Shown here: one piece after another, positions 1 through 64,000 of the stretch
Numbering within the stretch: position 1 is the first letter of the stretch
Layout: each line of letters opens with the position of its first letter
From: Prochlorococcus sp. MIT 1300
GTDB lineage: Bacteria; Cyanobacteriota; Cyanobacteriia; PCC-6307; Cyanobiaceae
Direction: 5' to 3'
DNA length: 64,000 nt
Assembly: GCF_034092375.1 (NCBI RefSeq)
Contig: NZ_CP139302.1
Location: 992,001-1,056,000 of the forward strand
The notes under the pieces: generated by a model
What the model was told of the DNA's origin: nothing
The model's input: the letters and a program-made list of their open reading frames with translations, nothing else
Database searches by the model: none
Position numbers and translations under genes: made by a program

Positions 1-201
1 AGGGGTACCAGCAAGCTGCTCAAAAAGAACCGCATAACTCAATACTGCAGAAGCACCCACACAGGTCAGGAGAATCCATGCAACAGGCTTCCGAAGCCTA
101 TTGATAGTCCTATTGAAACTTATCAATCCAAGGCCTGTAGCCACTGCCCCAAGGAGAGGAAGAACAGGAATTAACCAGGCGATGTCAACTGCAGAGGGCA
201 T
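1..201 (-). CDS. ndhF: NAD(P)H-quinone oxidoreductase subunit 5, N-terminal part
   Basis: Only the first 67 codons are in the window; the gene runs off the left edge. Read on the minus strand it opens with MPSAVDIAWLIPVLPLLGAV, the typical start of NdhF, the large proton-pumping membrane subunit of cyanobacterial NDH-1 in the thylakoid membrane. A second hydrophobic stretch follows near the edge. It begins 34 nt downstream of the NnrU-like gene on the same strand, so the two could share a transcript. The assignment rests on the N-terminus and gene context only; which of the several NdhF paralogues this is (respiratory or CO2-uptake type) cannot be told from this fragment. Confidence 0.8.
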   Translation of the reverse strand, partial: MPSAVDIAWLIPVLPLLGAVATGLGLISFNRTINRLRKPVAWILLTCVGASAVLSYAVLFEQLAGTP

Positions 202-235
202 CCGGTCGGATCAATCTTCAGGGAGTGTACGCAGC

Positions 236-985
236 TCAGCCGAGCAATTCCCCTAGCCAAGAAGAGAGAAACGCTTCGCTACCTAACGATATGAAGCGAT
301 GCGACCACCAAAACAAGCCGACAGCTAGGGCAATTCCTAGCTGGGAAGGTCTTAAGAATTCTTGGACAATCAACTTTTGTCTTTTATCAATAACTGCAAG
401 AAAAGGAACGACAGAAGTTTCCTCCTTCAACACCTCAAAGGCTGGTCCAAACTTACGCTTTAGTCTTTTATCCCCATGCCAAATCGCAAAAACATGATGA
501 CCAATCAACCCCAAAGAAGTTACAAGCATGAAGCTACTGCCAATCCAAAGTTGATGCGTTAAACACCAAAGAATTTGGCCCACAGCCTGCGGATGACGAG
601 TTACACGAATTATTCCTTTTGAATAAAGCCTTTGTTGTGGTTTCACCACAGCAGGGATTTCTAAAAGGTTGTAAGTAGCGGGATATAAGAAAAAGAAACT
701 CACTGCTGTTAAGAACCAAACCAAAGGCACCATCCCGGTCAGGCCTTGAACATTCCATAGGCGTGCGCCGTCATAGCGATGTACAAGAAAATATCCAATA
801 AGTATTGCAGCAAGTGGAATACTCACTATCGCAAAAATAATTCTCCAAAGCCTTGGCCCAACTAGCTCTTCAGCCCAAGGTCTCAACGCGGCACCGCCAC
901 TATGAATTACAGCAAATAAAACGAGCAGCAAAAACATCACAAGACTGCTGTGATGTGGGCCACCCAAAAAAATGTTTTCCACCAA
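236..985 (-). CDS. NnrU family membrane protein (possible 15-cis-zeta-carotene isomerase-like)
   Basis: A 249-residue polytopic membrane protein of the NnrU family. Hydrophobic segments lie near residues 14-30, 47-68, 85-103 and 138-165. Conserved-looking histidines are His28 (FAVIHSGG), the RHP at 130-132 and the segment HHVFAIWHGDKR at 163-174. Plant Z-ISO, the heme-dependent 15-cis-zeta-carotene isomerase, belongs to this superfamily, and some bacterial members are only linked to nitric oxide metabolism by position. Here the gene sits 2-5 kb from crtP and crtB, with ndhF directly downstream on the same strand. A carotenoid isomerase role is therefore plausible but is inference; the safe call is NnrU family. 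Confidence 0.75.
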   Translation of the reverse strand: MVENIFLGGPHHSSLVMFLLLVLFAVIHSGGAALRPWAEELVGPRLWRIIFAIVSIPLAAILIGYFLVHRYDGARLWNVQGLTGMVPLVWFLTAVSFFFLYPATYNLLEIPAVVKPQQRLYSKGIIRVTRHPQAVGQILWCLTHQLWIGSSFMLVTSLGLIGHHVFAIWHGDKRLKRKFGPAFEVLKEETSVVPFLAVIDKRQKLIVQEFLRPSQLGIALAVGLFWWSHRFISLGSEAFLSSWLGELLG

Positions 986-1072
986 ATCAGCTTATTGCGT
1001 TGGAGAAGTGTCCGCTCTAGCAGATTGCCGCTTAAAGTCTTTGTATTGTTGACGCCCTAACGGACGGGCCCA

Positions 1073-2032
1073 ATGGCTGAGCTGCCGTTCACTCTGGACC
1101 AGCTAAGAATCCTTCGGGCAATAGCACACGAAGGCAGCTTCAAAAAAGCTGCTGACAGTCTGTATGTAACCCAACCTGCGGTAAGTCTCCAAATTCAAAA
1201 CCTTGAAAAGCAACTAGAGGTTTCTTTATTTGACCGAGGAGGCCGAAAAGCTCAACTCACCGAAGCAGGGCAACTACTACTGAATTATTGCGACCGAATA
1301 CTTAGTCAATGCCAAGAGGCCTGCAGAGCACTTGAGGATCTGAACAATCTCAAAGGTGGTTCATTAGTTATAGGCGCTAGTCAAACCACAGGAACCTATC
1401 TAATGCCTCGAATGATTGGGGCGTTTCGACAAAAATACCCAGAAGTTTCTGTTCAACTCCAGGTACACAGCACACGTCGCACAGGCTGGAGTGTGGCCAA
1501 TGGCCAAATCGACTTAGCAATTATTGGCGGAGAGTTGCCTCCCGAACTCAAAGAAATCCTAGAAATCATCCCTTACACAACTGATGAACTTGCCCTAGTG
1601 CTACCAACCAAACATCCAATGAATAGACATAAGGAACTTACAAAAGAAGACTTGTATCGCCTGGGCTTTCTCAGTCTCGATGCGCAATCAACAACAAGAA
1701 AGGTTGTCGACAAACTTTTAACTAACTCAGGCTTAGAGGTTCAACGACTAAGAATCGAAATGGAACTAAATTCTTTAGAGGCAATTAAAAATGCTGTTCA
1801 ATCAGGTCTAGGCGCGGCTTTTCTCCCAGTAGTATCAATCGAAAGAGAAATTCTGGCTGGAACCATTTATAAGCCAATTGTGACTGATCTTAATGTAAGC
1901 CGCCAACTAAAATTGATTAGACATCCTGCAAGGTATTGCTCACGTGCAGCAGAAGCCTTTAGGAATGATATTCTTCCATCTTTTGCCGACATGAAAAGCC
2001 CAATAAGGACAGAACCTATTACTAAAGATTAA
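1073..2032 (+). CDS. rbcR: LysR-type transcriptional regulator, RbcR type
   Basis: A 319-residue LysR-family regulator. The N-terminal winged helix-turn-helix (about residues 6-65) contains [20 protein letters not shown], the classic LysR recognition helix, followed by a linker helix and a periplasmic-binding-protein-like effector domain (about 95-300) with [17 protein letters not shown]. The pattern is that of the RbcR/CbbR branch conserved in cyanobacteria and red-lineage plastids, which controls Rubisco and carbon-concentrating genes in response to metabolites. It is transcribed divergently from the NnrU-like gene (87-nt gap), a common place for LysR autoregulation. The start is ATG; no other start fits the family better. 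Confidence 0.87.
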
Positions 2033-2045
2033 AACAGAAAAGTGC

Positions 2046-2702
2046 TTAAAATTGATAGGCTTCTCGACCAACTGCTCCGGCATCCTCTGAGACACCCTTT
2101 AAGTAAAACTTGTTATCTTTGAGGTCCGTTTGATAAACACATTTCACAATTGGTTTATCTCTTATAGATCCTATGTAAGCAAATGTATTCATTCTTTGCT
2201 TACATTCACGCTCATCTTCATTAGTGATCGCACCTTCTCTTTTTAGAACCGACCAATTCTCTCTACGAATTACACATCCAGGCTGCAAAGCTGGTTGAGT
2301 AACAAAACTAGTAGATGGATTAAGGGTGGTATACATCTCAACATCAATAACAAAAGCACTCGCTCCCCATAATCTGCAAAATTCAGGATCAGGAACCTCC
2401 ATATCTAACTGCTGTTGGCTAGCAATATTTCCCTGGCCACCTTGAGTGGTACTTGTAATCAGACTGCCTATTCCAACACCTACAACCAAAACCCCAGCCA
2501 ATACAGCCAGTGATCCAGTATTGAGGTTCATGCCTCCAAGGCCGCCTCCCCCGCCTGAAGGGGCACCAGGAGCAGGTGGGGGGGCATAGGCCGACCTTGG
2601 AGACGAAGAACGCGAAGCACCTCGAGGCCTACCTCTTCGACGAGGATCATTACGATCACTTCCGCCACCTCTCGGCGATCTGTAGTAAGGCGGACGAGTC
2701 AC
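2046..2702 (-). CDS. DUF3172 family protein
   Basis: A 218-residue protein of a family found in cyanobacteria. Residues 1-60 are a low-complexity tail rich in Pro, Gly, Arg and Ser. One transmembrane helix follows at about 66-86 ([18 protein letters not shown]), and then a soluble domain with cysteines at about 108, 143, 167 and 189. The topology suggests a single-pass membrane protein with an exposed C-terminal domain. Its ATG overlaps the stop of ndhM by 4 nt, which implies translational coupling and suggests a role connected with the thylakoid or NDH-1, but no function is established. It converges on rbcR with a 13-nt gap. Confidence 0.75.
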
Positions 2703-3046
2703 AACAATTCCGATTTACGGGGAAGGCCCATAGAGAAATTAAGTACACGACAATCTGGGTTGTACTTAATTTCTCCTGCTTGCAACAAATGACGAATAGT
2801 GCCCTCTAGCTCTGAGCCAATCTTACGAAGGTTGTAATCGCTCAATTCTTTCCCTGCCTGCGAAGCAACCAATTCTTTAAATCGCAGATTTACTTTGGCA
2901 ACCACTTCATCAGGCCAAAGGAACTCATTATCAGGGTCTAGATCAAGAGTGAGGTGATCCCCATCTGGAATCAAATTGTCACCATCCACAATTGCGGTGA
3001 AAAGTCTTACGTGCCTTGTCGTGCACTTCAGCTGCGTCTCGGTCAT
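2699..3046 (-). CDS. ndhM: NAD(P)H-quinone oxidoreductase subunit M
   Basis: A 115-residue soluble protein matching NdhM, an oxygenic-photosynthesis-specific subunit of NDH-1 on the cytoplasmic side of the complex. Recognisable parts are the start [18 protein letters not shown], the acidic stretch [17 protein letters not shown] and the C-terminal [18 protein letters not shown]. Length and start agree with the family. It is the first gene of a two-gene unit with the DUF3172 gene (4-nt overlap) and is divergent from crtP. It supports cyclic electron flow and respiration together with NdhF and NdhO, which are also in this window. Confidence 0.92.
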
Positions 3047-3088
3047 AAATTGGCCGGTCCGACTAGTGAACCGAGATAATGAATTAAC

Positions 3089-3124
3089 AAGACTCTAGGT
3101 ATGGAACCACCTGAGGGGAGTCTT
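3089..3124. promoter_or_regulatory. Imperfect hairpin between ndhM and crtP
   Basis: In the 111-nt divergent gap, AAGACTC (3089-3095) can pair with GAGTCTT (3118-3124), and an inner AGGT (3097-3100) with ACCT (3109-3112). That gives about 11 interrupted base pairs, ending 33 nt before the crtP ATG. No T-run follows, so it is not a simple terminator. It could be a 5' UTR structure for crtP or a two-sided protein-binding site. Function unknown. Confidence 0.35.
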
Positions 3125-3136
3125 CATTAAAGTTGA

Positions 3137-5517
<2,381 letters not shown>

Positions 5518-5584
5518 AACTTATAAGAAATATTTTCAAGTCTGGTACTGGTAGTAATAGCAGGAAGCTTTAGAAAATCAAAGA

Positions 5585-6019
5585 TCAAACCGCAGTCTTT
5601 TGATTTGCGAGTAGGTCCTTCAACTTAGACAATTCACCTGCCCAACGGGGATCTGGCGCCGCTTTAGAAGGTGCATCACTATGCACAAATTTCTTAGTTT
5701 CCTTTCTAGCGCTGCCCTGGGAATTAGATCCATTAGAACCGCCTCCTCTCCTAGAGCCTCCTGAAGAAGAGTCACGTCTTTCAGAACGCTCTACTCTCAA
5801 TTTATTTCCATTGAACTCTGTCCCATTGAGCTTTTCTATTAGAGCTTCAGCCAATTTCTCATTTTCGACATTGGCAAATCCAAAACCTCTACAGCCTCCC
5901 GTTTCTCTATCAAAAACGGCTTTAAATCTGATTCCATCCCCAACACTTCTCAAAAGAGCTTCAAGCTCTTTGCTCTCGAAAGTCTGCGGCAAGTTGCCGA
6001 TGTAAAGACGAACGCTCAT
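5585..6019 (-). CDS. RNA-binding protein with one RRM domain and Gly/Ser tail
   Basis: A 144-residue protein with an RNA recognition motif at about residues 1-80. RNP2 is LYIGNL (5-10) and RNP1 is RGFGFANV (about 44-51). A Ser/Gly/Arg-rich linker (about 84-108) follows and then a short tail ending in KLKDLLANQKTAV. This is the cyanobacterial Rbp family, whose members are often cold-induced and have been linked to mRNA localisation at the thylakoid. The tail is longer than in the minimal Rbp proteins of about 100 residues. It sits alone between convergent crtB and the cca gene. Confidence 0.87.
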   Translation of the reverse strand: MSVRLYIGNLPQTFESKELEALLRSVGDGIRFKAVFDRETGGCRGFGFANVENEKLAEALIEKLNGTEFNGNKLRVERSERRDSSSGGSRRGGGSNGSNSQGSARKETKKFVHSDAPSKAAPDPRWAGELSKLKDLLANQKTAV

Positions 6020-6098
6020 GAAAAATAAGGGAGATAGAAATGAATGAGAATCAGACCGTTGAAGTGAAGTTGCTCGTTACATATGCAGTTAATCACAT

Positions 6099-7328
6099 TT
6101 AGGTCCAATTATGTTCACACCACTTGCGAGCAAGATGTATAGCTTCATCTCTGGTATTCAACCTACCAAATGCTCGTTCATGGCGAAGATACCGCATGAG
6201 CTTACCTAACTCTCTACCAGGGGCGATCCCAAGGGTCTGCTGCAATGTATTGCCATCAAGAGGTGAAGAGGGGTGGAAAAGAGGATCTTTTTGGTCTCTC
6301 CATCGCTCAAGCCAATTCTCCTTTTCAGAGTCAGGAAGGTCCAAAATCAACGCCGGCAAATCTGGTTCTAAATCAATGTGCAATTGGAGACGATCCTCTT
6401 CGGAAAGGCTCTCAAATGCCTTGCCATCATTAAGCTCTCTCCATTTACAAAGAAGACCACAACGTTGCGAAATCTTGGTTGAGAAACGAAGCGTTTTCAA
6501 GCCCTCATTACTTAACAAATTGGCAAGGCGAACTAATGGTATGAATGCAGCTCGTTCATTTTCACTAAGCAAACTTGCATCTTTTAAAGAAAATTCTTGA
6601 GAAGATCTACCCGCATCCCAAGATCGAAACAAGTGCATTTCCTTAACTAAAGGCAATACATCATCAGCGAATGGGGCACTCAGCAACAACTCAAGCTCCC
6701 TTCGGATTCTTTCTGGGGCTACCTGAGGTAAAAGTTTGGAGTTAGCAGATACCCACTTTTGAGTTTGCGGGTCTAAAGAAAAATTCATTTCAGCCATCAA
6801 GCGGAATCCCCGAAGTAACCTCAATGGGTCTGCAACAAGATTCTTCTCACTAATTGCACAAATACGCTTGTGGTAAATATCGTCAATTCCCCCTGTTGGA
6901 TCAACTAATTCCAAACTTTGGAGAAACCTTAGTCCTACTGCATTAAGGCGATAATCTCGGCGAAAGAGGTCATCAAGCAGATTTTCTCCTTCTTGAGCTG
7001 CTACATCTATTGTCCATCCTTGTAAAACAATTCTCGCTATATCCCTAGCTGCATCTAATAAGACATAGGAGCCTCCTACGTCTTTTGCAAAGTTTTGAGC
7101 CCATTGCGCAGCATGCTCAGGAACAACTAAATCAAGGTCAGGTTTTTCAGGAAGCCTGTCTAACAGAGCATCTCGAACAGAACCACCCACCAAAACACTC
7201 CCTTTGGGAAGCTTCTCGAAAGGGAAAGGCCATCTGTCAGGCTTGAGCCTTCTCCAAGCAATCTTAGATAATTCAATCCGGTTAGCAGTCAGAATGGATT
7301 GTGGAGCAATTGGACTAGGCATGTGCAT
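6099..7328 (-). CDS. cca: CCA tRNA nucleotidyltransferase / poly(A) polymerase family
   Basis: A 409-residue class II nucleotidyltransferase. The catalytic head shows VLVGGSVRDALL (about 45-56) with the two-metal DLDLVV motif after it; the RNA-binding neck shows DPLRLLRGFRLMAEMNFSLD (about 161-180). The C-terminal half lacks an obvious HD phosphohydrolase motif. It should add or repair the 3'-CCA of tRNAs, although some cyanobacteria split CCA addition between two homologues and this could be only one of them. The first ATG is at 7328, with a second in-frame ATG at 7322; either overlaps the start of divergent ycf34, so the exact start is unsure. Confidence 0.83.
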   Translation of the reverse strand: MHMPSPIAPQSILTANRIELSKIAWRRLKPDRWPFPFEKLPKGSVLVGGSVRDALLDRLPEKPDLDLVVPEHAAQWAQNFAKDVGGSYVLLDAARDIARIVLQGWTIDVAAQEGENLLDDLFRRDYRLNAVGLRFLQSLELVDPTGGIDDIYHKRICAISEKNLVADPLRLLRGFRLMAEMNFSLDPQTQKWVSANSKLLPQVAPERIRRELELLLSAPFADDVLPLVKEMHLFRSWDAGRSSQEFSLKDASLLSENERAAFIPLVRLANLLSNEGLKTLRFSTKISQRCGLLCKWRELNDGKAFESLSEEDRLQLHIDLEPDLPALILDLPDSEKENWLERWRDQKDPLFHPSSPLDGNTLQQTLGIAPGRELGKLMRYLRHERAFGRLNTRDEAIHLARKWCEHNWT

Positions 7329-7572
7329 ATGCGTTGACTGCCGCTGGGTGGACCGGTGCCAGACCTATCACTCAGTGGAAGAACAACATGGCGTAGATCA
7401 TCTAACTGATCATCCTGATATAAGACCCCAAGGCCCCAGAATTCATATAAGCGTGATTGACCTTGATGAGGGGCAAACTGGAATTGAATGGGATGTACGA
7501 GCCTGCGATAGTTTTGTCCAAGAGAAAGGTCGCTGGCAGAAATTAAGACCTGGGATGGAACTACCAACATGA
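7321..7572 (+). CDS. ycf34: Ycf34 family cysteine-rich protein
   Basis: An 83-residue protein starting at the ATG of MCICVDCRWVDRC, the family's conserved opening with cysteines at residues 2, 4, 7 and 13. The open frame extends upstream of this ATG, but that part runs antisense to cca and lacks family similarity, so the inner start is preferred. Ycf34 is a small cyanobacterial and red-algal plastid protein; the Synechocystis member has been described as an iron-sulfur protein affecting photosynthetic electron transport. The first 2-8 bases overlap the start of divergent cca, and the stop overlaps the tsaB start by 4 nt. Confidence 0.82.
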   Translation: MCICVDCRWVDRCQTYHSVEEQHGVDHLTDHPDIRPQGPRIHISVIDLDEGQTGIEWDVRACDSFVQEKGRWQKLRPGMELPT

Positions 7573-8240
7573 CAGCCCAGCGAACAAACTTGTCTGAAGA
7601 AATAACATCCAAATTCATACTTGCTTTGCACAGCTCTCATGAAACCTTTGGTATATCAGTCCTTGATTTAAATGAACCCATAAAAAGCGTTAGGAGTTCT
7701 ACCTTCCAAATAGGTCGGTTACTTTCCAACAACCTCCTTACATGCGTTGAAGATCTTCTTCCAGCAAAATCATGGACAAAGTTATCTCGCCTTGCTGTAG
7801 CGACAGGACCTGGAAGCTTTACCAGTACCCGGTTAACCGTAGTCATGGCGAGAACAATTGCTCAACAAATAAATTGTTCACTTGATGGTGTGAGCAGCTT
7901 TGCCTTAATGGCACCTCGACTAGCAAAACAGCTTGATTCTGAACAACTTCAAAAGCCATTCTGGATAGCGCAAAAACTCAAAAGAAGAGGAATAGTGGCT
8001 GGCTTATATCACTTAAAAAATAGCCCTAAAACTATTCAGCAAAAATTTTTAGAAATAAAAGCCCCACATCTCATACACGAGGAACTTAATATTCATCCAG
8101 CTTTATCAGCCCAAGTAGACGTCAGAAGTGATGTCGAATACCTTTTAAAGATCTCATTAGAAGCGCATAGGTCTAAACAAGATTCCCCTTGGCATAACGT
8201 CACACCTATCTACCCGACTTCTCCAGTTGGCAATGTTTGA
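7569..8240 (+). CDS. tsaB: tRNA threonylcarbamoyladenosine biosynthesis protein TsaB
   Basis: A 223-residue ASKHA-fold protein of the YeaZ/TsaB family, a partner of TsaD in making t6A37 of ANN-decoding tRNAs. The diagnostic stretch is VATGPGSFTSTRLTVVMARTIA at about residues 76-97, close to the usual GPGSFTGLR signature but with Ser-Thr in place of Gly-Leu. The first strand, FILALHSSHETFGISVLD, matches the family. Family context fits: its start overlaps ycf34 and its stop overlaps the DUF218 gene, forming a three-gene run. The C-terminal half is divergent, as is usual for TsaB. Confidence 0.83.
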   Translation: MTAQRTNLSEEITSKFILALHSSHETFGISVLDLNEPIKSVRSSTFQIGRLLSNNLLTCVEDLLPAKSWTKLSRLAVATGPGSFTSTRLTVVMARTIAQQINCSLDGVSSFALMAPRLAKQLDSEQLQKPFWIAQKLKRRGIVAGLYHLKNSPKTIQQKFLEIKAPHLIHEELNIHPALSAQVDVRSDVEYLLKISLEAHRSKQDSPWHNVTPIYPTSPVGNV

Positions 8241-8845
8241 TGCTATTAAAACGCAGCTCTTTTTTTATTATAGCTGGATTATCCATTTGGCTAATAATTA
8301 GGTATCCACTTAGGCCCTATTTACAAGCATCAAGATATCTAAAGTCTCCTGAATTAGTTTTTGTCTTAGGAGGAGACATCAAAAGAGAGCTTGCCGGTAT
8401 TGGCCTGGCAAATACATTAAATCTGCCACTTATAATTAGCGGAGGCAGTAATCCAGAGTATGCGCATTGGATGATAAAAGAATCAGGAGTACCTAAGAAA
8501 AACGTTAAACTCGATTATAGAGCAAAGGATACGCTCGAAAACTTTACTTCTATAGTCGAAGATTTACACCTAAAAGGGATTAATCATGCTCTCCTAGTTA
8601 CCAGCGAAGATCACCTTGCAAGAGCACTTTTAATGGGCAATCTCATAGCAGGAAGTCGAGGGATTAAACTCACACCAATAGCAATATCCTGTGCACCTGA
8701 ATGCAAAAAAGAAAGTTTACCAAAAAAACTTTTTGATCTATTTAGGGCTGTAGGCTGGATAATTACAGGGCAGGATCCGAAAGATTGGGCTAAACAAAAT
8801 TTTCCCAAGGTTACAACTTTTAGTGAGAAAATATTTAGAGACTAA
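8237..8845 (+). CDS. DUF218 (YdcF/ElyC-like) membrane-anchored protein
   Basis: A 202-residue protein with one N-terminal membrane helix (about 8-24) and a DUF218 domain. Family marks are LVFVLGGDIKRE (about 38-49), LPLIISGGSNPEYA (about 60-73) and the later GINHALLVTSEDHLARAL. DUF218 proteins such as SanA and ElyC are linked to envelope and peptidoglycan precursor metabolism, but the chemistry is not settled. The 4-nt overlap with tsaB suggests a shared transcript. It converges on plsC with 9 nt between stops. Confidence 0.78.
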   Translation: MMLLKRSSFFIIAGLSIWLIIRYPLRPYLQASRYLKSPELVFVLGGDIKRELAGIGLANTLNLPLIISGGSNPEYAHWMIKESGVPKKNVKLDYRAKDTLENFTSIVEDLHLKGINHALLVTSEDHLARALLMGNLIAGSRGIKLTPIAISCAPECKKESLPKKLFDLFRAVGWIITGQDPKDWAKQNFPKVTTFSEKIFRD

Positions 8846-8854
8846 GAAACGTTT

Positions 8855-9520
8855 TTAAAGGTCTAAAAGCGAATTAATACTACTCTGAAGCTCTTCAGTG
8901 GTTAATTCAAGATCAGCTTTTCTTTTTGAAGATGGAGGAGAGATAGGCAAGCCAATTCGACAATCAATACGAACTAATCGAGGAAGCCATCTGCCAGAGC
9001 CTAAAGCGCGATGACTATTAGCTATAGCAACTGGTAATAATTTGGCACCTGAACGCGCCGAGAGAAGTGCCGCCCCATGCATAGGATTATTAACCCTCCC
9101 ATTGGATTGTCTTGTACCATCCAAAAATACACCTATTGCCCAACCTTCTAATAATCTATTAGTCGCAACACGAATAGCTTCTCTATCACTAGAACCTCTT
9201 TTAACTGGATAAGCACCACAAGCACGGATAATTGCTCCAAGCAATGGAATCCTAAATAATTCATCCTTGGCCATAAATGCTACTGGCCGTCCTAAGGCAT
9301 GTCCCAAAATAGGAGGGTCTAAATGAGAGCCATGATTAGCAACTACTACTAATGGGCCATCTAATGGGACCTGGTTCAGGCCAGAGATACGTCCTCTGAA
9401 TATCAGACGAAAAACAGGGAAAACCAATAAATAACTAACTATTAAATAAGCAATGCTGGCATTTGGCCGATTATTCGTCAAAAGACGTCCAGATTTGTCA
9501 AGGTTTCTTAGTGAAGCCAA
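8855..9520 (-). CDS. plsC: 1-acyl-sn-glycerol-3-phosphate acyltransferase
   Basis: A 221-residue PlsC-type acyltransferase that makes phosphatidic acid from lysophosphatidic acid at the membrane. The HX4D catalytic box is NHGSHLDPP (about 62-70). The substrate-binding box is FLDGTRQSNGR, a variant of FPEGTRS, so the usual Pro-Glu is Leu-Asp here. A hydrophobic segment near residues 24-42 should anchor it. It begins 3 nt downstream of fabD and ends a lipid gene run (plsX, fabH, fabD, plsC), matching the order in which precursors are used. Confidence 0.9.
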   Translation of the reverse strand: MASLRNLDKSGRLLTNNRPNASIAYLIVSYLLVFPVFRLIFRGRISGLNQVPLDGPLVVVANHGSHLDPPILGHALGRPVAFMAKDELFRIPLLGAIIRACGAYPVKRGSSDREAIRVATNRLLEGWAIGVFLDGTRQSNGRVNNPMHGAALLSARSGAKLLPVAIANSHRALGSGRWLPRLVRIDCRIGLPISPPSSKRKADLELTTEELQSSINSLLDL

Positions 9521-9523
9521 AAT

Positions 9524-10420
9524 TTAATGCCCCAAATCTGTCGCATTTCCTAATTGACTTGTGACAACATCCTTGAATGATCTCTTTACCAATCCGCTCA
9601 AAACATTACCTGGACCAATCTCTACCATAGTAGTAATTCCTTCTTGAATCATTGCATCCATAGTTTCTCTCCAACGCACTCCCGTTGTCATTTGCTTTTT
9701 TAAGCGTTCTTTGAGAAGCGTTCCATCAGAAGTGGGAGTTGGCTCTGAATTACTAATAACTGGAATAACCGCATTATCAAATTTACAATCGTCTAGCTCT
9801 CTATTAAAAACTTTCGCCGCATCTTCCATGAAAGGTGAATGGAAGGCACCTGAGACCTTTAAAGGGATAGCTCTTTTGCAAGCCAAATGCTTGGTTACTG
9901 CGTTCACACCCTCAGGAGAGCCTGATAAAACGACTTGACCAGTGCTGTTGTCATTCGCAATAACCACTCCTTCTGTGGACATAACCAAGTGATCTAATTC
10001 CGAGCGATCAAAACCCAAAACTGCTGTCATTGCTCCACCACCAGCAGTAGCCATTTGATCTGATCTACAGGCAAGCAATCTCAAAGCAGTCTCTGCATCA
10101 AAAACTTCTGCAGCATATAAAGCCACAAATTCTCCAAGGCTATGGCCAGCAACTAAGGATGCTTGACGCCCCTGCCTTTTCATATCATCAACAATTAAAG
10201 ACTCAACCAGAAACAAAGCAGGTTGTGTATTTCTAGTGTTATTCAAATCAGACAATTCATCCTTTAAATCACTATTACCCGAACAAATAGAGCGCAAATC
10301 TCTACCTAAAAGTTGTCTTGCAAGCTCAAATCTATCCTTTGCACCAGGAAGGTTAATTACCCCTTCAGCCATACCAACCTTCTGAGAGCCTTGGCCAGGA
10401 AATACCCATGCTATTGACAT
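9524..10420 (-). CDS. fabD: Malonyl-CoA:ACP transacylase
   Basis: A 298-residue enzyme from the ATG of MSIAWVFPGQGSQKVGMAEG. The open frame continues 21 codons upstream, but that would overlap fabH by 35 nt and add no family sequence, so the inner ATG at 10420 is chosen. The nucleophile elbow is GHSLGEFVAL (active Ser), and the later FHSPFM holds the catalytic His. It loads malonyl onto acyl carrier protein for fatty acid elongation. It lies 28 nt downstream of fabH and 3 nt upstream of plsC. Confidence 0.94.
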   Translation of the reverse strand: MSIAWVFPGQGSQKVGMAEGVINLPGAKDRFELARQLLGRDLRSICSGNSDLKDELSDLNNTRNTQPALFLVESLIVDDMKRQGRQASLVAGHSLGEFVALYAAEVFDAETALRLLACRSDQMATAGGGAMTAVLGFDRSELDHLVMSTEGVVIANDNSTGQVVLSGSPEGVNAVTKHLACKRAIPLKVSGAFHSPFMEDAAKVFNRELDDCKFDNAVIPVISNSEPTPTSDGTLLKERLKKQMTTGVRWRETMDAMIQEGITTMVEIGPGNVLSGLVKRSFKDVVTSQLGNATDLGH

Positions 10421-10448
10421 TGAAAACCTGCGAAAAATACTTATAAGA

Positions 10449-11459
10449 CTAAACGGGCCCTTGCCATTTAAATAAGGCAGCACCCCAACTCAGTCCTGCC
10501 CCAAAACCACTACTCGCTATTAAATTACCGGATTGGACACGGCCATCCCTGACTGCTTCGTCAAGCATAAGAGGAATTGTTGCTGCTGAAGTATTCCCAT
10601 ACTCCGCGAGGTTACTCAAGACCTTTGAAAAAGGAATTTTGAATCGATCTGCAACCGCATCCAAGATTCTCTGATTCGCTTGATGCAACAGGAGCCAATC
10701 CAATTTATCTGGAGAAATATCATGTGACCTAAGCAATTGCTCCAGCAAAAGAGGCACCTCTCTCACTGCAAATTTATAAACTTCTTGACCATTCATTTGA
10801 ATTGGTAAAAACCCACCCAGCTGATGACTGCTTCCACCAACCAAAGGGAGATGCTCACTTGATTTCATTAAATTCAAACAGTTACCTCGACTACCATCTG
10901 ATCTCAATTTGAATCCAATCAAACCCTGATCATCAGAATTCCCTGCTTCTAATGCAACTGCTCCAGAACCATCCCCAAAAAGGACACAAGTACGGCGATC
11001 ATCCCAGTCAACCCAACTACTTAATTGATCAGCCCCAATCACTAAAGCTCTATGCATCGTCCCACTCTGCAAATATTGGGCAGCTGTTACCAAAGCAAAA
11101 AGAAATCCACTACATGCAGCAGTTAGATCAAAAGCCACTGCTCTATTAGCCCCTATTCGAGCTTGAACCTGAGGAGCTGATCCAAACAAATCGTCAGGAG
11201 TAGAGGTGGCAAGGATAATTAGATCGACCGTCTCTGGCTCCCAACCGGCCATCTCTAGAGCGGACAAGGCTGCAGAAGCAGATAAGCCCGTCAAGCTCTC
11301 CCCAGGGGCAATGACACGTCGTTTACCTATCCCAGTTCGACTACGTATCCAAGTGTCATTAGTTTCAACTCGTAGGGCGAGCTGATCATTCGTAAGGCTC
11401 AGCTCTGGCAAAGCACTGCCAGAACCAACCAAAGCCATGCTTTTTGAAAATGTAGGCAT
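10449..11459 (-). CDS. fabH: 3-oxoacyl-ACP synthase III
   Basis: A 336-residue KASIII that starts type II fatty acid synthesis by condensing acetyl-CoA with malonyl-ACP. The catalytic triad is visible: Cys in DLTAACSGFLFAL (about residue 118), His in LLHQANQRI (about 262) and Asn in YGNTSAAT (about 292). The start MPTFSKSMALVGSGSALPE could also be the second Met at residue 8, nearer the family start. It sits between plsX and fabD, the standard bacterial arrangement. Confidence 0.94.
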   Translation of the reverse strand: MPTFSKSMALVGSGSALPELSLTNDQLALRVETNDTWIRSRTGIGKRRVIAPGESLTGLSASAALSALEMAGWEPETVDLIILATSTPDDLFGSAPQVQARIGANRAVAFDLTAACSGFLFALVTAAQYLQSGTMHRALVIGADQLSSWVDWDDRRTCVLFGDGSGAVALEAGNSDDQGLIGFKLRSDGSRGNCLNLMKSSEHLPLVGGSSHQLGGFLPIQMNGQEVYKFAVREVPLLLEQLLRSHDISPDKLDWLLLHQANQRILDAVADRFKIPFSKVLSNLAEYGNTSAATIPLMLDEAVRDGRVQSGNLIASSGFGAGLSWGAALFKWQGPV

Positions 11460-11520
11460 TCAAGCGAAGAGGAACTTTGCCCTAATGGGGCCAGTCAACC
11501 ACACCAATTAACCAAGTCTG

Positions 11521-12882
11521 TCAAACATTGATTGCAGAAGGCTTCTCAAGTGCAAGTAAATCATCCATAACACCATGACTCGCAGCTGAATGTGCCAAGC
11601 GCAATGCACTTACAACTGACAACGGCTTGCTGCTGCCATGTCCAATGACACAAATACCTTTAACTCCCAGCAAAAGAGCGCCACCATGCTCTGCATGGTC
11701 TAAACGCTTCTTAATACGCTTTAAGTTGCTTCTAAGAAAAGCTGAGCCCACTTTCCCTCGCCTACCTCGTGGGAGTTCTGCTCTAAGAACATCCAATAAA
11801 ACACCTCCAACAGATTCAAGAAATTTAAGAAGGACATTCCCAGTAAAACCATCACAAACAACAACATCAAACTCCCCTGACAAAACATCTCTTCCTTCGC
11901 AGTTACCCGCAAATTTAAAGCTGTGTTCTTTATTAAGTAATTGATATGCACTTAAAACCAATTCATTACCCTTACAAGACTCTTCACCAATATTAATAAG
12001 ACCAATACGTGGTTCTTTAACCTGAAGAACATCCCTGGAGTAAATATTTCCTAGTAAAGCAAATTGATGAAGATAACTTGGTTTGCAATCCATATTTGCC
12101 CCTACATCAAGTACTAAAACAGGTTGAGCTGGATCTTTCGTAGGGAAAAGAGCCCCAATAGCAGGCCTATCAATACCTGAAAGACGACCTAAACGAAAAA
12201 TTGCTGAGGCCATCATCGCCCCTGAATTTCCTGCCGAATAAACAGCTAAAGCCTCTCCTTTCTTAACAAGGTCCATGGAAATATTGATACTTGAATCTCG
12301 CTTTTTCCGTACAGCTGTAGCTTCCTCATTCATGCCAACAGAAGGGCCACTGGAAACTATTTCTAAATGCCCAGCTAATTGTGATTCTTTCAAAGCTTCT
12401 ATTACTCCAATCTCTTCTGCAGCAGAAAGCAACTTATCTTTTTCTCCAACCAACTTTATACGCACAGGAAGCCGCTGGATCGCTTCCAAACAACCCTGAA
12501 TAATTGCTGCTGGCGCATTATCTCCTCCCATCCCATCAACAGCTATCCAAAGTCGATCTCGATCATCTATCGACTTAAAATTATTAGAAACCTCATTGCC
12601 CTGCAAACGACGGAGTGGATCAAATACCAATGGTTGAAGCACACTTCCTGCCATTGTGCCTGCGTTTGTCACCACAGACCCAGCGCTAGAAACCACTGTC
12701 CCTGCAACATTGCCAGCTACAGAAGCAGAAGATGTAGCCGTATCAACAAGAGTGGTTACCGCCGCATTACGGCGATACCAAATTACCAATCGTCTTATAG
12801 CTCTAGAACGATTGGCTTTATTCCTAGGCTCAAAAGCCTTGGAAGTATCAGAATCAGAGTCCTTCGGATCCAATGGAATCAA
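11521..12882 (-). CDS. plsX: Phosphate acyltransferase PlsX with a long N-terminal extension
   Basis: A 453-residue protein. The PlsX core starts at about residue 111 with LWIAVDGMGGDNAP and continues to the end; it makes acyl-phosphate from acyl-ACP for phospholipid synthesis. Typical PlsX has about 330-350 residues, so about 108 residues are extra at the N-terminus. That part has a basic segment (20-38) and then a Gly/Ser/Val/Ala tract (about 49-81) with repeated GxV and AGxV units. No internal Met sits at the core boundary, so the extension is likely real. Its start overlaps the 3' end of rpaB by 29 nt out of frame. Confidence 0.9.
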   Translation of the reverse strand: MIPLDPKDSDSDTSKAFEPRNKANRSRAIRRLVIWYRRNAAVTTLVDTATSSASVAGNVAGTVVSSAGSVVTNAGTMAGSVLQPLVFDPLRRLQGNEVSNNFKSIDDRDRLWIAVDGMGGDNAPAAIIQGCLEAIQRLPVRIKLVGEKDKLLSAAEEIGVIEALKESQLAGHLEIVSSGPSVGMNEEATAVRKKRDSSINISMDLVKKGEALAVYSAGNSGAMMASAIFRLGRLSGIDRPAIGALFPTKDPAQPVLVLDVGANMDCKPSYLHQFALLGNIYSRDVLQVKEPRIGLINIGEESCKGNELVLSAYQLLNKEHSFKFAGNCEGRDVLSGEFDVVVCDGFTGNVLLKFLESVGGVLLDVLRAELPRGRRGKVGSAFLRSNLKRIKKRLDHAEHGGALLLGVKGICVIGHGSSKPLSVVSALRLAHSAASHGVMDDLLALEKPSAINV

Positions 12883-13600
12883 CTATGCGCTGAAATAAAT
12901 AGCCGGTTCCCCTAGCTGTAAGTATCAACTCAGGGTTAGCGGGATCGTCTTCGAGTTTGGAGCGAAGCCTAGAAATATGAACATCAACCACCCTAGTGTC
13001 TACATGCCTTTCAGGGGTATATCCCCAAACCTCCTTCAAGATTTCGCCTCTACTAAAAGGCTCGCCTGAGCGACTAACCAACAATTCGAGCAAACTAAAT
13101 TCCATCCCTGTCAGCCGTATTCGTTCATCAGCTCGAAAAACTTGGCGCTTATTTGTATCAATTCTTAGATTTGTGACTTGAATTACACCTGAATTGGGGA
13201 TTCCCGCTACATGTTCCTTCTCTACCCTGCGAAGCACACATCGAATACGTGCTTCTAATTCCTTAGGACTGAATGGCTTCACTACATAATCATCAGCACC
13301 TAACTCAAGGCCAGTAATACGATCTGCAACATCTCCCAAAGCTGTAAGCATCACAATTGGGACATCTGACTCCTTTCGCAGCTCCTGGCAAACCGCGTAT
13401 CCGTCTAGTTTTGGCATCATGACATCCAAAACCACTAAATCAGGCTGGCAATTTTGAAAACTCGCTAAAGCCTCATTCCCATCGCAAGCAGTGACTACTT
13501 GATAACCAATCATTGAAAGACGAGTTTCGAGAATCCTACGGATGCTCGCCTCATCATCAACTACGAGGATTGTTTCCTTGGAGGCACTAGTGGCCGTCAT
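12854..13600 (-). CDS. rpaB: Response regulator RpaB (OmpR family)
   Basis: A 248-residue response regulator. The receiver domain (about 10-125) has acidic DDEAS and the phospho-acceptor Asp in LVVLDVMMPKLDG, and ends with the switch Lys in VVKPFSPKELEARI. The C-terminal winged helix (about 145-240) ends RTGGTGYLF-like as ARGTGYLFQRI. The sequence fits RpaB/Ycf27, the near-universal cyanobacterial regulator of high-light and photosystem genes, acting with histidine kinase NblS. It heads the minus-strand unit leading into plsX and the fab genes, overlapping plsX by 29 nt. Confidence 0.88.
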   Translation of the reverse strand: MTATSASKETILVVDDEASIRRILETRLSMIGYQVVTACDGNEALASFQNCQPDLVVLDVMMPKLDGYAVCQELRKESDVPIVMLTALGDVADRITGLELGADDYVVKPFSPKELEARIRCVLRRVEKEHVAGIPNSGVIQVTNLRIDTNKRQVFRADERIRLTGMEFSLLELLVSRSGEPFSRGEILKEVWGYTPERHVDTRVVDVHISRLRSKLEDDPANPELILTARGTGYLFQRIVDSIGSEGL

Positions 13601-13712
13601 ATCTTCTTTTGTTTTGGCGGCTAGCAGATACTGATCTTAGATGAAACCCTAATCCAACCACCCTGAAGCTCCTCTCCAATGGTCTCAAGACAATTTTCTG
13701 AATGGACTAAAC

Positions 13713-15095
13713 GTGGCTAAACCTGTCTCCCATTACATCTGCCAAAGCTGTGGAGCCCAAACCAGCCAATTTTTTGGCAGATGTCCAAGTTGTGGAGATT
13801 GGAATTCATTAATTGAACAAATCAATTCTTCTTCTAAAAGTCTTAGAAAACTGCAACTAGGGACGAGTGCTCTACCTGGTAAAGGCAGCAAGCACTCCGT
13901 ACCTATGTCATCTCTCGATGAAAAACCAATTAATAGGCTCAAAAGTGGCTACTTAGAACTTGATCGGGTACTAGGAGGAGGATTTGTTCCAGGTTCAATT
14001 GTTCTAGTAGGAGGAGATCCTGGCATTGGGAAAAGCACACTGCTTTTGCAAAGTGCAACTGCAATGGCTCTTCACAAGTCAGTCCTTTATGTAAGTGCTG
14101 AAGAATCTGCTCAACAAGTCAAGCTCCGTTGGGAAAGACTCAAAGGGACAAATTCAGATCTTCAATTGCTCGCAGAAACAGACTTAGACGTCGTTTTAGA
14201 AGAACTTCAATGCCTTAAGCCTGATGTGGCAATCATCGATAGTATTCAAGCCCTTAATGATGATTCACTTTCAAGTGCACCAGGTTCAGTTGCCCAAGTT
14301 CGCGAATGTTCTAGCGCCCTGCAAAGATTGGCCAAAAAACAAGAAACAGCTTTAGTGCTTGTAGGTCATGTCACTAAAGAAGGCTTACTTGCAGGACCAA
14401 AAGTCCTTGAACATCTTGTAGATGCAGTGCTCACTTTTGAAGGAGACCGATTTGCCACCCACAGACTTCTAAGAGCAGTAAAAAATAGATATGGAGCTAC
14501 TCACGAATTAGGCGTCTTTGAAATGCAAGGGGCTGGACTAACAGAAATAGGAAACCCCAGCGAACTTTTTATTCATTCTGAATCGGCTTCAGGTGTCGCG
14601 ACAATAGTTGCATGTGAAGGGACACGATCACTTTTAGTAGACCTTCAGGCACTTGTTAGCCCCACTTGTTATCCAAGCCCTAGAAGAACAGCCACTGGCT
14701 TAGAAACAAACCGACTTCTTCAAATCCTCGCCGTTCTAGAAAAGCACTTAACATTGCCCATGTCCCGATCTGACTGTTACCTAGCCGTAGCAGGAGGTCT
14801 AGAAGTTGAGGAGCCAGCTGCAGACCTTGGAGTTGCGGCCGCAATTATCTCAAGCTATAGAGACTTGACTATTCCTCCAGGCACAGTATTTATTGGTGAG
14901 ATTGGTCTTGGAGGACAATTAAGACCAGTAGGCCAAATAGTTCAGAGACTTAATGAAGCTATGAGACTGGGCTTCAGCAGAGCTGTAATTCCAAAATCGT
15001 CAGGAATTCATGAAATGGGTTCAGCAATAAAATTAGAAGTTTTAGAAGCTGGAAGTCTTAATGAAGCCATTGTTCTTGCATTGGGTGTGAACTAA
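13713..15095 (+). CDS. radA: DNA repair protein RadA
   Basis: A 460-residue RadA/Sms ATPase that promotes branch migration in recombination. Visible domains in order are a four-Cys zinc finger (CQSCG at 9-13 and CPSCG at 24-28), a RecA-like ATPase with Walker A GGDPGIGKSTLL (about 99-110), the RadA-specific KNRYG motif (about 257-261) and a Lon-protease-like C-terminal domain. The start is GTG, just before AKPVSHYICQSCG. It is divergent from rpaB (112-nt gap) and convergent with ycf3. Confidence 0.94.
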   Translation: MAKPVSHYICQSCGAQTSQFFGRCPSCGDWNSLIEQINSSSKSLRKLQLGTSALPGKGSKHSVPMSSLDEKPINRLKSGYLELDRVLGGGFVPGSIVLVGGDPGIGKSTLLLQSATAMALHKSVLYVSAEESAQQVKLRWERLKGTNSDLQLLAETDLDVVLEELQCLKPDVAIIDSIQALNDDSLSSAPGSVAQVRECSSALQRLAKKQETALVLVGHVTKEGLLAGPKVLEHLVDAVLTFEGDRFATHRLLRAVKNRYGATHELGVFEMQGAGLTEIGNPSELFIHSESASGVATIVACEGTRSLLVDLQALVSPTCYPSPRRTATGLETNRLLQILAVLEKHLTLPMSRSDCYLAVAGGLEVEEPAADLGVAAAIISSYRDLTIPPGTVFIGEIGLGGQLRPVGQIVQRLNEAMRLGFSRAVIPKSSGIHEMGSAIKLEVLEAGSLNEAIVLALGVN

Positions 15096-15124
15096 GATAT
15101 AAGTCAAGGCAAAGAATTCATCTC

Positions 15125-15643
15125 CTAAAAATAAACATCTACATTACTTCTACCGGTTGTTTTTAACCAATTTTCTATATCAAGGTATCCACCTGGGTAC
15201 AGTCTTACTGCTTTAGTCCAAACCTCAGCAGCTTGATCAAACCAACTATCTGATTCATCAAACTTCCCTGCCTGTTGTGCCATACGTCCTCTTTTCTCAT
15301 AAATTAAACCCATATTTTTCAAGCAAGAAGGTTGCTTAGGGTTTTCCTCTAAAGCCTTTCTATAAGTCTCAAGTGCAAGATCTTCTTTCCCATTACTCAT
15401 ATAAATAATTGCCATGTTTTTCAATGTTTCGCCTCTATCGACAGCATTCTCTTCAAACTTGAGGCTTTCCTCATAATTCTCAAGAGCCTCTGAGTAATCG
15501 CCATCATTTTGAGCAGCGAGCCCATCTCGATAATAGATATAAGCTTTTTTTTCCTGAGCGTTGATTGGCATGACTTTTACGATCATCTCTGCCATAACAG
15601 TGAAGGCCTTATCGATGATGTTGTCGTTTTGACTTCGGGGCAC
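15125..15643 (-). CDS. ycf3: Photosystem I assembly protein Ycf3
   Basis: A 172-residue TPR protein matching Ycf3, a chaperone-like factor needed to assemble photosystem I subunits at the thylakoid. TPR units are visible at about 35-68 ([20 protein letters not shown]), 72-105 and 112-150. The start [19 protein letters not shown] agrees with the family, and the length is normal (about 170). It is transcribed alone, convergent with radA and divergent from the copper ATPase across a 145-nt gap. Confidence 0.93.
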
Positions 15644-15788
15644 GGTTAGCTTGAAAAAACAATTTGTCCACCATCCTGACGGCTTTTAGCGATACTTGTC
15701 TATTGAAAACAACCGATCGTGAAATGATTTCAGATCTTTTGCGTTCATTGTTTGCTTTTATTAGCGTTAGGGGACTTCTCACCAACCT

Positions 15789-18122
15789 GTGAGCCGCATC
15801 CAACTTCCTTCTAAAAATCCATCTGTCTTATTAGACGTCGAAGGGATGAAATGCGGCGGGTGCGTTCGATCGGTTGAAAAAACCCTACTTGAACAGCCAA
15901 ACGTTGCGAATGCCAGTGTCAACCTAGTAGCACGTACTGCATGGATAGATCTAGCTAACCCTGAAGAATCTCTGGAGCCAATCCTTAATGCATTAACAGC
16001 TCGTGGGTTTCCATCTAAGCCCCATGCGACTGATCCTTTATCAGAATCAAAACATCAATCCATAGACGGCATCGAAGGGTGGTGGCGTCAATGGCGGCAA
16101 TTGATGGTGGCCCTAGTCCTATTAGTCCTCTCTGTATTAGGCCATCTCGCAGAAGGTAATCAAATCAATCTCCCATTAATGGGACAACTACCATTCCACG
16201 CTGCATTAGCAACTGCTGCCTTATTAGGGCCAGGACAACCAATCCTTAAAGGAGGACTTCGCTCAGCGATTGCCCTAACTCCAACAATGGACACACTAGT
16301 TGGACTAGGAGTCAGCAGTGCTTATTTTGCAAGTCTTGTTTCATGGGTTTGGCCTGAAGTGGGTTGGCCATGTTTCTTCAATGAACCTGTAATGCTTTTG
16401 GGCTTTGTTTTATTAGGTAGGTTTTTAGAAGAACGTGCACGTTTCCGAACTGGAAGGGCATTAAAACAACTGGCAGAACTACAACCAGATAAAGCAAGAC
16501 TTTTGATTGGCAATAAAGCCATTAGAGAAGTAAGAGTTGGGGCTCTCCTCCCAGGTGAAAAGATTCAATTACTACCAGGTGATCGAATCCCAGTGGATGG
16601 AATAGTTGAAGAAGGACATTCAGCTGTTGATATATCTAGTCTTACAGGAGAACCAATGCCTTTAGAAGCTTCACCAGGCAGCGAATTAGCTTCAGGAAGT
16701 CTCAATCTAGAGGCACCTATAATTCTAAAAGTAACAAGGATCGGTGCAGAAACGGCTTTAGCAAAAATAATTGGATTAGTAGAACAAGCTCAAGCAAGAA
16801 AAGCACCAATTCAAAGGATTGCGGACCAAGTCGCTGGAAAATTCTGTTATGGCGTTGTAACCCTTGCAATAACTACTTTTCTTTTTTGGTGGCAACTGGG
16901 AACACGAATATGGCCACAAGTATTAAATGCAACTGGTCAAGGGCTTATTCATGGCCATCAAGGCCATGAATTACATATGGCCTTAGGTGGTAATGCAGAA
17001 ACACCATTAGGCCTTGCACTTCAGCTGGCTATCGCTGTGCTCGTAATAGCTTGTCCTTGTGCGCTTGGTCTAGCCACGCCTACAGTTATCACTGTTGCCT
17101 CAGGCAAAGCTGCTCGCCATGGATGGTTATTTCGTGGCGGAGATGTCATTGAAACTGCAGCTTCTTTAGAAAAGATTGTTTTCGACAAAACAGGAACTCT
17201 CACTCTTGGAAGGCCCTTAGTTTCAGAAGTACTTCAGACCAAAGACCCCAATCAATTACTTCAATTAACTGCAAGTCTCGAACAAAATAGTAGGCATCCG
17301 ATTGCTCATGCAGTTTTACAAGAAGCCCAAAGGCAAAAGCTCACGCTCCTATCTTCAAAAAATACTAAAACATATCCAGGAGAAGGCTTGGCAGGTGAAT
17401 TAGATGGAATTGATGGAATCATTCGAGCAGGAAATAAGGAATGGCTTCAAAAAGAAGGGGTTAGCTTTAATAAAGAGACCCAGAAAAATATCTATCAAGC
17501 AGCATTAAAAGGTCAATCAATTGTCGCAGTAGCTCAAAACCAAACACTTCTTGGCTTAATTGCAATTGAAGATCTTCTAAGACCAGATGTTTCAATTGCC
17601 CTAGACAGGCTGAAAGAGAATGGACTCAGTCTGGCGATGCTTAGCGGAGACAGGCGTGAAGCTGTAGAACGTCTTGGCGAGAAACTTGGTTTCGATCCCA
17701 AAAATCTTGGCTGGCAATTACTACCTGCAGAGAAACTAGACCATCTCAAACGTTTTCAGGAGCATGGTCCTGTAGCAATGGTTGGCGATGGAATTAATGA
17801 TGCTCCCGCTCTAGCTGCAGCAAATATAGGCATCGCAGTAGGAACAGGAACGCAAATTGCTCAAGAATCTGCAGATCTTGTTTTATTGGGTGATCGACTT
17901 GAAGGTTTACCAGCAGCACTTTTGCTAGCTCGCCGAACCATGAATAAAGTCCGCCAAAATCTCTTTTGGGCATTTGGCTACAACCTGATTGCTTTACCAA
18001 TAGCAGCAGGAGTTCTTCTCCCAGGGTTTGGGCTACTACTTTCTCCACCAATAGCAGCACTATTAATGGCTATAAGTTCAATAACAGTAGTTATTAATGC
18101 TTTATCTTTACGCACAACATGA
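15789..18122 (+). CDS. Copper-transporting P1B-type ATPase
   Basis: A 777-residue heavy-metal ATPase. It has an N-terminal HMA domain with GMKCGGC (CxxC at 22-25), eight predicted membrane helices, the ion-binding CPC in VIACPCALGLATP (about 422-424), the phosphorylated Asp in FDKTGTLTLG (about 465) and the nucleotide motifs SRHPIAHA and GDGINDAPA. YN in helix 7 and the MAISS in helix 8 are the monovalent-copper pattern. Cyanobacteria have thylakoid PacS and plasma-membrane CtaA copies, and this one cannot be assigned between them by eye. A His-rich exported loop (HGHQGHELH, about 387-395) precedes helix 6. Start is GTG; the stop overlaps tmk. Confidence 0.92.
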   Translation: MSRIQLPSKNPSVLLDVEGMKCGGCVRSVEKTLLEQPNVANASVNLVARTAWIDLANPEESLEPILNALTARGFPSKPHATDPLSESKHQSIDGIEGWWRQWRQLMVALVLLVLSVLGHLAEGNQINLPLMGQLPFHAALATAALLGPGQPILKGGLRSAIALTPTMDTLVGLGVSSAYFASLVSWVWPEVGWPCFFNEPVMLLGFVLLGRFLEERARFRTGRALKQLAELQPDKARLLIGNKAIREVRVGALLPGEKIQLLPGDRIPVDGIVEEGHSAVDISSLTGEPMPLEASPGSELASGSLNLEAPIILKVTRIGAETALAKIIGLVEQAQARKAPIQRIADQVAGKFCYGVVTLAITTFLFWWQLGTRIWPQVLNATGQGLIHGHQGHELHMALGGNAETPLGLALQLAIAVLVIACPCALGLATPTVITVASGKAARHGWLFRGGDVIETAASLEKIVFDKTGTLTLGRPLVSEVLQTKDPNQLLQLTASLEQNSRHPIAHAVLQEAQRQKLTLLSSKNTKTYPGEGLAGELDGIDGIIRAGNKEWLQKEGVSFNKETQKNIYQAALKGQSIVAVAQNQTLLGLIAIEDLLRPDVSIALDRLKENGLSLAMLSGDRREAVERLGEKLGFDPKNLGWQLLPAEKLDHLKRFQEHGPVAMVGDGINDAPALAAANIGIAVGTGTQIAQESADLVLLGDRLEGLPAALLLARRTMNKVRQNLFWAFGYNLIALPIAAGVLLPGFGLLLSPPIAALLMAISSITVVINALSLRTT

Positions 18123-18754
18123 AAGGACAATTTATTGTTCTAGAAGGTATTGATGGGTGTGGTAAAAGCACACAAATGCGCTATCTGGAGAATTGGCTCC
18201 CTCAAAGTGGTCTGATGCCAAAACAAGCTCAATTAAAGAAAACTCGAGAACCAGGAGGGACTTCACTAGGAAATTCATTAAGAGAATTACTACTTAATCC
18301 ACCAGGAGAGTCCTCACCTGAGCCCACAGCAGAAATCTTGCTGTATGCAGCAGACCGGGCTCAACATATATCTCAAGTAATACAACCTACCCTGCACAAA
18401 GGTGATTGGATAATTTGTGATCGTTTTGTGGGGTCAACCTATGCATACCAAGGCTACGGAAGGAATCTTGATTTAGATCTAATTGAGAAACTTGAGGAAA
18501 TTGCTACAAGAGGCTTAAAGCCTGATATAACTTTTTGGTTAGACCTACCAGTATCAGAAAGCATTAAACGTAGAGGAGATAGGACAGAGGATCGGATTGA
18601 ATCAGAGGGTATAGAGTTCCTTAGAAAAGTTGCTTCAGGTTTTGCAAAACTAGCTAAAAATCGCCAATGGATTGAGATTGATGCGCATCAGCCAGCTGAA
18701 AGAGTAAGCAAGTGCATCGAAAGAGAAATACTTGGACATTTCAACTCAAAATAA
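18119..18754 (+). CDS. tmk: Thymidylate kinase
   Basis: A 211-residue dTMP kinase, phosphorylating dTMP to dTDP for DNA synthesis. The P-loop is LEGIDGCGKSTQM (about 8-20). The DR[YF] motif is CDRFVGSTYAYQGYGR (about 100-115), and TREPGGT (about 42-48) is the family substrate motif. Its ATG overlaps the stop of the copper ATPase (ATGA), and holB follows after 5 nt. The tmk-holB pairing is common in bacteria. Confidence 0.94.
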   Translation: MKGQFIVLEGIDGCGKSTQMRYLENWLPQSGLMPKQAQLKKTREPGGTSLGNSLRELLLNPPGESSPEPTAEILLYAADRAQHISQVIQPTLHKGDWIICDRFVGSTYAYQGYGRNLDLDLIEKLEEIATRGLKPDITFWLDLPVSESIKRRGDRTEDRIESEGIEFLRKVASGFAKLAKNRQWIEIDAHQPAERVSKCIEREILGHFNSK

Positions 18755-18759
18755 CAATA

Positions 18760-19752
18760 ATGCCATTAAACAGAACTTTCTGCGCAACTAGTCTTTTTGA
18801 AGACATCATAGGTCAACCTCTCGCTATATCCTTGCTAACAGCTTCTCTTGAAAAGAATCATATTGCGCCTGCCTATTTATTCTCTGGGCCTGACGGTATA
18901 GGACGTAAACTCTGTGCTTTACGTTTTCTAGAAGGTCTTCTAACAAATGGGCAGATTTCAATTCGTGAAAGAAAAAGATTAGAAGATTCAAACCATCCTG
19001 ATGTTCTCTGGATCGAACCTACATACCAACATCAAGGGAAACTAATACCTGCATCTAAAGCAAAAGAGGAGGGAATAAATCTCCGTTCAAACCTAAAGCT
19101 TCGAATAGAGCAAATAAAACAAATACCCCACTTTTTAGCTCAAGAGCCAATCGAGGCTAAAAAAGGAATGGTGATACTAGAGGGTGTAGAAAATATAGAC
19201 GAGCCCGCTGCAAATGCACTACTCAAAACCCTTGAAGAGCCAGGCAAAGGGATCTTGATACTATTATCAACCCGACCAGAATGTCTTCTACAAACAATCA
19301 AATCACGTTGTCAAGAAATTCCCTTCTTTAGATTAAGGAAGGATTCCCTTAGACAGGTGCTCAAGAAAAGCAAAAAACCCCAGGAAGAAGCTTTAGATCT
19401 AGAGGATATTCAGCCTGAAATCATACTCCTGGCGAATGGTTCGCCGGGTGCACTGATTGATCACAAAAGCAAGTTAGAGGAAATTCCCCAAGAAATATGG
19501 TCAAAATTAAATGTTCCAAACGCAAGCCACATAGAAGCCCTTAACCTTGCCAAAGAAATCTCAACAAAGCTGGACAATTCTCAACAAATCTGGATGATTG
19601 ACTGGCTTCAACAACATCTTTGGAATAAAAATTTCAATCCTCAGCAGATAAAAAAATTGCAGATTTTACGCCGACATCTAATTAACTATGTACAACCAAG
19701 ACTGGCTTGGGAGATTGCACTGATTGAATTAATTGAAAGAACTAAGCACTAG
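18760..19752 (+). CDS. holB: DNA polymerase III delta' subunit
   Basis: A 330-residue clamp-loader protein from the ATG of [20 protein letters not shown]. The open frame extends 16 codons upstream into tmk, but the family begins with the FEDIIGQ-type segment, so the inner ATG is used. The AAA+ Walker A region reads [19 protein letters not shown], degenerate as expected for delta', and the sensor region reads [23 protein letters not shown] with the SRC motif ([10 protein letters not shown]) after it. The typical zinc-binding cysteines are not evident. It follows tmk and overlaps convergent rpaA by 11 nt at the 3' end. Confidence 0.88.
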
Positions 19753-20545
19753 CACGTTCTTCATCTGCAACAACTTTCTGCTCACGTTCTTGACGGGCCT
19801 TTGCTAGTACATCTTGCATATCTTGTATTTGCTGACCTCCAGTAGGCAGTTCCAAGCAATACCCAGCTCCATAAACAGTTTTGATAAACCTTGGCTTTCT
19901 TGGATCAGGCTCTAACTTAGTTCTTAAGTGACGGACATGAACTCGAATGGTCTCAATATCGTCGTCTGGTTCATACCCCCAAACCTCCTTAAGGATTAAA
20001 GACGGCGCAACTGTCTGACCATGTCTCTGCAAAAGACAATGGAGCAATTCGAATTCTAAATGGGTTAAACGAACTGCTCTATCGAACCATATAGCCTCAA
20101 ATCTTTCTGGTACAAGTGTTAAGGGTCCATAATTAAGTATCTCACTGTGACTGGTGGCTCCAACCACAGTTCTATCAGTCCGCCTCAGAAGCGCTTTTAC
20201 TCTGACCAGTAGTTCTTCCAGATCGAAAGGCTTAGTTAAGTAATCATCAGCACCTGAATTAAACCCACTAACTTTATCTTTTGTACCTCCCAAAGCAGTC
20301 AACATTAGTATTGGAATTCCTGCGGTTCTTTCATCTCTTCTAAGTCTCTGACAAAGAGTTAATCCATCTACATTAGGGAGCATCAAGTCTAAAAGAATCA
20401 AATCTGGGGAATATTGAAGAGCCAAGGCTTGGCCTTTAATACCATCAGCGGCGCGCTGAACATCAAAGCCACTGTGCTCCAAGTGACCGCTTACCAGATC
20501 ACGCATGTCCTGGTCGTCTTCGATCAAGAGGATGCAAGGCTTCAT
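19742..20545 (-). CDS. rpaA: Response regulator RpaA (OmpR family)
   Basis: A 267-residue response regulator matching RpaA, the output regulator of the KaiABC clock that acts downstream of SasA. The receiver has DDQDM near the start and the phospho-acceptor in [13 protein letters not shown] (Asp at about 54), with [14 protein letters not shown] later. The winged helix contains [18 protein letters not shown] and ends in [13 protein letters not shown] at about 240. A charged tail of about 25 residues follows the DNA-binding domain. It is convergent with holB. Genome-wide gene control by RpaA is known in Synechococcus elongatus and inferred here. Confidence 0.87.
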
Positions 20546-20640
20546 TAGATCGGAATAGAAAAGCTAGGGGGATTAGTAAACGAGATGCCGTTGTATGAGC
20601 ATTCCACTAATTCTCTCAAGATTTAATTTGCAGTGCAGAA

Positions 20641-20739
20641 ATGTCACTTCTGGAAGTTCTTGCAGATAACACGCAAGAAAGCAGTACTGGCAATGCTTTT
20701 TACCAGCCAAAGCCTAAAGAAGAGATTTCTTCTCTTTAG
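20641..20739 (+). CDS. Candidate 32-codon small ORF
   Basis: In the 288-nt gap between rpaA and the tRNA terminator, an ATG at 20641 opens a frame that ends at TAG 20737-20739. The predicted peptide begins MSLLEVLADNTQESSTG and ends PKPKEEISSL, a soluble acidic sequence with an amino-acid balance like real protein. There is no strong Shine-Dalgarno. A longer open frame in another register across the same place runs into the tRNA and is spurious. Not recognised; only conservation could confirm it. The rest of this gap shows nothing except the presumed rpaA promoter. Confidence 0.35.
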   Translation: MSLLEVLADNTQESSTGNAFYQPKPKEEISSL

Positions 20740-20789
20740 AAAGTCTTCCAATTCACGCCATGCTCTGTTGCGCATTTTGCAAATTAGAA

Positions 20790-20818
20790 AGAAAAAGCCA
20801 CAGCTAAAGCTGTGGCTT
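20790..20818 (-). terminator. Rho-independent terminator of tRNA-Asn
   Basis: Read on the minus strand, AGCCACAGC and GCTGTGGCT pair with a 4-nt loop (stem of 9), followed directly by TTTTTCTTTC. It starts about 17 nt after the 3' end of the tRNA gene on the same strand. Confidence 0.85.
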
Positions 20819-20833
20819 GATTTAAAGATGAAA

Positions 20834-20905
20834 CTCCCCGGGCGGGATTCGAACCTGCGACCAATCGATTAACAGTCGACCGCTCTACCGCTGAGCTACC
20901 GAGGA
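20834..20905 (-). tRNA. trnN-GUU: tRNA-Asn (GUU)
   Basis: A 72-nt cloverleaf on the minus strand. The acceptor pairs TCCTCGG with CCGGGGA, with a G discriminator and no encoded CCA. The D-arm is GCTCAGCGGTAGAGC, the anticodon loop is CTGTTAA (anticodon GTT) and the T-arm contains GGTTCGAATCC. It is followed by its own terminator and preceded by a short gap to the ABC ATPase stop, so it is probably a single-gene unit. Confidence 0.97.
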
Positions 20906-20933
20906 TTGAACCCAGGAAACTTACCGTTCATAC

Positions 20934-21611
20934 CTACCTGCCGGCAAGTGGTTGAATCTCCTTTCTTAAAGTTGTTCCCTCTTTCCAAGAGCCCAGTTGA
21001 CCATTTTTCATGAGAATTGCTGCATCTGCATGCTCCAATTCCTCAAGGCGGTGGGTGATCCAAAATGCCGCTAGAGGGTCTTGAGATCGATGGCAAAGCG
21101 CTTTGACTATCGAGAGGACTTTCTGCTGGCTCGAGGGGTCTAGCAAGGCTGTAGGCTCATCTAAAAGCAACAACGTTGCCTTACTCGCAAGAGCGCCTGC
21201 AAGAGCAAGTCTTTGTTTCTGACCTCCACTGAGAGTATGAATTGGACAAGTCTCCAAACCTGACATCCCTACTTGTTTCATCGCCGTAGCAATCCGTTCT
21301 TCACGTTCATGCTCTGTAAGGTTGCTAGGAAGACTAAGCATCACATCACTTTTCGAACTAGGCATAAGCAACTGATGATCTGGATTTTGAAACATCAATG
21401 CAGGCTTGAAATTGCAATGCAAAAAACCAGATTGAGGTTTTATTAACCCACTTATCAATTTGAAAAGAGTACTTTTGCCACAACCATTGCTACCTACCAG
21501 CATCCACAAACCAGGACCAGGTATATCAAAACTGCAATCAACCAAAGCCTTCTTACCAGAAGGCCAAGCAAAGGTGACCTTCCGAAGGAAGAGCTGACTC
21601 TGCTCTGGCAT
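20934..21611 (-). CDS. ABC transporter ATP-binding protein, ECF/CbiO-like
   Basis: A 225-residue ATPase. Walker A is VGSNGCGKSTLF (about 38-49), the Q-loop is FQNPDHQLLMPS (about 74-85), the signature is LSGGQKQRLALAGALASKA (about 127-145) and Walker B is LLLLDEPTALLD. The NPD-Q form of the Q-loop is typical of energy-coupling-factor ATPases, which take up vitamins or transition metals with a separate S component. No transporter partner lies next to it, so the substrate is unknown. It is somewhat short for an EcfA, but all motifs are intact. Confidence 0.82.
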   Translation of the reverse strand: MPEQSQLFLRKVTFAWPSGKKALVDCSFDIPGPGLWMLVGSNGCGKSTLFKLISGLIKPQSGFLHCNFKPALMFQNPDHQLLMPSSKSDVMLSLPSNLTEHEREERIATAMKQVGMSGLETCPIHTLSGGQKQRLALAGALASKATLLLLDEPTALLDPSSQQKVLSIVKALCHRSQDPLAAFWITHRLEELEHADAAILMKNGQLGSWKEGTTLRKEIQPLAGR

Positions 21612-21643
21612 TAATTTGGATTGCTTGACATAAGAACCTTCAT

Positions 21644-21907
21644 TTAAGCCTCGAAAGAAAAGCCTGGGCGCTTCACTCCCCCTGAGGCAGCAGTCTTCTC
21701 ATACATTTGTACTGCAAGTACCTCACTGAGTAAAACAGTGACTTTTTTCTCCTCAACCTTTTCGCAGGTCAACTCTAAAAGGTGCGGATGACCTTTTTCC
21801 ATACACCTACGAACCTCATAATAAAGAGCCAAAGCATCCTTTGGATCCTTACGTTGAACGGACAAAGGTAGAGGGCTCAATTTCAGTGCCAACTCAATGA
21901 CGTACAC
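21644..21907 (-). CDS. UPF0367 family protein
   Basis: An 87-residue protein of a family conserved in cyanobacteria (UPF0367). It starts with GTG ([20 protein letters not shown]) and ends with [14 protein letters not shown], a conserved tail. The middle contains [20 protein letters not shown]. It seems soluble with no membrane helix. Its function is unknown. It lies upstream of the ABC ATPase on the same strand (32-nt gap) and marks the border to the glycosyltransferase block. The 229 nt on its left flank towards the DUF2079 gene hold no convincing gene. Confidence 0.85.
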
Positions 21908-22136
21908 AGGGCAAATTAGAAGCGCACTTCATTCTTGCCAAAGAAAAGGCACAAAAACGTAAAAACATGTGCCGGATAATTTTCCAAATGCAAGTAGGGC
22001 CTCTCCAGCGCCTAAGGGAACATCTTTCAAATCACCTAAGCCAACAACAACATTTCAAAAAGTTTCCGAGAGCATAATTAAGCATAAATAATATTAATGC
22101 CAATTCAGCTTAGGAACCAAATTTATACAAGAGCGA

Positions 22137-23765
22137 TTAGCTAGACGGCTGAAGTGATATAGCAGAGATATTCTCCAGTAAAAGCTCTAAAGATTTATCA
22201 ACATTTGGATCTGAAGGTCCATTTAGTTTATACAAAACCAAGCCATCTTCAACAGTCTGAGGGGAATACTTTCCTTTCAGATCCCTTAATTTAAGAATAA
22301 TTTCCTGAAGATCTCTCCATTCTGTTTTGAAAACATGTGCATACCTCTGATGCTCATCAACGTCTACAAGTATCCATTCAACATCTCTATCAGAACCATA
22401 TCTATCCCGATAATTTATGTGGTAAGGGAAGCGAATCAAAACTTCCCTTGCCGACAAATGTGGCACCAATGAGGAACTAGCGGAAACACTTGCATTGACT
22501 GGTATAGAGCTCATTATCTTTCTTGCAGTATTGCCATGTTTCCACTGAGCAACTGGTGCTCTGTACACCCAAGGATTAATACTCTGGGGTACCATCCAAG
22601 ACAGAGTACGGTTTGGGTTACTTGTTAGCATAAAGATAAAAGATAAGGCGATAAATCCAGACCAAATCCTCCTTATATTTTTTTTGTAAAACAAGTAACT
22701 TCTATCTTTCCACCAATATATTGATCCAGCAAATAAACCAGGAACCACTAAGTATGTATAACGCCAATTAATTGCGAGAGGGTTACCTTGCGCAAGCAAT
22801 AATCCAGCCAAAGGTAAACCCATAAGCAACCATGCATCCAAGGAGAGAAATGGAACAAACAACAAAGGGAGCCCTTGGCCAGCTAGATAACGAAGTGTCT
22901 TACCTGGAGGATTTACAAACTCTTTCAAAACAACTAAAGGTTGCTTTAGTGCAAAGCCTATGACTTCAAGGCTACTCGCCTTATCTTGGCCGGAAACATA
23001 TTGACCAAAGTTCTCAATCATAAAGCGCTTTGCATTATCTTCGCTATAAATAGGCATAATTATATTAGTAACTATAAGGACCCATATTGCCCCATAGAGA
23101 GTAATCCATAACGCGAATTTCCATCTATATCTATCGCGATAATAAAGCCATAAGCCAACTCCCATGAGAACAATACCAGTATCCTCTCTAATAAGAGGAA
23201 TAGCTATGGACAATAAAACTGCCAAAAAGTCTTTTTTCTTTTCTATCGCTAACAACAACCCAAATACCAAAAAAGGCAGCTGACAAAGATCAGTAAAGTT
23301 GCCAAGGCAAGGGCCTATAACTGCATTGGCTCCATAGAATGCAAATACAATCATTCTTGCAAGCTCAATATGTAACTTGAGCTTTGCCAATTCAAAAAGA
23401 AGAAGGCCGGCTCCCGCCATAAGAGTTACTTGAATCAAAGGCAAAGCCCATTTACCAAGTAAACCAACAATAGGTATCCATAATACTAAAATGGGAGTGT
23501 AATGTTGACCTAATCGATGATATCCAACTTCTGGATATTCTCCCGAATGAACAACATTAGTCGACAGCTGGGATGAAAGTGTGCTTTCAAAAGGGTGTCC
23601 ATTCAAGCCATTCCATAAGGATTGGTAGAAAATACCTTGGTCCATTGAGGCTGTCAGACTCTGCATGCGCCAGAACTGCAAAACACAACAGCCCAAAAAG
23701 AAAGCACCTGCCGCGAGGCCTACTTGTCTATCTAAGCGCCAAAGGGGTAATCTAATTTGACTCAT
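22137..23765 (-). CDS. DUF2079 polytopic membrane protein (copy 1)
   Basis: A 542-residue protein with about ten hydrophobic helices. Marks shared with the copy at 25765-27402 are MDQGIFYQSLWNG (family form DQGxF near residue 40), PEVGYHRLGQHYTP, FTDLCQLPF and REDTG, and a C-terminal soluble part with VPHLSAREVLIRFPYH (about 445-460). DUF2079 proteins resemble GT-C glycosyltransferases that use polyprenyl-phosphate sugars, but none has a clear enzymatic test that I know of. It is the last minus-strand member of the glycosyltransferase block. The structured RNA candidate lies directly upstream on the other strand. Confidence 0.8.
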   Translation of the reverse strand: MSQIRLPLWRLDRQVGLAAGAFFLGCCVLQFWRMQSLTASMDQGIFYQSLWNGLNGHPFESTLSSQLSTNVVHSGEYPEVGYHRLGQHYTPILVLWIPIVGLLGKWALPLIQVTLMAGAGLLLFELAKLKLHIELARMIVFAFYGANAVIGPCLGNFTDLCQLPFLVFGLLLAIEKKKDFLAVLLSIAIPLIREDTGIVLMGVGLWLYYRDRYRWKFALWITLYGAIWVLIVTNIIMPIYSEDNAKRFMIENFGQYVSGQDKASSLEVIGFALKQPLVVLKEFVNPPGKTLRYLAGQGLPLLFVPFLSLDAWLLMGLPLAGLLLAQGNPLAINWRYTYLVVPGLFAGSIYWWKDRSYLFYKKNIRRIWSGFIALSFIFMLTSNPNRTLSWMVPQSINPWVYRAPVAQWKHGNTARKIMSSIPVNASVSASSSLVPHLSAREVLIRFPYHINYRDRYGSDRDVEWILVDVDEHQRYAHVFKTEWRDLQEIILKLRDLKGKYSPQTVEDGLVLYKLNGPSDPNVDKSLELLLENISAISLQPSS

Positions 23766-24008
23766 TTAATCAGCCATCGATTCAGTTGTACAGAATAAAT
23801 AGCACCATCAAAAAAAATTTTCTAGCCTTATGAACTTGACCAACATTGATCTAGCTTCTTTTACAATTTCTCCAAAAACCCATAACACCCATAAAAATCC
23901 TTGACTAAAGCTAGTCTGTATCAGTCAGGCAATAGCGAAGTGACAACGGTTCTTGAATCGCAGTCGCAAGCTTCGTGATTTGCCATATCCCACCAGGAGG
24001 AGGTGCCC

Positions 24009-24062
24009 ATGAGTCACAGTTGTTCCATCAAGGGTCTGCTGATCGCGGAGAACGTCGGCTGA
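24009..24062 (+). CDS. 17-residue small ORF with a strong ribosome-binding site
   Basis: The frame reads MSHSCSIKGLLIAENVG and stops at TGA. AGGAGGAGGT ends 4 nt before the ATG, the strongest Shine-Dalgarno I saw in the window, so translation is likely if it is transcribed. The peptide has one Cys and one His and no clear domain. It may be a leader peptide or a short secreted or regulatory peptide. Such short ORFs behind structured RNA are known downstream of the glutamine-binding Downstream-peptide motif of marine picocyanobacteria, but that link was not checked. Confidence 0.5.
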   Translation: MSHSCSIKGLLIAENVG

Positions 24063-24117
24063 TTAGTCCTATCTTTCCTTGATCAACTGGTTCCGCGCCA
24101 TAGCGGGCCCGACGAGA

Positions 24118-24150
24118 GCCCCTAGTGAGAATATTTTCCTCACTAGGGGC
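24118..24150. terminator. Perfect 12-bp hairpin between convergent transcripts
   Basis: GCCCCTAGTGAG (24118-24129) pairs exactly with CTCACTAGGGGC (24139-24150) around a 9-nt loop. It lies between the small ORF on the plus strand and the end of the DUF2079 copy 2 gene on the minus strand. Neither side has a clean T-run, so termination is plausible but not certain; it may instead protect RNA 3' ends. Confidence 0.45.
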
Positions 24151-24170
24151 ATCGTTAATGAAAATCTAAT

Positions 24171-25616
24171 CTAATTAGTCTCATTAATTGATACTTTTTC
24201 ACAAAGTTCTATGCCTACAGGCCACTGCTTACATAACCAACCTTCTTCATTAGCTTTTAACAATAAATCCTTCTGTACTTGACTACTTGAACCCCAACCA
24301 GGATCCTCTGGGTTTAACAAAAAAATGTCAAAAGCTGAATAATCCTTAAATTTGGTTCCCACTCTAGGGAAATCTACGACTTTCCTGTGACTAAGATGAG
24401 GTATAAAATAACTCGTGGTTAATAATCTCCCCTCCGTGGGGATACTCAACATTGCTTGATTGAATGGTTGTCGAACTTCTAATCGCTCTAAGTATGGTCC
24501 TGTAAAGAACCAAGGCTTTGATAAAACTGCCCAACAAAGGGCACTCCAAACGAGGCTCCTGAATGGAATATTCTTTCTACGATTGACAGCTATTCCATCT
24601 ATAGCCGCAATTACACCAATAACTGCAAGAGGCAAACTATAATGATGAATAAGTGTTCTCTGTGGAGATTCTTCAGAAAGCAAGTTTACGACAACTAAAG
24701 GTAATCCACCTAACAAAACTGGTAAAGAAGATTGTCTCCAAAAAGGGGAAAGAGAAACTGAAATCAACACGAGGTATATAAAACCACCAATCCAATCTAG
24801 ATTCTCAAAAACTAAGCTTGGATTCGTAACAAGGTTAACAATAACCTCATCTAAAGTATCACCTAAATAAGAAAACAAACCTGCGGCAGCCTTAGGTCCA
24901 GTATTGCTACCAGTTAGTAACGGATATAGAAATTTATTCAAAAAACATAACCACATTAAAGATAAACCAATCGCAGCACAAGACCAAGTCCATTTTCGCC
25001 TCAAAGCCAATTCGAATCCGATCCCTCCTACAACCAGCACTAAACCATCGCGCGCTCCAAGCAAAACAACCAACAATACGAACCAAACCCAAGGTCTATT
25101 AGATCTACAAAACCAATAGCTTGCAGCCAAAGCAGGCATAACCCAAACTTCTGGATGAAAATCAAATAGATTTACATTCAAAACAACCGGCTGAAGCCAC
25201 CAAAGCGTACAAACCAGCCAACAATGCTTATTCGGTAAACCTGCCTGCCTTCCAACACACCAAATAGGTATAGCTGTAAAGCTTAAAGCGATAGCCTGAC
25301 TCGCCAAGAGCCATTGAACACTGCTATTAAAACAATAAGGAATTGCTGCTATATAAAGAAGCCAAGCTCCATGGTCAGCCAATAGATGGCTTCCCTCCAT
25401 AGACGAATATTGGGGCAAGCCTCTACTTGCCAACCAAATCCATTGATCAAACAATCCAAGATCATAAGCATTACTCTGAAGCAAAGAATGCCTTAAGCCT
25501 GAAAACATCCAAAATAACAACGCAATGATCACGCAAATCATTATTAACTTGCGGGCAGGGAATAACTCCTCAAACGAAGGTCTACTCCTAAATTTACTAG
25601 CCAGGGAGAGTCCCAT
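24171..25616 (-). CDS. DUF2079 polytopic membrane protein (copy 2)
   Basis: A 481-residue polytopic protein, the most divergent of the three DUF2079 copies. It keeps SNAYDLGLFDQWIW (about 50-63), FDFHPEVWVMPAL, the LGARDGLVLV motif in place of REDTG, and the C-terminal IPHLSHRKVVDFPRVG (about 416-431) that corresponds to the soluble motif of the other copies. Many helices and a short soluble end suggest an inner-membrane enzyme with a periplasmic active site, as in GT-C enzymes. The acceptor is unknown. A 148-nt gap to the next upstream gene shows no feature. Confidence 0.78.
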   Translation of the reverse strand: MGLSLASKFRSRPSFEELFPARKLIMICVIIALLFWMFSGLRHSLLQSNAYDLGLFDQWIWLASRGLPQYSSMEGSHLLADHGAWLLYIAAIPYCFNSSVQWLLASQAIALSFTAIPIWCVGRQAGLPNKHCWLVCTLWWLQPVVLNVNLFDFHPEVWVMPALAASYWFCRSNRPWVWFVLLVVLLGARDGLVLVVGGIGFELALRRKWTWSCAAIGLSLMWLCFLNKFLYPLLTGSNTGPKAAAGLFSYLGDTLDEVIVNLVTNPSLVFENLDWIGGFIYLVLISVSLSPFWRQSSLPVLLGGLPLVVVNLLSEESPQRTLIHHYSLPLAVIGVIAAIDGIAVNRRKNIPFRSLVWSALCWAVLSKPWFFTGPYLERLEVRQPFNQAMLSIPTEGRLLTTSYFIPHLSHRKVVDFPRVGTKFKDYSAFDIFLLNPEDPGWGSSSQVQKDLLLKANEEGWLCKQWPVGIELCEKVSINETN

Positions 25617-25764
25617 TTTGAAGCTATATTGAACCTATTTAGAATAGCTAAATGGTGTTAAGCGGAAACAACGAAAGCATATTCAAGATAAACTGACATG
25701 GTTATTAAACTCAATTAAATTCGTAATTTTATTTTTAAAAATCTCGCGTATAGGAATTTAAATA

Positions 25765-27402
25765 CTAATTTAGTAATTGCAAGTCACCCCTTATGGAATT
25801 AATCTCCCTAACAAAGCATTCTTCATTTCGAGCATTAGTTGAACCATTGTATTCTAGTATTATAGAGTTCTTATCGCAATGAAAAACAGTATATTGACTG
25901 CTTTCAACTAATTCTTCTAATCGATTAATGCTTTTGGATACCCACAACTTGTGATGATTAAATGCGGGTGCGTATGAAAGATTAAATCTTGGTTGACTTA
26001 CTATAAAGTCTACTGAAACATCATGTCCTTTTTCATCTCTATATTGATCATTTTCCGGGAAGCGGAGTAATACCTGTCTTTGTGCAAGTTGAGGTATGAG
26101 ATGTGTTTCGGCAGATACAGCAGCTGTCCTAGGGATTAGATTGACAACTTTCCTAGCAACTTTTCCTCTAACCAGCTGCTCCTTCAAAGGCACCTTGACC
26201 CAAGGATCAATGCTGTCAGGGATAACAAAGGAAAGTGCTCGGTGAGGGTTAGCCGCCAATGCGAATGCAAAAGCGATAATCAAGCAAAACCTCCAAAATT
26301 TCCTGAATAAGCTTCTTTTAAATAAGTCAGGGTGGTCGGCTAGCCAAAATATAGTGCCAGCAAAAATCCCTGGCACTAAGTAAAGAACAAAGCGTAAATG
26401 CACCACCAAAGAGTTTCCACCCTGAGAGCTAAGTGCAACAAACAACGGAAATGCTATTAATAACCAAGTATCCAAAGCTATCAAAGGAATAAAGGCTAGT
26501 GGTAAGCCAGCAGTAATTAAAAACAAAAAAGTCTTCCCGGGGGGAGAAAATAATTCCTGAATTAGTAAAATTGGTTGGCTAATCATTGATAGCAATACAT
26601 CAATAGTGCCTCCTGACCTACCATCTAAAAAGTGTCCAAATCTTTCTTGCATAAAACGATCCGCCAACTCTGTACCAAACATAGGCATAACACTATTGGT
26701 AATTACCATGACAGCCAAACAAGAGTAAAAGCATAGTCCTAAGCCAAATAATCTCCAATTAGGCCGTCTAATAATCATCCAAACCCCCACTCCAAATCCA
26801 AGCAAGCCAACATCTTCTCTTACTAGCGGTAACAATATTGATGAAAGAAAATATAGTGGTATTTGATTTCTAGTAATGCCAAGCAAAAGACAAAAAATCA
26901 AGCAAGGGATAACACAAAGATCATGAAAATTCTCTAGGGTTGGCCCTATTACTAAAGTTGTAGAGAAATAGCTAAATACAATCCATGCAGACAATTTGGG
27001 TGGGAGATATTCATTAGCTAGGAGAAAAAGGATATACCCCCCCAACGAGATCATTCCCACCTGAATCAGAGGCAAGGACCACAGACCCAAAAAACGAACC
27101 AATGGAGTCCAAAAAAGTAATAGAGGCGTAAAGTGTTGTGCTAGGTGTCGATAACCAACCTCTGGCAAGGCGCCATCAAACATTACTGGAGCAGATAGTT
27201 CAGAAGCAAGAGTGCTCTCAAAGAAACGGCCATTAGCACTATTCCAGATTTCTTGGAGGAAAAGCCCCTGATCATAAGTCGCATTAAGAGTATAAATTCG
27301 CCAAATTTGCAAGCTTAATGTTACACAAAAGAAACCAAATATGTACCTAAAAACATAAGCATGTGCCGATTCATCCTTATTAGGTAAGAGATGAAATTTC
27401 AT
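25765..27402 (-). CDS. DUF2079 polytopic membrane protein (copy 3)
   Basis: A 545-residue protein, clearly a paralogue of copy 1 over its full length: ATYDQGLFLQEIWNSANGRF, PEVGYRHLAQHFTPLLLFW, FHDLCVIPC, LVREDVG, FSPPGKTF and, near the C-terminus, IPQLAQRQVLLRFPEN. Predicted helices are about ten. Its start overlaps the GT39 gene stop by 4 nt (27399-27402), so the two are translated from one mRNA. This coupling supports a shared lipid-linked sugar pathway. Confidence 0.8.
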   Translation of the reverse strand: MKFHLLPNKDESAHAYVFRYIFGFFCVTLSLQIWRIYTLNATYDQGLFLQEIWNSANGRFFESTLASELSAPVMFDGALPEVGYRHLAQHFTPLLLFWTPLVRFLGLWSLPLIQVGMISLGGYILFLLANEYLPPKLSAWIVFSYFSTTLVIGPTLENFHDLCVIPCLIFCLLLGITRNQIPLYFLSSILLPLVREDVGLLGFGVGVWMIIRRPNWRLFGLGLCFYSCLAVMVITNSVMPMFGTELADRFMQERFGHFLDGRSGGTIDVLLSMISQPILLIQELFSPPGKTFLFLITAGLPLAFIPLIALDTWLLIAFPLFVALSSQGGNSLVVHLRFVLYLVPGIFAGTIFWLADHPDLFKRSLFRKFWRFCLIIAFAFALAANPHRALSFVIPDSIDPWVKVPLKEQLVRGKVARKVVNLIPRTAAVSAETHLIPQLAQRQVLLRFPENDQYRDEKGHDVSVDFIVSQPRFNLSYAPAFNHHKLWVSKSINRLEELVESSQYTVFHCDKNSIILEYNGSTNARNEECFVREINSIRGDLQLLN

Positions 27403-28940
27403 TGATTTACATTATCCAAAGAAAGGAAGTAGGTTGAGCCGATAGTATTTAGACAGTCTGGCGATTCACCACAAAATAATTCTTCCAATTTTATCTTCGT
27501 TGTGCGACTGGAGAGCTTCGCATAACTTTCTTGCCATTCAAAGCTTCCTACAAGATATTTAGCCCCTTGAGAAGACCAATGCGCCAAGCTGGATTCATTA
27601 ACGTTTTCAATAGAAGTTAACCAACCTTGTCGTCTTGCAAGATTTAATAAAGTTGGATCACCTCCAGTAACAGTTACAATACGATGGTCTCCAGGAACTT
27701 CATTTCTTATTCTCTCTGCTAAGGGCATCCATATCTTTTCTTGAGTTCTTTCTAAGGACCAATAATCAAAGTTTAATATCGTAAAACTAATCAAAATATT
27801 AAAAAGAATGAGCCAAAGTTGGCTGGGCACTGAAAATATCAGAGATTTAGAGATTGTTGTTGAACAAATTACAAAGCCTCGGCCCATCAATGGGCAGGCA
27901 AATAACATTAATGGTAATTGATAATATTCATGAATTGAACTTGCACGAAAAGCAATTAAAGTAGAGGCGAACCAGCCTATGACGCCAGACATAAGAATAA
28001 ACCCTCCTAAATCTTTGCGGGTTTTCCAAAAGCCTAAGAAGGCAAGAGGCAATCCTAAAATAGCAAAATTCCGCAATGTAATTCTTAAGGCAAAGTCCAA
28101 CCAGACCTGAGTATTCAACAAAAGCCTTAGGCTGCTTCTATCAGAACTTGTGCCCCAAAAACCAAAGCTAAGGCCTGTTATTTGACCTATCTGATAAGCA
28201 TAGAAAAACCAAATAGATACAATCAATATTACAGTCATAAAATAAATAGATAAACTAGGTTTTTTTAGTATATTAAAAACGTTCAATACTAGTTTTAATA
28301 AGCCATTTTGACGATGCCTTCTAGTATTTTTTGCATGCAAAGCCAATATAGGTATCCCCAGCCAAATTAATGGTAAAACTTTAATTAAACAAGCAGCTGT
28401 AAAACTTGACCAGCTAAACATTAAAGACCAAACACTACCAGTCTTTCTCCAAGAAAAATATCTCTCAATACTTAATGCTCCAAACATTAAAAGCATTGAT
28501 TCTGCCTGAAAAGTACGCCCATAGAAAACGGTTAAAGGTAATATTGCAAAGAAAAGTCCACCCCACCAACCACTATCAGGGTCCAAAAGAATTGTTCCAA
28601 TTCGAATGACTAAAATGATTGTTATCAAACTACAAATAACGGCAGTTGAACGACCAACCCATTCGTGAATTCCTGTTAACTTATAAAGCTGACCTATTAA
28701 AAATGGAAAAAGCGGAAACTCACATTCAACAAATCCATCACTTGCACCTCCCCAATCAATTTGCGGCAACCAAATAGGCGTACCTTTAAGGGCAAAATGT
28801 CTGGCCATAGCTGCGGTATCAGCCTGACGCCAGCTATGCACACCTAGAATAGGAGACTGAATCTGAATCAAACGAAGAATTAAACCTAAAAAGACTGGGA
28901 TTGAATAATCTCGAAGTCGAAAGTTCAATAAAGCAAGCAT
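27399..28940 (-). CDS. GT39-like membrane glycosyltransferase
   Basis: About 513 residues from the ATG at 28940. The open frame reaches back to 29054, but that would overlap the DPM1-GtrA gene by 98 nt, while the inner start leaves a 16-nt gap and begins MLALLNFRLRDYSIP, right before the first helix. The N-terminal exposed loop has SWRQADTAAMARHFA, the variant acidic motif of many PMT/ArnT-like enzymes, followed by about ten helices. It is expected to transfer a sugar from polyprenyl phosphate to protein or glycan on the periplasmic face. Substrate unknown. Confidence 0.78.
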   Translation of the reverse strand: MLALLNFRLRDYSIPVFLGLILRLIQIQSPILGVHSWRQADTAAMARHFALKGTPIWLPQIDWGGASDGFVECEFPLFPFLIGQLYKLTGIHEWVGRSTAVICSLITIILVIRIGTILLDPDSGWWGGLFFAILPLTVFYGRTFQAESMLLMFGALSIERYFSWRKTGSVWSLMFSWSSFTAACLIKVLPLIWLGIPILALHAKNTRRHRQNGLLKLVLNVFNILKKPSLSIYFMTVILIVSIWFFYAYQIGQITGLSFGFWGTSSDRSSLRLLLNTQVWLDFALRITLRNFAILGLPLAFLGFWKTRKDLGGFILMSGVIGWFASTLIAFRASSIHEYYQLPLMLFACPLMGRGFVICSTTISKSLIFSVPSQLWLILFNILISFTILNFDYWSLERTQEKIWMPLAERIRNEVPGDHRIVTVTGGDPTLLNLARRQGWLTSIENVNESSLAHWSSQGAKYLVGSFEWQESYAKLSSRTTKIKLEELFCGESPDCLNTIGSTYFLSLDNVNQ

Positions 28941-28956
28941 CAGAGGTTCTTCTCTA

Positions 28957-30084
28957 TCAAGGTGTATTCCATACAAAACGAGACGACGCAGCATAATTCC
29001 ATACAAAAACAACAAATATCCCTGCCATTTGCGCCCACAACTCGTTAGGTGCAATCACTTGGTAAAAAATTGTTGCTAACCCTACATTCGCTACAACTGG
29101 CAAAGAAGCAACTAGCAAGAACTTGAGCAGGCCCCCAAAGAGCAACCAACCTCTAAGTCTATGGAAGCGAAATGTCAAAGCATTATTTATAAGGTAATTA
29201 GAAGTGGCTGCTAGAACTACAGATATAGGCAAAACATTCACAAAGTCGGCATCAAACAATTTCATTAACAGTTTCGTGGAGAATAACTGAACAAATACTC
29301 CACTAAAGCCTACAAATGCGAAACTAATTGCACGACGTGGAATTAATCTAAAAGTAATAGTATGTACTAATGAAATCCAAAAATCCCACAAAATTGCTAG
29401 GTCCAGCTTAGAACGACCAAATTCCCTCGGTTGGAAAGAAAAAGAAAACTCATCGACTAATAAGCAGCCTCCACTAATAGAAAGTAATTCGTATAAAAAT
29501 TTAAATCCATTCACATCAACTTTACGAACGAATGGCAAACATTTACTGAGGTTCAATACAATAAAACCACTCATATAATCTGTTAGATGTCCATAGCTTA
29601 ATGGCAAGCTAAAGCGAGCTAAACGGTTAGCCATCGAGGAGCCTTCAGTGCGTCTTCGGCTAAGTCCTAGGATTTTCGCTTCGCCTAGGAATCGGCTGCC
29701 TGAAACCAAATCTAGCTTTCCATTAATTAATTTTTTAACTGCTTTTAATAAGGCAACTGTTTCATGTTGGCCATCAGAATCCATGACCACAGCTATGCTA
29801 CCTGTTGCATCTAACAAACCCTCTTTAATTGCACTGGCCAAGCCATATCTGCCAACTCGACTAATTAGACGCACACAAGGTTCATGACTAGAGATGCTCT
29901 TAACCAGATCTGATGTGCCATCACGAGAGTCATCATCTACGACTAAGATTTCAAGATCATAATATTGCTTATAAATAAGGAGTTGATCTATCAATGGTTG
30001 AATATTTTCATACTCATTATAGGTAGGTAAGACGACTGATAGCCTAATTTGCTTTTTCTTTTTTTCCCTGTCAAGTGTAATCAT
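28957..30084 (-). CDS. Polyprenyl-phosphate glycosyltransferase (DPM1-like) fused to GtrA domain
   Basis: A 375-residue protein in two parts. Residues about 15-240 are a family 2 glycosyltransferase: VVLPTYNEYENIQPLIDQL, VVDDDSRDGTSDLV, and the metal-binding VVMDSDGQHE (about 95-104). Residues about 248-375 are a GtrA-like four-helix domain: ISFAFVGFSGVFVQLFSTK, with NYLINNALTFRFHR typical of that family. Such fusions make polyprenyl-phosphate sugars on the cytoplasmic side and may help flip them. It supplies the likely donor for the GT39 and DUF2079 proteins beside it. The upstream gap to the next GT39 gene is 29 nt. Confidence 0.88.
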   Translation of the reverse strand: MITLDREKKKKQIRLSVVLPTYNEYENIQPLIDQLLIYKQYYDLEILVVDDDSRDGTSDLVKSISSHEPCVRLISRVGRYGLASAIKEGLLDATGSIAVVMDSDGQHETVALLKAVKKLINGKLDLVSGSRFLGEAKILGLSRRRTEGSSMANRLARFSLPLSYGHLTDYMSGFIVLNLSKCLPFVRKVDVNGFKFLYELLSISGGCLLVDEFSFSFQPREFGRSKLDLAILWDFWISLVHTITFRLIPRRAISFAFVGFSGVFVQLFSTKLLMKLFDADFVNVLPISVVLAATSNYLINNALTFRFHRLRGWLLFGGLLKFLLVASLPVVANVGLATIFYQVIAPNELWAQMAGIFVVFVWNYAASSRFVWNTP

Positions 30085-30113
30085 TTCATCGAGAAGTTAA
30101 AGGGCAGTTAGAA

Positions 30114-31799
30114 TTAATCTGAGCCGCAAAACATCAGCGACCATGCCTCCTCACTATCAACTATTTTGCAAATCCTAGATAGAGAAATTACCTTTTGATT
30201 TAGCCTTATAGGGTCCTGAGTCAAAATCCATTCTGCATTAGGTCTGCTTTGAAAAGAAGCGATTCTCTTGCCTGCATACCAATTGAGGCTTGGTCGCTCC
30301 TCATTCCCCTCCAAGACAAGCTCCGTCTCAGGTGCACGAGAAATCAATTCTCTCAAGGAATCAACAGGCCAAGTCTCATTCAATTCCCAAAGCCAAAGGG
30401 GGGATGTCATCAAAAACATTAAGGCAAGATAACTGCCTGACATCAACATGAAAATTCCATATCTTCTCTGAGTTTTTTTTGAACTACATAACCAGTTTCC
30501 CCCAACGCACAACCCTGCTCCGATTGGCAAGGTAAAAAGGCTATAGGGACTAAATGCAGAAAATAGATTCGCCAACCCCAAAGAACTGACAAAAACCAAG
30601 ATCAAGCCAATGCACTGCCAAAGAGAAGGTACTCTTTCAAGAACCCTGAAATAAGGAGGTTTCTGAGAGCTGTCGCGGTTTATCAACCAAACCAAGGGAG
30701 GAGCACATAGCAAAGCGAAAGGGAGCCAAAGGGGGTGGCTATACCAGGGCAATTGAGTCTTAAGAGGAAAGATTGCCAACATCATTACCAATTGAGTGCT
30801 TAAGGCCCATTGACCCCATAGGCTCTTACGTCTTCGCCAAGCCCACATAACGCCAAAGGGCCATAACAACAACCAAGGCCAACCCCCTTCAAGAATTTCT
30901 ATAAGAGGCACTCTCCAGCCAAGGTCACTCCCTTCCCCTGCATCTAGGAGTACTCGCATAGCACCATCACCACCCCACAACCAAAAAGCTGCATGTCCAC
31001 GCTGCCACCAATGAAAAAAATGCCACCCAAGACCTGGAGCCAGGCCTAAAGCAAACCAAAGAAGTAGCCCTAGAGTCCACCAATTCTTCCAGGCTTTTCC
31101 CCAAGCAAGTGCCACTAATCCAGCAAACAAAACAGGTAAAAGTAAAGGTGCTTTAAGCATCAACATGCAACTGCTAACTAAACCAATGCCTAACATTTTC
31201 AACTGGGTGTATGAACAACTATCAAGCGCAGCTATCAATAGCCAAAGCAGTGCAATGCAACTCAACTGAGTGCCATCCAACATTGCCAGGCGACCATGGC
31301 GTACCAAAGGCATCAACGTCAGCAAAATTCCAGAGGTAACAAGAGTGACATTTCGATCGCCACAAGTTAATTTCCACTGAATTAGCCCTCCAAAAGGCAC
31401 GACGAAACTAGATAAAAATGCTGGTATTATTCGGACATAAAACTCATTCGGTAATGACTGCCAAACATTCGAATTAGTATTATCAAAACCCATTGCAAAA
31501 GCAATAAGCCAATGCAAACCTGGTGGTTTGTTCAAGTAAGGCTCATTCCAAATTGTAGGCAGAAGTTTTTGTATCCCACTTTTGGGTATGAACTCATATG
31601 AAACACGTGCAACAGTACCTTCGTCAAAATCTCTTAAAGGCAAATCCCCCAGACCCACAAAAGCCAGAAGGCAACCCAAACCCCACAAAAGTAATAAGCC
31701 TTTAAAAGGAGCTACTCCGTCTGCCGTAAAAGATTCATCTGAAACTCGTGGATTCAACTCTAAAGGCCTTCTTGCATTCATAAGAACCAAGCACCTCAA
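30114..31799 (-). CDS. GT39-like membrane glycosyltransferase (ArnT/PMT type)
   Basis: A 561-residue membrane protein; the start may be the second Met at residue 7. After the first helix comes LPLRDFDEGTVARVSYEFIP (about 52-71), with the Asp-Glu pair that is catalytic in the ArnT/PMT family. A second conserved set is PYLNKPPGLHWLIAF (about 85-100), then about ten more helices and a soluble end. It is the first gene of the minus-strand block running down to 22137 and probably carries its promoter. The function is probably sugar transfer from polyprenyl phosphate to protein or lipid; exact acceptor unknown. Confidence 0.83.
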   Translation of the reverse strand: MRCLVLMNARRPLELNPRVSDESFTADGVAPFKGLLLLWGLGCLLAFVGLGDLPLRDFDEGTVARVSYEFIPKSGIQKLLPTIWNEPYLNKPPGLHWLIAFAMGFDNTNSNVWQSLPNEFYVRIIPAFLSSFVVPFGGLIQWKLTCGDRNVTLVTSGILLTLMPLVRHGRLAMLDGTQLSCIALLWLLIAALDSCSYTQLKMLGIGLVSSCMLMLKAPLLLPVLFAGLVALAWGKAWKNWWTLGLLLWFALGLAPGLGWHFFHWWQRGHAAFWLWGGDGAMRVLLDAGEGSDLGWRVPLIEILEGGWPWLLLWPFGVMWAWRRRKSLWGQWALSTQLVMMLAIFPLKTQLPWYSHPLWLPFALLCAPPLVWLINRDSSQKPPYFRVLERVPSLWQCIGLILVFVSSLGLANLFSAFSPYSLFTLPIGAGLCVGGNWLCSSKKTQRRYGIFMLMSGSYLALMFLMTSPLWLWELNETWPVDSLRELISRAPETELVLEGNEERPSLNWYAGKRIASFQSRPNAEWILTQDPIRLNQKVISLSRICKIVDSEEAWSLMFCGSD

Positions 31800-31887
31800 C
31801 TTTCTCGATACATGTCTTTAGTCTGACAAATCAAACTATTTACATTTTCCAAAAACAATGCCAAAGCTCAAAAAAAACCTTGGTTTT

Positions 31888-31893
31888 TATAAT
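31888..31893 (+). promoter_or_regulatory. Possible -10 box for the porin gene
   Basis: A perfect TATAAT occurs in the 327-nt gap (31800-32126) upstream of the porin. It would give a 5' UTR of about 225 nt. No good -35 hexamer was found, which is usual in Prochlorococcus promoters. The rest of the gap is AT-rich and shows no gene. Confidence 0.3.
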
Positions 31894-32112
31894 ATCTATA
31901 GTGAAAGAATCTAGTTTTGGATTTGACTACATGGCCAAAAAGTTGAAATTTTGTATTTGATATTACAAATCATTTTAAAGGTTCAATCTAAATTTGAAAC
32001 TCAAGTGATAACAGCGCCTAGGGACTAGACCATTGATACTTCTGGCACATCAAGGTGTGTCCAAGAGCACATTAATGGCGAGGATTGCTAGGTGCATATA
32101 TTGCGCCTCTTT

Positions 32113-32121
32113 GTGTGAGGA
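32113..32121 (+). promoter_or_regulatory. Predicted Yfr1 sRNA pairing site over the porin ribosome-binding site
   Basis: GTGTGAGGA ends 5 nt before the porin ATG and includes the AGGA Shine-Dalgarno. It is the exact complement of TCCTCACAC, the core of the conserved ACUCCUCACAC loop of the cyanobacterial sRNA Yfr1. Yfr1 is known to repress porin mRNAs in Prochlorococcus MED4 by this kind of pairing, so translation of this porin is likely controlled the same way. The Yfr1 gene itself is not in the window. Confidence 0.6.
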
Positions 32122-32126
32122 ACTCA

Positions 32127-33533
32127 ATGAAACTCTTCCAGCAATTGCTGGTAGCACCTGCTGCGCTTGGCCTTATGGCTCCTGTCGCTGCAACTGCTGC
32201 TGAGCTAAACATCAATGGTGTTTCTGACTACGCCGCTTCTAGCGAGCAAGTCACAAATGCTTCTCAATTCTCTGATGTCCATCCTAGTGATTGGGCTTAC
32301 CAGGCTCTGACCAACTTGGCTGAGCAAACTGGATGCGTAGCTGGAACCCCCAGCGGCAACCAGTCAATGACCCGCTTCGAAGCGGCTGCTCTCCTTAATT
32401 CTTGCTTAGGCAACGTCGCTGAAGCTTCTGACGACGTTCGTCGCCTAACCAGCGAGTTCGGCCCTGAACTTGCAGTACTTAAAGGTCGCGTTGATGGCCT
32501 AAGTGCTCGTGTTGGCGAGTTTGAAGCAGGAATGTTCTCCACCACCACAAAACTAAGTGGAGAAACAGTATTTGTTACGGGCGCTGTTTCTTATGACGAC
32601 CGCGACAAAGCTGGCAAGACTGATGATGCATTCACATTCAACTATGCAACCAGGCTTGACCTAGACACCAGCTTCTCTGGCGAAGATTTACTGAAAACCA
32701 GAATCAGCGCTGGTAACTTCGGCAACACACCTTTCGGTGGCGATGCATTCTTGGAGAGGGCTTACACCTCTGGATCTGCTGACACACTAGAGATTGATCG
32801 TAGTTACTATCAATTCCCTCTTGGTGATTCCTTTACTGCCACCGTTGGCGCAGTAATCCGTCAGGACGACATGCTTGCAGTATGGCCTAGCCAGTACCCA
32901 AGCTCATCCAACCTTGATGTCCTCACCTATGCTGGTGCTAATGCCGCATATAACCTTAAAGAAGGCCAAGGTGCAGGTCTTTCCTGGGCAAATGATGAAG
33001 GCGTAAGCGCAAGTCTTGTTTATGTAGGCAGCAATGGTTCTGATGCTTCCAAAGGCATCATGACCAAAGAAGGTGGTGATGACATCACAGGCCAGATCGC
33101 CTATACCGGCGAAGGATTTGGTGCTGCAGTTGTTTACACCGAATCAGACGAAAAGTCTGGTAATTACGACGCCTGGGGCATCAGTGGTTACTGGGCACCT
33201 GAAGAGGTTGGCGCTATTCCTACCGTCAGTGGTGGAATTGGCTTTAAAACCCTTGACAAGGAAACTTCTACTGCAAAAGACGAATTCACTTGGACCGTTG
33301 GTCTTGAGTGGGCTGATGTAGGCGCTGATGGCAACTCCCTAGGCTTCGGCTTCGGTAGTGCAGAAGGCTGGCAGGACAAGTCTGGCTATGACGATCCCAT
33401 GGCTTATGAAGTCTGGTATGACATGGCTATTAGCGACAACGTAAGTGTGACTCCTTCTCTCTTCCTTGTTGAAGTAGACGGAGACGACAAAGACTACTCA
33501 GGCGGTCTTATCAAAACCACTTTCCGCTTCTGA
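32127..33533 (+). CDS. SLH-domain outer-membrane porin
   Basis: A 468-residue porin from the ATG after GTGAGGAACTCA. The open frame extends 14 codons upstream, but MKLFQQLLVAPAALGLMAPV begins a clean signal peptide with cleavage at about ATA-AEL (23-24). An SLH domain follows (about 44-95: FSDVHPSDWAYQALTNLA, TRFEAAALLNSCL), then a coiled-coil segment (about 105-130) that would pin it to peptidoglycan. The rest is a beta-barrel ending in the terminal Phe of TTFRF. This is the SomA/Som porin type of cyanobacteria, a main nutrient channel. It has its own promoter region and terminator. Confidence 0.93.
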   Translation: MKLFQQLLVAPAALGLMAPVAATAAELNINGVSDYAASSEQVTNASQFSDVHPSDWAYQALTNLAEQTGCVAGTPSGNQSMTRFEAAALLNSCLGNVAEASDDVRRLTSEFGPELAVLKGRVDGLSARVGEFEAGMFSTTTKLSGETVFVTGAVSYDDRDKAGKTDDAFTFNYATRLDLDTSFSGEDLLKTRISAGNFGNTPFGGDAFLERAYTSGSADTLEIDRSYYQFPLGDSFTATVGAVIRQDDMLAVWPSQYPSSSNLDVLTYAGANAAYNLKEGQGAGLSWANDEGVSASLVYVGSNGSDASKGIMTKEGGDDITGQIAYTGEGFGAAVVYTESDEKSGNYDAWGISGYWAPEEVGAIPTVSGGIGFKTLDKETSTAKDEFTWTVGLEWADVGADGNSLGFGFGSAEGWQDKSGYDDPMAYEVWYDMAISDNVSVTPSLFLVEVDGDDKDYSGGLIKTTFRF

Positions 33534-33537
33534 TTCT

Positions 33538-33560
33538 TTCAAAGTCAAATTGACTTTGAA
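33538..33560. repeat. 23-nt perfect palindrome after the porin stop
   Basis: TTCAAAGTCAA, a single central A, then TTGACTTTGAA form an exact inverted repeat 4 nt after the porin stop codon. The 1-nt centre cannot form a tight hairpin loop, so a protein-binding site or RNA end signal is possible; a folded RNA would open the middle pairs. Confidence 0.55.
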
Positions 33561-33590
33561 TGGTTCCAGAAACTTTGGTTGTTATTTGCC

Positions 33591-33628
33591 AAAAAAAAAG
33601 CCCTCTTTAAAAAGAGGGCTTTTTTTTA
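33591..33628. terminator. Bidirectional rho-independent terminator of the porin gene
   Basis: An A-run is followed by GCCCTCTTT and AAAGAGGGC with a 2-nt or slightly longer loop, then TTTTTTTT. On the plus strand this is a classic stem of about 9 bp with a U-run, and the A-run on the other side gives the same signal on the minus strand. It isolates the porin gene from cysK. Confidence 0.93.
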
Positions 33629-33684
33629 CTTTTTAGCCAAGTATTTGTTTGGATAGATAAATCGCAATTCATGCGCACTCGCCC

Positions 33685-34653
33685 ATGCCCATTGCATCTG
33701 ACATCACTGCTCTTGTAGGTCGTACACCTTTAGTACGACTAAATCGAATTCCACAAGCAACTGGCTGTAAAGCCGAATTGTTGGCCAAATTAGAAAGTTT
33801 TAACCCGACAGCATCAGTTAAAGACAGAATTGCAGGGGCAATGGTTCAAGCTGCTGAACAAGAAGGCACAATCACACCCGGCAAAACAATTTTAATAGAA
33901 CCGACGAGTGGAAATACTGGTATAGCCCTTGCGATGGTCGCGGCAGCAAGAGGATATCGATTGATTTTAACTATGCCAGACACTATGAGTACAGAACGTC
34001 GCTCAATGTTGAGAGCTTATGGTGCAGAGCTTCAGCTAACTCCTGGGAATGAAGGCATTCAAGGAGCTATTGACTTAGCCAAAGAGTTAGTTACAACAAC
34101 TCCTGAAGCATATTTACTACAGCAATTTGACAACCCCTCTAATCCAGCAATTCATGAAAAAACAACTGCAGAAGAAATTTGGTCTGATTGTGAAGGCCAT
34201 CTGGATGGATTGATCTCAGGCGTAGGTACAGGCGGAACACTCACCGGTTGTGGGCGGTTATTAAAAAAACGCAATCCCAACTTGCGCATATTTGCTGTTG
34301 AACCCGCTTCGAGTCCAGTTTTAGCTGGTGGCAATCCAGGATCTCATAGGATTCAAGGCATTGGAGCTGGATTCATTCCAGGGGTACTACAACAAGAATT
34401 GATAGATGAAATTATTCCCATTAGTGATGAAGAAGCTATGGGGATGGGACGAAGACTTGCCAAAGAAGAAGGTCTATTAAGTGGAGTTAGTAGTGGTGCA
34501 GCTGTCGCTGCAGCTATCAAAATTGGTATTAGACCAGAAATGGCCAATAAGCGCCTTGTATTAATTTTGGCGAGTTTCGGGGAACGCTATCTATCAACAC
34601 CTATGTTCAATGCTTCGGCCATTTCAACACCTCGCAAAGACGGACATCTTTAA
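33685..34653 (+). CDS. cysK: Cysteine synthase (O-acetylserine sulfhydrylase)
   Basis: A 322-residue PLP enzyme making cysteine from O-acetylserine and sulfide. The PLP lysine is in [15 protein letters not shown] (Lys about 46), the phosphate-binding loop is [13 protein letters not shown] (about 73-85), and the second loop is [16 protein letters not shown] (about 177-192). [13 protein letters not shown] (about 268) closes the site. The length agrees with the CysK/CysM group. The start is ATG before [18 protein letters not shown]. It is the first gene of a run with a J-domain gene and a GT39-like gene. Confidence 0.93.
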
Positions 34654-34672
34654 GCAGTAGGACAATTGAACA

Positions 34673-35371
34673 ATGATTCTAGATCCATATAAAGTTCTGA
34701 AAGTGAGTTCAGATGCAACAACTGCCGAAATAAAGGCAGCATATAGATCATTAGTAAAGCGTCATCATCCAGATGCTGGTGGCGAAGAAACAGAGATGCT
34801 AAAGATCAATGCCGCTTGGGCAATATTGAGCAATCAAACTAAAAAATACGAATATGACCAAACGAAACAGCAAGAGGATGCTTTCTCACGAGAAACTCAA
34901 AAAAGATCAATTCGTAATTCCCAAGCCACAGCTGCCGCCCATGCCACTAAAGGTCAAATTACTGCAGCACATCTAGAACTTATGAACTGGATCAATCATG
35001 TCTACTTGCCAATTGACAAGCTCTTAGGACAAGTAATCAACCCTTTTAATGCTGAACTTAAAGCATTATCTGCAGATCCTTATGACGACATATTAATGAA
35101 TAATTTTTCAAGATATCTCAGCACAAGTCAAAATCGCCTTCAGAAAGTAGATAATTTGTACAGGTCGACATCAACCCCAGTATTAGCTCAAGGTTTTAGC
35201 TTAAGTCTCTATCACTGCCTATCTCAAGTCCAAGATGCAATAGTTGAACTAGAGCGTTACACAATGGGATATGTAGATAGTTATCTGCATGATGGGCAGG
35301 AAATGCTAAGAGAAGCCAAGCGAATGCGGCTAAGACTTAAATCAGAGAGACATAACTTAAAAGCCTCATGA
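34673..35371 (+). CDS. J-domain (DnaJ-like) protein
   Basis: A 232-residue protein with an N-terminal J domain (about 3-65): DPYKVLKVSSDATTAEIKAA, then VKRHHPDAGG with the essential HPD at about 33-35, and a helix ending with YEYDQTKQQ. It should stimulate an Hsp70. The remaining 165 residues are helical with no zinc finger or G/F region, so it is a type III J protein; its client is unknown. It starts 19 nt after cysK, and its stop overlaps the next gene by 4 nt, which ties it to that membrane protein. Confidence 0.83.
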   Translation: MILDPYKVLKVSSDATTAEIKAAYRSLVKRHHPDAGGEETEMLKINAAWAILSNQTKKYEYDQTKQQEDAFSRETQKRSIRNSQATAAAHATKGQITAAHLELMNWINHVYLPIDKLLGQVINPFNAELKALSADPYDDILMNNFSRYLSTSQNRLQKVDNLYRSTSTPVLAQGFSLSLYHCLSQVQDAIVELERYTMGYVDSYLHDGQEMLREAKRMRLRLKSERHNLKAS

Positions 35372-37437
35372 AATCATCTTGGAAATTCTGGGGTTTAGTA
35401 ACACTTTTATGGTGCATTGCCACAGGTTTAGATCGCTTGTGGTGGAATTTTCATGCTGGATTTCCATCATGGGATCAAGCTGATTATCTAAATAGTGCCT
35501 TAGACCATGGCCGTGCCATTGGCTTCCTCGATGGAGGGCAATGGCTTGGGTGGAAGCACTTACTAGACCTTTCACCCAAAATTCCTCCGCTAGCTTCTCT
35601 AATTAATGGCAGTGTTTTAAGCATTGCAGGTGACTCCCCCGCTGAAGCGGCCTGGAGCTTAAGTATCTGGCATGGACTACTGCTGTTTGCAATCGCAGGA
35701 TGGGGCAAAACACTCAAGGGGGAAGGTTTTGCATTACTTACAGCGAGCTTTGTAGCTATAGCACCAGCCTTAATGGAACTCCGTACAGATTATGTATTGG
35801 AGATGTCCCTCACATCAACAGTAACCTTAGCTTTATGGAAACTGGGATGTTGGTGGGATCCCCAAAAAGGTGGCCGATGGGGCCAATCTCTGTTGGCTTG
35901 TCTAACAGTCACTGCAGCAATACTTGTCAAACAAAGTGCTCTATTAGCACTTCTCCCTGCCGTGGCATGGGCAAGCTGGATAGCTATAAAAAGAAGTCAA
36001 GCCACAAGATGGCAACTTTTAATAGGCCTGACAATATTCTCCTTAAGCATCATTCCGTGGTTACACCACAATTGGATCACAACGATTGGAGGAACTAATA
36101 GAGCAGTTATTGAATCAGCAATAAAAGAAGGGGACCCATCTCTATTTACATTGGAAAATTGGATTTGGTATCCGCGCTTACTTCCTGAACAAATTGGAGC
36201 TCTATATCTAGCAATAGGGATTAGCGGCCTTTTCCTTTGGTCAATCCAACAAAGCCAGACCAACCATCCTTTAAGTAAATCGCATAAAGAACAAGATGAT
36301 TACAAGTCATGGTTATGGCTAATCATCACCCTGATAAGCGCTTGGATATTAACAAGTCTCAGTCCAAATAAAGGCGATCGTTATATCACCCCTCTTTTAC
36401 CTCCTTTACTCTTATTGCTTTCGAGAGGCTGGTGGGAGTGGGGTACTTGGTTCAACCAACATTACCCAGGAAAGACATGGAAAATGCCTTGTTTTCTTAT
36501 AACAGGTTTTTTAGCAACTATTCCAAATTCTTTGACAAGTCAAGTCAAACGACTCGTACTACACAAACAAGGACCTTTAGAAGAAATCGTCGATACAGCT
36601 AGACGAGCCAACCCAAGCAAAAAGCCAATGACTGTAATTGTGATACCCAGTACACCGGATCTGAACCAACATAATGTTAGCTACTACGGTCGAAGGCAAG
36701 GCGGACAATTGGTTGGCCGCCAGCTTGGTAATAACAAAAGTGATCTAAAGCCTCTTTTGGCACAGGCAAAGTGGGTGATTTTGGCTGAGGGTGATCAAGG
36801 CTCTGTCAGATCAGATGCCAAAGCGGTAGACCAAGGTATTAGAGCAAGCAAGTTTTTCATCGAAATTAAAAGGTTCCCAAGACCACAAGGCGGCAGCTAT
36901 TCCTTATGGCAAAGAAGTCTTAAAGCTCCACCTGCCACAAATTTTGCTAAAGACTTCTCAAAATTAGCGAGAGGATTAAACAATGGGCCAAAAGGATTAG
37001 CAGAAGTGTTTGACCAAGTAGCAATTCAACATATGCTTGATGGACATTTCGAATATCGATTAGAAGTTCGGGAGAATGCTTTAAAACAACTGAGAAAAAA
37101 TCGAAATAATCCTGATGCTCACTGGAGTCTTGCTCTACTAGCCACTTTATCTAACAGACCTAATCAAGCCGCAAAACATTTTTCTTCTCTAGAAAAACTA
37201 CTACCAAATTCACCATGGCCTAGCGCTTATCGAAGTGTGGTCACCCTTGCAGCATGGGACCCTTGGACAGCAGTCTTAGTAGCTGATAAAGCCAATCAAA
37301 AACGACCCAACAATGTTCTTCAAGGACTCGGAGATCTCAGTGGTGTGATAGGGGGAGCTATATGGCGCCTGCCGAATGCATCTAAGTCAATTCCACGGGC
37401 AATTGAAGAAATAGAGACAGCTCTTGAGAAGTCTTAA
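35368..37437 (+). CDS. GT39-like membrane protein with C-terminal TPR-like region
   Basis: A 689-residue protein. About 380 N-terminal residues form a polytopic GT-C-like region; SWDQADYLNSALDHG near residues 34-48 occupies the place of the catalytic acidic loop in GT39 enzymes. The C-terminal 200 residues are soluble, with a TPR-like pattern (ALKQLRKNRNNPDAHWSLAL, NQAAKHFSSLEKLLP). It overlaps the J-domain gene by 4 nt and ends 4 nt over convergent ndhO. Sugar transfer is inferred; the TPR-like part could hold a protein partner or acceptor. Confidence 0.7.
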   Translation: MKSSWKFWGLVTLLWCIATGLDRLWWNFHAGFPSWDQADYLNSALDHGRAIGFLDGGQWLGWKHLLDLSPKIPPLASLINGSVLSIAGDSPAEAAWSLSIWHGLLLFAIAGWGKTLKGEGFALLTASFVAIAPALMELRTDYVLEMSLTSTVTLALWKLGCWWDPQKGGRWGQSLLACLTVTAAILVKQSALLALLPAVAWASWIAIKRSQATRWQLLIGLTIFSLSIIPWLHHNWITTIGGTNRAVIESAIKEGDPSLFTLENWIWYPRLLPEQIGALYLAIGISGLFLWSIQQSQTNHPLSKSHKEQDDYKSWLWLIITLISAWILTSLSPNKGDRYITPLLPPLLLLLSRGWWEWGTWFNQHYPGKTWKMPCFLITGFLATIPNSLTSQVKRLVLHKQGPLEEIVDTARRANPSKKPMTVIVIPSTPDLNQHNVSYYGRRQGGQLVGRQLGNNKSDLKPLLAQAKWVILAEGDQGSVRSDAKAVDQGIRASKFFIEIKRFPRPQGGSYSLWQRSLKAPPATNFAKDFSKLARGLNNGPKGLAEVFDQVAIQHMLDGHFEYRLEVRENALKQLRKNRNNPDAHWSLALLATLSNRPNQAAKHFSSLEKLLPNSPWPSAYRSVVTLAAWDPWTAVLVADKANQKRPNNVLQGLGDLSGVIGGAIWRLPNASKSIPRAIEEIETALEKS

Positions 37438-37688
37438 AGCTCCTCACGCCAAACTTCTAGTTGATCAATACGCAGCCAAACATCAGGAACTGGACGTCTC
37501 CAACGAATTTGAGCATATTCACCTTTAATTAGAAGCAACTCACCAGGTCCCTCAAATGGATATGCAGGGGGGTTCTCATCACTGGCAGTTGACTCAACGC
37601 TATCTAGATAAGCCGCTCTATTGAGGCGAACCAATGCCCCTTTTTTTAAGCTTTTGGAGGGCTTATCAGATCCATTTTCTTCAGCCAT
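37434..37688 (-). CDS. ndhO: NAD(P)H-quinone oxidoreductase subunit O
   Basis: An 84-residue soluble NDH-1 subunit found in oxygenic phototrophs. LKKGALVRLNRAAYLDSVES, then PPAYPFEGPGELLLIKG, and VRWRRPVPDVWL-like IRWRRPVPDVWLRIDQLEVW are diagnostic of NdhO. The open frame could begin 13 codons earlier (to 37727), but the second ATG fits the family start MAEENGSDKPSKS better. It overlaps the convergent GT39-like gene by 4 nt. NdhO is reported to regulate, and in plants tune, NDH-1 activity. Confidence 0.93.
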   Translation of the reverse strand: MAEENGSDKPSKSLKKGALVRLNRAAYLDSVESTASDENPPAYPFEGPGELLLIKGEYAQIRWRRPVPDVWLRIDQLEVWREEL

Positions 37689-37898
37689 AAGAAGTGGAGT
37701 TCCTAATTTTTCAACCTTGTGAACCAAACCTACCTGAGAAGAGCTAATGATGACATGCGCTTGTGACCCAAAAATTGATCTTTAGAAATGACCTCTGATT
37801 GAGTGAAGTTCCTCAATTAGATGTACCAAAAGGGTTAAGCCTCTATATCTTCCTGGAAACTTTCGTTAATGTGTCGCAGCAATTAAATGGTTTACAAG

Positions 37899-38879
37899 AT
37901 GCGGTTACTTCTTCTGGGCTGCAGTGGTTTTATAGGTCGTGAACTTGTCCCCCACTTATTAAACAAAGGCCACCAACTAACCCTAATCAGCCGACAGCCA
38001 TTTAAGAAACTTGCAATCAATGGCCTCTCGATTTCAGACAACCTCAATCATCTAAAACTTGACCCTAGCTCTGCAAAAAGCTGGGAGGACAGCAATCTCT
38101 TGCAAGCCTTAAAAGAAGCAAATGGTGTAATTAACCTCACAGGAGAACCGATAGCGGAAAAACGTTGGACGCCTACTCACCTGAAAACGATCGAAGATAG
38201 TCGACTCAATACAACAAAAGCAGTAGTAAAGGCGATGACTCAAATGAACAAGCCTCCTTCAGTATTAATCAACGCATCTGCTATTGGCTACTACGGAACA
38301 AGCGAAAACAATTTATTTACAGAAGACAGTGTATCTGGCAGCGATTTTCTTGCGGAGCTTTGTACAAAATGGGAAAAGGCTGCTGCCCAAAAACCAAACT
38401 CCACAAGATTACTAATTATTCGCATTGGCATAGTCTTAGGCCCCAATGGAGGCGCCTTAGGGAAAATGCTGCCCATATTTAAAGCAGGGCTTGGTGGCCC
38501 TATCGGTAATGGACGTCAATGGATGAGTTGGATATTTAGGACGGATCTCTGTGAAATCATCAGCCAGGCACTAGAAACTAAAGCCTGGACTGGAGTAATA
38601 AACGCCGTAGCTCCTTATCCTGTATCCATGGCAGATTTTGCAACCACACTTGGGAAGGTTCTTCGCCGCCCAAGCCTATTAACCGTACCTGGACCTATTC
38701 TCAAATTACTTTTAGGGGATGGCGCACAAATAGTACTTAAAGGACAAAACGTTCAGTCCAAAAAGTTAAAGGCTTTGAAATTTAGCTTTCAATATCCACA
38801 ACTTTTAGATGCTCTTCATTGTGCCAACAATCCTCAGAAAATAGATAATAAAAAGAGCAAAATTGCCAACAATCAATGA
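37899..38879 (+). CDS. SDR39U1 family NAD-dependent epimerase-like protein
   Basis: About 326 residues from the second ATG at 37899 (MRLLLLGCSGFIGREL); an ATG four codons earlier (37887) is also possible. The Rossmann motif GCSGFIG (7-13) and the NLTGEPIAEKRWTP, INASAIGYYG and QWMSWIFRTD segments fit the TIGR01777/YfcH branch of extended SDRs. The C-terminal LRRPSLLTVPGPILKLLLGD is a family mark. Substrate unknown; members are linked with cell division or metabolite clean-up in other bacteria. The 3' end overlaps the convergent LpxB-like gene by 7 nt. Confidence 0.85.
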   Translation: MRLLLLGCSGFIGRELVPHLLNKGHQLTLISRQPFKKLAINGLSISDNLNHLKLDPSSAKSWEDSNLLQALKEANGVINLTGEPIAEKRWTPTHLKTIEDSRLNTTKAVVKAMTQMNKPPSVLINASAIGYYGTSENNLFTEDSVSGSDFLAELCTKWEKAAAQKPNSTRLLIIRIGIVLGPNGGALGKMLPIFKAGLGGPIGNGRQWMSWIFRTDLCEIISQALETKAWTGVINAVAPYPVSMADFATTLGKVLRRPSLLTVPGPILKLLLGDGAQIVLKGQNVQSKKLKALKFSFQYPQLLDALHCANNPQKIDNKKSKIANNQ

Positions 38880-40072
38880 ATAAGTTTAGAAATAGCATTA
38901 GCCATTGCATGAGCTCCACCGGATACTCCAAGCCTAATACTGGCTTGCTTTGCACATTCATCTATAAGTTTCTGGTCATTCCTAACTCGTGCCAAAAGGT
39001 CAAGAATGAGACTGGCTGTCTTCCTTAAGGTCGATTGATCTCCAGTAGATCCATGAACGCAAAAAACTGTGGGTCCTAATAATCGACGCTGAGCTTCAGC
39101 AAATGTGTTCGTAAACTGTGGTCCTTGACCTACCAATTGCACAACAGGCTTGGCAAGACCAACAGTTTGCTCTGTGGCTGTTCCAGCCATGCAAACCAAG
39201 AGATCACTATTTTGCAATATTTGAGCAAAGGCACCTCTGCGAACATTCATCTTCAACAAACCTCGTTTGATCCGCAATGGAGAAGATTTACTCAACCCAC
39301 CTTCTAGAGCCCAACCTTTACTCAAAGCCAAATGATGAAGCGCCACATCATCTAAGGCTGATACCAAAGCTAAATCCAGAGTTATCTCACCGCTACCAAT
39401 AAGCATTTCAGGGAGAAGCTCTATCAAGCTCAGAATCAATAGCAAATTTTTATCAACCTCAGGCCTTCTACTCCCCGGCAGTATCCCTAAACGCCTACGA
39501 CAAGACGGCAACGCTGGTTGATTTATAAAGACCATATCCATAAAAGGATTGCCTAAGAACTTCACGATGCGACCCAACTGAATTGAAAGATCATTTGAGG
39601 TCAATTGATCTCTGCTATAAACCTCTAAAAAACGCTGACTTTTCAAGCAAGCACCACAAGGCCAAGGGAGGCACAACCTGCCCTCATAATGGCTTGAATA
39701 AGCAACCAAATAGGTAACGACAGGACGGCGACTTAACCAAGCTGCCAAGACCGGAACGACATCACCAACAACTACTATCAGCTCATAAAAATGAGCCATT
39801 CGTAACAGCTTCACTACCCGCTTAAGTAAATAAAAAGCTTGTCCTTCTAAAAACTCAACCAGTCGCCCACTCATACTTGTATATCCAATACCTCCTGTAC
39901 TGAACTCTTTCCCCTCATCAATTACAAAAATTCCAGAATTTTTATAAGCGGCTCCCAAGCCGACTAAAGGCAACGCCTCAACTGTATGTCCCAATCCTTT
40001 TAATTGTTCGCCAAGGATTGCCCCAGATAAGTCTTCACCATGCCCATTACTTAATAGCAAAACCCTTGCCAA
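38873..40072 (-). CDS. Lipid-A-disaccharide synthase-related protein
   Basis: A 399-residue protein of the cyanobacterial family related to LpxB (GT-B fold). Marks are LLLSNGHGEDLSGAILGEQL (1-24) in the N-terminal domain, LGILPGSRRPEVDKN (about 198-212) and VCMAGTATEQTVGLAKPVVQLVGQGP (about 296-321) in the sugar-nucleotide half. True LpxB lies in the lipid A operon; this family is separate and often found in picocyanobacteria that make simple lipid A or none. It should transfer a sugar to a lipid or glycan acceptor, but that is inference. A TPR gene begins next to it with 1 nt between. Confidence 0.78.
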   Translation of the reverse strand: MARVLLLSNGHGEDLSGAILGEQLKGLGHTVEALPLVGLGAAYKNSGIFVIDEGKEFSTGGIGYTSMSGRLVEFLEGQAFYLLKRVVKLLRMAHFYELIVVVGDVVPVLAAWLSRRPVVTYLVAYSSHYEGRLCLPWPCGACLKSQRFLEVYSRDQLTSNDLSIQLGRIVKFLGNPFMDMVFINQPALPSCRRRLGILPGSRRPEVDKNLLLILSLIELLPEMLIGSGEITLDLALVSALDDVALHHLALSKGWALEGGLSKSSPLRIKRGLLKMNVRRGAFAQILQNSDLLVCMAGTATEQTVGLAKPVVQLVGQGPQFTNTFAEAQRRLLGPTVFCVHGSTGDQSTLRKTASLILDLLARVRNDQKLIDECAKQASIRLGVSGGAHAMANAISKLIH

Positions 40073-40073
40073 T

Positions 40074-40493
40074 TCAAAGCTCCAACCAATTCTTTACTTT
40101 TATCAGAGCCTCCCACTCAGGCTTTCGCTCAAGACCATCGGCAATAGAATTGCTAAGTTCTTTCCCACATTCTGGCAAAATCGACATAACTCTTTTGACA
40201 TAGTCAATGTGATCTCTCACGCCTTTCGAATTCGTTTCTAATAACGCCAAACTCAGATTGACACGTGCTTGGGGATCTTTGCTATCAATTCTGACTGCCT
40301 TTCGTGCAGAGAGCAAAGCATCATTTGGCTGATCACAGAGCAGCTGAAGCCACGCAAGACAAATCCACCCCGCTGCTTGATTTGGTGAAACTGTGGTAAA
40401 CGTCTCAAAATCCCCAATAAGTTCTTCCGCAGGAGTTCCCGATTGATAACGATCCATTGCCCTTTCAAAGAGGCTCTCTTGATTAGCTTCCAT
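40074..40493 (-). CDS. TPR-containing hypothetical protein
   Basis: A 139-residue soluble protein with TPR-like repeats at about 35-105 (AAGWICLAWLQLLCDQPNDALLS, KDPQARVNLSLALLET). No signal peptide or membrane helix is seen. It lies upstream of the LpxB-like gene, 1 nt away, and 61 nt downstream of the IscA-like gene start side, so it may be an interacting partner of one of them. Function not recognised. Confidence 0.72.
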   Translation of the reverse strand: MEANQESLFERAMDRYQSGTPAEELIGDFETFTTVSPNQAAGWICLAWLQLLCDQPNDALLSARKAVRIDSKDPQARVNLSLALLETNSKGVRDHIDYVKRVMSILPECGKELSNSIADGLERKPEWEALIKVKNWLEL

Positions 40494-40554
40494 TGAAAAA
40501 GTCTTAGAAGAACAACACAGACCTCATTAAAGCCTTAGGCAATCTCAATAACAG

Positions 40555-40947
40555 TCATACTGCGAATGAGCTACCGCAACCACATGTTTGCGTGGCATTA
40601 GGATTAGTGAAGTTAAAGCCACCACCGATCAGGTCGGTACTGAAATCCAATTGCATTCCGTAAATGTATAGAAGACTTTTCGGATCTGATACAACTCTCA
40701 ACGAGGTTCCATCTGAAATCAGGTATTCATAAACCTCGTCTGCCTCTTGTATTTCAGAAGAAGGGACAAAATCCATCGTATAACTCATTCCGCTGCAACC
40801 CCCAGAACGCACTCCCACCCTCAAGACCTGAGTTTCACCCTGCTCATTAGCCAGTCGAGACAACTGCTGCATGGCCATTTCAGTAATTAAGATTCCCTTA
40901 CCATCTGCTGCTGTATGGGTAACAGCAGTAGTTTCAGCACTGCTCAT
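40555..40947 (-). CDS. HesB/IscA family iron-sulfur cluster carrier
   Basis: A 130-residue A-type carrier. The three conserved cysteines are in VRSGGCSGMSYTMDFV (about residue 51) and the C-terminal ATQTCGCGSSFAV (Cys about 122 and 124). An N-terminal tail of about 20 residues precedes the domain. It should pass Fe-S clusters to apo-proteins; whether it is SufA-, IscA- or ErpA-like is not certain. It is divergent from crtQ with a 109-nt gap. Confidence 0.88.
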   Translation of the reverse strand: MSSAETTAVTHTAADGKGILITEMAMQQLSRLANEQGETQVLRVGVRSGGCSGMSYTMDFVPSSEIQEADEVYEYLISDGTSLRVVSDPKSLLYIYGMQLDFSTDLIGGGFNFTNPNATQTCGCGSSFAV

Positions 40948-41056
40948 CGATCATGAGAAAACTCTGCACTCACTCTATGGAGATACATGAAATTGTGTCG
41001 CATTCACTTCTGGCAACAATGTTCATAGAGTCAGGTAGTTCTTATCTCAGAAGCGA

Positions 41057-42517
41057 GTGCGAGTAGCAATCGTTGGAAGTGGGCTTGCAGGCCTTACCGC
41101 AGCCGTGGACCTTGTTGATGCAGGGCATTCCGTGGACCTCTATGAAGCCAGACCCTTTGTAGGCGGCAAAGTGGGTAGCTGGGAAGACAAAGATGGAAAC
41201 CACATTGAAATGGGCCTACACGTCTTCTTTTTCAATTACGCAAACCTCTTTGCCCTTATGCGAAAAGTAGGGGCATTTAAAAACTTGCTTCCAAAAGACC
41301 ACACACATTTATTTGTGAACAGCGGAGGCGACCTACGATCGCTGGACTTTCGCTTTGCCTTGGGCGCGCCCTTTAATGGACTCAAGGCATTTTTTACTAC
41401 ACCACAACTGAACTGGATAGACAAATTACAAAATGCTCTTGCTCTAGGAACCAGCCCTATACCTTTGGGCCTAATTAATTATGAAGGTGCAATGAAAATA
41501 ATTCGGGAGCTGGACTCAATCAGTTTCCAAAAATGGTTCTTAAGTCATGGGGGAAGTCAACAAAGCATTAATAGGATGTGGAATCCAATAGCTTATGCAT
41601 TGGGCTTCATAGACTGCAAAACAATTTCTGCAAGATGCATGTTGACTATCTTTATGATGTTCGCAGCTCGAACAGAAGCATCCAAGCTGAATCTACTAAA
41701 AGGATCACCACATCGTTGGCTAACTGCACCAATATTAGATTACATTCAGGCTAAAGGTGGAAAGCTACACTTAAGACATAGAGTACGGGAAATTCATTAT
41801 GATACGAACCATTCATCAAACATAACAGGGTTAACTATAGGCACACCAAATGGAGATATAACTGTTCAAGCAGATGCATACCTGGCAGCATGTGATGTTC
41901 CAGGAATTCAAAAACTACTACCTAAAGAGTGGAGAAAATTCTCAGAGTTTGCCGCAATAGATAAACTAACAGCGGTACCAGTCGCAACCGTTCAACTTCG
42001 ATACAATGGATGGGTCACAGAACTGAATAATTCCAGTGCCCGAAATAACCTAACAACTCCTGCGGGGTTAAATAATCTTTTATATACAGCAGATGCAGAT
42101 TTTAGCTGCTTCGCAGATCTAGCACTAACTAGTCCCGAAGACTATCTATTAGAAGGGCAAGGTTCCTTGCTTCAATGTGTTCTTACTCCCGGAGATCCAT
42201 GGATCCCAAAATCAATCGAAGAAATTGTCAACCATACAGACAAGCAAGTTCGTCAATTATTCCCTTCCTCTCGTTCACTAAAATTAGTTTGGAGCAATGT
42301 AGTAAAACTGGCCCAATCGCTATATAGAGAAAGTCCGGGCATGGAGGTTTTCCGGCCTGACCAAGCTACTCCAATAAAAAATTTCTTTTTAGCGGGTAGT
42401 TATACTCGTCAGGATTACATAGACTCCATGGAAGGTGCAACAATGAGTGGTCATCTTGCCGCAGGCAAAATAATGCGTAAACCTGCAAAGCTTGCAACAA
42501 ATAAGGCGGTTGCATAA
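41057..42517 (+). CDS. crtQ: Zeta-carotene desaturase
   Basis: A 486-residue FAD-dependent desaturase of the plant/cyanobacterial Zds type, turning zeta-carotene into a lycopene isomer. The start is [22 protein letters not shown] gives the FAD motif at 7-12, and [19 protein letters not shown] follows. The C-terminal FAD contact reads [20 protein letters not shown], where Zds has SYT against the DYT of CrtP. It completes the poly-cis route with crtP elsewhere in the window. An SRPBCC gene starts 2 nt after its stop. Confidence 0.95.
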
Positions 42518-42519
42518 GA

Positions 42520-42984
42520 ATGGGACGCTGGTTAGAACATACGGTTGTCAGCAATATTGACGCGCCTGTTGATCAGGTGTGGAAGGTATGGAGTGATTTA
42601 GAGGCAATGCCTCTATGGATGAGTTGGATCGAATCCGTCAAAACAATGAATGAAGAAGATAAAGTCCTGCCAGACTTAACAGAATGGACCTTGGCAGCCA
42701 ACGGATTTCGCTTTAAATGGAAAGCAAAGATTACTGAAAGAGTTGATGCTCAGAAATTGCAATGGGAATCCATAGGAGGACTACCCACAAAAGGGGCAGT
42801 AAGGTTTTACGAGGAAAAAGACAACTCAACTGTTGTCAAATTATGTGTTAGCTATGAGTTGCCAAGAGTTCTAGCTCCAATAATGGAGCCAAATATTCTT
42901 GGAGGAATGGTAACAAATGAATTACAGGAAAATATAAATCGATTTAAAAAGCTAGTTGAAAGCGGCTATTCAAAAAATAATTAA
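42520..42984 (+). CDS. SRPBCC (START/polyketide cyclase-like) family protein
   Basis: A 154-residue protein of the helix-grip fold. EHTVVSNIDAPVDQVWKVWSD (about 6-26) is the classic N-terminal strand-helix, followed by MPLWMSWIESV and a C-terminal long helix ending INRFKKLVESGYSKNN. These proteins bind hydrophobic ligands, for example lipids or isoprenoids. The 2-nt spacing to crtQ implies they are coexpressed, so it may hold a carotenoid substrate or product. That role is inference. Confidence 0.83.
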   Translation: MGRWLEHTVVSNIDAPVDQVWKVWSDLEAMPLWMSWIESVKTMNEEDKVLPDLTEWTLAANGFRFKWKAKITERVDAQKLQWESIGGLPTKGAVRFYEEKDNSTVVKLCVSYELPRVLAPIMEPNILGGMVTNELQENINRFKKLVESGYSKNN

Positions 42985-43032
42985 TATGCATTCGAGTGAA
43001 TTCGAACCAAACCTTACTTATTCTCTAATTAT

Positions 43033-43833
43033 TTAAAGTGATAACGATTCAATACAAGCTTTAGCCAAACCTTCTAAATCATGAGGACTTGCTTCCCTAT
43101 CTACTCTATGAAAATTTTCCTCGCAAATCAAACTTGTTTGAGGACCAATAGAAATCAGCTTAACTTTATCAATTAATTCTTCCCATTTAGGGCCAAAATG
43201 TAGTCGCAAGAGTCGCGCTGTATGCAAGGCAGTCTTACCACTCGTAAAAGTAATTGCATCTATAGCAGAAGTATTAATAGCCTTTAATGTGCCTTCAGGA
43301 ATCCTATCTGGACAACAAGATTCATAAGCCGCTACTTCGACTACCCGCACACCAGACTTCCCAAAAGCTTCTGAAAGCACGGACCTACCACCACTCTGCA
43401 CCCTAGGCAAAAGCATCCTTAGGCCCCATCCTGAAACAGGGAAATGTTGAATAAGGCTTTCAGCAACAAAATCAGGGGGGACAAAATCAACCGCAACACC
43501 TAATGACTCAAGCAAATACGCAGTCTTCCGCCCAACAGCAGCAATTTTCAAACTCGAGGGGCCCCTAGACAAGCTCTTTCCCATTTTCTCTAATCTTTCT
43601 TGAACCGCATGAACACCATTAGCACTAGAAAAAACTATCCAGTGAAAATTTTCTATATCTGCCAAGGCATCATCTAAAGGACCCCAATCGTCGGGAGGGC
43701 CGATTACTAAAGCAGGCAAGTCAAGTGTTTTCGCCCCCAAAGTCTTGAGTAAATCACTAAACTCAGAATGTTGCGCCTGCGCTCTGGTTATCACAACAGA
43801 GAAACCCTTTAGTGGCTTTTCGACTAAATTCAT
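43033..43833 (-). CDS. hemD: Uroporphyrinogen-III synthase
   Basis: A 266-residue protein with the two-lobed HemD fold: LKGFSVVITRAQAQHSEFSDLL (8-29), FHWIVFSSANGVHAVQERL (about 62-80) and AINTSAIDAITFTSGKTALHTARLL (about 183-207). It closes hydroxymethylbilane to uroporphyrinogen III, the branch point of heme and chlorophyll synthesis. Sequence conservation is low, as typical for HemD. The 125-nt gap upstream to the GH3 gene shows no feature; it converges with the SRPBCC gene. Confidence 0.88.
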   Translation of the reverse strand: MNLVEKPLKGFSVVITRAQAQHSEFSDLLKTLGAKTLDLPALVIGPPDDWGPLDDALADIENFHWIVFSSANGVHAVQERLEKMGKSLSRGPSSLKIAAVGRKTAYLLESLGVAVDFVPPDFVAESLIQHFPVSGWGLRMLLPRVQSGGRSVLSEAFGKSGVRVVEVAAYESCCPDRIPEGTLKAINTSAIDAITFTSGKTALHTARLLRLHFGPKWEELIDKVKLISIGPQTSLICEENFHRVDREASPHDLEGLAKACIESLSL

Positions 43834-43958
43834 AAGATTTCATTCTAAATGAATATTCAATGGAATAAAGGAAACTTTTAGGGAATTGCCAGCCTTGAAT
43901 TCAATCAGTTATTAATTAAACATACAAAATAAACTAGTACTGTGGAAAGCAATCAGTC

Positions 43959-45665
43959 TTAATCTGTGAAAGCATCAAAACCTCTAAAAGAAAATTGCTC
44001 TTTATGCTTATCCACTTTAAAAAGAGTCCTGAGAGCAATATATTGAGCCTCAGGAACCTGGCCAGGAGAATAAGCTGTAGGTATAGATGGATCTAAAATT
44101 GACAAAAAATCTTCCCAAATATAAGGGCTGCCATAAACAATCAAAGCATCAAGAAGGCCGGAATCCTGCAATTGTTTTATTATAAGCTTCCATGGCTCAT
44201 AGAGATAATTATTACCCGCGAATGGATTACCTCTAAAGAATAGTTGTAACAAGAAGGGTTTTTTGCCAAATCTTTGTAAATCTAAAGGTGAATCAGATTC
44301 ATCTAACCATGGCAATATTCCGAGCCGATGTGAAATGAAAGTTTTATAACCAAAGCGCTCTGGGAGCAAGATGGCTGGCGAATATTTATCCAGAATATTC
44401 GAAGACATTAAACTATCTACTCTAATCAAATTTAATCCATCAGCCTTACCATCTAAAGAGTTACGATGACGTGCCTCCAATGATGCCTTTGCAATTTCAT
44501 GAACAAGTGCTCGATCGTCTTCACTTTGCAAAGTTTCTGTATAAACAGCATATGAAGTTGAAATCTTCTCAGGAAGATTGACTTTACGTTTTCTAAGTGC
44601 CTCTTTCCTTCGTCGAATGGAATGTTCTAATCTTTCAATAGGCAGCCTTCCAGATTGGAGTGCCTGAAAAATTGCATCAATCGCTTCCTCGGCATTTTCA
44701 GGCATAAGAATCAAATCAGCACCTGCTTCAAACGCAAGAACTGCTGCCTCGCTAGAACCATATGAATTAGAAATTGCCTGCATTATTAATGCATCCGTAA
44801 CTATTAATCTATCAAATTTTAACTGATCCCGAAGCAGGTTTTTCAATACTACTTTTGAGAGCGTAGAGGGATACTTTTCATCCAATTTCTTTAATACTAA
44901 ATGACCAGTCATAACTGCATCTACACCAGCCTTCATTATTTCTATAAAAGGAATTAATTCACAAGATTTTAACCTTTCAAGCTCATGATTTAACACTGGT
45001 AAATCCAGATGGGAATCCAGCTCTGTATCACCATGACCAGGAAAATGCTTTGCACAACTCAAAACCTTTTCAGCAGCTAATCCTCTTTGAACTGCACAGG
45101 CGAGAGTCGCTACCGTTGTAGGGTGTTCTCCCAAAGAACGAACATTTATAACAGGATTTGACGGATTATTATTAACATCGCAAACCGGCGCAAGAACCCA
45201 ATTAAGTCCGCATTTGCGAGCCTGACTGCCAATACATTTTCCATAGCGTTCTGCTAAAAGTAGAGCTTTTTTAGGGTCTTTAGAAAAAATCCTTGCCAAT
45301 GCCATTTGTGGTAACAACCAAGTTCCACCTGAGAACCTTTGTCCGATCCCTTCTTCAACATCTGCACACAAAAGAAGTTCCTTTGGGCTACTGCTCCACT
45401 GCTGAAGGCTTCTACAACGATGTTGCAGTTCAAAAGCATTACCTCCAACAAGAATTACTCCCCCCACACCCTTAGCTAAAAGGCGTTGTAATTCAAAGTT
45501 ACTTAGCTCCCATTCTGGATACTCTCTTTCACTATCAGCCTCATGCCCACTGGCCCTAACAACTAGTAATTGAGCTATCTTGCGACGAATTAAATCATTA
45601 GATCTTTGATCTAGTTTTTCAACCATCATTTTCAGATTTGGAGTCCATACGTTTATTTCTTTCAT
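43959..45665 (-). CDS. Glycoside hydrolase family 3 protein, NagZ-like
   Basis: A 568-residue protein. The GH3 domain (about 25-365) holds the NagZ/GH3 signature [15 protein letters not shown] (about 206-220), the later [12 protein letters not shown] and the catalytic-region [12 protein letters not shown] (about 285-296). NagZ releases beta-N-acetylglucosamine from muropeptides in wall recycling. NagZ proteins are usually about 340-400 residues, so a C-terminal domain of about 200 residues is extra, like GH3 enzymes with an added alpha/beta domain. The start (45665) overlaps rbfA; Met13 or Met14 are alternatives still within the overlap. Confidence 0.85.
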
Positions 45666-46011
45666 CTTCCAGTTTCCCTAAAAGGCCCAAAAGAGCACTT
45701 CCTTGCTCAAGGCCACGGTCTAAGTGAAACAAAACCTCAGGAGCTCGTCTCATTTGCAATCTTCGACCCAACTCTCCTCGCAAAAAACCACTAGCGGCAC
45801 TAAGTCCTTCTAAAACCTCATGTTTTTGCTTGGCATCTCCAAAAACACTTACATAAATTTTGCAATGTTGTAAATCCCCTGAAACCTCAACTTCGGTAAT
45901 ACTCACCATCCCTTTACGGACCCTCTCGTCTCTAATACCACTAAGAAGTAACTCACTAATTTCTCGGCGGATCAAAGCCGCGACCCGTTCAACGCGACGT
46001 CCATGTGCCAT
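45619..46011 (-). CDS. rbfA: Ribosome-binding factor A
   Basis: A 130-residue RbfA, a 30S maturation factor. The N-terminus [19 protein letters not shown] (5-23) is the classic helix, followed by [21 protein letters not shown] (about 36-56) of the KH-like domain. The last about 20 residues are charged. The gene overlaps the GH3 gene start by 47 nt and follows ycf33 by 2 nt on the same strand, forming a ycf33-rbfA-GH3 run. Confidence 0.93.
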
Positions 46012-46013
46012 GT

Positions 46014-46220
46014 CTATGCAAAAGATTGAGGAAATACCATTGCGTGAACAATCAAAGCAAGAGTAGTCAGCCCACTAATCAAAGCACCTATTAAAGCAAT
46101 TGCAGTTACTGGGTTACTGCTCCTACGAACAAGAGGCTCAATAATGGCGGTAAAAACGCCAAGGATGATTGTGATGAGGTATTTGGGATACCTCGCAACA
46201 TTGGCAAAAAACTCACCCAT
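46014..46220 (-). CDS. ycf33: Ycf33 / DUF751 family membrane protein
   Basis: A 68-residue protein with two predicted membrane helices (about 12-33 and 41-62). [19 protein letters not shown] near the start is the family pattern, as is [12 protein letters not shown]. It belongs to a family found in cyanobacteria and plastids of some algae; its function is unknown. The ATG is followed by GEFFANV, and rbfA begins 2 nt after its stop. Confidence 0.82.
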
Positions 46221-46277
46221 GGGCCTCTAAATCATGCATGTTGTAGCTACTGTGCCTGTCTCTAGAAAGAAAAGATC

Positions 46278-47003
46278 ATGTTAGAACTACATCAATTCCG
46301 CCATTCTGCTTTCTGCTTGAAGGTCAGAATGGCCCTAGAACGCAAAGACCTTAGTTATCGAGTAGTTGAAGTAACTCCTGGGATAGGGCAACTCACAGTT
46401 TTTCGAATTTCAGGTCAAAAACAAGTTCCAGTTTTAGTTGATGGAGATAACGTGGTATCTAATTCAAGCGCAATTCTTCGATATCTAGAAGAATTAAGTC
46501 CCGAACCAACACTTTTTCCAAAAGATCATAGTCAAGAAGCTCAAGCCCATCTAATTGAAAATTGGGCCGATACCACTCTGGCCAAAGCTGCGAAAGCAGC
46601 CTTGCTTCAAGCTGCAGCATTAGATCAAGAACTTCGAGGCGCTTTGTTGCCTAATGAACTTCCAGAACCCTTTCGCAAAGCGATAGAAGGACTCCCTTTA
46701 AAAGTAATTAATGACCTCTCTGACGCGTTGAATCAAGGAGAAAGACAGTCCTTAATGGCCTGTCTTGAGAAGATCACTCAACTAGTTGAAAAGAAAAGAT
46801 GGCTTGTAGGAAACTCAATAAGTGCTGCTGACCTAGCAGTAGCGGCTCAACTATCTTTACTTCGCTTTCCACCCTCTTCCGGAGAAACACTTGCAGGGAA
46901 AGGGGTCCCAGGTATAACTGATCACCCACACTTACAAGCCCTCTTCCACTGGAGAGATGAATTAGAACTTTCTTTAAATGAAAAAGATCCAGACTATTTC
47001 TGA
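46278..47003 (+). CDS. Glutathione S-transferase family protein
   Basis: A 241-residue protein. The thioredoxin-like N-terminal domain (1-78) has LHQFRHSAFCLKVRMALERK, with FRHSAFC in place of the catalytic Ser/Cys segment, and VPVLVDGDNVVSNSSAILRYLEEL, the glutathione gamma-glutamyl recognition loop. The C-terminal helical domain contains LVGNSISAADLAVAAQ (about 179-194), the conserved GST folding motif. Role unknown (redox or detoxification). It is followed 20 nt later by the CRR7-like gene. Confidence 0.87.
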   Translation: MLELHQFRHSAFCLKVRMALERKDLSYRVVEVTPGIGQLTVFRISGQKQVPVLVDGDNVVSNSSAILRYLEELSPEPTLFPKDHSQEAQAHLIENWADTTLAKAAKAALLQAAALDQELRGALLPNELPEPFRKAIEGLPLKVINDLSDALNQGERQSLMACLEKITQLVEKKRWLVGNSISAADLAVAAQLSLLRFPPSSGETLAGKGVPGITDHPHLQALFHWRDELELSLNEKDPDYF

Positions 47004-47023
47004 AAACTCACTCATTTTTTAGC

Positions 47024-47293
47024 GTGCCTAACCCACTAATCCGTCTATGTGACCACTACGTTGTACTAGAGCCGGAAAAACCAGAAAGAATTCTCAATGC
47101 TGATGAAACATTGATATGGCTTGATACCTGGTTAAAAACTTTAGATAAACTACCAGAGGATTTAAAAGAGCAAGATTCAACCGAAACTGCAGCCAAGCGA
47201 CTGCTTGATACTGCATGTAACTTAGAAATTCAACCAGGAATCAACCTCCAGTGGTTTGCTGTCCGACTAGATCCTCCGGAGGACAAAGGATAG
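47024..47293 (+). CDS. CRR7-like (chlororespiratory reduction 7) NDH-1 factor
   Basis: An 89-residue soluble protein with GTG start. [20 protein letters not shown] near residues 9-28, the [15 protein letters not shown] segment and the end [12 protein letters not shown] are close to the plant CRR7/cyanobacterial CRR7 pattern. CRR7 is required to build the NDH complex in chloroplasts; in cyanobacteria the role is inferred. Its 3' end overlaps convergent aroK by 53 nt, an unusual long tail overlap, and ndhF, ndhM and ndhO are also in the window. Confidence 0.7.
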
Positions 47294-47840
47294 AAGGTAA
47301 TTTTTCCAAAATACTTAGCGCAACTTGATCAGCTGTCTCTTCTCCACCAACCTCTATATGCAAATCTGATTCAGCATAAAAAGCTTTGCGTTTCCCGAAA
47401 ATGACCTTGAGTTGCTCTTCAGGGTCTTCACCATCCAATAAAGGTCTACTAGCCGGGTCTAACTGCAGCCTTCGCAAAAGTTTTCGCTGCCCAGGATCAA
47501 GCCATATCACTAATCCCTGATGCATAATTCCCCAATTCGTAGGCCGAGTCACCACACCACCACCCGTTGCCACTACAAGTGAGTGCCTCTGACCTATGTC
47601 ATTTAAAACTTGACTTTCAATTTCACGAAACTCTGCTTCCCCATTTTTCTCAAAGATCTCATGAATCTCCATAGATAACAATTTTTCTATTACCACATCT
47701 GAATCCACAAACCTATACCCAAGTCGCTGAGCCAAAAATGGACCAGAACTACTCTTTCCACTACCCATCATTCCTACCAAATATAAGTTCCGCCCCTTTA
47801 ATCTTTGGGCCAGTGGATGAGGATGCATGGATTCAGTCAT
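47241..47840 (-). CDS. aroK: Shikimate kinase
   Basis: A 199-residue kinase of the aromatic amino acid pathway, phosphorylating shikimate at the 3-hydroxyl. The P-loop is [20 protein letters not shown] (about 22-41), the shikimate-binding DSD is FVDSDVVIE (about 45-53), and [11 protein letters not shown] (about 89-99) is the next conserved part. The RPLL of SRPLLDG (about 132) gives the lid. The N-terminal 16 residues and the C-terminal tail are longer than minimal forms. Its 3' end overlaps the CRR7-like gene. Confidence 0.93.
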
Positions 47841-47891
47841 TGAGCCTTACTCTTTTGCAACTAATTAGGATGGAGATTGGTCTGAAGTGCC

Positions 47892-48818
47892 ATGACTGAG
47901 ATCTCTCAAATACATTCCCACGGTAAAGGTAGGTCATGTGTCATTACCAGGCGCGCCTGCTTCAGCGCAAGCCACCAATACTGGCTACCAGAACTGTCCC
48001 CAGAAAAAAATGAGCTTGAATTTGGCCCATGCTCATTGTCGCCAGGGCATGGACACAATTACGAGCTAATCGTATCCATGGGGGGAGAATTGGACCAGGA
48101 TGGGATGGTCTTAAACCTCTCTGAAGTAAAACACGCAATTCACTCTGAAGTCACAAGCCCACTTAACTTCAGTTGTCTGAATAAAGTTTGGCCAGAATTT
48201 GACCTCTCGAAACCGAATGGAATCCTCCCAACAACTGAAGCATTGCTTCTCCTCATATGGAAGCGCTTAAATAAGCTACTACCTCTAGTTTCACTTCGCC
48301 TTTACGAACAACCAACTCTTTGGGCCGATTACTCAGGAAATTCAATGGAAGCTTACCTAACGATTCAAAGACATTTTGCAGCTGCCCACAGACTTGCTAG
48401 ACCTGAATTGTCTCGAGAGGAAAATGAAAAAATCTATGGAAAGTGTGCTCGCCCGCATGGACATGGTCACAATTACCTGGTTGACGTAACCGTACGAGGC
48501 AATATAGATCCACGAACAGGAATGATCTGTAACTTAACAGCATTGGAAAATCTTATTGAGGAGTTAATTCTAGAAAAATTTGATCATACCTTCCTCAATA
48601 AAGATATTTCATATTTCATGGAATGTGTTCCTACCGCTGAGAACATCGCCCTTCATATAAATGATATCCTAGAGCAACCAATAAAAGAAATTGGTGCACA
48701 TCTACATAAAATAAAATTACAAGAAAGCCCCAACAATGCTGCAGAAGTTTACTCAAGCTCTTCACACTCAGACTCTGACCTAAATCAACAGACTCTTCAA
48801 TCAATAAAAACTGATTGA
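47892..48818 (+). CDS. Tandem 6-pyruvoyl/6-carboxy-tetrahydropterin synthase-like protein
   Basis: A 308-residue protein with two complete PTPS/QueD-like domains. The first (about 15-150) has FSASHQY (zinc His28), CSLSPGHGHNY (Cys47 with His53 and His55), PTTEALL (113-119) and the substrate-anchoring Glu139 in LYEQP. The second (about 155-295) has FAAAHRL (His166), CARPHGHGHNY (Cys185 with His191 and His193), PTAENIA and QESPNNAAEVYS (Glu). Both domains keep the zinc-binding and catalytic residues. The final 15 residues are Ser/Asp-rich. PTPS-type activity serves pterins or queuosine precursors; which is not decided. The stop overlaps the RibD_C gene by 4 nt. Confidence 0.87.
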   Translation: MTEISQIHSHGKGRSCVITRRACFSASHQYWLPELSPEKNELEFGPCSLSPGHGHNYELIVSMGGELDQDGMVLNLSEVKHAIHSEVTSPLNFSCLNKVWPEFDLSKPNGILPTTEALLLLIWKRLNKLLPLVSLRLYEQPTLWADYSGNSMEAYLTIQRHFAAAHRLARPELSREENEKIYGKCARPHGHGHNYLVDVTVRGNIDPRTGMICNLTALENLIEELILEKFDHTFLNKDISYFMECVPTAENIALHINDILEQPIKEIGAHLHKIKLQESPNNAAEVYSSSSHSDSDLNQQTLQSIKTD

Positions 48819-49525
48819 AGAGTCTCATCTTGAAGCCATACTGGATCAGACTTGTTTTAGCAATTAGCCTGGATGGAAGGCTTGCAAGACCGAATGGAGG
48901 CAAGACTTTTTTGGGAGGCAAAGGGGATAGGCGCGTTTTAGAAGAAGCCCTTGCCTGGTCAGATGCAGCTCTCATTGGAGCTGGAACACTACGAGCGCAT
49001 CAAAGCACCTGCCTAATTCACTCTCCAGACTTAATCTATACTCGACTTAAACAAGGAAAAGCAAAACAACCAATCTCAATTGTTATAGCCAAAGAAAGCA
49101 ATCAATCACCACAATGGCTTTATTTCCAACAACCTATAGAGCGCTGGCTTATAAATAATCAAAACTATTTAGGGCTAAATAGCTCAACCAAGATTATCAG
49201 CCAAGGTTTTGACCGACATCTATCACTTCAACCAAGTTGGGCCGAAACATTGCAGCAACTATCCGAACTAGGCCTTTCAAAACTTGTTCTTCTAGGCGGT
49301 GCCAAATTGCTTTATTCTTTCCTGCAGGCTGATCAAATTGACGAACTACAGCTGACCATCACACCACAGGTAATTGGTGGATCTTATAGCTGGGTCCCTG
49401 AAGAAATAACTGGTCTCCCAAAAGCCCTATCAGAAAAGCAATCCTGGACTCTTCAACACCAAAAAGTACTCGACGATCAGGAATTAATGCTGAAATACAT
49501 ACGGAATAGGAATGAAAAAGATTAA
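48815..49525 (+). CDS. RibD C-terminal-domain (pyrimidine/pterin reductase-like) protein
   Basis: A 236-residue stand-alone reductase domain of the RibD/DHFR-like fold. LVLAISLDGRLARPNGG (14-30), WSDAALIGAGTLRAHQSTCL (about 48-67) and LSKLVLLGGAKLLYSFLQADQ are family marks; no deaminase domain is present. It starts inside the 3' end of the PTPS gene, so the two are coupled. It might reduce a pterin or a riboflavin precursor. Some RibD-like proteins replace dihydrofolate reductase, but nothing here proves that. Confidence 0.82.
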   Translation: MKSLILKPYWIRLVLAISLDGRLARPNGGKTFLGGKGDRRVLEEALAWSDAALIGAGTLRAHQSTCLIHSPDLIYTRLKQGKAKQPISIVIAKESNQSPQWLYFQQPIERWLINNQNYLGLNSSTKIISQGFDRHLSLQPSWAETLQQLSELGLSKLVLLGGAKLLYSFLQADQIDELQLTITPQVIGGSYSWVPEEITGLPKALSEKQSWTLQHQKVLDDQELMLKYIRNRNEKD

Positions 49526-49619
49526 TACAAACTAATTCTCAACAAGAATGACTTGATTTTATCTAAAATCGTAACCCTAATAATTCTTCGTTGATTTCGA
49601 GGCACTTCATCAACCTGTA

Positions 49620-50810
49620 ATGTCGAAACTTACTGTCCGCTGGCATCAATCGATAAGAGAAATACCAGAATCTCAATGGGACGCACTAGTAGGCGAGTCA
49701 ACGACTCTTTTTTATAAGTGGAGGTGGCTAGATGCACTCGAAGCTTCTGAAAGTGTTGCTCAAAAACAGGGGTGGCAGCCAATTCATCTCGGCCTATGGG
49801 AAGGCATGAAACCAATAGCATTTGCCCCCCTTTATCTAAAAGGACACAGTTATGGCGAATTTATCTTTGATCAACCATTTGCTCGTCTTGCACATGAATT
49901 AAGACTTAATTACTACCCAAAACTGATAGGAATGAGTCCATTTAGCCCGATTCAGGGTTATAAATTCTTCGTTGCCTATGGAGAGAACGCGAACGAGCTT
50001 ACAAAGCTAATATTTCATACTATAGATAAATTCGCTATAAAAAATAAAATTATTAGTTGCAATTTTTTGTACGTTGACAACGAATGGCGCTTAGTTGCAG
50101 AAAAGGCGGGATGTGCGACTTGGCTAAATCAACAAAGTCTTTGGTCAGCAAACAATCAAGAGAATTTTTCTGACTATTTGGCAAGCTTTAATGCCAACCA
50201 AAGGCGAAATATCAAAAAAGAAAGAAAAGCAGTTAAAGCACAGGGAATTAAAGTTTCTGCCATTACAGGAGATGCCATAGAGCCAGAAATCTTAAAGTCT
50301 ATGTATATTTTTTATGATAGGCATTGTGCAAAATGGGGCCCCTGGGGAAGCAAGTATCTTTCACCTAAATTCTTTGAAAAATTAAATATTTCGCAAATCA
50401 AAAAGTATATAGTCTTATTCACTGCCTTTAGGGATAATCCACGTGATGCAGTCGCGATGTCTTTATGTGTAGCAGACAAACACCATTTATGGGGTAGATA
50501 TTGGGGCTCCAAAGAAGAAATTAACTGCCTACATTTTGAGCTATGTTACTACGCCCCTATTGAGTGGGCTCTAGCGAATGGAATCAAAAGTTTTGACCCT
50601 GGGGCTGGCGGCAACCATAAGCGCCGTAGAGGCTTTATAGCAAAGCCTAATTTCAGCCTGCATCGATGGTATGACCAAAGAATGGACAAATTAATAAGGT
50701 CTTGGTTGCCTCAGGCAAACAACCTTTTACTAGAAGAGATAAATAATATCAATAAAGAATTACCACTTAAAAGTCATGGGAATATGTACATCTCACCTAA
50801 TAATTCCTAA
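49620..50810 (+). CDS. FemAB/GNAT-like peptidoglycan-biosynthesis-type protein (DUF482)
   Basis: A 396-residue protein resembling the DUF482/FemAB-like family. Segments are REIPESQWDALVGESTTLFY (13-32), SFNANQRRNIKKERKAVKAQG (about 190-210), LWGRYWGSKEEINCLHFELCYY (about 285-306) and IKSFDPGAGGNHKRRRGF (about 320-337), which is the family's hallmark GNAT-like site. Such proteins are annotated for amide-linked aminoacyl or other acyl transfer to cell-wall precursors, but no substrate is known. The 94-nt upstream gap contains no feature. Confidence 0.8.
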   Translation: MSKLTVRWHQSIREIPESQWDALVGESTTLFYKWRWLDALEASESVAQKQGWQPIHLGLWEGMKPIAFAPLYLKGHSYGEFIFDQPFARLAHELRLNYYPKLIGMSPFSPIQGYKFFVAYGENANELTKLIFHTIDKFAIKNKIISCNFLYVDNEWRLVAEKAGCATWLNQQSLWSANNQENFSDYLASFNANQRRNIKKERKAVKAQGIKVSAITGDAIEPEILKSMYIFYDRHCAKWGPWGSKYLSPKFFEKLNISQIKKYIVLFTAFRDNPRDAVAMSLCVADKHHLWGRYWGSKEEINCLHFELCYYAPIEWALANGIKSFDPGAGGNHKRRRGFIAKPNFSLHRWYDQRMDKLIRSWLPQANNLLLEEINNINKELPLKSHGNMYISPNNS

Positions 50811-50836
50811 AATTTTTTACGTATCTTAAAAGTCAC

Positions 50837-50992
50837 TCAAAGCTCCTTTAACGAAGAAATGTCCTCACAGCGATCATTCGAAAAGGAATCAACGAACCCT
50901 AAACGGGCAAGTCGAAGATGAAGCTCCTGAAGACTAATCTCCTCTCGTATACGCTGAATTCTAGGAGTCACAACAGGTTCAATACTCCACAT
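50837..50992 (-). CDS. Small hypothetical ORF, 51 residues
   Basis: On the minus strand an ATG at 50992 opens MWSIEPVVTPRIQRIREEIS and stops at 50837. The frame has a basic, helix-friendly amphipathic composition and one Cys. A purine-rich GAGG lies about 9 nt upstream of the ATG. Not recognised. It is tail-to-tail with the FemAB-like gene (26-nt gap). Confidence 0.5.
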   Translation of the reverse strand: MWSIEPVVTPRIQRIREEISLQELHLRLARLGFVDSFSNDRCEDISSLKEL

Positions 50993-51070
50993 AAGAGATA
51001 CCTCAAATCTCCAGAGCCCCTATAAATTGTAGGACATCCATTTAGTGACCGTCATAGCACACTACATATA

Positions 51071-51178
51071 GTGATACAGGAACCGCTATCAACATCTGAT
51101 GCAAAGGAATTCATATCAATTCTTCTGACCAAACCCAAGCCCCCTGGAACAACAAATCGAAGAGAATGGGCAGATTGA
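51071..51178 (+). CDS. Candidate 35-residue small ORF (GTG start)
   Basis: A GTG-initiated frame starts MIQEPLSTSDAKEFISI (first codon read as Met), and ends KPPGTTNRREWAD. The codon pattern looks protein-like, but there is no clear ribosome-binding site. It precedes the DUF4346 gene by 24 nt. It may be a small protein or the remnant of a longer one. Not recognised. Confidence 0.3.
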   Translation: MIQEPLSTSDAKEFISILLTKPKPPGTTNRREWAD

Positions 51179-51202
51179 TTAATTCTGCAGATTATTGAAG
51201 CA

Positions 51203-51607
51203 ATGACTTCTAGTGAAGCCACCTCGGAGGGGACTGCTCTCTCCATAAAAGTAATTGACACCAAGCTCTCTCAAAGATTTATAGAGCTGGACCCTCATGG
51301 CTATTGCCTCATTACTGTCAATCATGAATCCAACGAAATAATTGTCCGGCACTTCCAAAATGACATTGATGACCAAGGCAGAGCCATTGATCCAAAGACA
51401 GGTGCAGTAATAGGTTGCGATGAAAAAAGGAAAGCAGAACCTGCAAATATCTTTCGAGGCAGGAGCGCAAAAGAAATAGGAATCAAGCTAACCGAGGGTG
51501 ATGGGAAACATCCCATAAGCCGTCTAGACCATGCTCTCTATCTAGGGAGGGAGCTTCAAAAGGCTGAAAATTGCCTAATCAATGGCACAACCTATATACA
51601 AGATTGA
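51203..51607 (+). CDS. DUF4346 family protein
   Basis: A 134-residue soluble protein of a family found mainly in cyanobacteria. FIELDPHGYCLITVNHESN (about 26-44), IDPKTGAVIGCDEKRKAE (about 61-78) and LTEGDGKHPISRLDHALYLGRELQKAE near the C-terminus are the recognisable blocks; it ends TTYIQD. Function unknown. It precedes a probable petL gene on the same strand with a 74-nt gap. Confidence 0.8.
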   Translation: MTSSEATSEGTALSIKVIDTKLSQRFIELDPHGYCLITVNHESNEIIVRHFQNDIDDQGRAIDPKTGAVIGCDEKRKAEPANIFRGRSAKEIGIKLTEGDGKHPISRLDHALYLGRELQKAENCLINGTTYIQD

Positions 51608-51681
51608 AAAAACTATCTTGGCAAGCCTAGAAATCGGCCTTCGATCTCTATAGTCTTAAACAATTACAGGATTTCTCTGAG

Positions 51682-51774
51682 ATGGGCATCATTTTTTATC
51701 TTGGCTTAATTGTTGGCGGTCTAACAGGGGCGTTTGTTCTCAACAAAGTACTTCGGGCTGCGAAGTTAATCTGA
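51682..51774 (+). CDS. petL: Cytochrome b6-f complex subunit, PetL-like
   Basis: A 30-residue single-helix peptide, starting MGIIFYLGLIVGGLTGAFV and ending VLRAAKLI. The length and the end [LR]xAKLI match PetL (subunit VI) of the cytochrome b6-f complex, which sits at the edge of the dimer. Other small subunits (PetM, PetN, PetG, PsbX-type) have different tails, but the small size leaves uncertainty. It is too short for routine ORF calling. It converges on rimO (63-nt gap). Confidence 0.55.
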   Translation: MGIIFYLGLIVGGLTGAFVLNKVLRAAKLI

Positions 51775-51837
51775 AAATCACTGGTAATAGAACTTGAGAC
51801 GACTGCCAGCGCCTGCAGGACAGAGCTAGAGATTGTT

Positions 51838-53256
51838 TTAAAGAGCATCTCGAGCTTCTGAAATCATTAAATGCGCACCTGCCAGTTGACCAGTCAAATC
51901 ATAAATATCAGAACCAGTGATCAAAACAGGAACCATCTCGCCTGGGTTTGCACATATACCATCACTAGAAGATTCAATCCTTACCTCACCATCAACTTCT
52001 GGGGCAAAACGTCCACACCGACCAATCATTTGACCTGTTCGAGGGTTAGTCTGCTCAACCAAAACATCAATGGTCTTTCCAACCAATTGATTATTTTTTT
52101 CTGCTGCAATAGGTTGCTGCAAAGCCATAAGCCGATCTCTTCTTGATTCAGCAATATCTTTATCAACTTGACCAGGCAAATTAATAGCCGCTGTACCCTG
52201 CTCAGGAGAAAAAGTAAAAACTCCTAAATGATCAAATCTTTGATTCTCTACAAATGCAAGTAAATCGTCAAAATGATCATCTGTTTCACCAGGGAACCCA
52301 ACAATCAAAGTTGTTCTCAAAACTGCATTATCAAGTTGACTACGAATACGATCAAGTAAAAGCGAATTAACACCTTCTTGCCAAGGGCGATTCATTGCTC
52401 TCAACACTTCAGGATGGCTATGCTGTAAAGGTAAATCCAAATATGGAAGAACATTTTGTACTTCCTGGTAAGCCTGCAAAACTTCAGGTGTTAAACCCGT
52501 TGGATATGCATAATGCACCCTTATCCAAGGTATTTTTACATCTCCAAGAGCCCTTAAGAGATCTGCTAAACGAGGTCGCCCATAAATATCTAGACCATAA
52601 TTAGTGGTTATTTGACTAATAAGAATTAACTCCTTAACTCCCTGTTCAGCCAATTGATGAGCTTCCGCAACAATTGACTCGATAGGTCGACTTCGCTGAT
52701 CTCCACGCAACTTAGGAATAATGCAGAATGAACAGCGGTAGTCACAACCTTCGGCTACTTTTAAATATGCAACTGAATCAGGTGTAGTCCTGTACCGTGG
52801 AAGATTTTCATCTGCGACAAATGATGGTTTGGAACTTACCCGGTTAACCCTTTCTCCTAACTCAACCCTTTGCAAAACTTCTACGATATGTTGATAGTCA
52901 CCTGTACCAACAATCGCTTTCGCTTCTGGCAAAGAATCCAGTAACTCTTCCTTGAATTGCTGTGCCAAACAACCAGCAATAATTAATTCTTTACCTTGAT
53001 CAGCCAAACCAACGAGTGTTCTAACCGACTCTTCTCTTGCCTCCTGAATAAAGCTACAAGTGTTAACCACAACCAAATCTGCGTCTGCTTCGTTATTAGT
53101 CACTCCATAGCCTGCTTGCGCAAGCAATCCAAGCATGTGTTCAGTATCAACGCGATTCTTTTCACATCCAAGGTGTGCAAAAGCTACAAGAGGTCTTGAA
53201 GACACCACTTCAGAAGAAAGGCAAGTTTTTGCAACCAGAGACTGAGTTTGATTCAT
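51838..53256 (-). CDS. rimO: Ribosomal protein S12 methylthiotransferase RimO
   Basis: A 472-residue radical SAM methylthiotransferase. The UPF0004 domain starts [18 protein letters not shown] (about 26-43), the next cysteine is in VVNTCSFIQ (about 66), and one more in IAGCLAQQF; these bind the second cluster. The radical SAM site is [15 protein letters not shown] (about 160-174) and the C-terminal TRAM domain (about 400-460) begins [11 protein letters not shown]. It thiomethylates Asp of ribosomal protein S12. Start assigned to [10 protein letters not shown]; the first 24 residues are outside the family core. Confidence 0.93.
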
Positions 53257-53334
53257 TGATTGGCAAGGGAAAGCTCGAAATTGCTGTGAGAATAGTTTTA
53301 TCTAGATGAACATAGGGATAGACCTTTTAGGAGT

Positions 53335-54315
53335 TTGACTGCAAGAATCAACAAAATCAATTACCCCATAATGGGCTCCTCTCGCCTAGTTAGCCGCCGC
53401 CGGCAGGATCCAGGTTTGAAATGGGTCAGAGTTGCAATAGCCATTCTCTCAACTATTGGTGTAATTGACACAGGATCTATCACGATTAGTAAATGGGGTT
53501 GGCTTGGCGCATTGTCTTGCCCTGGAGGGAGTGAAGGCTGCGACAAAGTTCTTAATAGCCCATGGGGGACAATCTTCAATGGAAGTCAATTCTCTATTCC
53601 TTTATCGCTGATTGGGCTTATCAGCTACTTTGCTGTCCTTTCTTTAGCTATTTTCCCACTCTTACCAGGACTCTCCGAAAACAAGAATGAACTTTCCAGG
53701 AAAACTTGGTGGGGATTATTCATCCTGTCATGCGGGATGACAATTTTTAGCCTGATTTTATTAGGGTTAATGATTATCAAAATCGAAGCCTTCTGCTTCT
53801 TTTGTGTACTCTCAGGCGCTATTTCTTTATCTCTATTAGTCTTGACAATTATTGGTGGCAACTGGGAGGACCCTGGTGACATGATTTTTAAAGGAATAAT
53901 TCTTTCAATTGCTGTATTACTAGGGGGCCTCCTTTGGGCGTCCACAACAGAGACGTCCGCTGCAAATGACTCAATAGCTTTTGAGCAAGGAGTCGCTCCT
54001 CCAATAACAGCCTCGAGCACCGCAAATCAAATTGCTCTCGCAAAACATCTGAAATCAATCGGAGCAGTTCAATACAGCGCATATTGGTGCCCTCACTGCC
54101 ATGAGCAAAAAGAACTATTTGGTAAAGAAGCGGCAAGTTACTTATCAATCGTTGAATGTGCTGTAGATGGAAAAAATAACCAACATGCACTATGTGAAAA
54201 GAAAGGGATAACGGGTTATCCATCCTGGGAAATTAATAACCAAATCTATTCAGGGACTAGATCTTTAGATGAGCTCGCGGAACTAAGCGACTATAAAGGG
54301 GCTAAATTCTTCTAA
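53335..54315 (+). CDS. Vitamin K epoxide reductase (VKOR) fused to thioredoxin-like domain
   Basis: A 326-residue membrane protein that forms disulfides in exported proteins. The VKOR domain has a cysteine pair at 62 and 69 (LSCPGGSEGCDKVL), four helices, and the active CFFC (154-157). A short link leads to a thioredoxin-like end with CPHC (252-255, AYWCPHCHEQ). Similar plant and cyanobacterial fusions (LTO1 type) oxidise thylakoid-lumen proteins. The start codon is not certain: TTG at 53335 has AGGAG too close, while ATG at 53371 (MGSSRLVSRRRQ) lacks a good Shine-Dalgarno. Confidence 0.88.
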   Translation: MTARINKINYPIMGSSRLVSRRRQDPGLKWVRVAIAILSTIGVIDTGSITISKWGWLGALSCPGGSEGCDKVLNSPWGTIFNGSQFSIPLSLIGLISYFAVLSLAIFPLLPGLSENKNELSRKTWWGLFILSCGMTIFSLILLGLMIIKIEAFCFFCVLSGAISLSLLVLTIIGGNWEDPGDMIFKGIILSIAVLLGGLLWASTTETSAANDSIAFEQGVAPPITASSTANQIALAKHLKSIGAVQYSAYWCPHCHEQKELFGKEAASYLSIVECAVDGKNNQHALCEKKGITGYPSWEINNQIYSGTRSLDELAELSDYKGAKFF

Positions 54316-54325
54316 AAATTTTGTT

Positions 54326-56011
54326 CTATTCATGAACTGGTCTTGTAAACAAGCCAGCAAAAATTGTCTGACGTGAATGACACCTCCAATAAGGCAGAGT
54401 TGCAGGTGCATCATTCCTAAAATGGCCTCCACGACTTTCATCACGAAATAAGCAAGCTCTAAGCATAAGATAACTAGTAAGCTGCCTATGACTTAGATCA
54501 AGGAGAAGATTTAACTCTCTTCTGGCACCATTCTCAAGCCTAATAGATAAATCTTTTGGCTGTTCGGTAATCATTTTGAGTAGGTCTTCTTCCTTAGTTT
54601 GCGCAAGATCTTTCTGAATTGTTAATAAAGCTGCATGCATGCCCTTAGCCGAACGATCAACCCCGGCTTGAAACCAACAAAGCTTTCTAAGATCTTCTAT
54701 TTGCCTAAGTAGAGATCGAACATTTTCTTCGGCTTTAAGAAGACATCCGGAACTATCTGAAACAAATTCTGTGCGTTTAATTTCAAGCCTAGATACAGAA
54801 TTCAACTCTACAGACGCAAGCTGTCTTGCAAAAACCAAGCATTCCATTAATGAGTTACTGGCCAAACGATTTGCTCCATGCAAACCCGTACATGCGACCT
54901 CTCCTACAGCAAAAAGTCCTTTCAAGGTAGTTGCAGCTTGCAAATCTGTTGCAACGCCACCCATCCAATAATGAGCTGCTGGAGCAACAGGAATCAAACT
55001 GTTTAAAGGGTCTAATCCAAGTTCCCTGCAATGCTCAAGAATCGTAGGGAAGCGAGCTTCCGCGAAAGTCTTAGACATCGGCGAAAGGTCTAATCCAATA
55101 TGCTGAACCCCCTGAAGTTGCATAGCTTTAACTAATGCTCTGCTGATCTGATCCCGAGGCGCAAGATCTCCACCTTTAAGCTCAGCTACAGGGCTTTGAC
55201 CATAAGAATCAATTAAAACTGCACCTTCTCCACGCAAGGCCTCAGAAATCAAAAAGCACGGAGCGTCTTTATCTTTCAGCCTTAAAGCAGTTGGATGAAA
55301 TTGAACAAATTCCATATCTTCAACCGCTGCACCTGCTCTCCAGGCCAAAGCAACACCTTCCCCACATGCCTGCGCTGGATTAGTTGTATTGGCAAATAGA
55401 TGTCCTCCCCCTCCAGTAGCCAGTACAACTGCCCTAGCTGAAATCCAATGCAGATGAGGACCATCTAAAACTTGAGCACCACAACATACATTTCCTTGGA
55501 CCCAAAGCTGCGTAACGCGTACTCCTCGTCGATGGAAGATATTCGAGCGATGTTCTACCTGGTCCTCAAGTACCTCCACAAGCGCTCTTCCTGTTCGGTC
55601 TTGAACATGCAAAACACGCCTATGTGAATGAGCCGCTTCCAAAGTTGTTGCAAGCTCATTACCAACACGATCAAACTCCATCCCTAGCTTTTGAAGCCGA
55701 CTCACGCATTTAGGAGCCTCTTCAACTAAAAGTCGAACTGCATCACCATCACACAGTCCTGCACCTGCCTTAAATGTATCTTCAGCATGGCTCTGAACAC
55801 TATCTTCAGATCTGGTTACCGCTGCAATCCCACCCTGAGCCCAACGACTTGATGAACGGCGGCTCGTGTTTCTATTCAACAAAAGAACATTTAAGTTCTT
55901 AGGCAGTTCCAAGCAAGTCATTAGGCCAGCGGCACCTGCACCAACCACGACCACATCCCATGGACCTGGGTCAATAGAACTAGAAAGAGGAGATCGCCTC
56001 ATGAAAACCAC
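54326..56011 (-). CDS. nadB: L-aspartate oxidase
   Basis: A 561-residue flavoprotein for the first step of de novo NAD synthesis, oxidising L-aspartate to iminoaspartate. FAD binding is VVVVGAGAAGLMTCLEL (about 20-36), the family segment RWAQGGIAAVTRSEDS follows, and the later GGVATDLQAATTLKGLFAVGE and GLHGANRLASNSLMECLV close the FAD domain. The C-terminal helical domain is about 150 residues. The start is GTG at 56011 or the ATG at 56002. The psbU terminator lies directly upstream. Confidence 0.92.
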   Translation of the reverse strand: MVFMRRSPLSSSIDPGPWDVVVVGAGAAGLMTCLELPKNLNVLLLNRNTSRRSSSRWAQGGIAAVTRSEDSVQSHAEDTFKAGAGLCDGDAVRLLVEEAPKCVSRLQKLGMEFDRVGNELATTLEAAHSHRRVLHVQDRTGRALVEVLEDQVEHRSNIFHRRGVRVTQLWVQGNVCCGAQVLDGPHLHWISARAVVLATGGGGHLFANTTNPAQACGEGVALAWRAGAAVEDMEFVQFHPTALRLKDKDAPCFLISEALRGEGAVLIDSYGQSPVAELKGGDLAPRDQISRALVKAMQLQGVQHIGLDLSPMSKTFAEARFPTILEHCRELGLDPLNSLIPVAPAAHYWMGGVATDLQAATTLKGLFAVGEVACTGLHGANRLASNSLMECLVFARQLASVELNSVSRLEIKRTEFVSDSSGCLLKAEENVRSLLRQIEDLRKLCWFQAGVDRSAKGMHAALLTIQKDLAQTKEEDLLKMITEQPKDLSIRLENGARRELNLLLDLSHRQLTSYLMLRACLFRDESRGGHFRNDAPATLPYWRCHSRQTIFAGLFTRPVHE

Positions 56012-56041
56012 AAAAAAGCCGTCGGTAAAACCGACGGCTTT
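56010..56041 (-). terminator. Rho-independent terminator of psbU
   Basis: On the minus strand AAAGCCGTCGGT and ACCGACGGCTTT form a 12-bp stem with a 3-nt loop, followed by TTTTTTGTGG. It lies about 30 nt after the psbU stop and just upstream of the nadB start. Confidence 0.9.
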
Positions 56042-56070
56042 GAGCTGTAATTAAGTCAACGGGAGCTGGT

Positions 56071-56433
56071 TTATCTGTACTGTCCGTCATTAAGACGGTC
56101 AAAACCCTCATTTAAAGCATTAGAGGGAGCAGTAACAGTGAAGTTGTCCTTGTACTTGTTAAAGACTGACTTCTGCTCACTACTGAGCACGTCATCAGCA
56201 TCATTAACACTGTTGTAAGGACCTCCAACAATGATTTTGCCAGCAATAGTTGGATACATGCCAGGGAACTGCTTAAAGGCGCGAACTGAAGAATTGTTCA
56301 GATCGACCTTCGTGCCTCGTTCACCGAGCTTCTCATCGGAAACGTTTGCGTTGACTGACTGGGGGAAGATCAGGACCACAAGAAGGCCTGCCATCACCAG
56401 AAAAGAAGTAAGCAAGGACAACAGCCGCTTCAT
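56071..56433 (-). CDS. psbU: Photosystem II 12 kDa extrinsic protein
   Basis: A 120-residue protein with an N-terminal signal peptide (about 1-29, RLLSLLTSFLVMAGLLVVLI) and then the mature PsbU: LGERGTKVDLNNSSVRAFKQ, PTIAGKIIVGGPYNSVNDAD, DFTVTAPSNALNEGFDRL. It stabilises the oxygen-evolving complex on the lumen side, and contains a helix-hairpin-helix fold. Its Shine-Dalgarno is TGGAG. PsbU is said to be missing in several reduced Prochlorococcus genomes, so its presence says something about the lineage. A terminator follows it. Confidence 0.94.
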   Translation of the reverse strand: MKRLLSLLTSFLVMAGLLVVLIFPQSVNANVSDEKLGERGTKVDLNNSSVRAFKQFPGMYPTIAGKIIVGGPYNSVNDADDVLSSEQKSVFNKYKDNFTVTAPSNALNEGFDRLNDGQYR

Positions 56434-56464
56434 CTAATACTCCAAAGGAATCGGAACGGATCTT

Positions 56465-56477
56465 CCGGCTAGGCCGG
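56465..56477. promoter_or_regulatory. Small GC hairpin upstream of psbU
   Basis: CCGGC (56465-56469), loop TAG, GCCGG (56473-56477) lies about 32-44 nt upstream of the psbU ATG on the transcribed side. In AT-rich surroundings it stands out and could be a 5' UTR stabiliser. The rest of the 110-nt gap shows nothing. Confidence 0.3.
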
Positions 56478-56543
56478 TACATGAACTTTACAAGCCACAA
56501 GCAGTACTCAACCCATCTCTGTGATCAGCTTTTGCAGTTCTTT

Positions 56544-57233
56544 TCAGACCAACCCACTTAATTTGGGTTGAATCAAGGCTGTAAACCAGAAGAGCCCATC
56601 TATCCAAAGAGTAGTTGTCAGTGCAGCACTGGCCACAAGCCAGGTGCTTCTAAACGGAGAATCCAATAACGCTTTTTGTCTCATTTTGTTAGCTAAAAAC
56701 AATATTAATCCCGCAGCAATAAGTAGTAACAAAAGCGGCTGGGGCTTTAAAAGGGCCTCAGCTGTCTGATTTAGCAACCCCGGGGCATCCTTCAAAGAAG
56801 CTTGAACGACAGCAGGCCAGTTAGTCATCACACCGGTAATGACCATCATCAAATCTGTCAATGCAGTACCCAATAAACAAGCCAAATAAAACCCACACCC
56901 CAGACGCCACCTTGTGCTTAAGCCCCCAATGGCCAAAGGAAGTGCAATACCCTCAACTGGTAGATGCCACAGAGGATGCCCTCTTAACCACCCCCAAAAC
57001 AGACAACCACCCAACCAACTCCCACTAACTCCCACTAAGAGTGAACCCACCAAAGCCCATTTTTCTCGACCGATTTCAACAAGACCAATTCCAATACCTA
57101 GTAAAACCGCAGTAAAAAGACAAGCAGAGAATGGATGCAAATGCACCCAAGGCGCTTGCAAAAACACGGGCAGCACAACCATGGAACTAGTCCAAAATTG
57201 CAATGAACGAGTATTGGAGAGATAACTTTCCAA
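56544..57233 (-). CDS. DUF3120 family polytopic membrane protein
   Basis: A 229-residue membrane protein with about six predicted helices. LLGIGIGLVEIGREKWALVG (about 44-63), the WLRGHPLWHLPVEGIALPLAIGG block and YLACLLGTALTDLMMVITGV are typical of the DUF3120 family of cyanobacteria and some plastids. No charged active site is obvious and the function is unknown. It is on the minus strand upstream of psbU with a 110-nt gap, and divergent from the small ORF and uppP. Confidence 0.8.
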   Translation of the reverse strand: MESYLSNTRSLQFWTSSMVVLPVFLQAPWVHLHPFSACLFTAVLLGIGIGLVEIGREKWALVGSLLVGVSGSWLGGCLFWGWLRGHPLWHLPVEGIALPLAIGGLSTRWRLGCGFYLACLLGTALTDLMMVITGVMTNWPAVVQASLKDAPGLLNQTAEALLKPQPLLLLLIAAGLILFLANKMRQKALLDSPFRSTWLVASAALTTTLWIDGLFWFTALIQPKLSGLV

Positions 57234-57294
57234 TACTTGCTGAGGCTCTTTGACTAGCGGAGAATTGCTCAGGGTTAGCTCAATCGCAAAGAAT

Positions 57295-57453
57295 GTGAAA
57301 TTGGAGTTGAATTTCCGAGAAAGCGCTCAAAACAGCATTGGCTCAAAAATTCAACTAAGAAGAAGAACCTTAGAAGACTGGCCTTCTCTCAACCCAAAGA
57401 AGAGATTTGAATTGATCTTTTACATGCTTAATTTCCATGCCCGAAGCCTTTGA
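57295..57453 (+). CDS. Small basic ORF coupled to uppP
   Basis: A 52-residue frame from GTG at 57295 (another start is possible upstream at 57250). It has a hydrophilic helix with IQLRRRTLEDWPSLNPKK and ends RFELIFYMLNFHARSL. Its TGA overlaps the uppP ATG by one base (TGATG), the typical sign of translational coupling. The family was not recognised. It is too short to be confident, but the coupling supports a real gene. Confidence 0.55.
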   Translation: MKLELNFRESAQNSIGSKIQLRRRTLEDWPSLNPKKRFELIFYMLNFHARSL

Positions 57454-58319
57454 TGACTGACTTCTCTTCATCAGCTGGATTAATTGAGACCTGTTGGAAG
57501 TTCTTAGTACTAGGTGCAATCCAAGGGCTAACAGAGTTTCTCCCTATAAGCAGTACAGCACATCTAAAAGTACTCCCCATCTTGTTTGGCTGGGGTGATC
57601 CTGGAGTTTCCGTCACTGCTGTACTACAGCTGGGGAGCATGTTCGCCGTAATCACTTATTTCTGGAAAGATCTTTATGGGATGTATAAAGGAATGGATCT
57701 GGCCATCAGGAGAAAACAGTTTCACAAACCAAATGCACGCTTAGCTATCGCCATTCTTCTAGGAACCATTCCAATTGCCTTTGCAGGGACAACAATTAAA
57801 TGGGTTTGGATAGATTTCGACAGTTCCCCCATAAGAAGCATTCCAATCATTGCAGCAGTTTCAATCGCGATGGGCCTTTTATTGGCTCTTGCAGAGTATT
57901 GCAGCAACCCTAAAAAAATCATTCAAAACATACAGCCAAAAGATGGAGTATTAGTCGGGTTCTCGCAAGCACTAGCTCTTATACCGGGAGTTTCACGTTC
58001 AGGAGTAACACTTACAACATCTCTACTCTTTGGATGGCGCAGAGAAGATGCAGCAAGATTTTCCTTCTTACTGGGAATACCTGCAATTACTCTTGCTGGA
58101 CTCGCAGAAATCAACGAAGCAATGCAGCAGCAGATCGCCAATGGAATTTGGCCACTAATCATTGGCATTAGTTCGTCAATAGTAGTTTCGTGGTTCGCAA
58201 TTGATTGGTTACTTAAGTATCTAAGGCACAACAAAGCCTGGCTCTTTGTAGGATATAGACTCATATTTGGTCTATCCCTGATTGTCTGGTGGTTATACGG
58301 ATTGCCAACTAAAGCTTAA
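57453..58319 (+). CDS. uppP: Undecaprenyl-diphosphatase
   Basis: A 288-residue BacA-type enzyme from the ATG at 57453; the preceding TTG is not needed. It removes one phosphate from undecaprenyl diphosphate to recycle the lipid carrier of wall and glycan synthesis. Motifs are GLTEFLPISSTAHL (about 25-38) and PGVSRSGVTLTTSLL (about 174-188), both on the extracytoplasmic face, with about eight helices. Polyprenyl phosphate is also the expected carrier for the glycosyltransferase block at 22-32 kb. It is overlapped by a small ORF. Confidence 0.94.
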   Translation: MTDFSSSAGLIETCWKFLVLGAIQGLTEFLPISSTAHLKVLPILFGWGDPGVSVTAVLQLGSMFAVITYFWKDLYGMYKGMDLAIRRKQFHKPNARLAIAILLGTIPIAFAGTTIKWVWIDFDSSPIRSIPIIAAVSIAMGLLLALAEYCSNPKKIIQNIQPKDGVLVGFSQALALIPGVSRSGVTLTTSLLFGWRREDAARFSFLLGIPAITLAGLAEINEAMQQQIANGIWPLIIGISSSIVVSWFAIDWLLKYLRHNKAWLFVGYRLIFGLSLIVWWLYGLPTKA

Positions 58320-58342
58320 AAGCTCAACTAACCTTTATAACT

Positions 58343-59740
58343 GTGTGGAACGAACCCGACACCAGCATTACTAGATCAGTTCTAGATCCCGGATCAGAGC
58401 AAAAGCAGCCAAGACCAGCAATAATAGAAGCCGTTGAAAAAGGGTCTATTGGAGAAGAGCTTGGCTTTGAACCCGGAGACAAATTAGTCAGCATTAATGG
58501 AGTCAAGCCAAGAGACTTAATAGATTACAAATTTTTAATCGTAGAAGAAATATTAGACCTAGAAGTTCTGGATCCAAAAGGAAACATACACAAACTTAGC
58601 TGTGAAAAAGATCTTGATGATGGTCTTGGATTGGTTTTTACAGAAGCTCTATTTGATGGACTCCGCCAATGTAATAACAATTGTCCTTTTTGCTTTATAG
58701 ATCAACAACCACCTGGCAAGCGAAATAGTCTATACCTTAAAGATGACGATTATAGGCTGAGCTTCCTATATGGATCCTATCTAACACTCACAAATCTAAC
58801 TAACTCTGACTGGGAAAGAATTGAGAATCAAAGACTCTCACCACTTTTTGTATCTGTACATGCCACTGACCCAACAATTAGAAGTGACCTCTTAAAAAAC
58901 AAACGAGCTCAGCTATTACTAGAGCAACTCCGTTGGTTTAACAAGCGTAATCTCCAAATTCATGCCCAAGTAGTAGTCTGCCCTGGCATTAATGATGAAA
59001 AGGTACTTGAAAATACGTTAATAGATTTAGCAAAGTTTGCGACAGGAAAATGGCCAACTGTTCTATCAACTGCAATAGTGCCAGTTGGGTTGACACGCTT
59101 CCGACCTGACAAAGACGGCCTAATACCGGTCAATGAAGAATGCGCTGAAAAAGTTATCAATATGGTCGAGTCATTACAAAGCAAATTCAACCGCGATTTC
59201 GGAACAAGATTTGCATGGGTTTCTGACGAATGGTACTTAATCGCAGGCCAAACACTACCCAGCAGAGATTCATATGAAGATCTTCCTCAACAAGAAAATG
59301 GTGTGGGAAGTATCAGAGGTTTCTTAGAAGCAATAGATATAGCCACAAGAGATCTTCCCCAACAATTAAGTCCTAAAAGAACATGCAGCTGGGTTGTCGG
59401 ACGATTAGTCGAACAAGCTTTAACCCCCGCTTGTGACCGCTTAAATTCAATTGATGGTTTGTCGCTTCAGCTGTATGGACTACCAAGTCCATACTGGGGT
59501 CAAGAAAATGTGGTTACTGGCTTATTGACAGGAGAAGATCTCCTAAAAGGCCTTGAGGGGCTTGATTTGGGAGATGAGTTGCTACTACCTAGTGTGATGC
59601 TCAGGCAAGATCAACAGGTTTTTCTTGATGACCTCACTCTTGAAGAAGTCATTGAAACACTTAAGGTCCCCATAAGGATTGTGAATGGAGCGGATGACAT
59701 CGTGGCCGCAGCGATGGGAGATTGCACCAAAATTCTCTAA
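58343..59740 (+). CDS. DUF512 family radical SAM-like protein with PDZ domain
   Basis: A 465-residue protein of the cyanobacterial TIGR03279-type family. It begins with a PDZ-like segment (about 25-90: AVEKGSIGEELGFEPGDKL), then the Fe-S motif LRQCNNNCPFCFIDQQPPGKRNS (about 111-133, CxxxCxxC), then VVCPGINDEKVLENTL and a DUF512 C-terminal region containing RFAWVSDEWYL. Start is GTG. The function is not known; the domain pair suggests a modifying enzyme that recognises a peptide end. The adjoining efflux-channel gene begins 25 nt later. Confidence 0.84.
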   Translation: MWNEPDTSITRSVLDPGSEQKQPRPAIIEAVEKGSIGEELGFEPGDKLVSINGVKPRDLIDYKFLIVEEILDLEVLDPKGNIHKLSCEKDLDDGLGLVFTEALFDGLRQCNNNCPFCFIDQQPPGKRNSLYLKDDDYRLSFLYGSYLTLTNLTNSDWERIENQRLSPLFVSVHATDPTIRSDLLKNKRAQLLLEQLRWFNKRNLQIHAQVVVCPGINDEKVLENTLIDLAKFATGKWPTVLSTAIVPVGLTRFRPDKDGLIPVNEECAEKVINMVESLQSKFNRDFGTRFAWVSDEWYLIAGQTLPSRDSYEDLPQQENGVGSIRGFLEAIDIATRDLPQQLSPKRTCSWVVGRLVEQALTPACDRLNSIDGLSLQLYGLPSPYWGQENVVTGLLTGEDLLKGLEGLDLGDELLLPSVMLRQDQQVFLDDLTLEEVIETLKVPIRIVNGADDIVAAAMGDCTKIL

Positions 59741-59764
59741 GATCTATTAAGTTTTCGAAAAACA

Positions 59765-61651
59765 GTGCCGAGGATTACTGCAAAAAACCTCTTCGTAGTT
59801 GCGAGCATCCTGGCTCAAGGGATCCAAAGTGCTCGGGCAGAAGAAGCTATTAAACCTTTACCCCTTCCCATAACAGATGGACAAACGGCCACTGAAAAAG
59901 CTCAACCCAAAGAATTAACTTCCCTCCAGGAAGCTACTGAGAAGGAACCTGCTATCACCAAAGCCTCAGAAACTACTCCCTCCGCTCGATCTAACGAAAA
60001 AATAACTCCTAAAACAATTCACAGTACTCTTGAGCCATCTCTTTCTAGCAAGCCTTCTGAAGCCAAAACAAAAACCATAAAGAAACCTATAACCTCTAAT
60101 TTAAAACCTGTCGAAATAAAAAAAACATACTTGAAGCTACCCAATACTAAAATTAAAACCTTTGGGAATGACTTAGACGTACCAACCTTGCCAGGCGATG
60201 TAAAAGTCAAGGAACTTCGACCTCTTTCACTCACACAAGTCGAAAAGTTAGTAGAAATAAATAACCCTAGGCTACAAGTTTTAGAAAACCAAGTTGAACA
60301 AGCTAAATCATTATTATTGGCCGCTATTTCATCTTGGTACCCAACAGTCAATCTCACTGCAAATGGTTTACCACAATATCTTTCATCAGATCAATATAGA
60401 AATCCAAAGTTCACTGCAAAAACAAAGTTAAACCCTGAAACAGGAGAGTCTGAAGCTATTCCTTTTACTAAAAGTAGTCAATGGAATGCTGCATTCTCAG
60501 TACAAGTTAGATGGAATCTAATTGATCCAGCTAGAGTTCCAGCAATTGCGGCAGCGAGAGATTCATATGAAAAAGCAAGAGATGCATACATTGTCAATCT
60601 TCGTGAGCTTCGTCTAGAGGCAGTTAGTCAATACTTTCTACTACAAAGAGCCGATGAAGGGGTTCGAATAGGCAAGCAATCTATGCGAGCCTCATTAGTA
60701 AGTATGAGAGATGCAAAAGCTAGATACAAAGCAGGAGTTGCAGCCAAGCTTGAAGTACTTCAAGCTGAAACACAATTAGCTCGAGACAAACAACTTCTTA
60801 CAAGAAAGCTAGGGGATCAACGCATAAGCAGAAGAGCTTTGGCCAGCCTGCTAAATCTACCTCCCAGCATTACACCTACTGCAGCATCCCCAGCTGAAGT
60901 TATAGGTATTTGGCAGCCATCATTACAAGAAAGTATCATTGCGGCTTTAAACTATAGGGAAGAACTTGACAGTTTAAGGCTAGAAGTTTCTATACACAAT
61001 AATAATGCCAATGCTGCACTTGCCGCCGCGCAGCCTACTCTAAGCATTGTAAATACCTTTAGTTCTAGTAGATTTAAAGGCCAGCAAGGTATTGGCACGA
61101 ATGATTCTGTAGATATGGATGACTATGGGTGGAGCGCAAGTAACACAATAGGGCTTTCCGCGAATTGGAATATCTTTGATGGTGGGCGTGCAAAAGCACT
61201 TTATAGATATAACAAGCAAAAAGCCAAAGAAAGCAAGGCTAACTTTGCTGCAACTACAAACAATATTCGCAAAGCAGTTGAAGAAAGTTTCTTTCAACTG
61301 CAAACCGCTAATCAAGATATAGAAACCATGACTCGAGAAGTACTTGCTTCAAGAGAGTCATTAAGACTAGCTAGATTACGTTTCCAAGCAGGCGTCACAA
61401 CACAACGAGAAGTTGTCAATAATCAACGTGATTTAACACAGGCAGAGGTACGCTATGCAGATGCAATAACGACTTACAACACTAGTCTCGCCCAACTACG
61501 ACGAAGGACTGGGTTAGATGAATTTAAACTATGTAAAAGTGAAAAACTGCCTACAGAAAAACCTGAAAGCAATGATTTAAATTCCTTACCAATAGAACCC
61601 TTCCCAGTCAAGCCAGCTTGTCAAGCTTCTGTTTTAAATGGAGAGGGATAA
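59765..61651 (+). CDS. TolC family outer-membrane channel protein
   Basis: A 628-residue protein. A signal peptide (MPRITAKNLFVVASILAQ..., ends near ARA at 27) is followed by a Lys/Pro/Thr/Glu-rich tail of about 110 residues and then the TolC/OEP repeats (about 155-600). LTQVEKLVEINNPRLQVLENQ and the second repeat start LQESIIAALNYREELDSLRLE show the two halves, with WNLIDPARVPAI and WNIFDGGRAKALY as the paired strand segments. The final 35 residues are Cys- and Pro-containing. It is expected to be the outer-membrane channel for drug or protein export. Start is GTG. No pump partner is near. Confidence 0.9.
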   Translation: MPRITAKNLFVVASILAQGIQSARAEEAIKPLPLPITDGQTATEKAQPKELTSLQEATEKEPAITKASETTPSARSNEKITPKTIHSTLEPSLSSKPSEAKTKTIKKPITSNLKPVEIKKTYLKLPNTKIKTFGNDLDVPTLPGDVKVKELRPLSLTQVEKLVEINNPRLQVLENQVEQAKSLLLAAISSWYPTVNLTANGLPQYLSSDQYRNPKFTAKTKLNPETGESEAIPFTKSSQWNAAFSVQVRWNLIDPARVPAIAAARDSYEKARDAYIVNLRELRLEAVSQYFLLQRADEGVRIGKQSMRASLVSMRDAKARYKAGVAAKLEVLQAETQLARDKQLLTRKLGDQRISRRALASLLNLPPSITPTAASPAEVIGIWQPSLQESIIAALNYREELDSLRLEVSIHNNNANAALAAAQPTLSIVNTFSSSRFKGQQGIGTNDSVDMDDYGWSASNTIGLSANWNIFDGGRAKALYRYNKQKAKESKANFAATTNNIRKAVEESFFQLQTANQDIETMTREVLASRESLRLARLRFQAGVTTQREVVNNQRDLTQAEVRYADAITTYNTSLAQLRRRTGLDEFKLCKSEKLPTEKPESNDLNSLPIEPFPVKPACQASVLNGEG

Positions 61652-61660
61652 ATCTATATT

Positions 61661-62485
61661 GTGCCTGCAATTCTAAACTCAACTCAAATAATAGAGCTCA
61701 ACAAGCTTCTAGACCTAGTGGCCGAACGTCAAAGGCAAGACTTTGGACATATAGCGTCTGACACTAAACCCGATGGAACTTTAATTACTGACTGTGATCG
61801 ATGGAGCGATAAGACATTAGTGGATGGACTTCAAAGAATTACGAATAATGAGGAAGGTGTGTTGAGTGAAGAAGGGTGTCAAAAAGTACCTAAGTCAAAA
61901 GCATTTTGGGTAGTCGATCCATTAGATGGAACAACAAACTTTTCTGCTGGTATTCCACATTGGGCCATTTCTGTCGCACGTTTTATTGACGGAAAGCCGC
62001 AATCAGCCTTTTTAGATATTCCTGCTCTTCAACAAAGAATTTTTGCTGTACGCAATCAAGGTGTTTGGTTAAATGGTACTCAGCTTGATCTCGCCAAGAA
62101 AAGTAATTCAAATTCTGGGTGTATATCTATTTGCAGTAGATCAATACCTATGCTTCAAAGAAAATCCAATCAACGTTTTCCAGGCAAACTGCGTTTAATG
62201 GGAGTCGCCAGCTTAAATCTGGTAGGCGTTGCCATAGGCCAAACCTTTGGAGCGATTGAGGCTACCCCCAAGATTTGGGACCTTGGCTCTGCATGGCTGA
62301 TTTTAAAAGAACTGCAATGTCCTATCAAATGGTTAAAAGCAGATCCAGGCAACATTGAATCAGGCCAAGAATTATCACAAGCAAGTTTCCCTGTGGTGAC
62401 TGCAAGTTCCTCAGAAAAGCTAGAGCTTTTACTACCTTGGGCCCAAGCAGTAATCGAAAATCAATCGTTTAGTCAACGGCCTTAA
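61661..62485 (+). CDS. Inositol monophosphatase family protein
   Basis: A 274-residue Mg-dependent phosphatase. The GEEG-like segment is VLSEEGCQKV (about 67-76), the metal site is WVVDPLDGTTNFSAGIPHW (about 84-102) with DxxDGT, and the third metal is in KIWDLGSAWLILKEL (about 203-217). Members act on inositol phosphate, histidinol phosphate or other small phosphate esters, so the substrate is unsure. The start is GTG. It begins 10 nt after the TolC-like gene. Confidence 0.87.
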   Translation: MPAILNSTQIIELNKLLDLVAERQRQDFGHIASDTKPDGTLITDCDRWSDKTLVDGLQRITNNEEGVLSEEGCQKVPKSKAFWVVDPLDGTTNFSAGIPHWAISVARFIDGKPQSAFLDIPALQQRIFAVRNQGVWLNGTQLDLAKKSNSNSGCISICSRSIPMLQRKSNQRFPGKLRLMGVASLNLVGVAIGQTFGAIEATPKIWDLGSAWLILKELQCPIKWLKADPGNIESGQELSQASFPVVTASSSEKLELLLPWAQAVIENQSFSQRP

Positions 62486-62639
62486 ACATCAAAACCCTAC
62501 TTTGTCATGAGTCTTAGGTAAGCTCCAATTGCTCCAACTTGAGTAACCCAAAAAATCATCTAAGGTAGTTAACTTACTTATTTAAATATTGCTTTTATCT
62601 CGCTAGCCTTTAGTTATAAACATTGTTGAAAAATCTAGA

Positions 62640-63557
62640 GTGGGATTTCGCTGGAGACGTCAATTTCAATGGTTGGTTATGAGTTTATGGCGTGCTTACG
62701 AACGTTGGACTCGCTGTGACTGTGTAGACCTCAGTGCGGCCTTTGCCTATTACACCCTTCAATCCTTCTTCCCAATCTTACTAATCTCCCTATCCGTAGC
62801 GTCATGGTTCCTGGGACGACAAACAGGACTCGACCAAGAAATTATTACCTACACAGCACAAGTTCTGCCTCCTTCTGTAGTTGGATTAGTAGATACAACC
62901 TTAGCGAAACTTGTAAATCAAGGTTTTGGGGCTGGATTATTAGGTGCGATTTTTCTCATGATAACTGCCGGCAATGCATACCTAACACTTCAAAGAGGAA
63001 CTGATCGTCTCTGGGGTGACGCGCTGCCAATCCAAACAAAACCTTCCCCCTGGAAAACACAAGCTTTCAGATTCATAAGAAGCCGAATAGAAGCCTTTCT
63101 TGTAGTAATACTGATCGGATTACTAGTAGTCATTGACCAATTAAGTGCAAATATACGCATGATCCCTGGAGCAGTATTAGAAGACCTCAGCAACACATCC
63201 CCTTGGGTAGCTGCATTGTTAGCCAGGGTTCCTGTCCTCGAAGTAGGTCAATTTATTATTCCTTTATTAGGCCTGTCAGGCATGGCTTTATTACTCCAAG
63301 CCTTACTTCCCAGCAGACGTGTCCCTCTAAGGCCTCTTATACCAGGTGCATTACTTATTGGCACACTCCTGACAATCCTCAATCTCACTGTTAGTCGAAG
63401 TCTGCTTTCATTAGGTTCGCGCTTTCAAGCATATGGATTTATTGGTGGTGTACTAGTACTCACATTATGGGTATGGATGATAGGAGTAATTGTTTACTTT
63501 GGACAATGTTGGAGCATAGTTCTCGCTAGCCATAGAAACTCAAGGGTTATGAGCTGA
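62640..63557 (+). CDS. YihY/BrkB family membrane protein
   Basis: A 305-residue polytopic membrane protein. CVDLSAAFAYYTLQSFFPIL (about 29-48) is the family's N-terminal mark, DRLWGDALPIQTKPS (about 121-135) an interior loop, and LGSRFQAYGFIGGVLVLTLWVWMIGVIVYFG (about 260-290) the conserved C-terminal region. Family members were once called RNase BN but are now seen as membrane proteins of unknown role. Start is GTG. The 197-nt gap after it shows no gene. Confidence 0.87.
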   Translation: MGFRWRRQFQWLVMSLWRAYERWTRCDCVDLSAAFAYYTLQSFFPILLISLSVASWFLGRQTGLDQEIITYTAQVLPPSVVGLVDTTLAKLVNQGFGAGLLGAIFLMITAGNAYLTLQRGTDRLWGDALPIQTKPSPWKTQAFRFIRSRIEAFLVVILIGLLVVIDQLSANIRMIPGAVLEDLSNTSPWVAALLARVPVLEVGQFIIPLLGLSGMALLLQALLPSRRVPLRPLIPGALLIGTLLTILNLTVSRSLLSLGSRFQAYGFIGGVLVLTLWVWMIGVIVYFGQCWSIVLASHRNSRVMS

Positions 63558-63754
63558 AGCAATTAAAAATCAAAAATACTTTTAGCAAATTAATCTCATG
63601 GTATATCTTGTTCTGCTCGTAAAAAGACCTTCTTAAGGTTAAGAGCTATTGTATTCCTAAAAAGGAATTGTCAATCAACCGTTCTATTGTGATTAATATT
63701 TAGGCTGATCTCAAAAAACTGCTTCAAGCTTATAGCCCAAATTGCAATATTGAG

Positions 63755-64000
63755 ATGGGAAAACCCTCTTCGCTGCTTTGGTTAACACTCTTTTTTCTCC
63801 TACTTCTGCCAACTGCCGCAGGAAGAATCCTTCTTGATTTAGCAGGGGGGGTAATGCTCATACTTTTAGGCTTACCACTGCTGCTAGCAGGCTTTGGATG
63901 GATAGGGTGGCGGATCCTGCAATCAAAAATGGTCACTTGCCAGGCTTGTGGTGTAACAACATTTCGGAATTCAGATAAATGTCCTATTTGTGGGTCAGCA
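63755..64000 (+). CDS. Hypothetical membrane protein with zinc ribbon, truncated at window end
   Basis: Only the first 82 codons are present. Two hydrophobic helices (about 7-22 and 28-52) precede MVTCQACGVTTFRN and KCPICGSA, a four-cysteine zinc ribbon. The ATG at 63755 follows CAATATTGAG. The gene continues beyond the right edge, so neither length nor function can be judged. Confidence 0.6.
   Translation, partial: MGKPSSLLWLTLFFLLLLPTAAGRILLDLAGGVMLILLGLPLLLAGFGWIGWRILQSKMVTCQACGVTTFRNSDKCPICGSA

Follow-up and report, generated by a model that had tools for sequence, protein, structure and literature searches.

Analysis of the window, a stretch of 64,000 nucleotides from Prochlorococcus sp. 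MIT 1300, revealed a gap of 405 nt (positions 23766-24170) between genes at 22137-23765 and 24171-25616, both of which are located on the minus strand, as an earlier note on this DNA had stated. The plus strand of the gap carries a 5' hairpin, a Shine-Dalgarno (SD) sequence, an open reading frame (ORF) of 17 codons, a second, longer-range hairpin that spans part of the ORF, and a 12-bp hairpin with perfect pairing. All of these features, which the earlier note had listed, were recovered within element bounds of 23924-24158 (+), slightly offset from the 23901-24150 given there. The neighboring genes had been described as a glycosyltransferase block; they encode DUF2079/PMT-like membrane proteins, and such genes do not consistently accompany the RNA across loci.

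The folding-energy z scores for 23901-24155 were -3.6 for the plus strand and -3.5 for the minus strand. Because these values are nearly equal, the strand is not decided by energy alone; it was assigned as plus on the basis of the promoter, the SD sequence with its ORF, and the U-ended hairpin. The -10 promoter box, TAGTCT (consensus TANNNT), is positioned at 23912-23917 (+). Among 96 aligned upstream regions, clear conservation is restricted to this box (T 88%, A 92%, T 87%) and to a single G (93%) located at the fixed distance of 7 nt after the box. The box in the window is displaced by 1 nt relative to the aligned relatives, and no -35 element was found among the 96 regions. From this promoter, we infer that transcription probably starts at the G. 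The whole RNA would extend on the plus strand from 23924 to the end of the terminator at about 24157/24158, where a hairpin is followed by T-rich sequence, and the R1 model described below matches nearly the same interval. The -10 box, the start G at a fixed distance, and the terminator hairpin indicate that the element is its own transcription unit, as had been supposed, with a predicted RNA of about 235 nt.

A search at the DNA level detected the element in 22 of 37 Cyanobiaceae genomes, including that of the window, and in none of the 23 genomes tried from other families. A covariance model (R1), built from 19 members that were all from Cyanobiaceae, revealed the element in 203 of 400 Cyanobiaceae genomes, almost always as a single copy; these are counts of sequences and not of independent events. 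In the window, R1 matched 23926-24158 (E = 7e-63), which was the sole good match in this genome. Exact-pattern matches include Synechococcus WH7803, RCC307, WH5701, and SynAce01 and Prochlorococcus MIT 0701. Many Cyanobiaceae genomes of 1.6-1.9 Mb were without the element in the R1 search, and relaxed searches in five of them gave no convincing match; streamlined Prochlorococcus do without the RNA. No match pointing to carriage on phages or plasmids was found, and five viral contigs that share a 19-nt pattern reached only about 15 bits over 69-79 nt.

The 5' hairpin, P1 (23928-23984 [+]), is formed by GGCAATAGCGAAGTGAC and GTCG..GCTTCGTGATTTGCC and contains a 4-nt bulge. The second hairpin, P2, shows conserved pairing between a 5' arm at 24032-24059 (+), which consists of ORF codons 8/9 to 17, and a 3' arm at 24087-24110 (+), and the stop codon lies in its loop. 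The terminator domain, T (24111-24157 [+]), has the form ACGA-GA-GCCCCTAGTGAG/CTCACTAGGGGC-A-TCGT with a T-rich end and contains the perfect 12-bp hairpin (arms 24118-24129 and 24139-24150). Covariation was analyzed in 100 Cyanobiaceae sequences. In this alignment, which was fitted to the model and whose pairing percentages therefore lean towards structure, 96.1% of the pair cells were standard pairs. There were 630 double changes compared to 180 +/- 11 in shuffled alignments, and the covariation score was 0.386 compared to 0.153 after shuffling and at most 0.09 with the partners slid. The picture was the same in an unfitted alignment, with compensatory change in 27 of 52 pairs. Covariation support was greatest in P1 and in the terminator. 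Each of the 13 pairs of the P1 main helix had a two-sided change in one or more of the 100 sequences, with 95% of the cells paired, and 13 of the 18 pairs of domain T had two-sided changes. In the P2 helices GGGTC/GACCC, GCT/AGC, and GCGGA/TCCGC, 86-99% of the cells per helix were paired. As the ORF-bearing P2 arms vary little and show few double changes, the support there is mostly consistency. The P1 hairpin is specific to Cyanobiaceae and is not conserved in other cyanobacteria.

The ORF (24009-24062 [+]) starts with ATG at 24009 and comprises 17 codons followed by TGA, corresponding to the peptide MSHSCSIKGLLIAENVG. It is preceded by the SD sequence AGGAGGAGGTG (23995-24005 [+]), which lies 3 nt 5' of the start codon and has eight contiguous bases complementary to the generally known 3' tail of 16S rRNA, compared to seven for the best of the 57 long ORFs in the window. 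Within the SD sequence, AGGAGGTG is almost invariant among relatives. The ORF has exactly 17 codons in 96 of 100 Cyanobiaceae relatives. The copies not counted include two that are cut at the 5' end and one (L219) with 17 codons by eye and a weaker SD sequence, and among the roughly 98 copies that are complete, only one has a broken frame (L020, from a draft genome of 71% completeness). The only starts are ATG and GTG, and the stop switches among TGA, TAA, and TAG in separate genera. We infer that the ORF is probably translated.

The start, length, and stop of the ORF are conserved, and the amino acids are much less so. In Cyanobiaceae, codons 2, 3, 5-7, 10, 11, and 17 hold unlike residues, and in the unpaired codons 2-7 the second positions are as variable as the third. 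The earlier note had envisaged a synonymous bias alongside conservation in relatives, covariation, and a frame that is not freely broken; of these, the bias alone did not appear. No excess of synonymous or conservative changes over column permutations was detected in the ORF in Cyanobiaceae (85 of 100 permutations were at least as high) or in other cyanobacteria (51 of 100), and no third-position excess was found in the unpaired ORF codons of Cyanobiaceae. A coding signal in a frame test was discarded, as it was driven by the penalty on stops in the other frames and was gone in the corrected test. Since RNA pairing and the ORF constrain the same bases, every substitution test is weakened here. 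These results suggest that translation matters more than the peptide made.

Outside the Cyanobiaceae, R1 gave full-length matches in two genomes from a single genus (E = 1e-14 for S. elongatus and 2e-13), one of which we take to be S. elongatus PCC 6301, and in two genomes of another family (E = 2e-9 and 2e-4). A second model (R2), built from these four non-Cyanobiaceae sequences only, revealed the RNA in 326 of 390 Cyanobacteriia genomes, with essentially one copy each. In a phylum-wide draw, R2 matched 93 of 244 genomes, and among the matches listed all were within this class. Because R2 recovers the element of the window (E = 2.5e-9) and R1 finds S. elongatus, the homology is reciprocal. 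In 46 aligned non-Cyanobiaceae matches, 97.6% of the cells pair, with 122 double changes compared to 38 after shuffling, and S. elongatus has the same P2 topology as the window (z = -3.5). A joint MAFFT alignment of both forms was left out because the terminator was misaligned. The terminator of other cyanobacteria has the form CTAGACCGC..GCGGATAGTTTT, and a GA/A internal loop is common to both forms. The ORF comprises 23 codons in 40 of 45 non-Cyanobiaceae homologues, with 28 TAA and 12 TAG stops, or 25 codons if an in-frame upstream ATG is used, and the ribosome site is AGGAGGTGATG. The usual 23-codon peptide, M.(E/D)SSK.MG.QV.VSRLCAGAVL, is encoded 3' of AGGAGGTGATGCCC, and the single internal indel among these ORFs is one whole codon. 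The S. elongatus homologue has 17 codons (MVECSKTLGLIVGESRL), and a TGA stop is present in two S. elongatus-type genomes. These comparisons indicate that the RNA is much older than the Cyanobiaceae.

The four R1-matched loci outside the Cyanobiaceae are positioned directly 3' of psbD and 5' of porin genes and of a gene that, by similarity, is presumably pterin dehydratase-like (PCD). The psbD/porin neighborhood was also seen at Cyanobiaceae loci. Among 45 non-Cyanobiaceae loci, psbD is the upstream gene in 24, a count limited by contig ends.

No family of Rfam 15, including the 6S, glnA, and Yfr families, matches the element at gathering or relaxed thresholds. The earlier note had considered Downstream-peptide (Glutamine-II) RNA, which, like the element, is a structured RNA that precedes short ORFs in picocyanobacteria. 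This identity was rejected, as a search of 23770-24200 with RF01704 was negative at E <= 5 and the model matches the same genome elsewhere. The three Glutamine-II matches outside the window are located at 696923-696985, 1618108-1618162, and 1777414-1777478 (G000:C1), and two of them are above the cut-off. The other option of the note, a small RNA or a dual-function RNA, survives in the form of a structured RNA with a conserved short ORF. Yfr103, a structured noncoding RNA (ncRNA) of marine Synechococcus and Prochlorococcus, has a plausible distribution, but Synechococcus CC9605 carries 7 paralogues of it, each 290-328 nt long, and Prochlorococcus SS120 has it as well. A genome of 2,510,659 bp, which we assume to be that of CC9605, contains one good element match of 243 nt, and the best match in a genome of 1,751,080 bp, presumably that of SS120, reaches only 9.7 bits (E = 2.1). 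Yfr103 was therefore ruled out by copy number, length, and SS120. Voigt et al. reportedly described ncRNAs of MIT9313 in 2014 and could conceivably have named the element there. In a genome of 2,410,873 bp, which we take to be that of MIT 9313, the element lies at 2096381-2096611 (-). As this position is away from the published loci of yfr1, yfr2, and yfr7 (1220973, 1667304, and 727045), Yfr1-Yfr7 were also rejected.

A co-occurrence with Hfq was suggested by Axmann 2005. An Hfq-dependent small RNA was rejected, since Hfq_1 was not found in the genome of the window or in the carriers G007, G011-G014, G020, G021, G025, and G028, and Hfq is thus not needed. SgrS/SgrT and SR1/SR1P are named as dual-function small RNAs (PMC5126843) and resemble the element in that a single RNA is both translated and structured. 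They differ from the RNA of the window in that its peptide is not conserved as an amino acid sequence and its pairing target is only putative.

Judged by published features, the RNA very probably belongs to the family of ncl0160, an RNA that was originally detected in Synechocystis 6803 and was described by Brenes-Alvarez et al. in 2016 (PMC4734099). This RNA has 83 homologues in 89 cyanobacteria, a set from which marine picocyanobacteria were excluded, and a translatable region of 23-25 amino acids that begins with ATG or GTG 3' of a ribosome site and has 47 TAA, 34 TAG, and 2 TGA stops (PMC4734099). It was predicted to be a conserved, likely translated RNA, with a conserved peptide favored, and was listed as a small RNA (PMC4734099); no other mention of it was found in the literature searched. 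The homologues described here match ncl0160 in every feature checked, being independent, near-universal small RNAs with a conserved short ORF, mostly of 23-25 codons, a start codon (ATG or GTG) preceded by a ribosome site, and stops in the order TAA > TAG >> TGA. The form in the window differs by its 17 codons, its extra conserved 5' hairpin, and its altered terminator domain.

With moderate confidence, we propose that the element encodes an independent RNA in which selection falls on the act and reach of translation and on the fold, rather than on the peptide, and which would most likely act in trans as a small RNA gated by ribosomes. A translating ribosome would pass through the P2 5' arm and terminate in the P2 loop. 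Because this arm is built from ORF codons and the loop holds the stop codon, each round of translation would open P2, and P2 would close in the untranslated RNA. Most likely, as far as the sequence allows a prediction, ribosome loading would set the state or stability of a small regulatory RNA. This reading is preferred to a peptide gene because the limits of the ORF are conserved and its amino acids are not. A micro-gene, in which a peptide of 17-25 amino acids is the product and the hairpins merely regulate or stabilize the mRNA, seems rather unlikely. It would explain the strong SD sequence, the retained start and stop, the similar 23-amino-acid peptide in 40 sequences, and the peptide-like positions of the wider class (E/D at codon 3, M/V/L at codon 8, and V/I/F at codon 12), and a peptide has been proposed for ncl0160 (PMC4734099). 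However, the ORF substitutions, in Cyanobiaceae and in the others, show no synonymous or conservative bias relative to shuffled columns, and unlike residues fill many of the Cyanobiaceae codons. A purely structural or base-pairing small RNA, with the SD-like tract and the ORF as by-products, would agree with the very strong covariation in both forms and with the listing by the 2016 authors (PMC4734099). It is nevertheless improbable, as the exact ORF length and the alternation of ATG/GTG and of TGA/TAA/TAG are unexpected without translation.

An effect in cis on a neighbor is unlikely because the neighbors and their strands vary. Among 77 Cyanobiaceae loci with both neighbors identified, 53, with that of the window among them, have a downstream gene whose strand is opposite to that of the RNA, both neighbors are co-oriented with the RNA in only 8, and the element is fully conserved regardless. 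That the RNA is a leader or attenuator of an adjacent PCD or porin gene, with the ribosome position selecting between P2 and other folds, is accordingly quite improbable, and no alternative antiterminator pairing was seen on inspection. This would fit the order of ORF, hairpin, and terminator, which is that of an attenuator, and the same-strand downstream PCD and porin genes in other cyanobacteria (23 and 30 of 45 loci, respectively, counts limited by contig ends). It is extremely improbable that the element is Yfr103, Glutamine-II, or another already named marine RNA, given the copy number, length, and SS120 presence of Yfr103 in relation to the genomes taken as CC9605 and SS120 and the lack of an RF01704 match at the element; the occurrence of Yfr103 in the same marine genera and the short ORFs behind Glutamine-II had made such an identity worth considering. 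In extension of the proposed ribosome-gated RNA, we tentatively suggest, with clearly less than even confidence, a near-universal cyanobacterial switch that predates the divergence of the sampled families, retains its ORF for the sites of ribosome start and stop instead of the peptide, signals or responds to the capacity for translation, and was lost mainly in streamlined Prochlorococcus.

To our knowledge, very few RNAs besides Yfr1, Yfr2, 6S, and housekeeping RNAs are kept across cyanobacteria. The RNA described here is single copy, is linked to psbD in many lineages, and is absent from Rfam. The assignment of the marine picocyanobacterial copy to an RNA family provides a family-wide alignment together with a defined promoter, structure, and ORF, and the losses form a natural set for the study of the RNA. 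If translation itself is the function, this would be an unusual ribosome-gated RNA.

In non-marine cyanobacteria (e.g., L286, 1678-1719), the terminator sequences CTAGACCGC and GCGGATAGT are almost invariant, which is more than a plain terminator needs and may reflect a protein site. In the window (22137-31799) and at the loci of relatives, the RNA is embedded in a block of membrane glycosyltransferase genes (DUF2079/PMT/ArnT-like), which is inserted between psbD and a porin gene on one or both sides of the RNA. This block is variable, and its gene content differs among genomes; the place and strand of the RNA are constant. Draft assemblies often end 200-500 nt from the element, and these breaks probably fall at the adjoining psbD and porin genes, which are multi-copy. 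The contig L099 (CALPNT020000072.1), recorded as a metagenome-assembled genome of Bifidobacterium breve, carries the element beside DUF2079 and porin genes and looks like a misassigned cyanobacterial contig. One locus (L060, G034:C1) has a degenerate second copy 3' of psbD, separated from the intact copy by glycosyltransferase genes (loci 2023818-2024057 and 2018484-2018725); the degenerate copy looks like a duplication left by block insertion or recombination.
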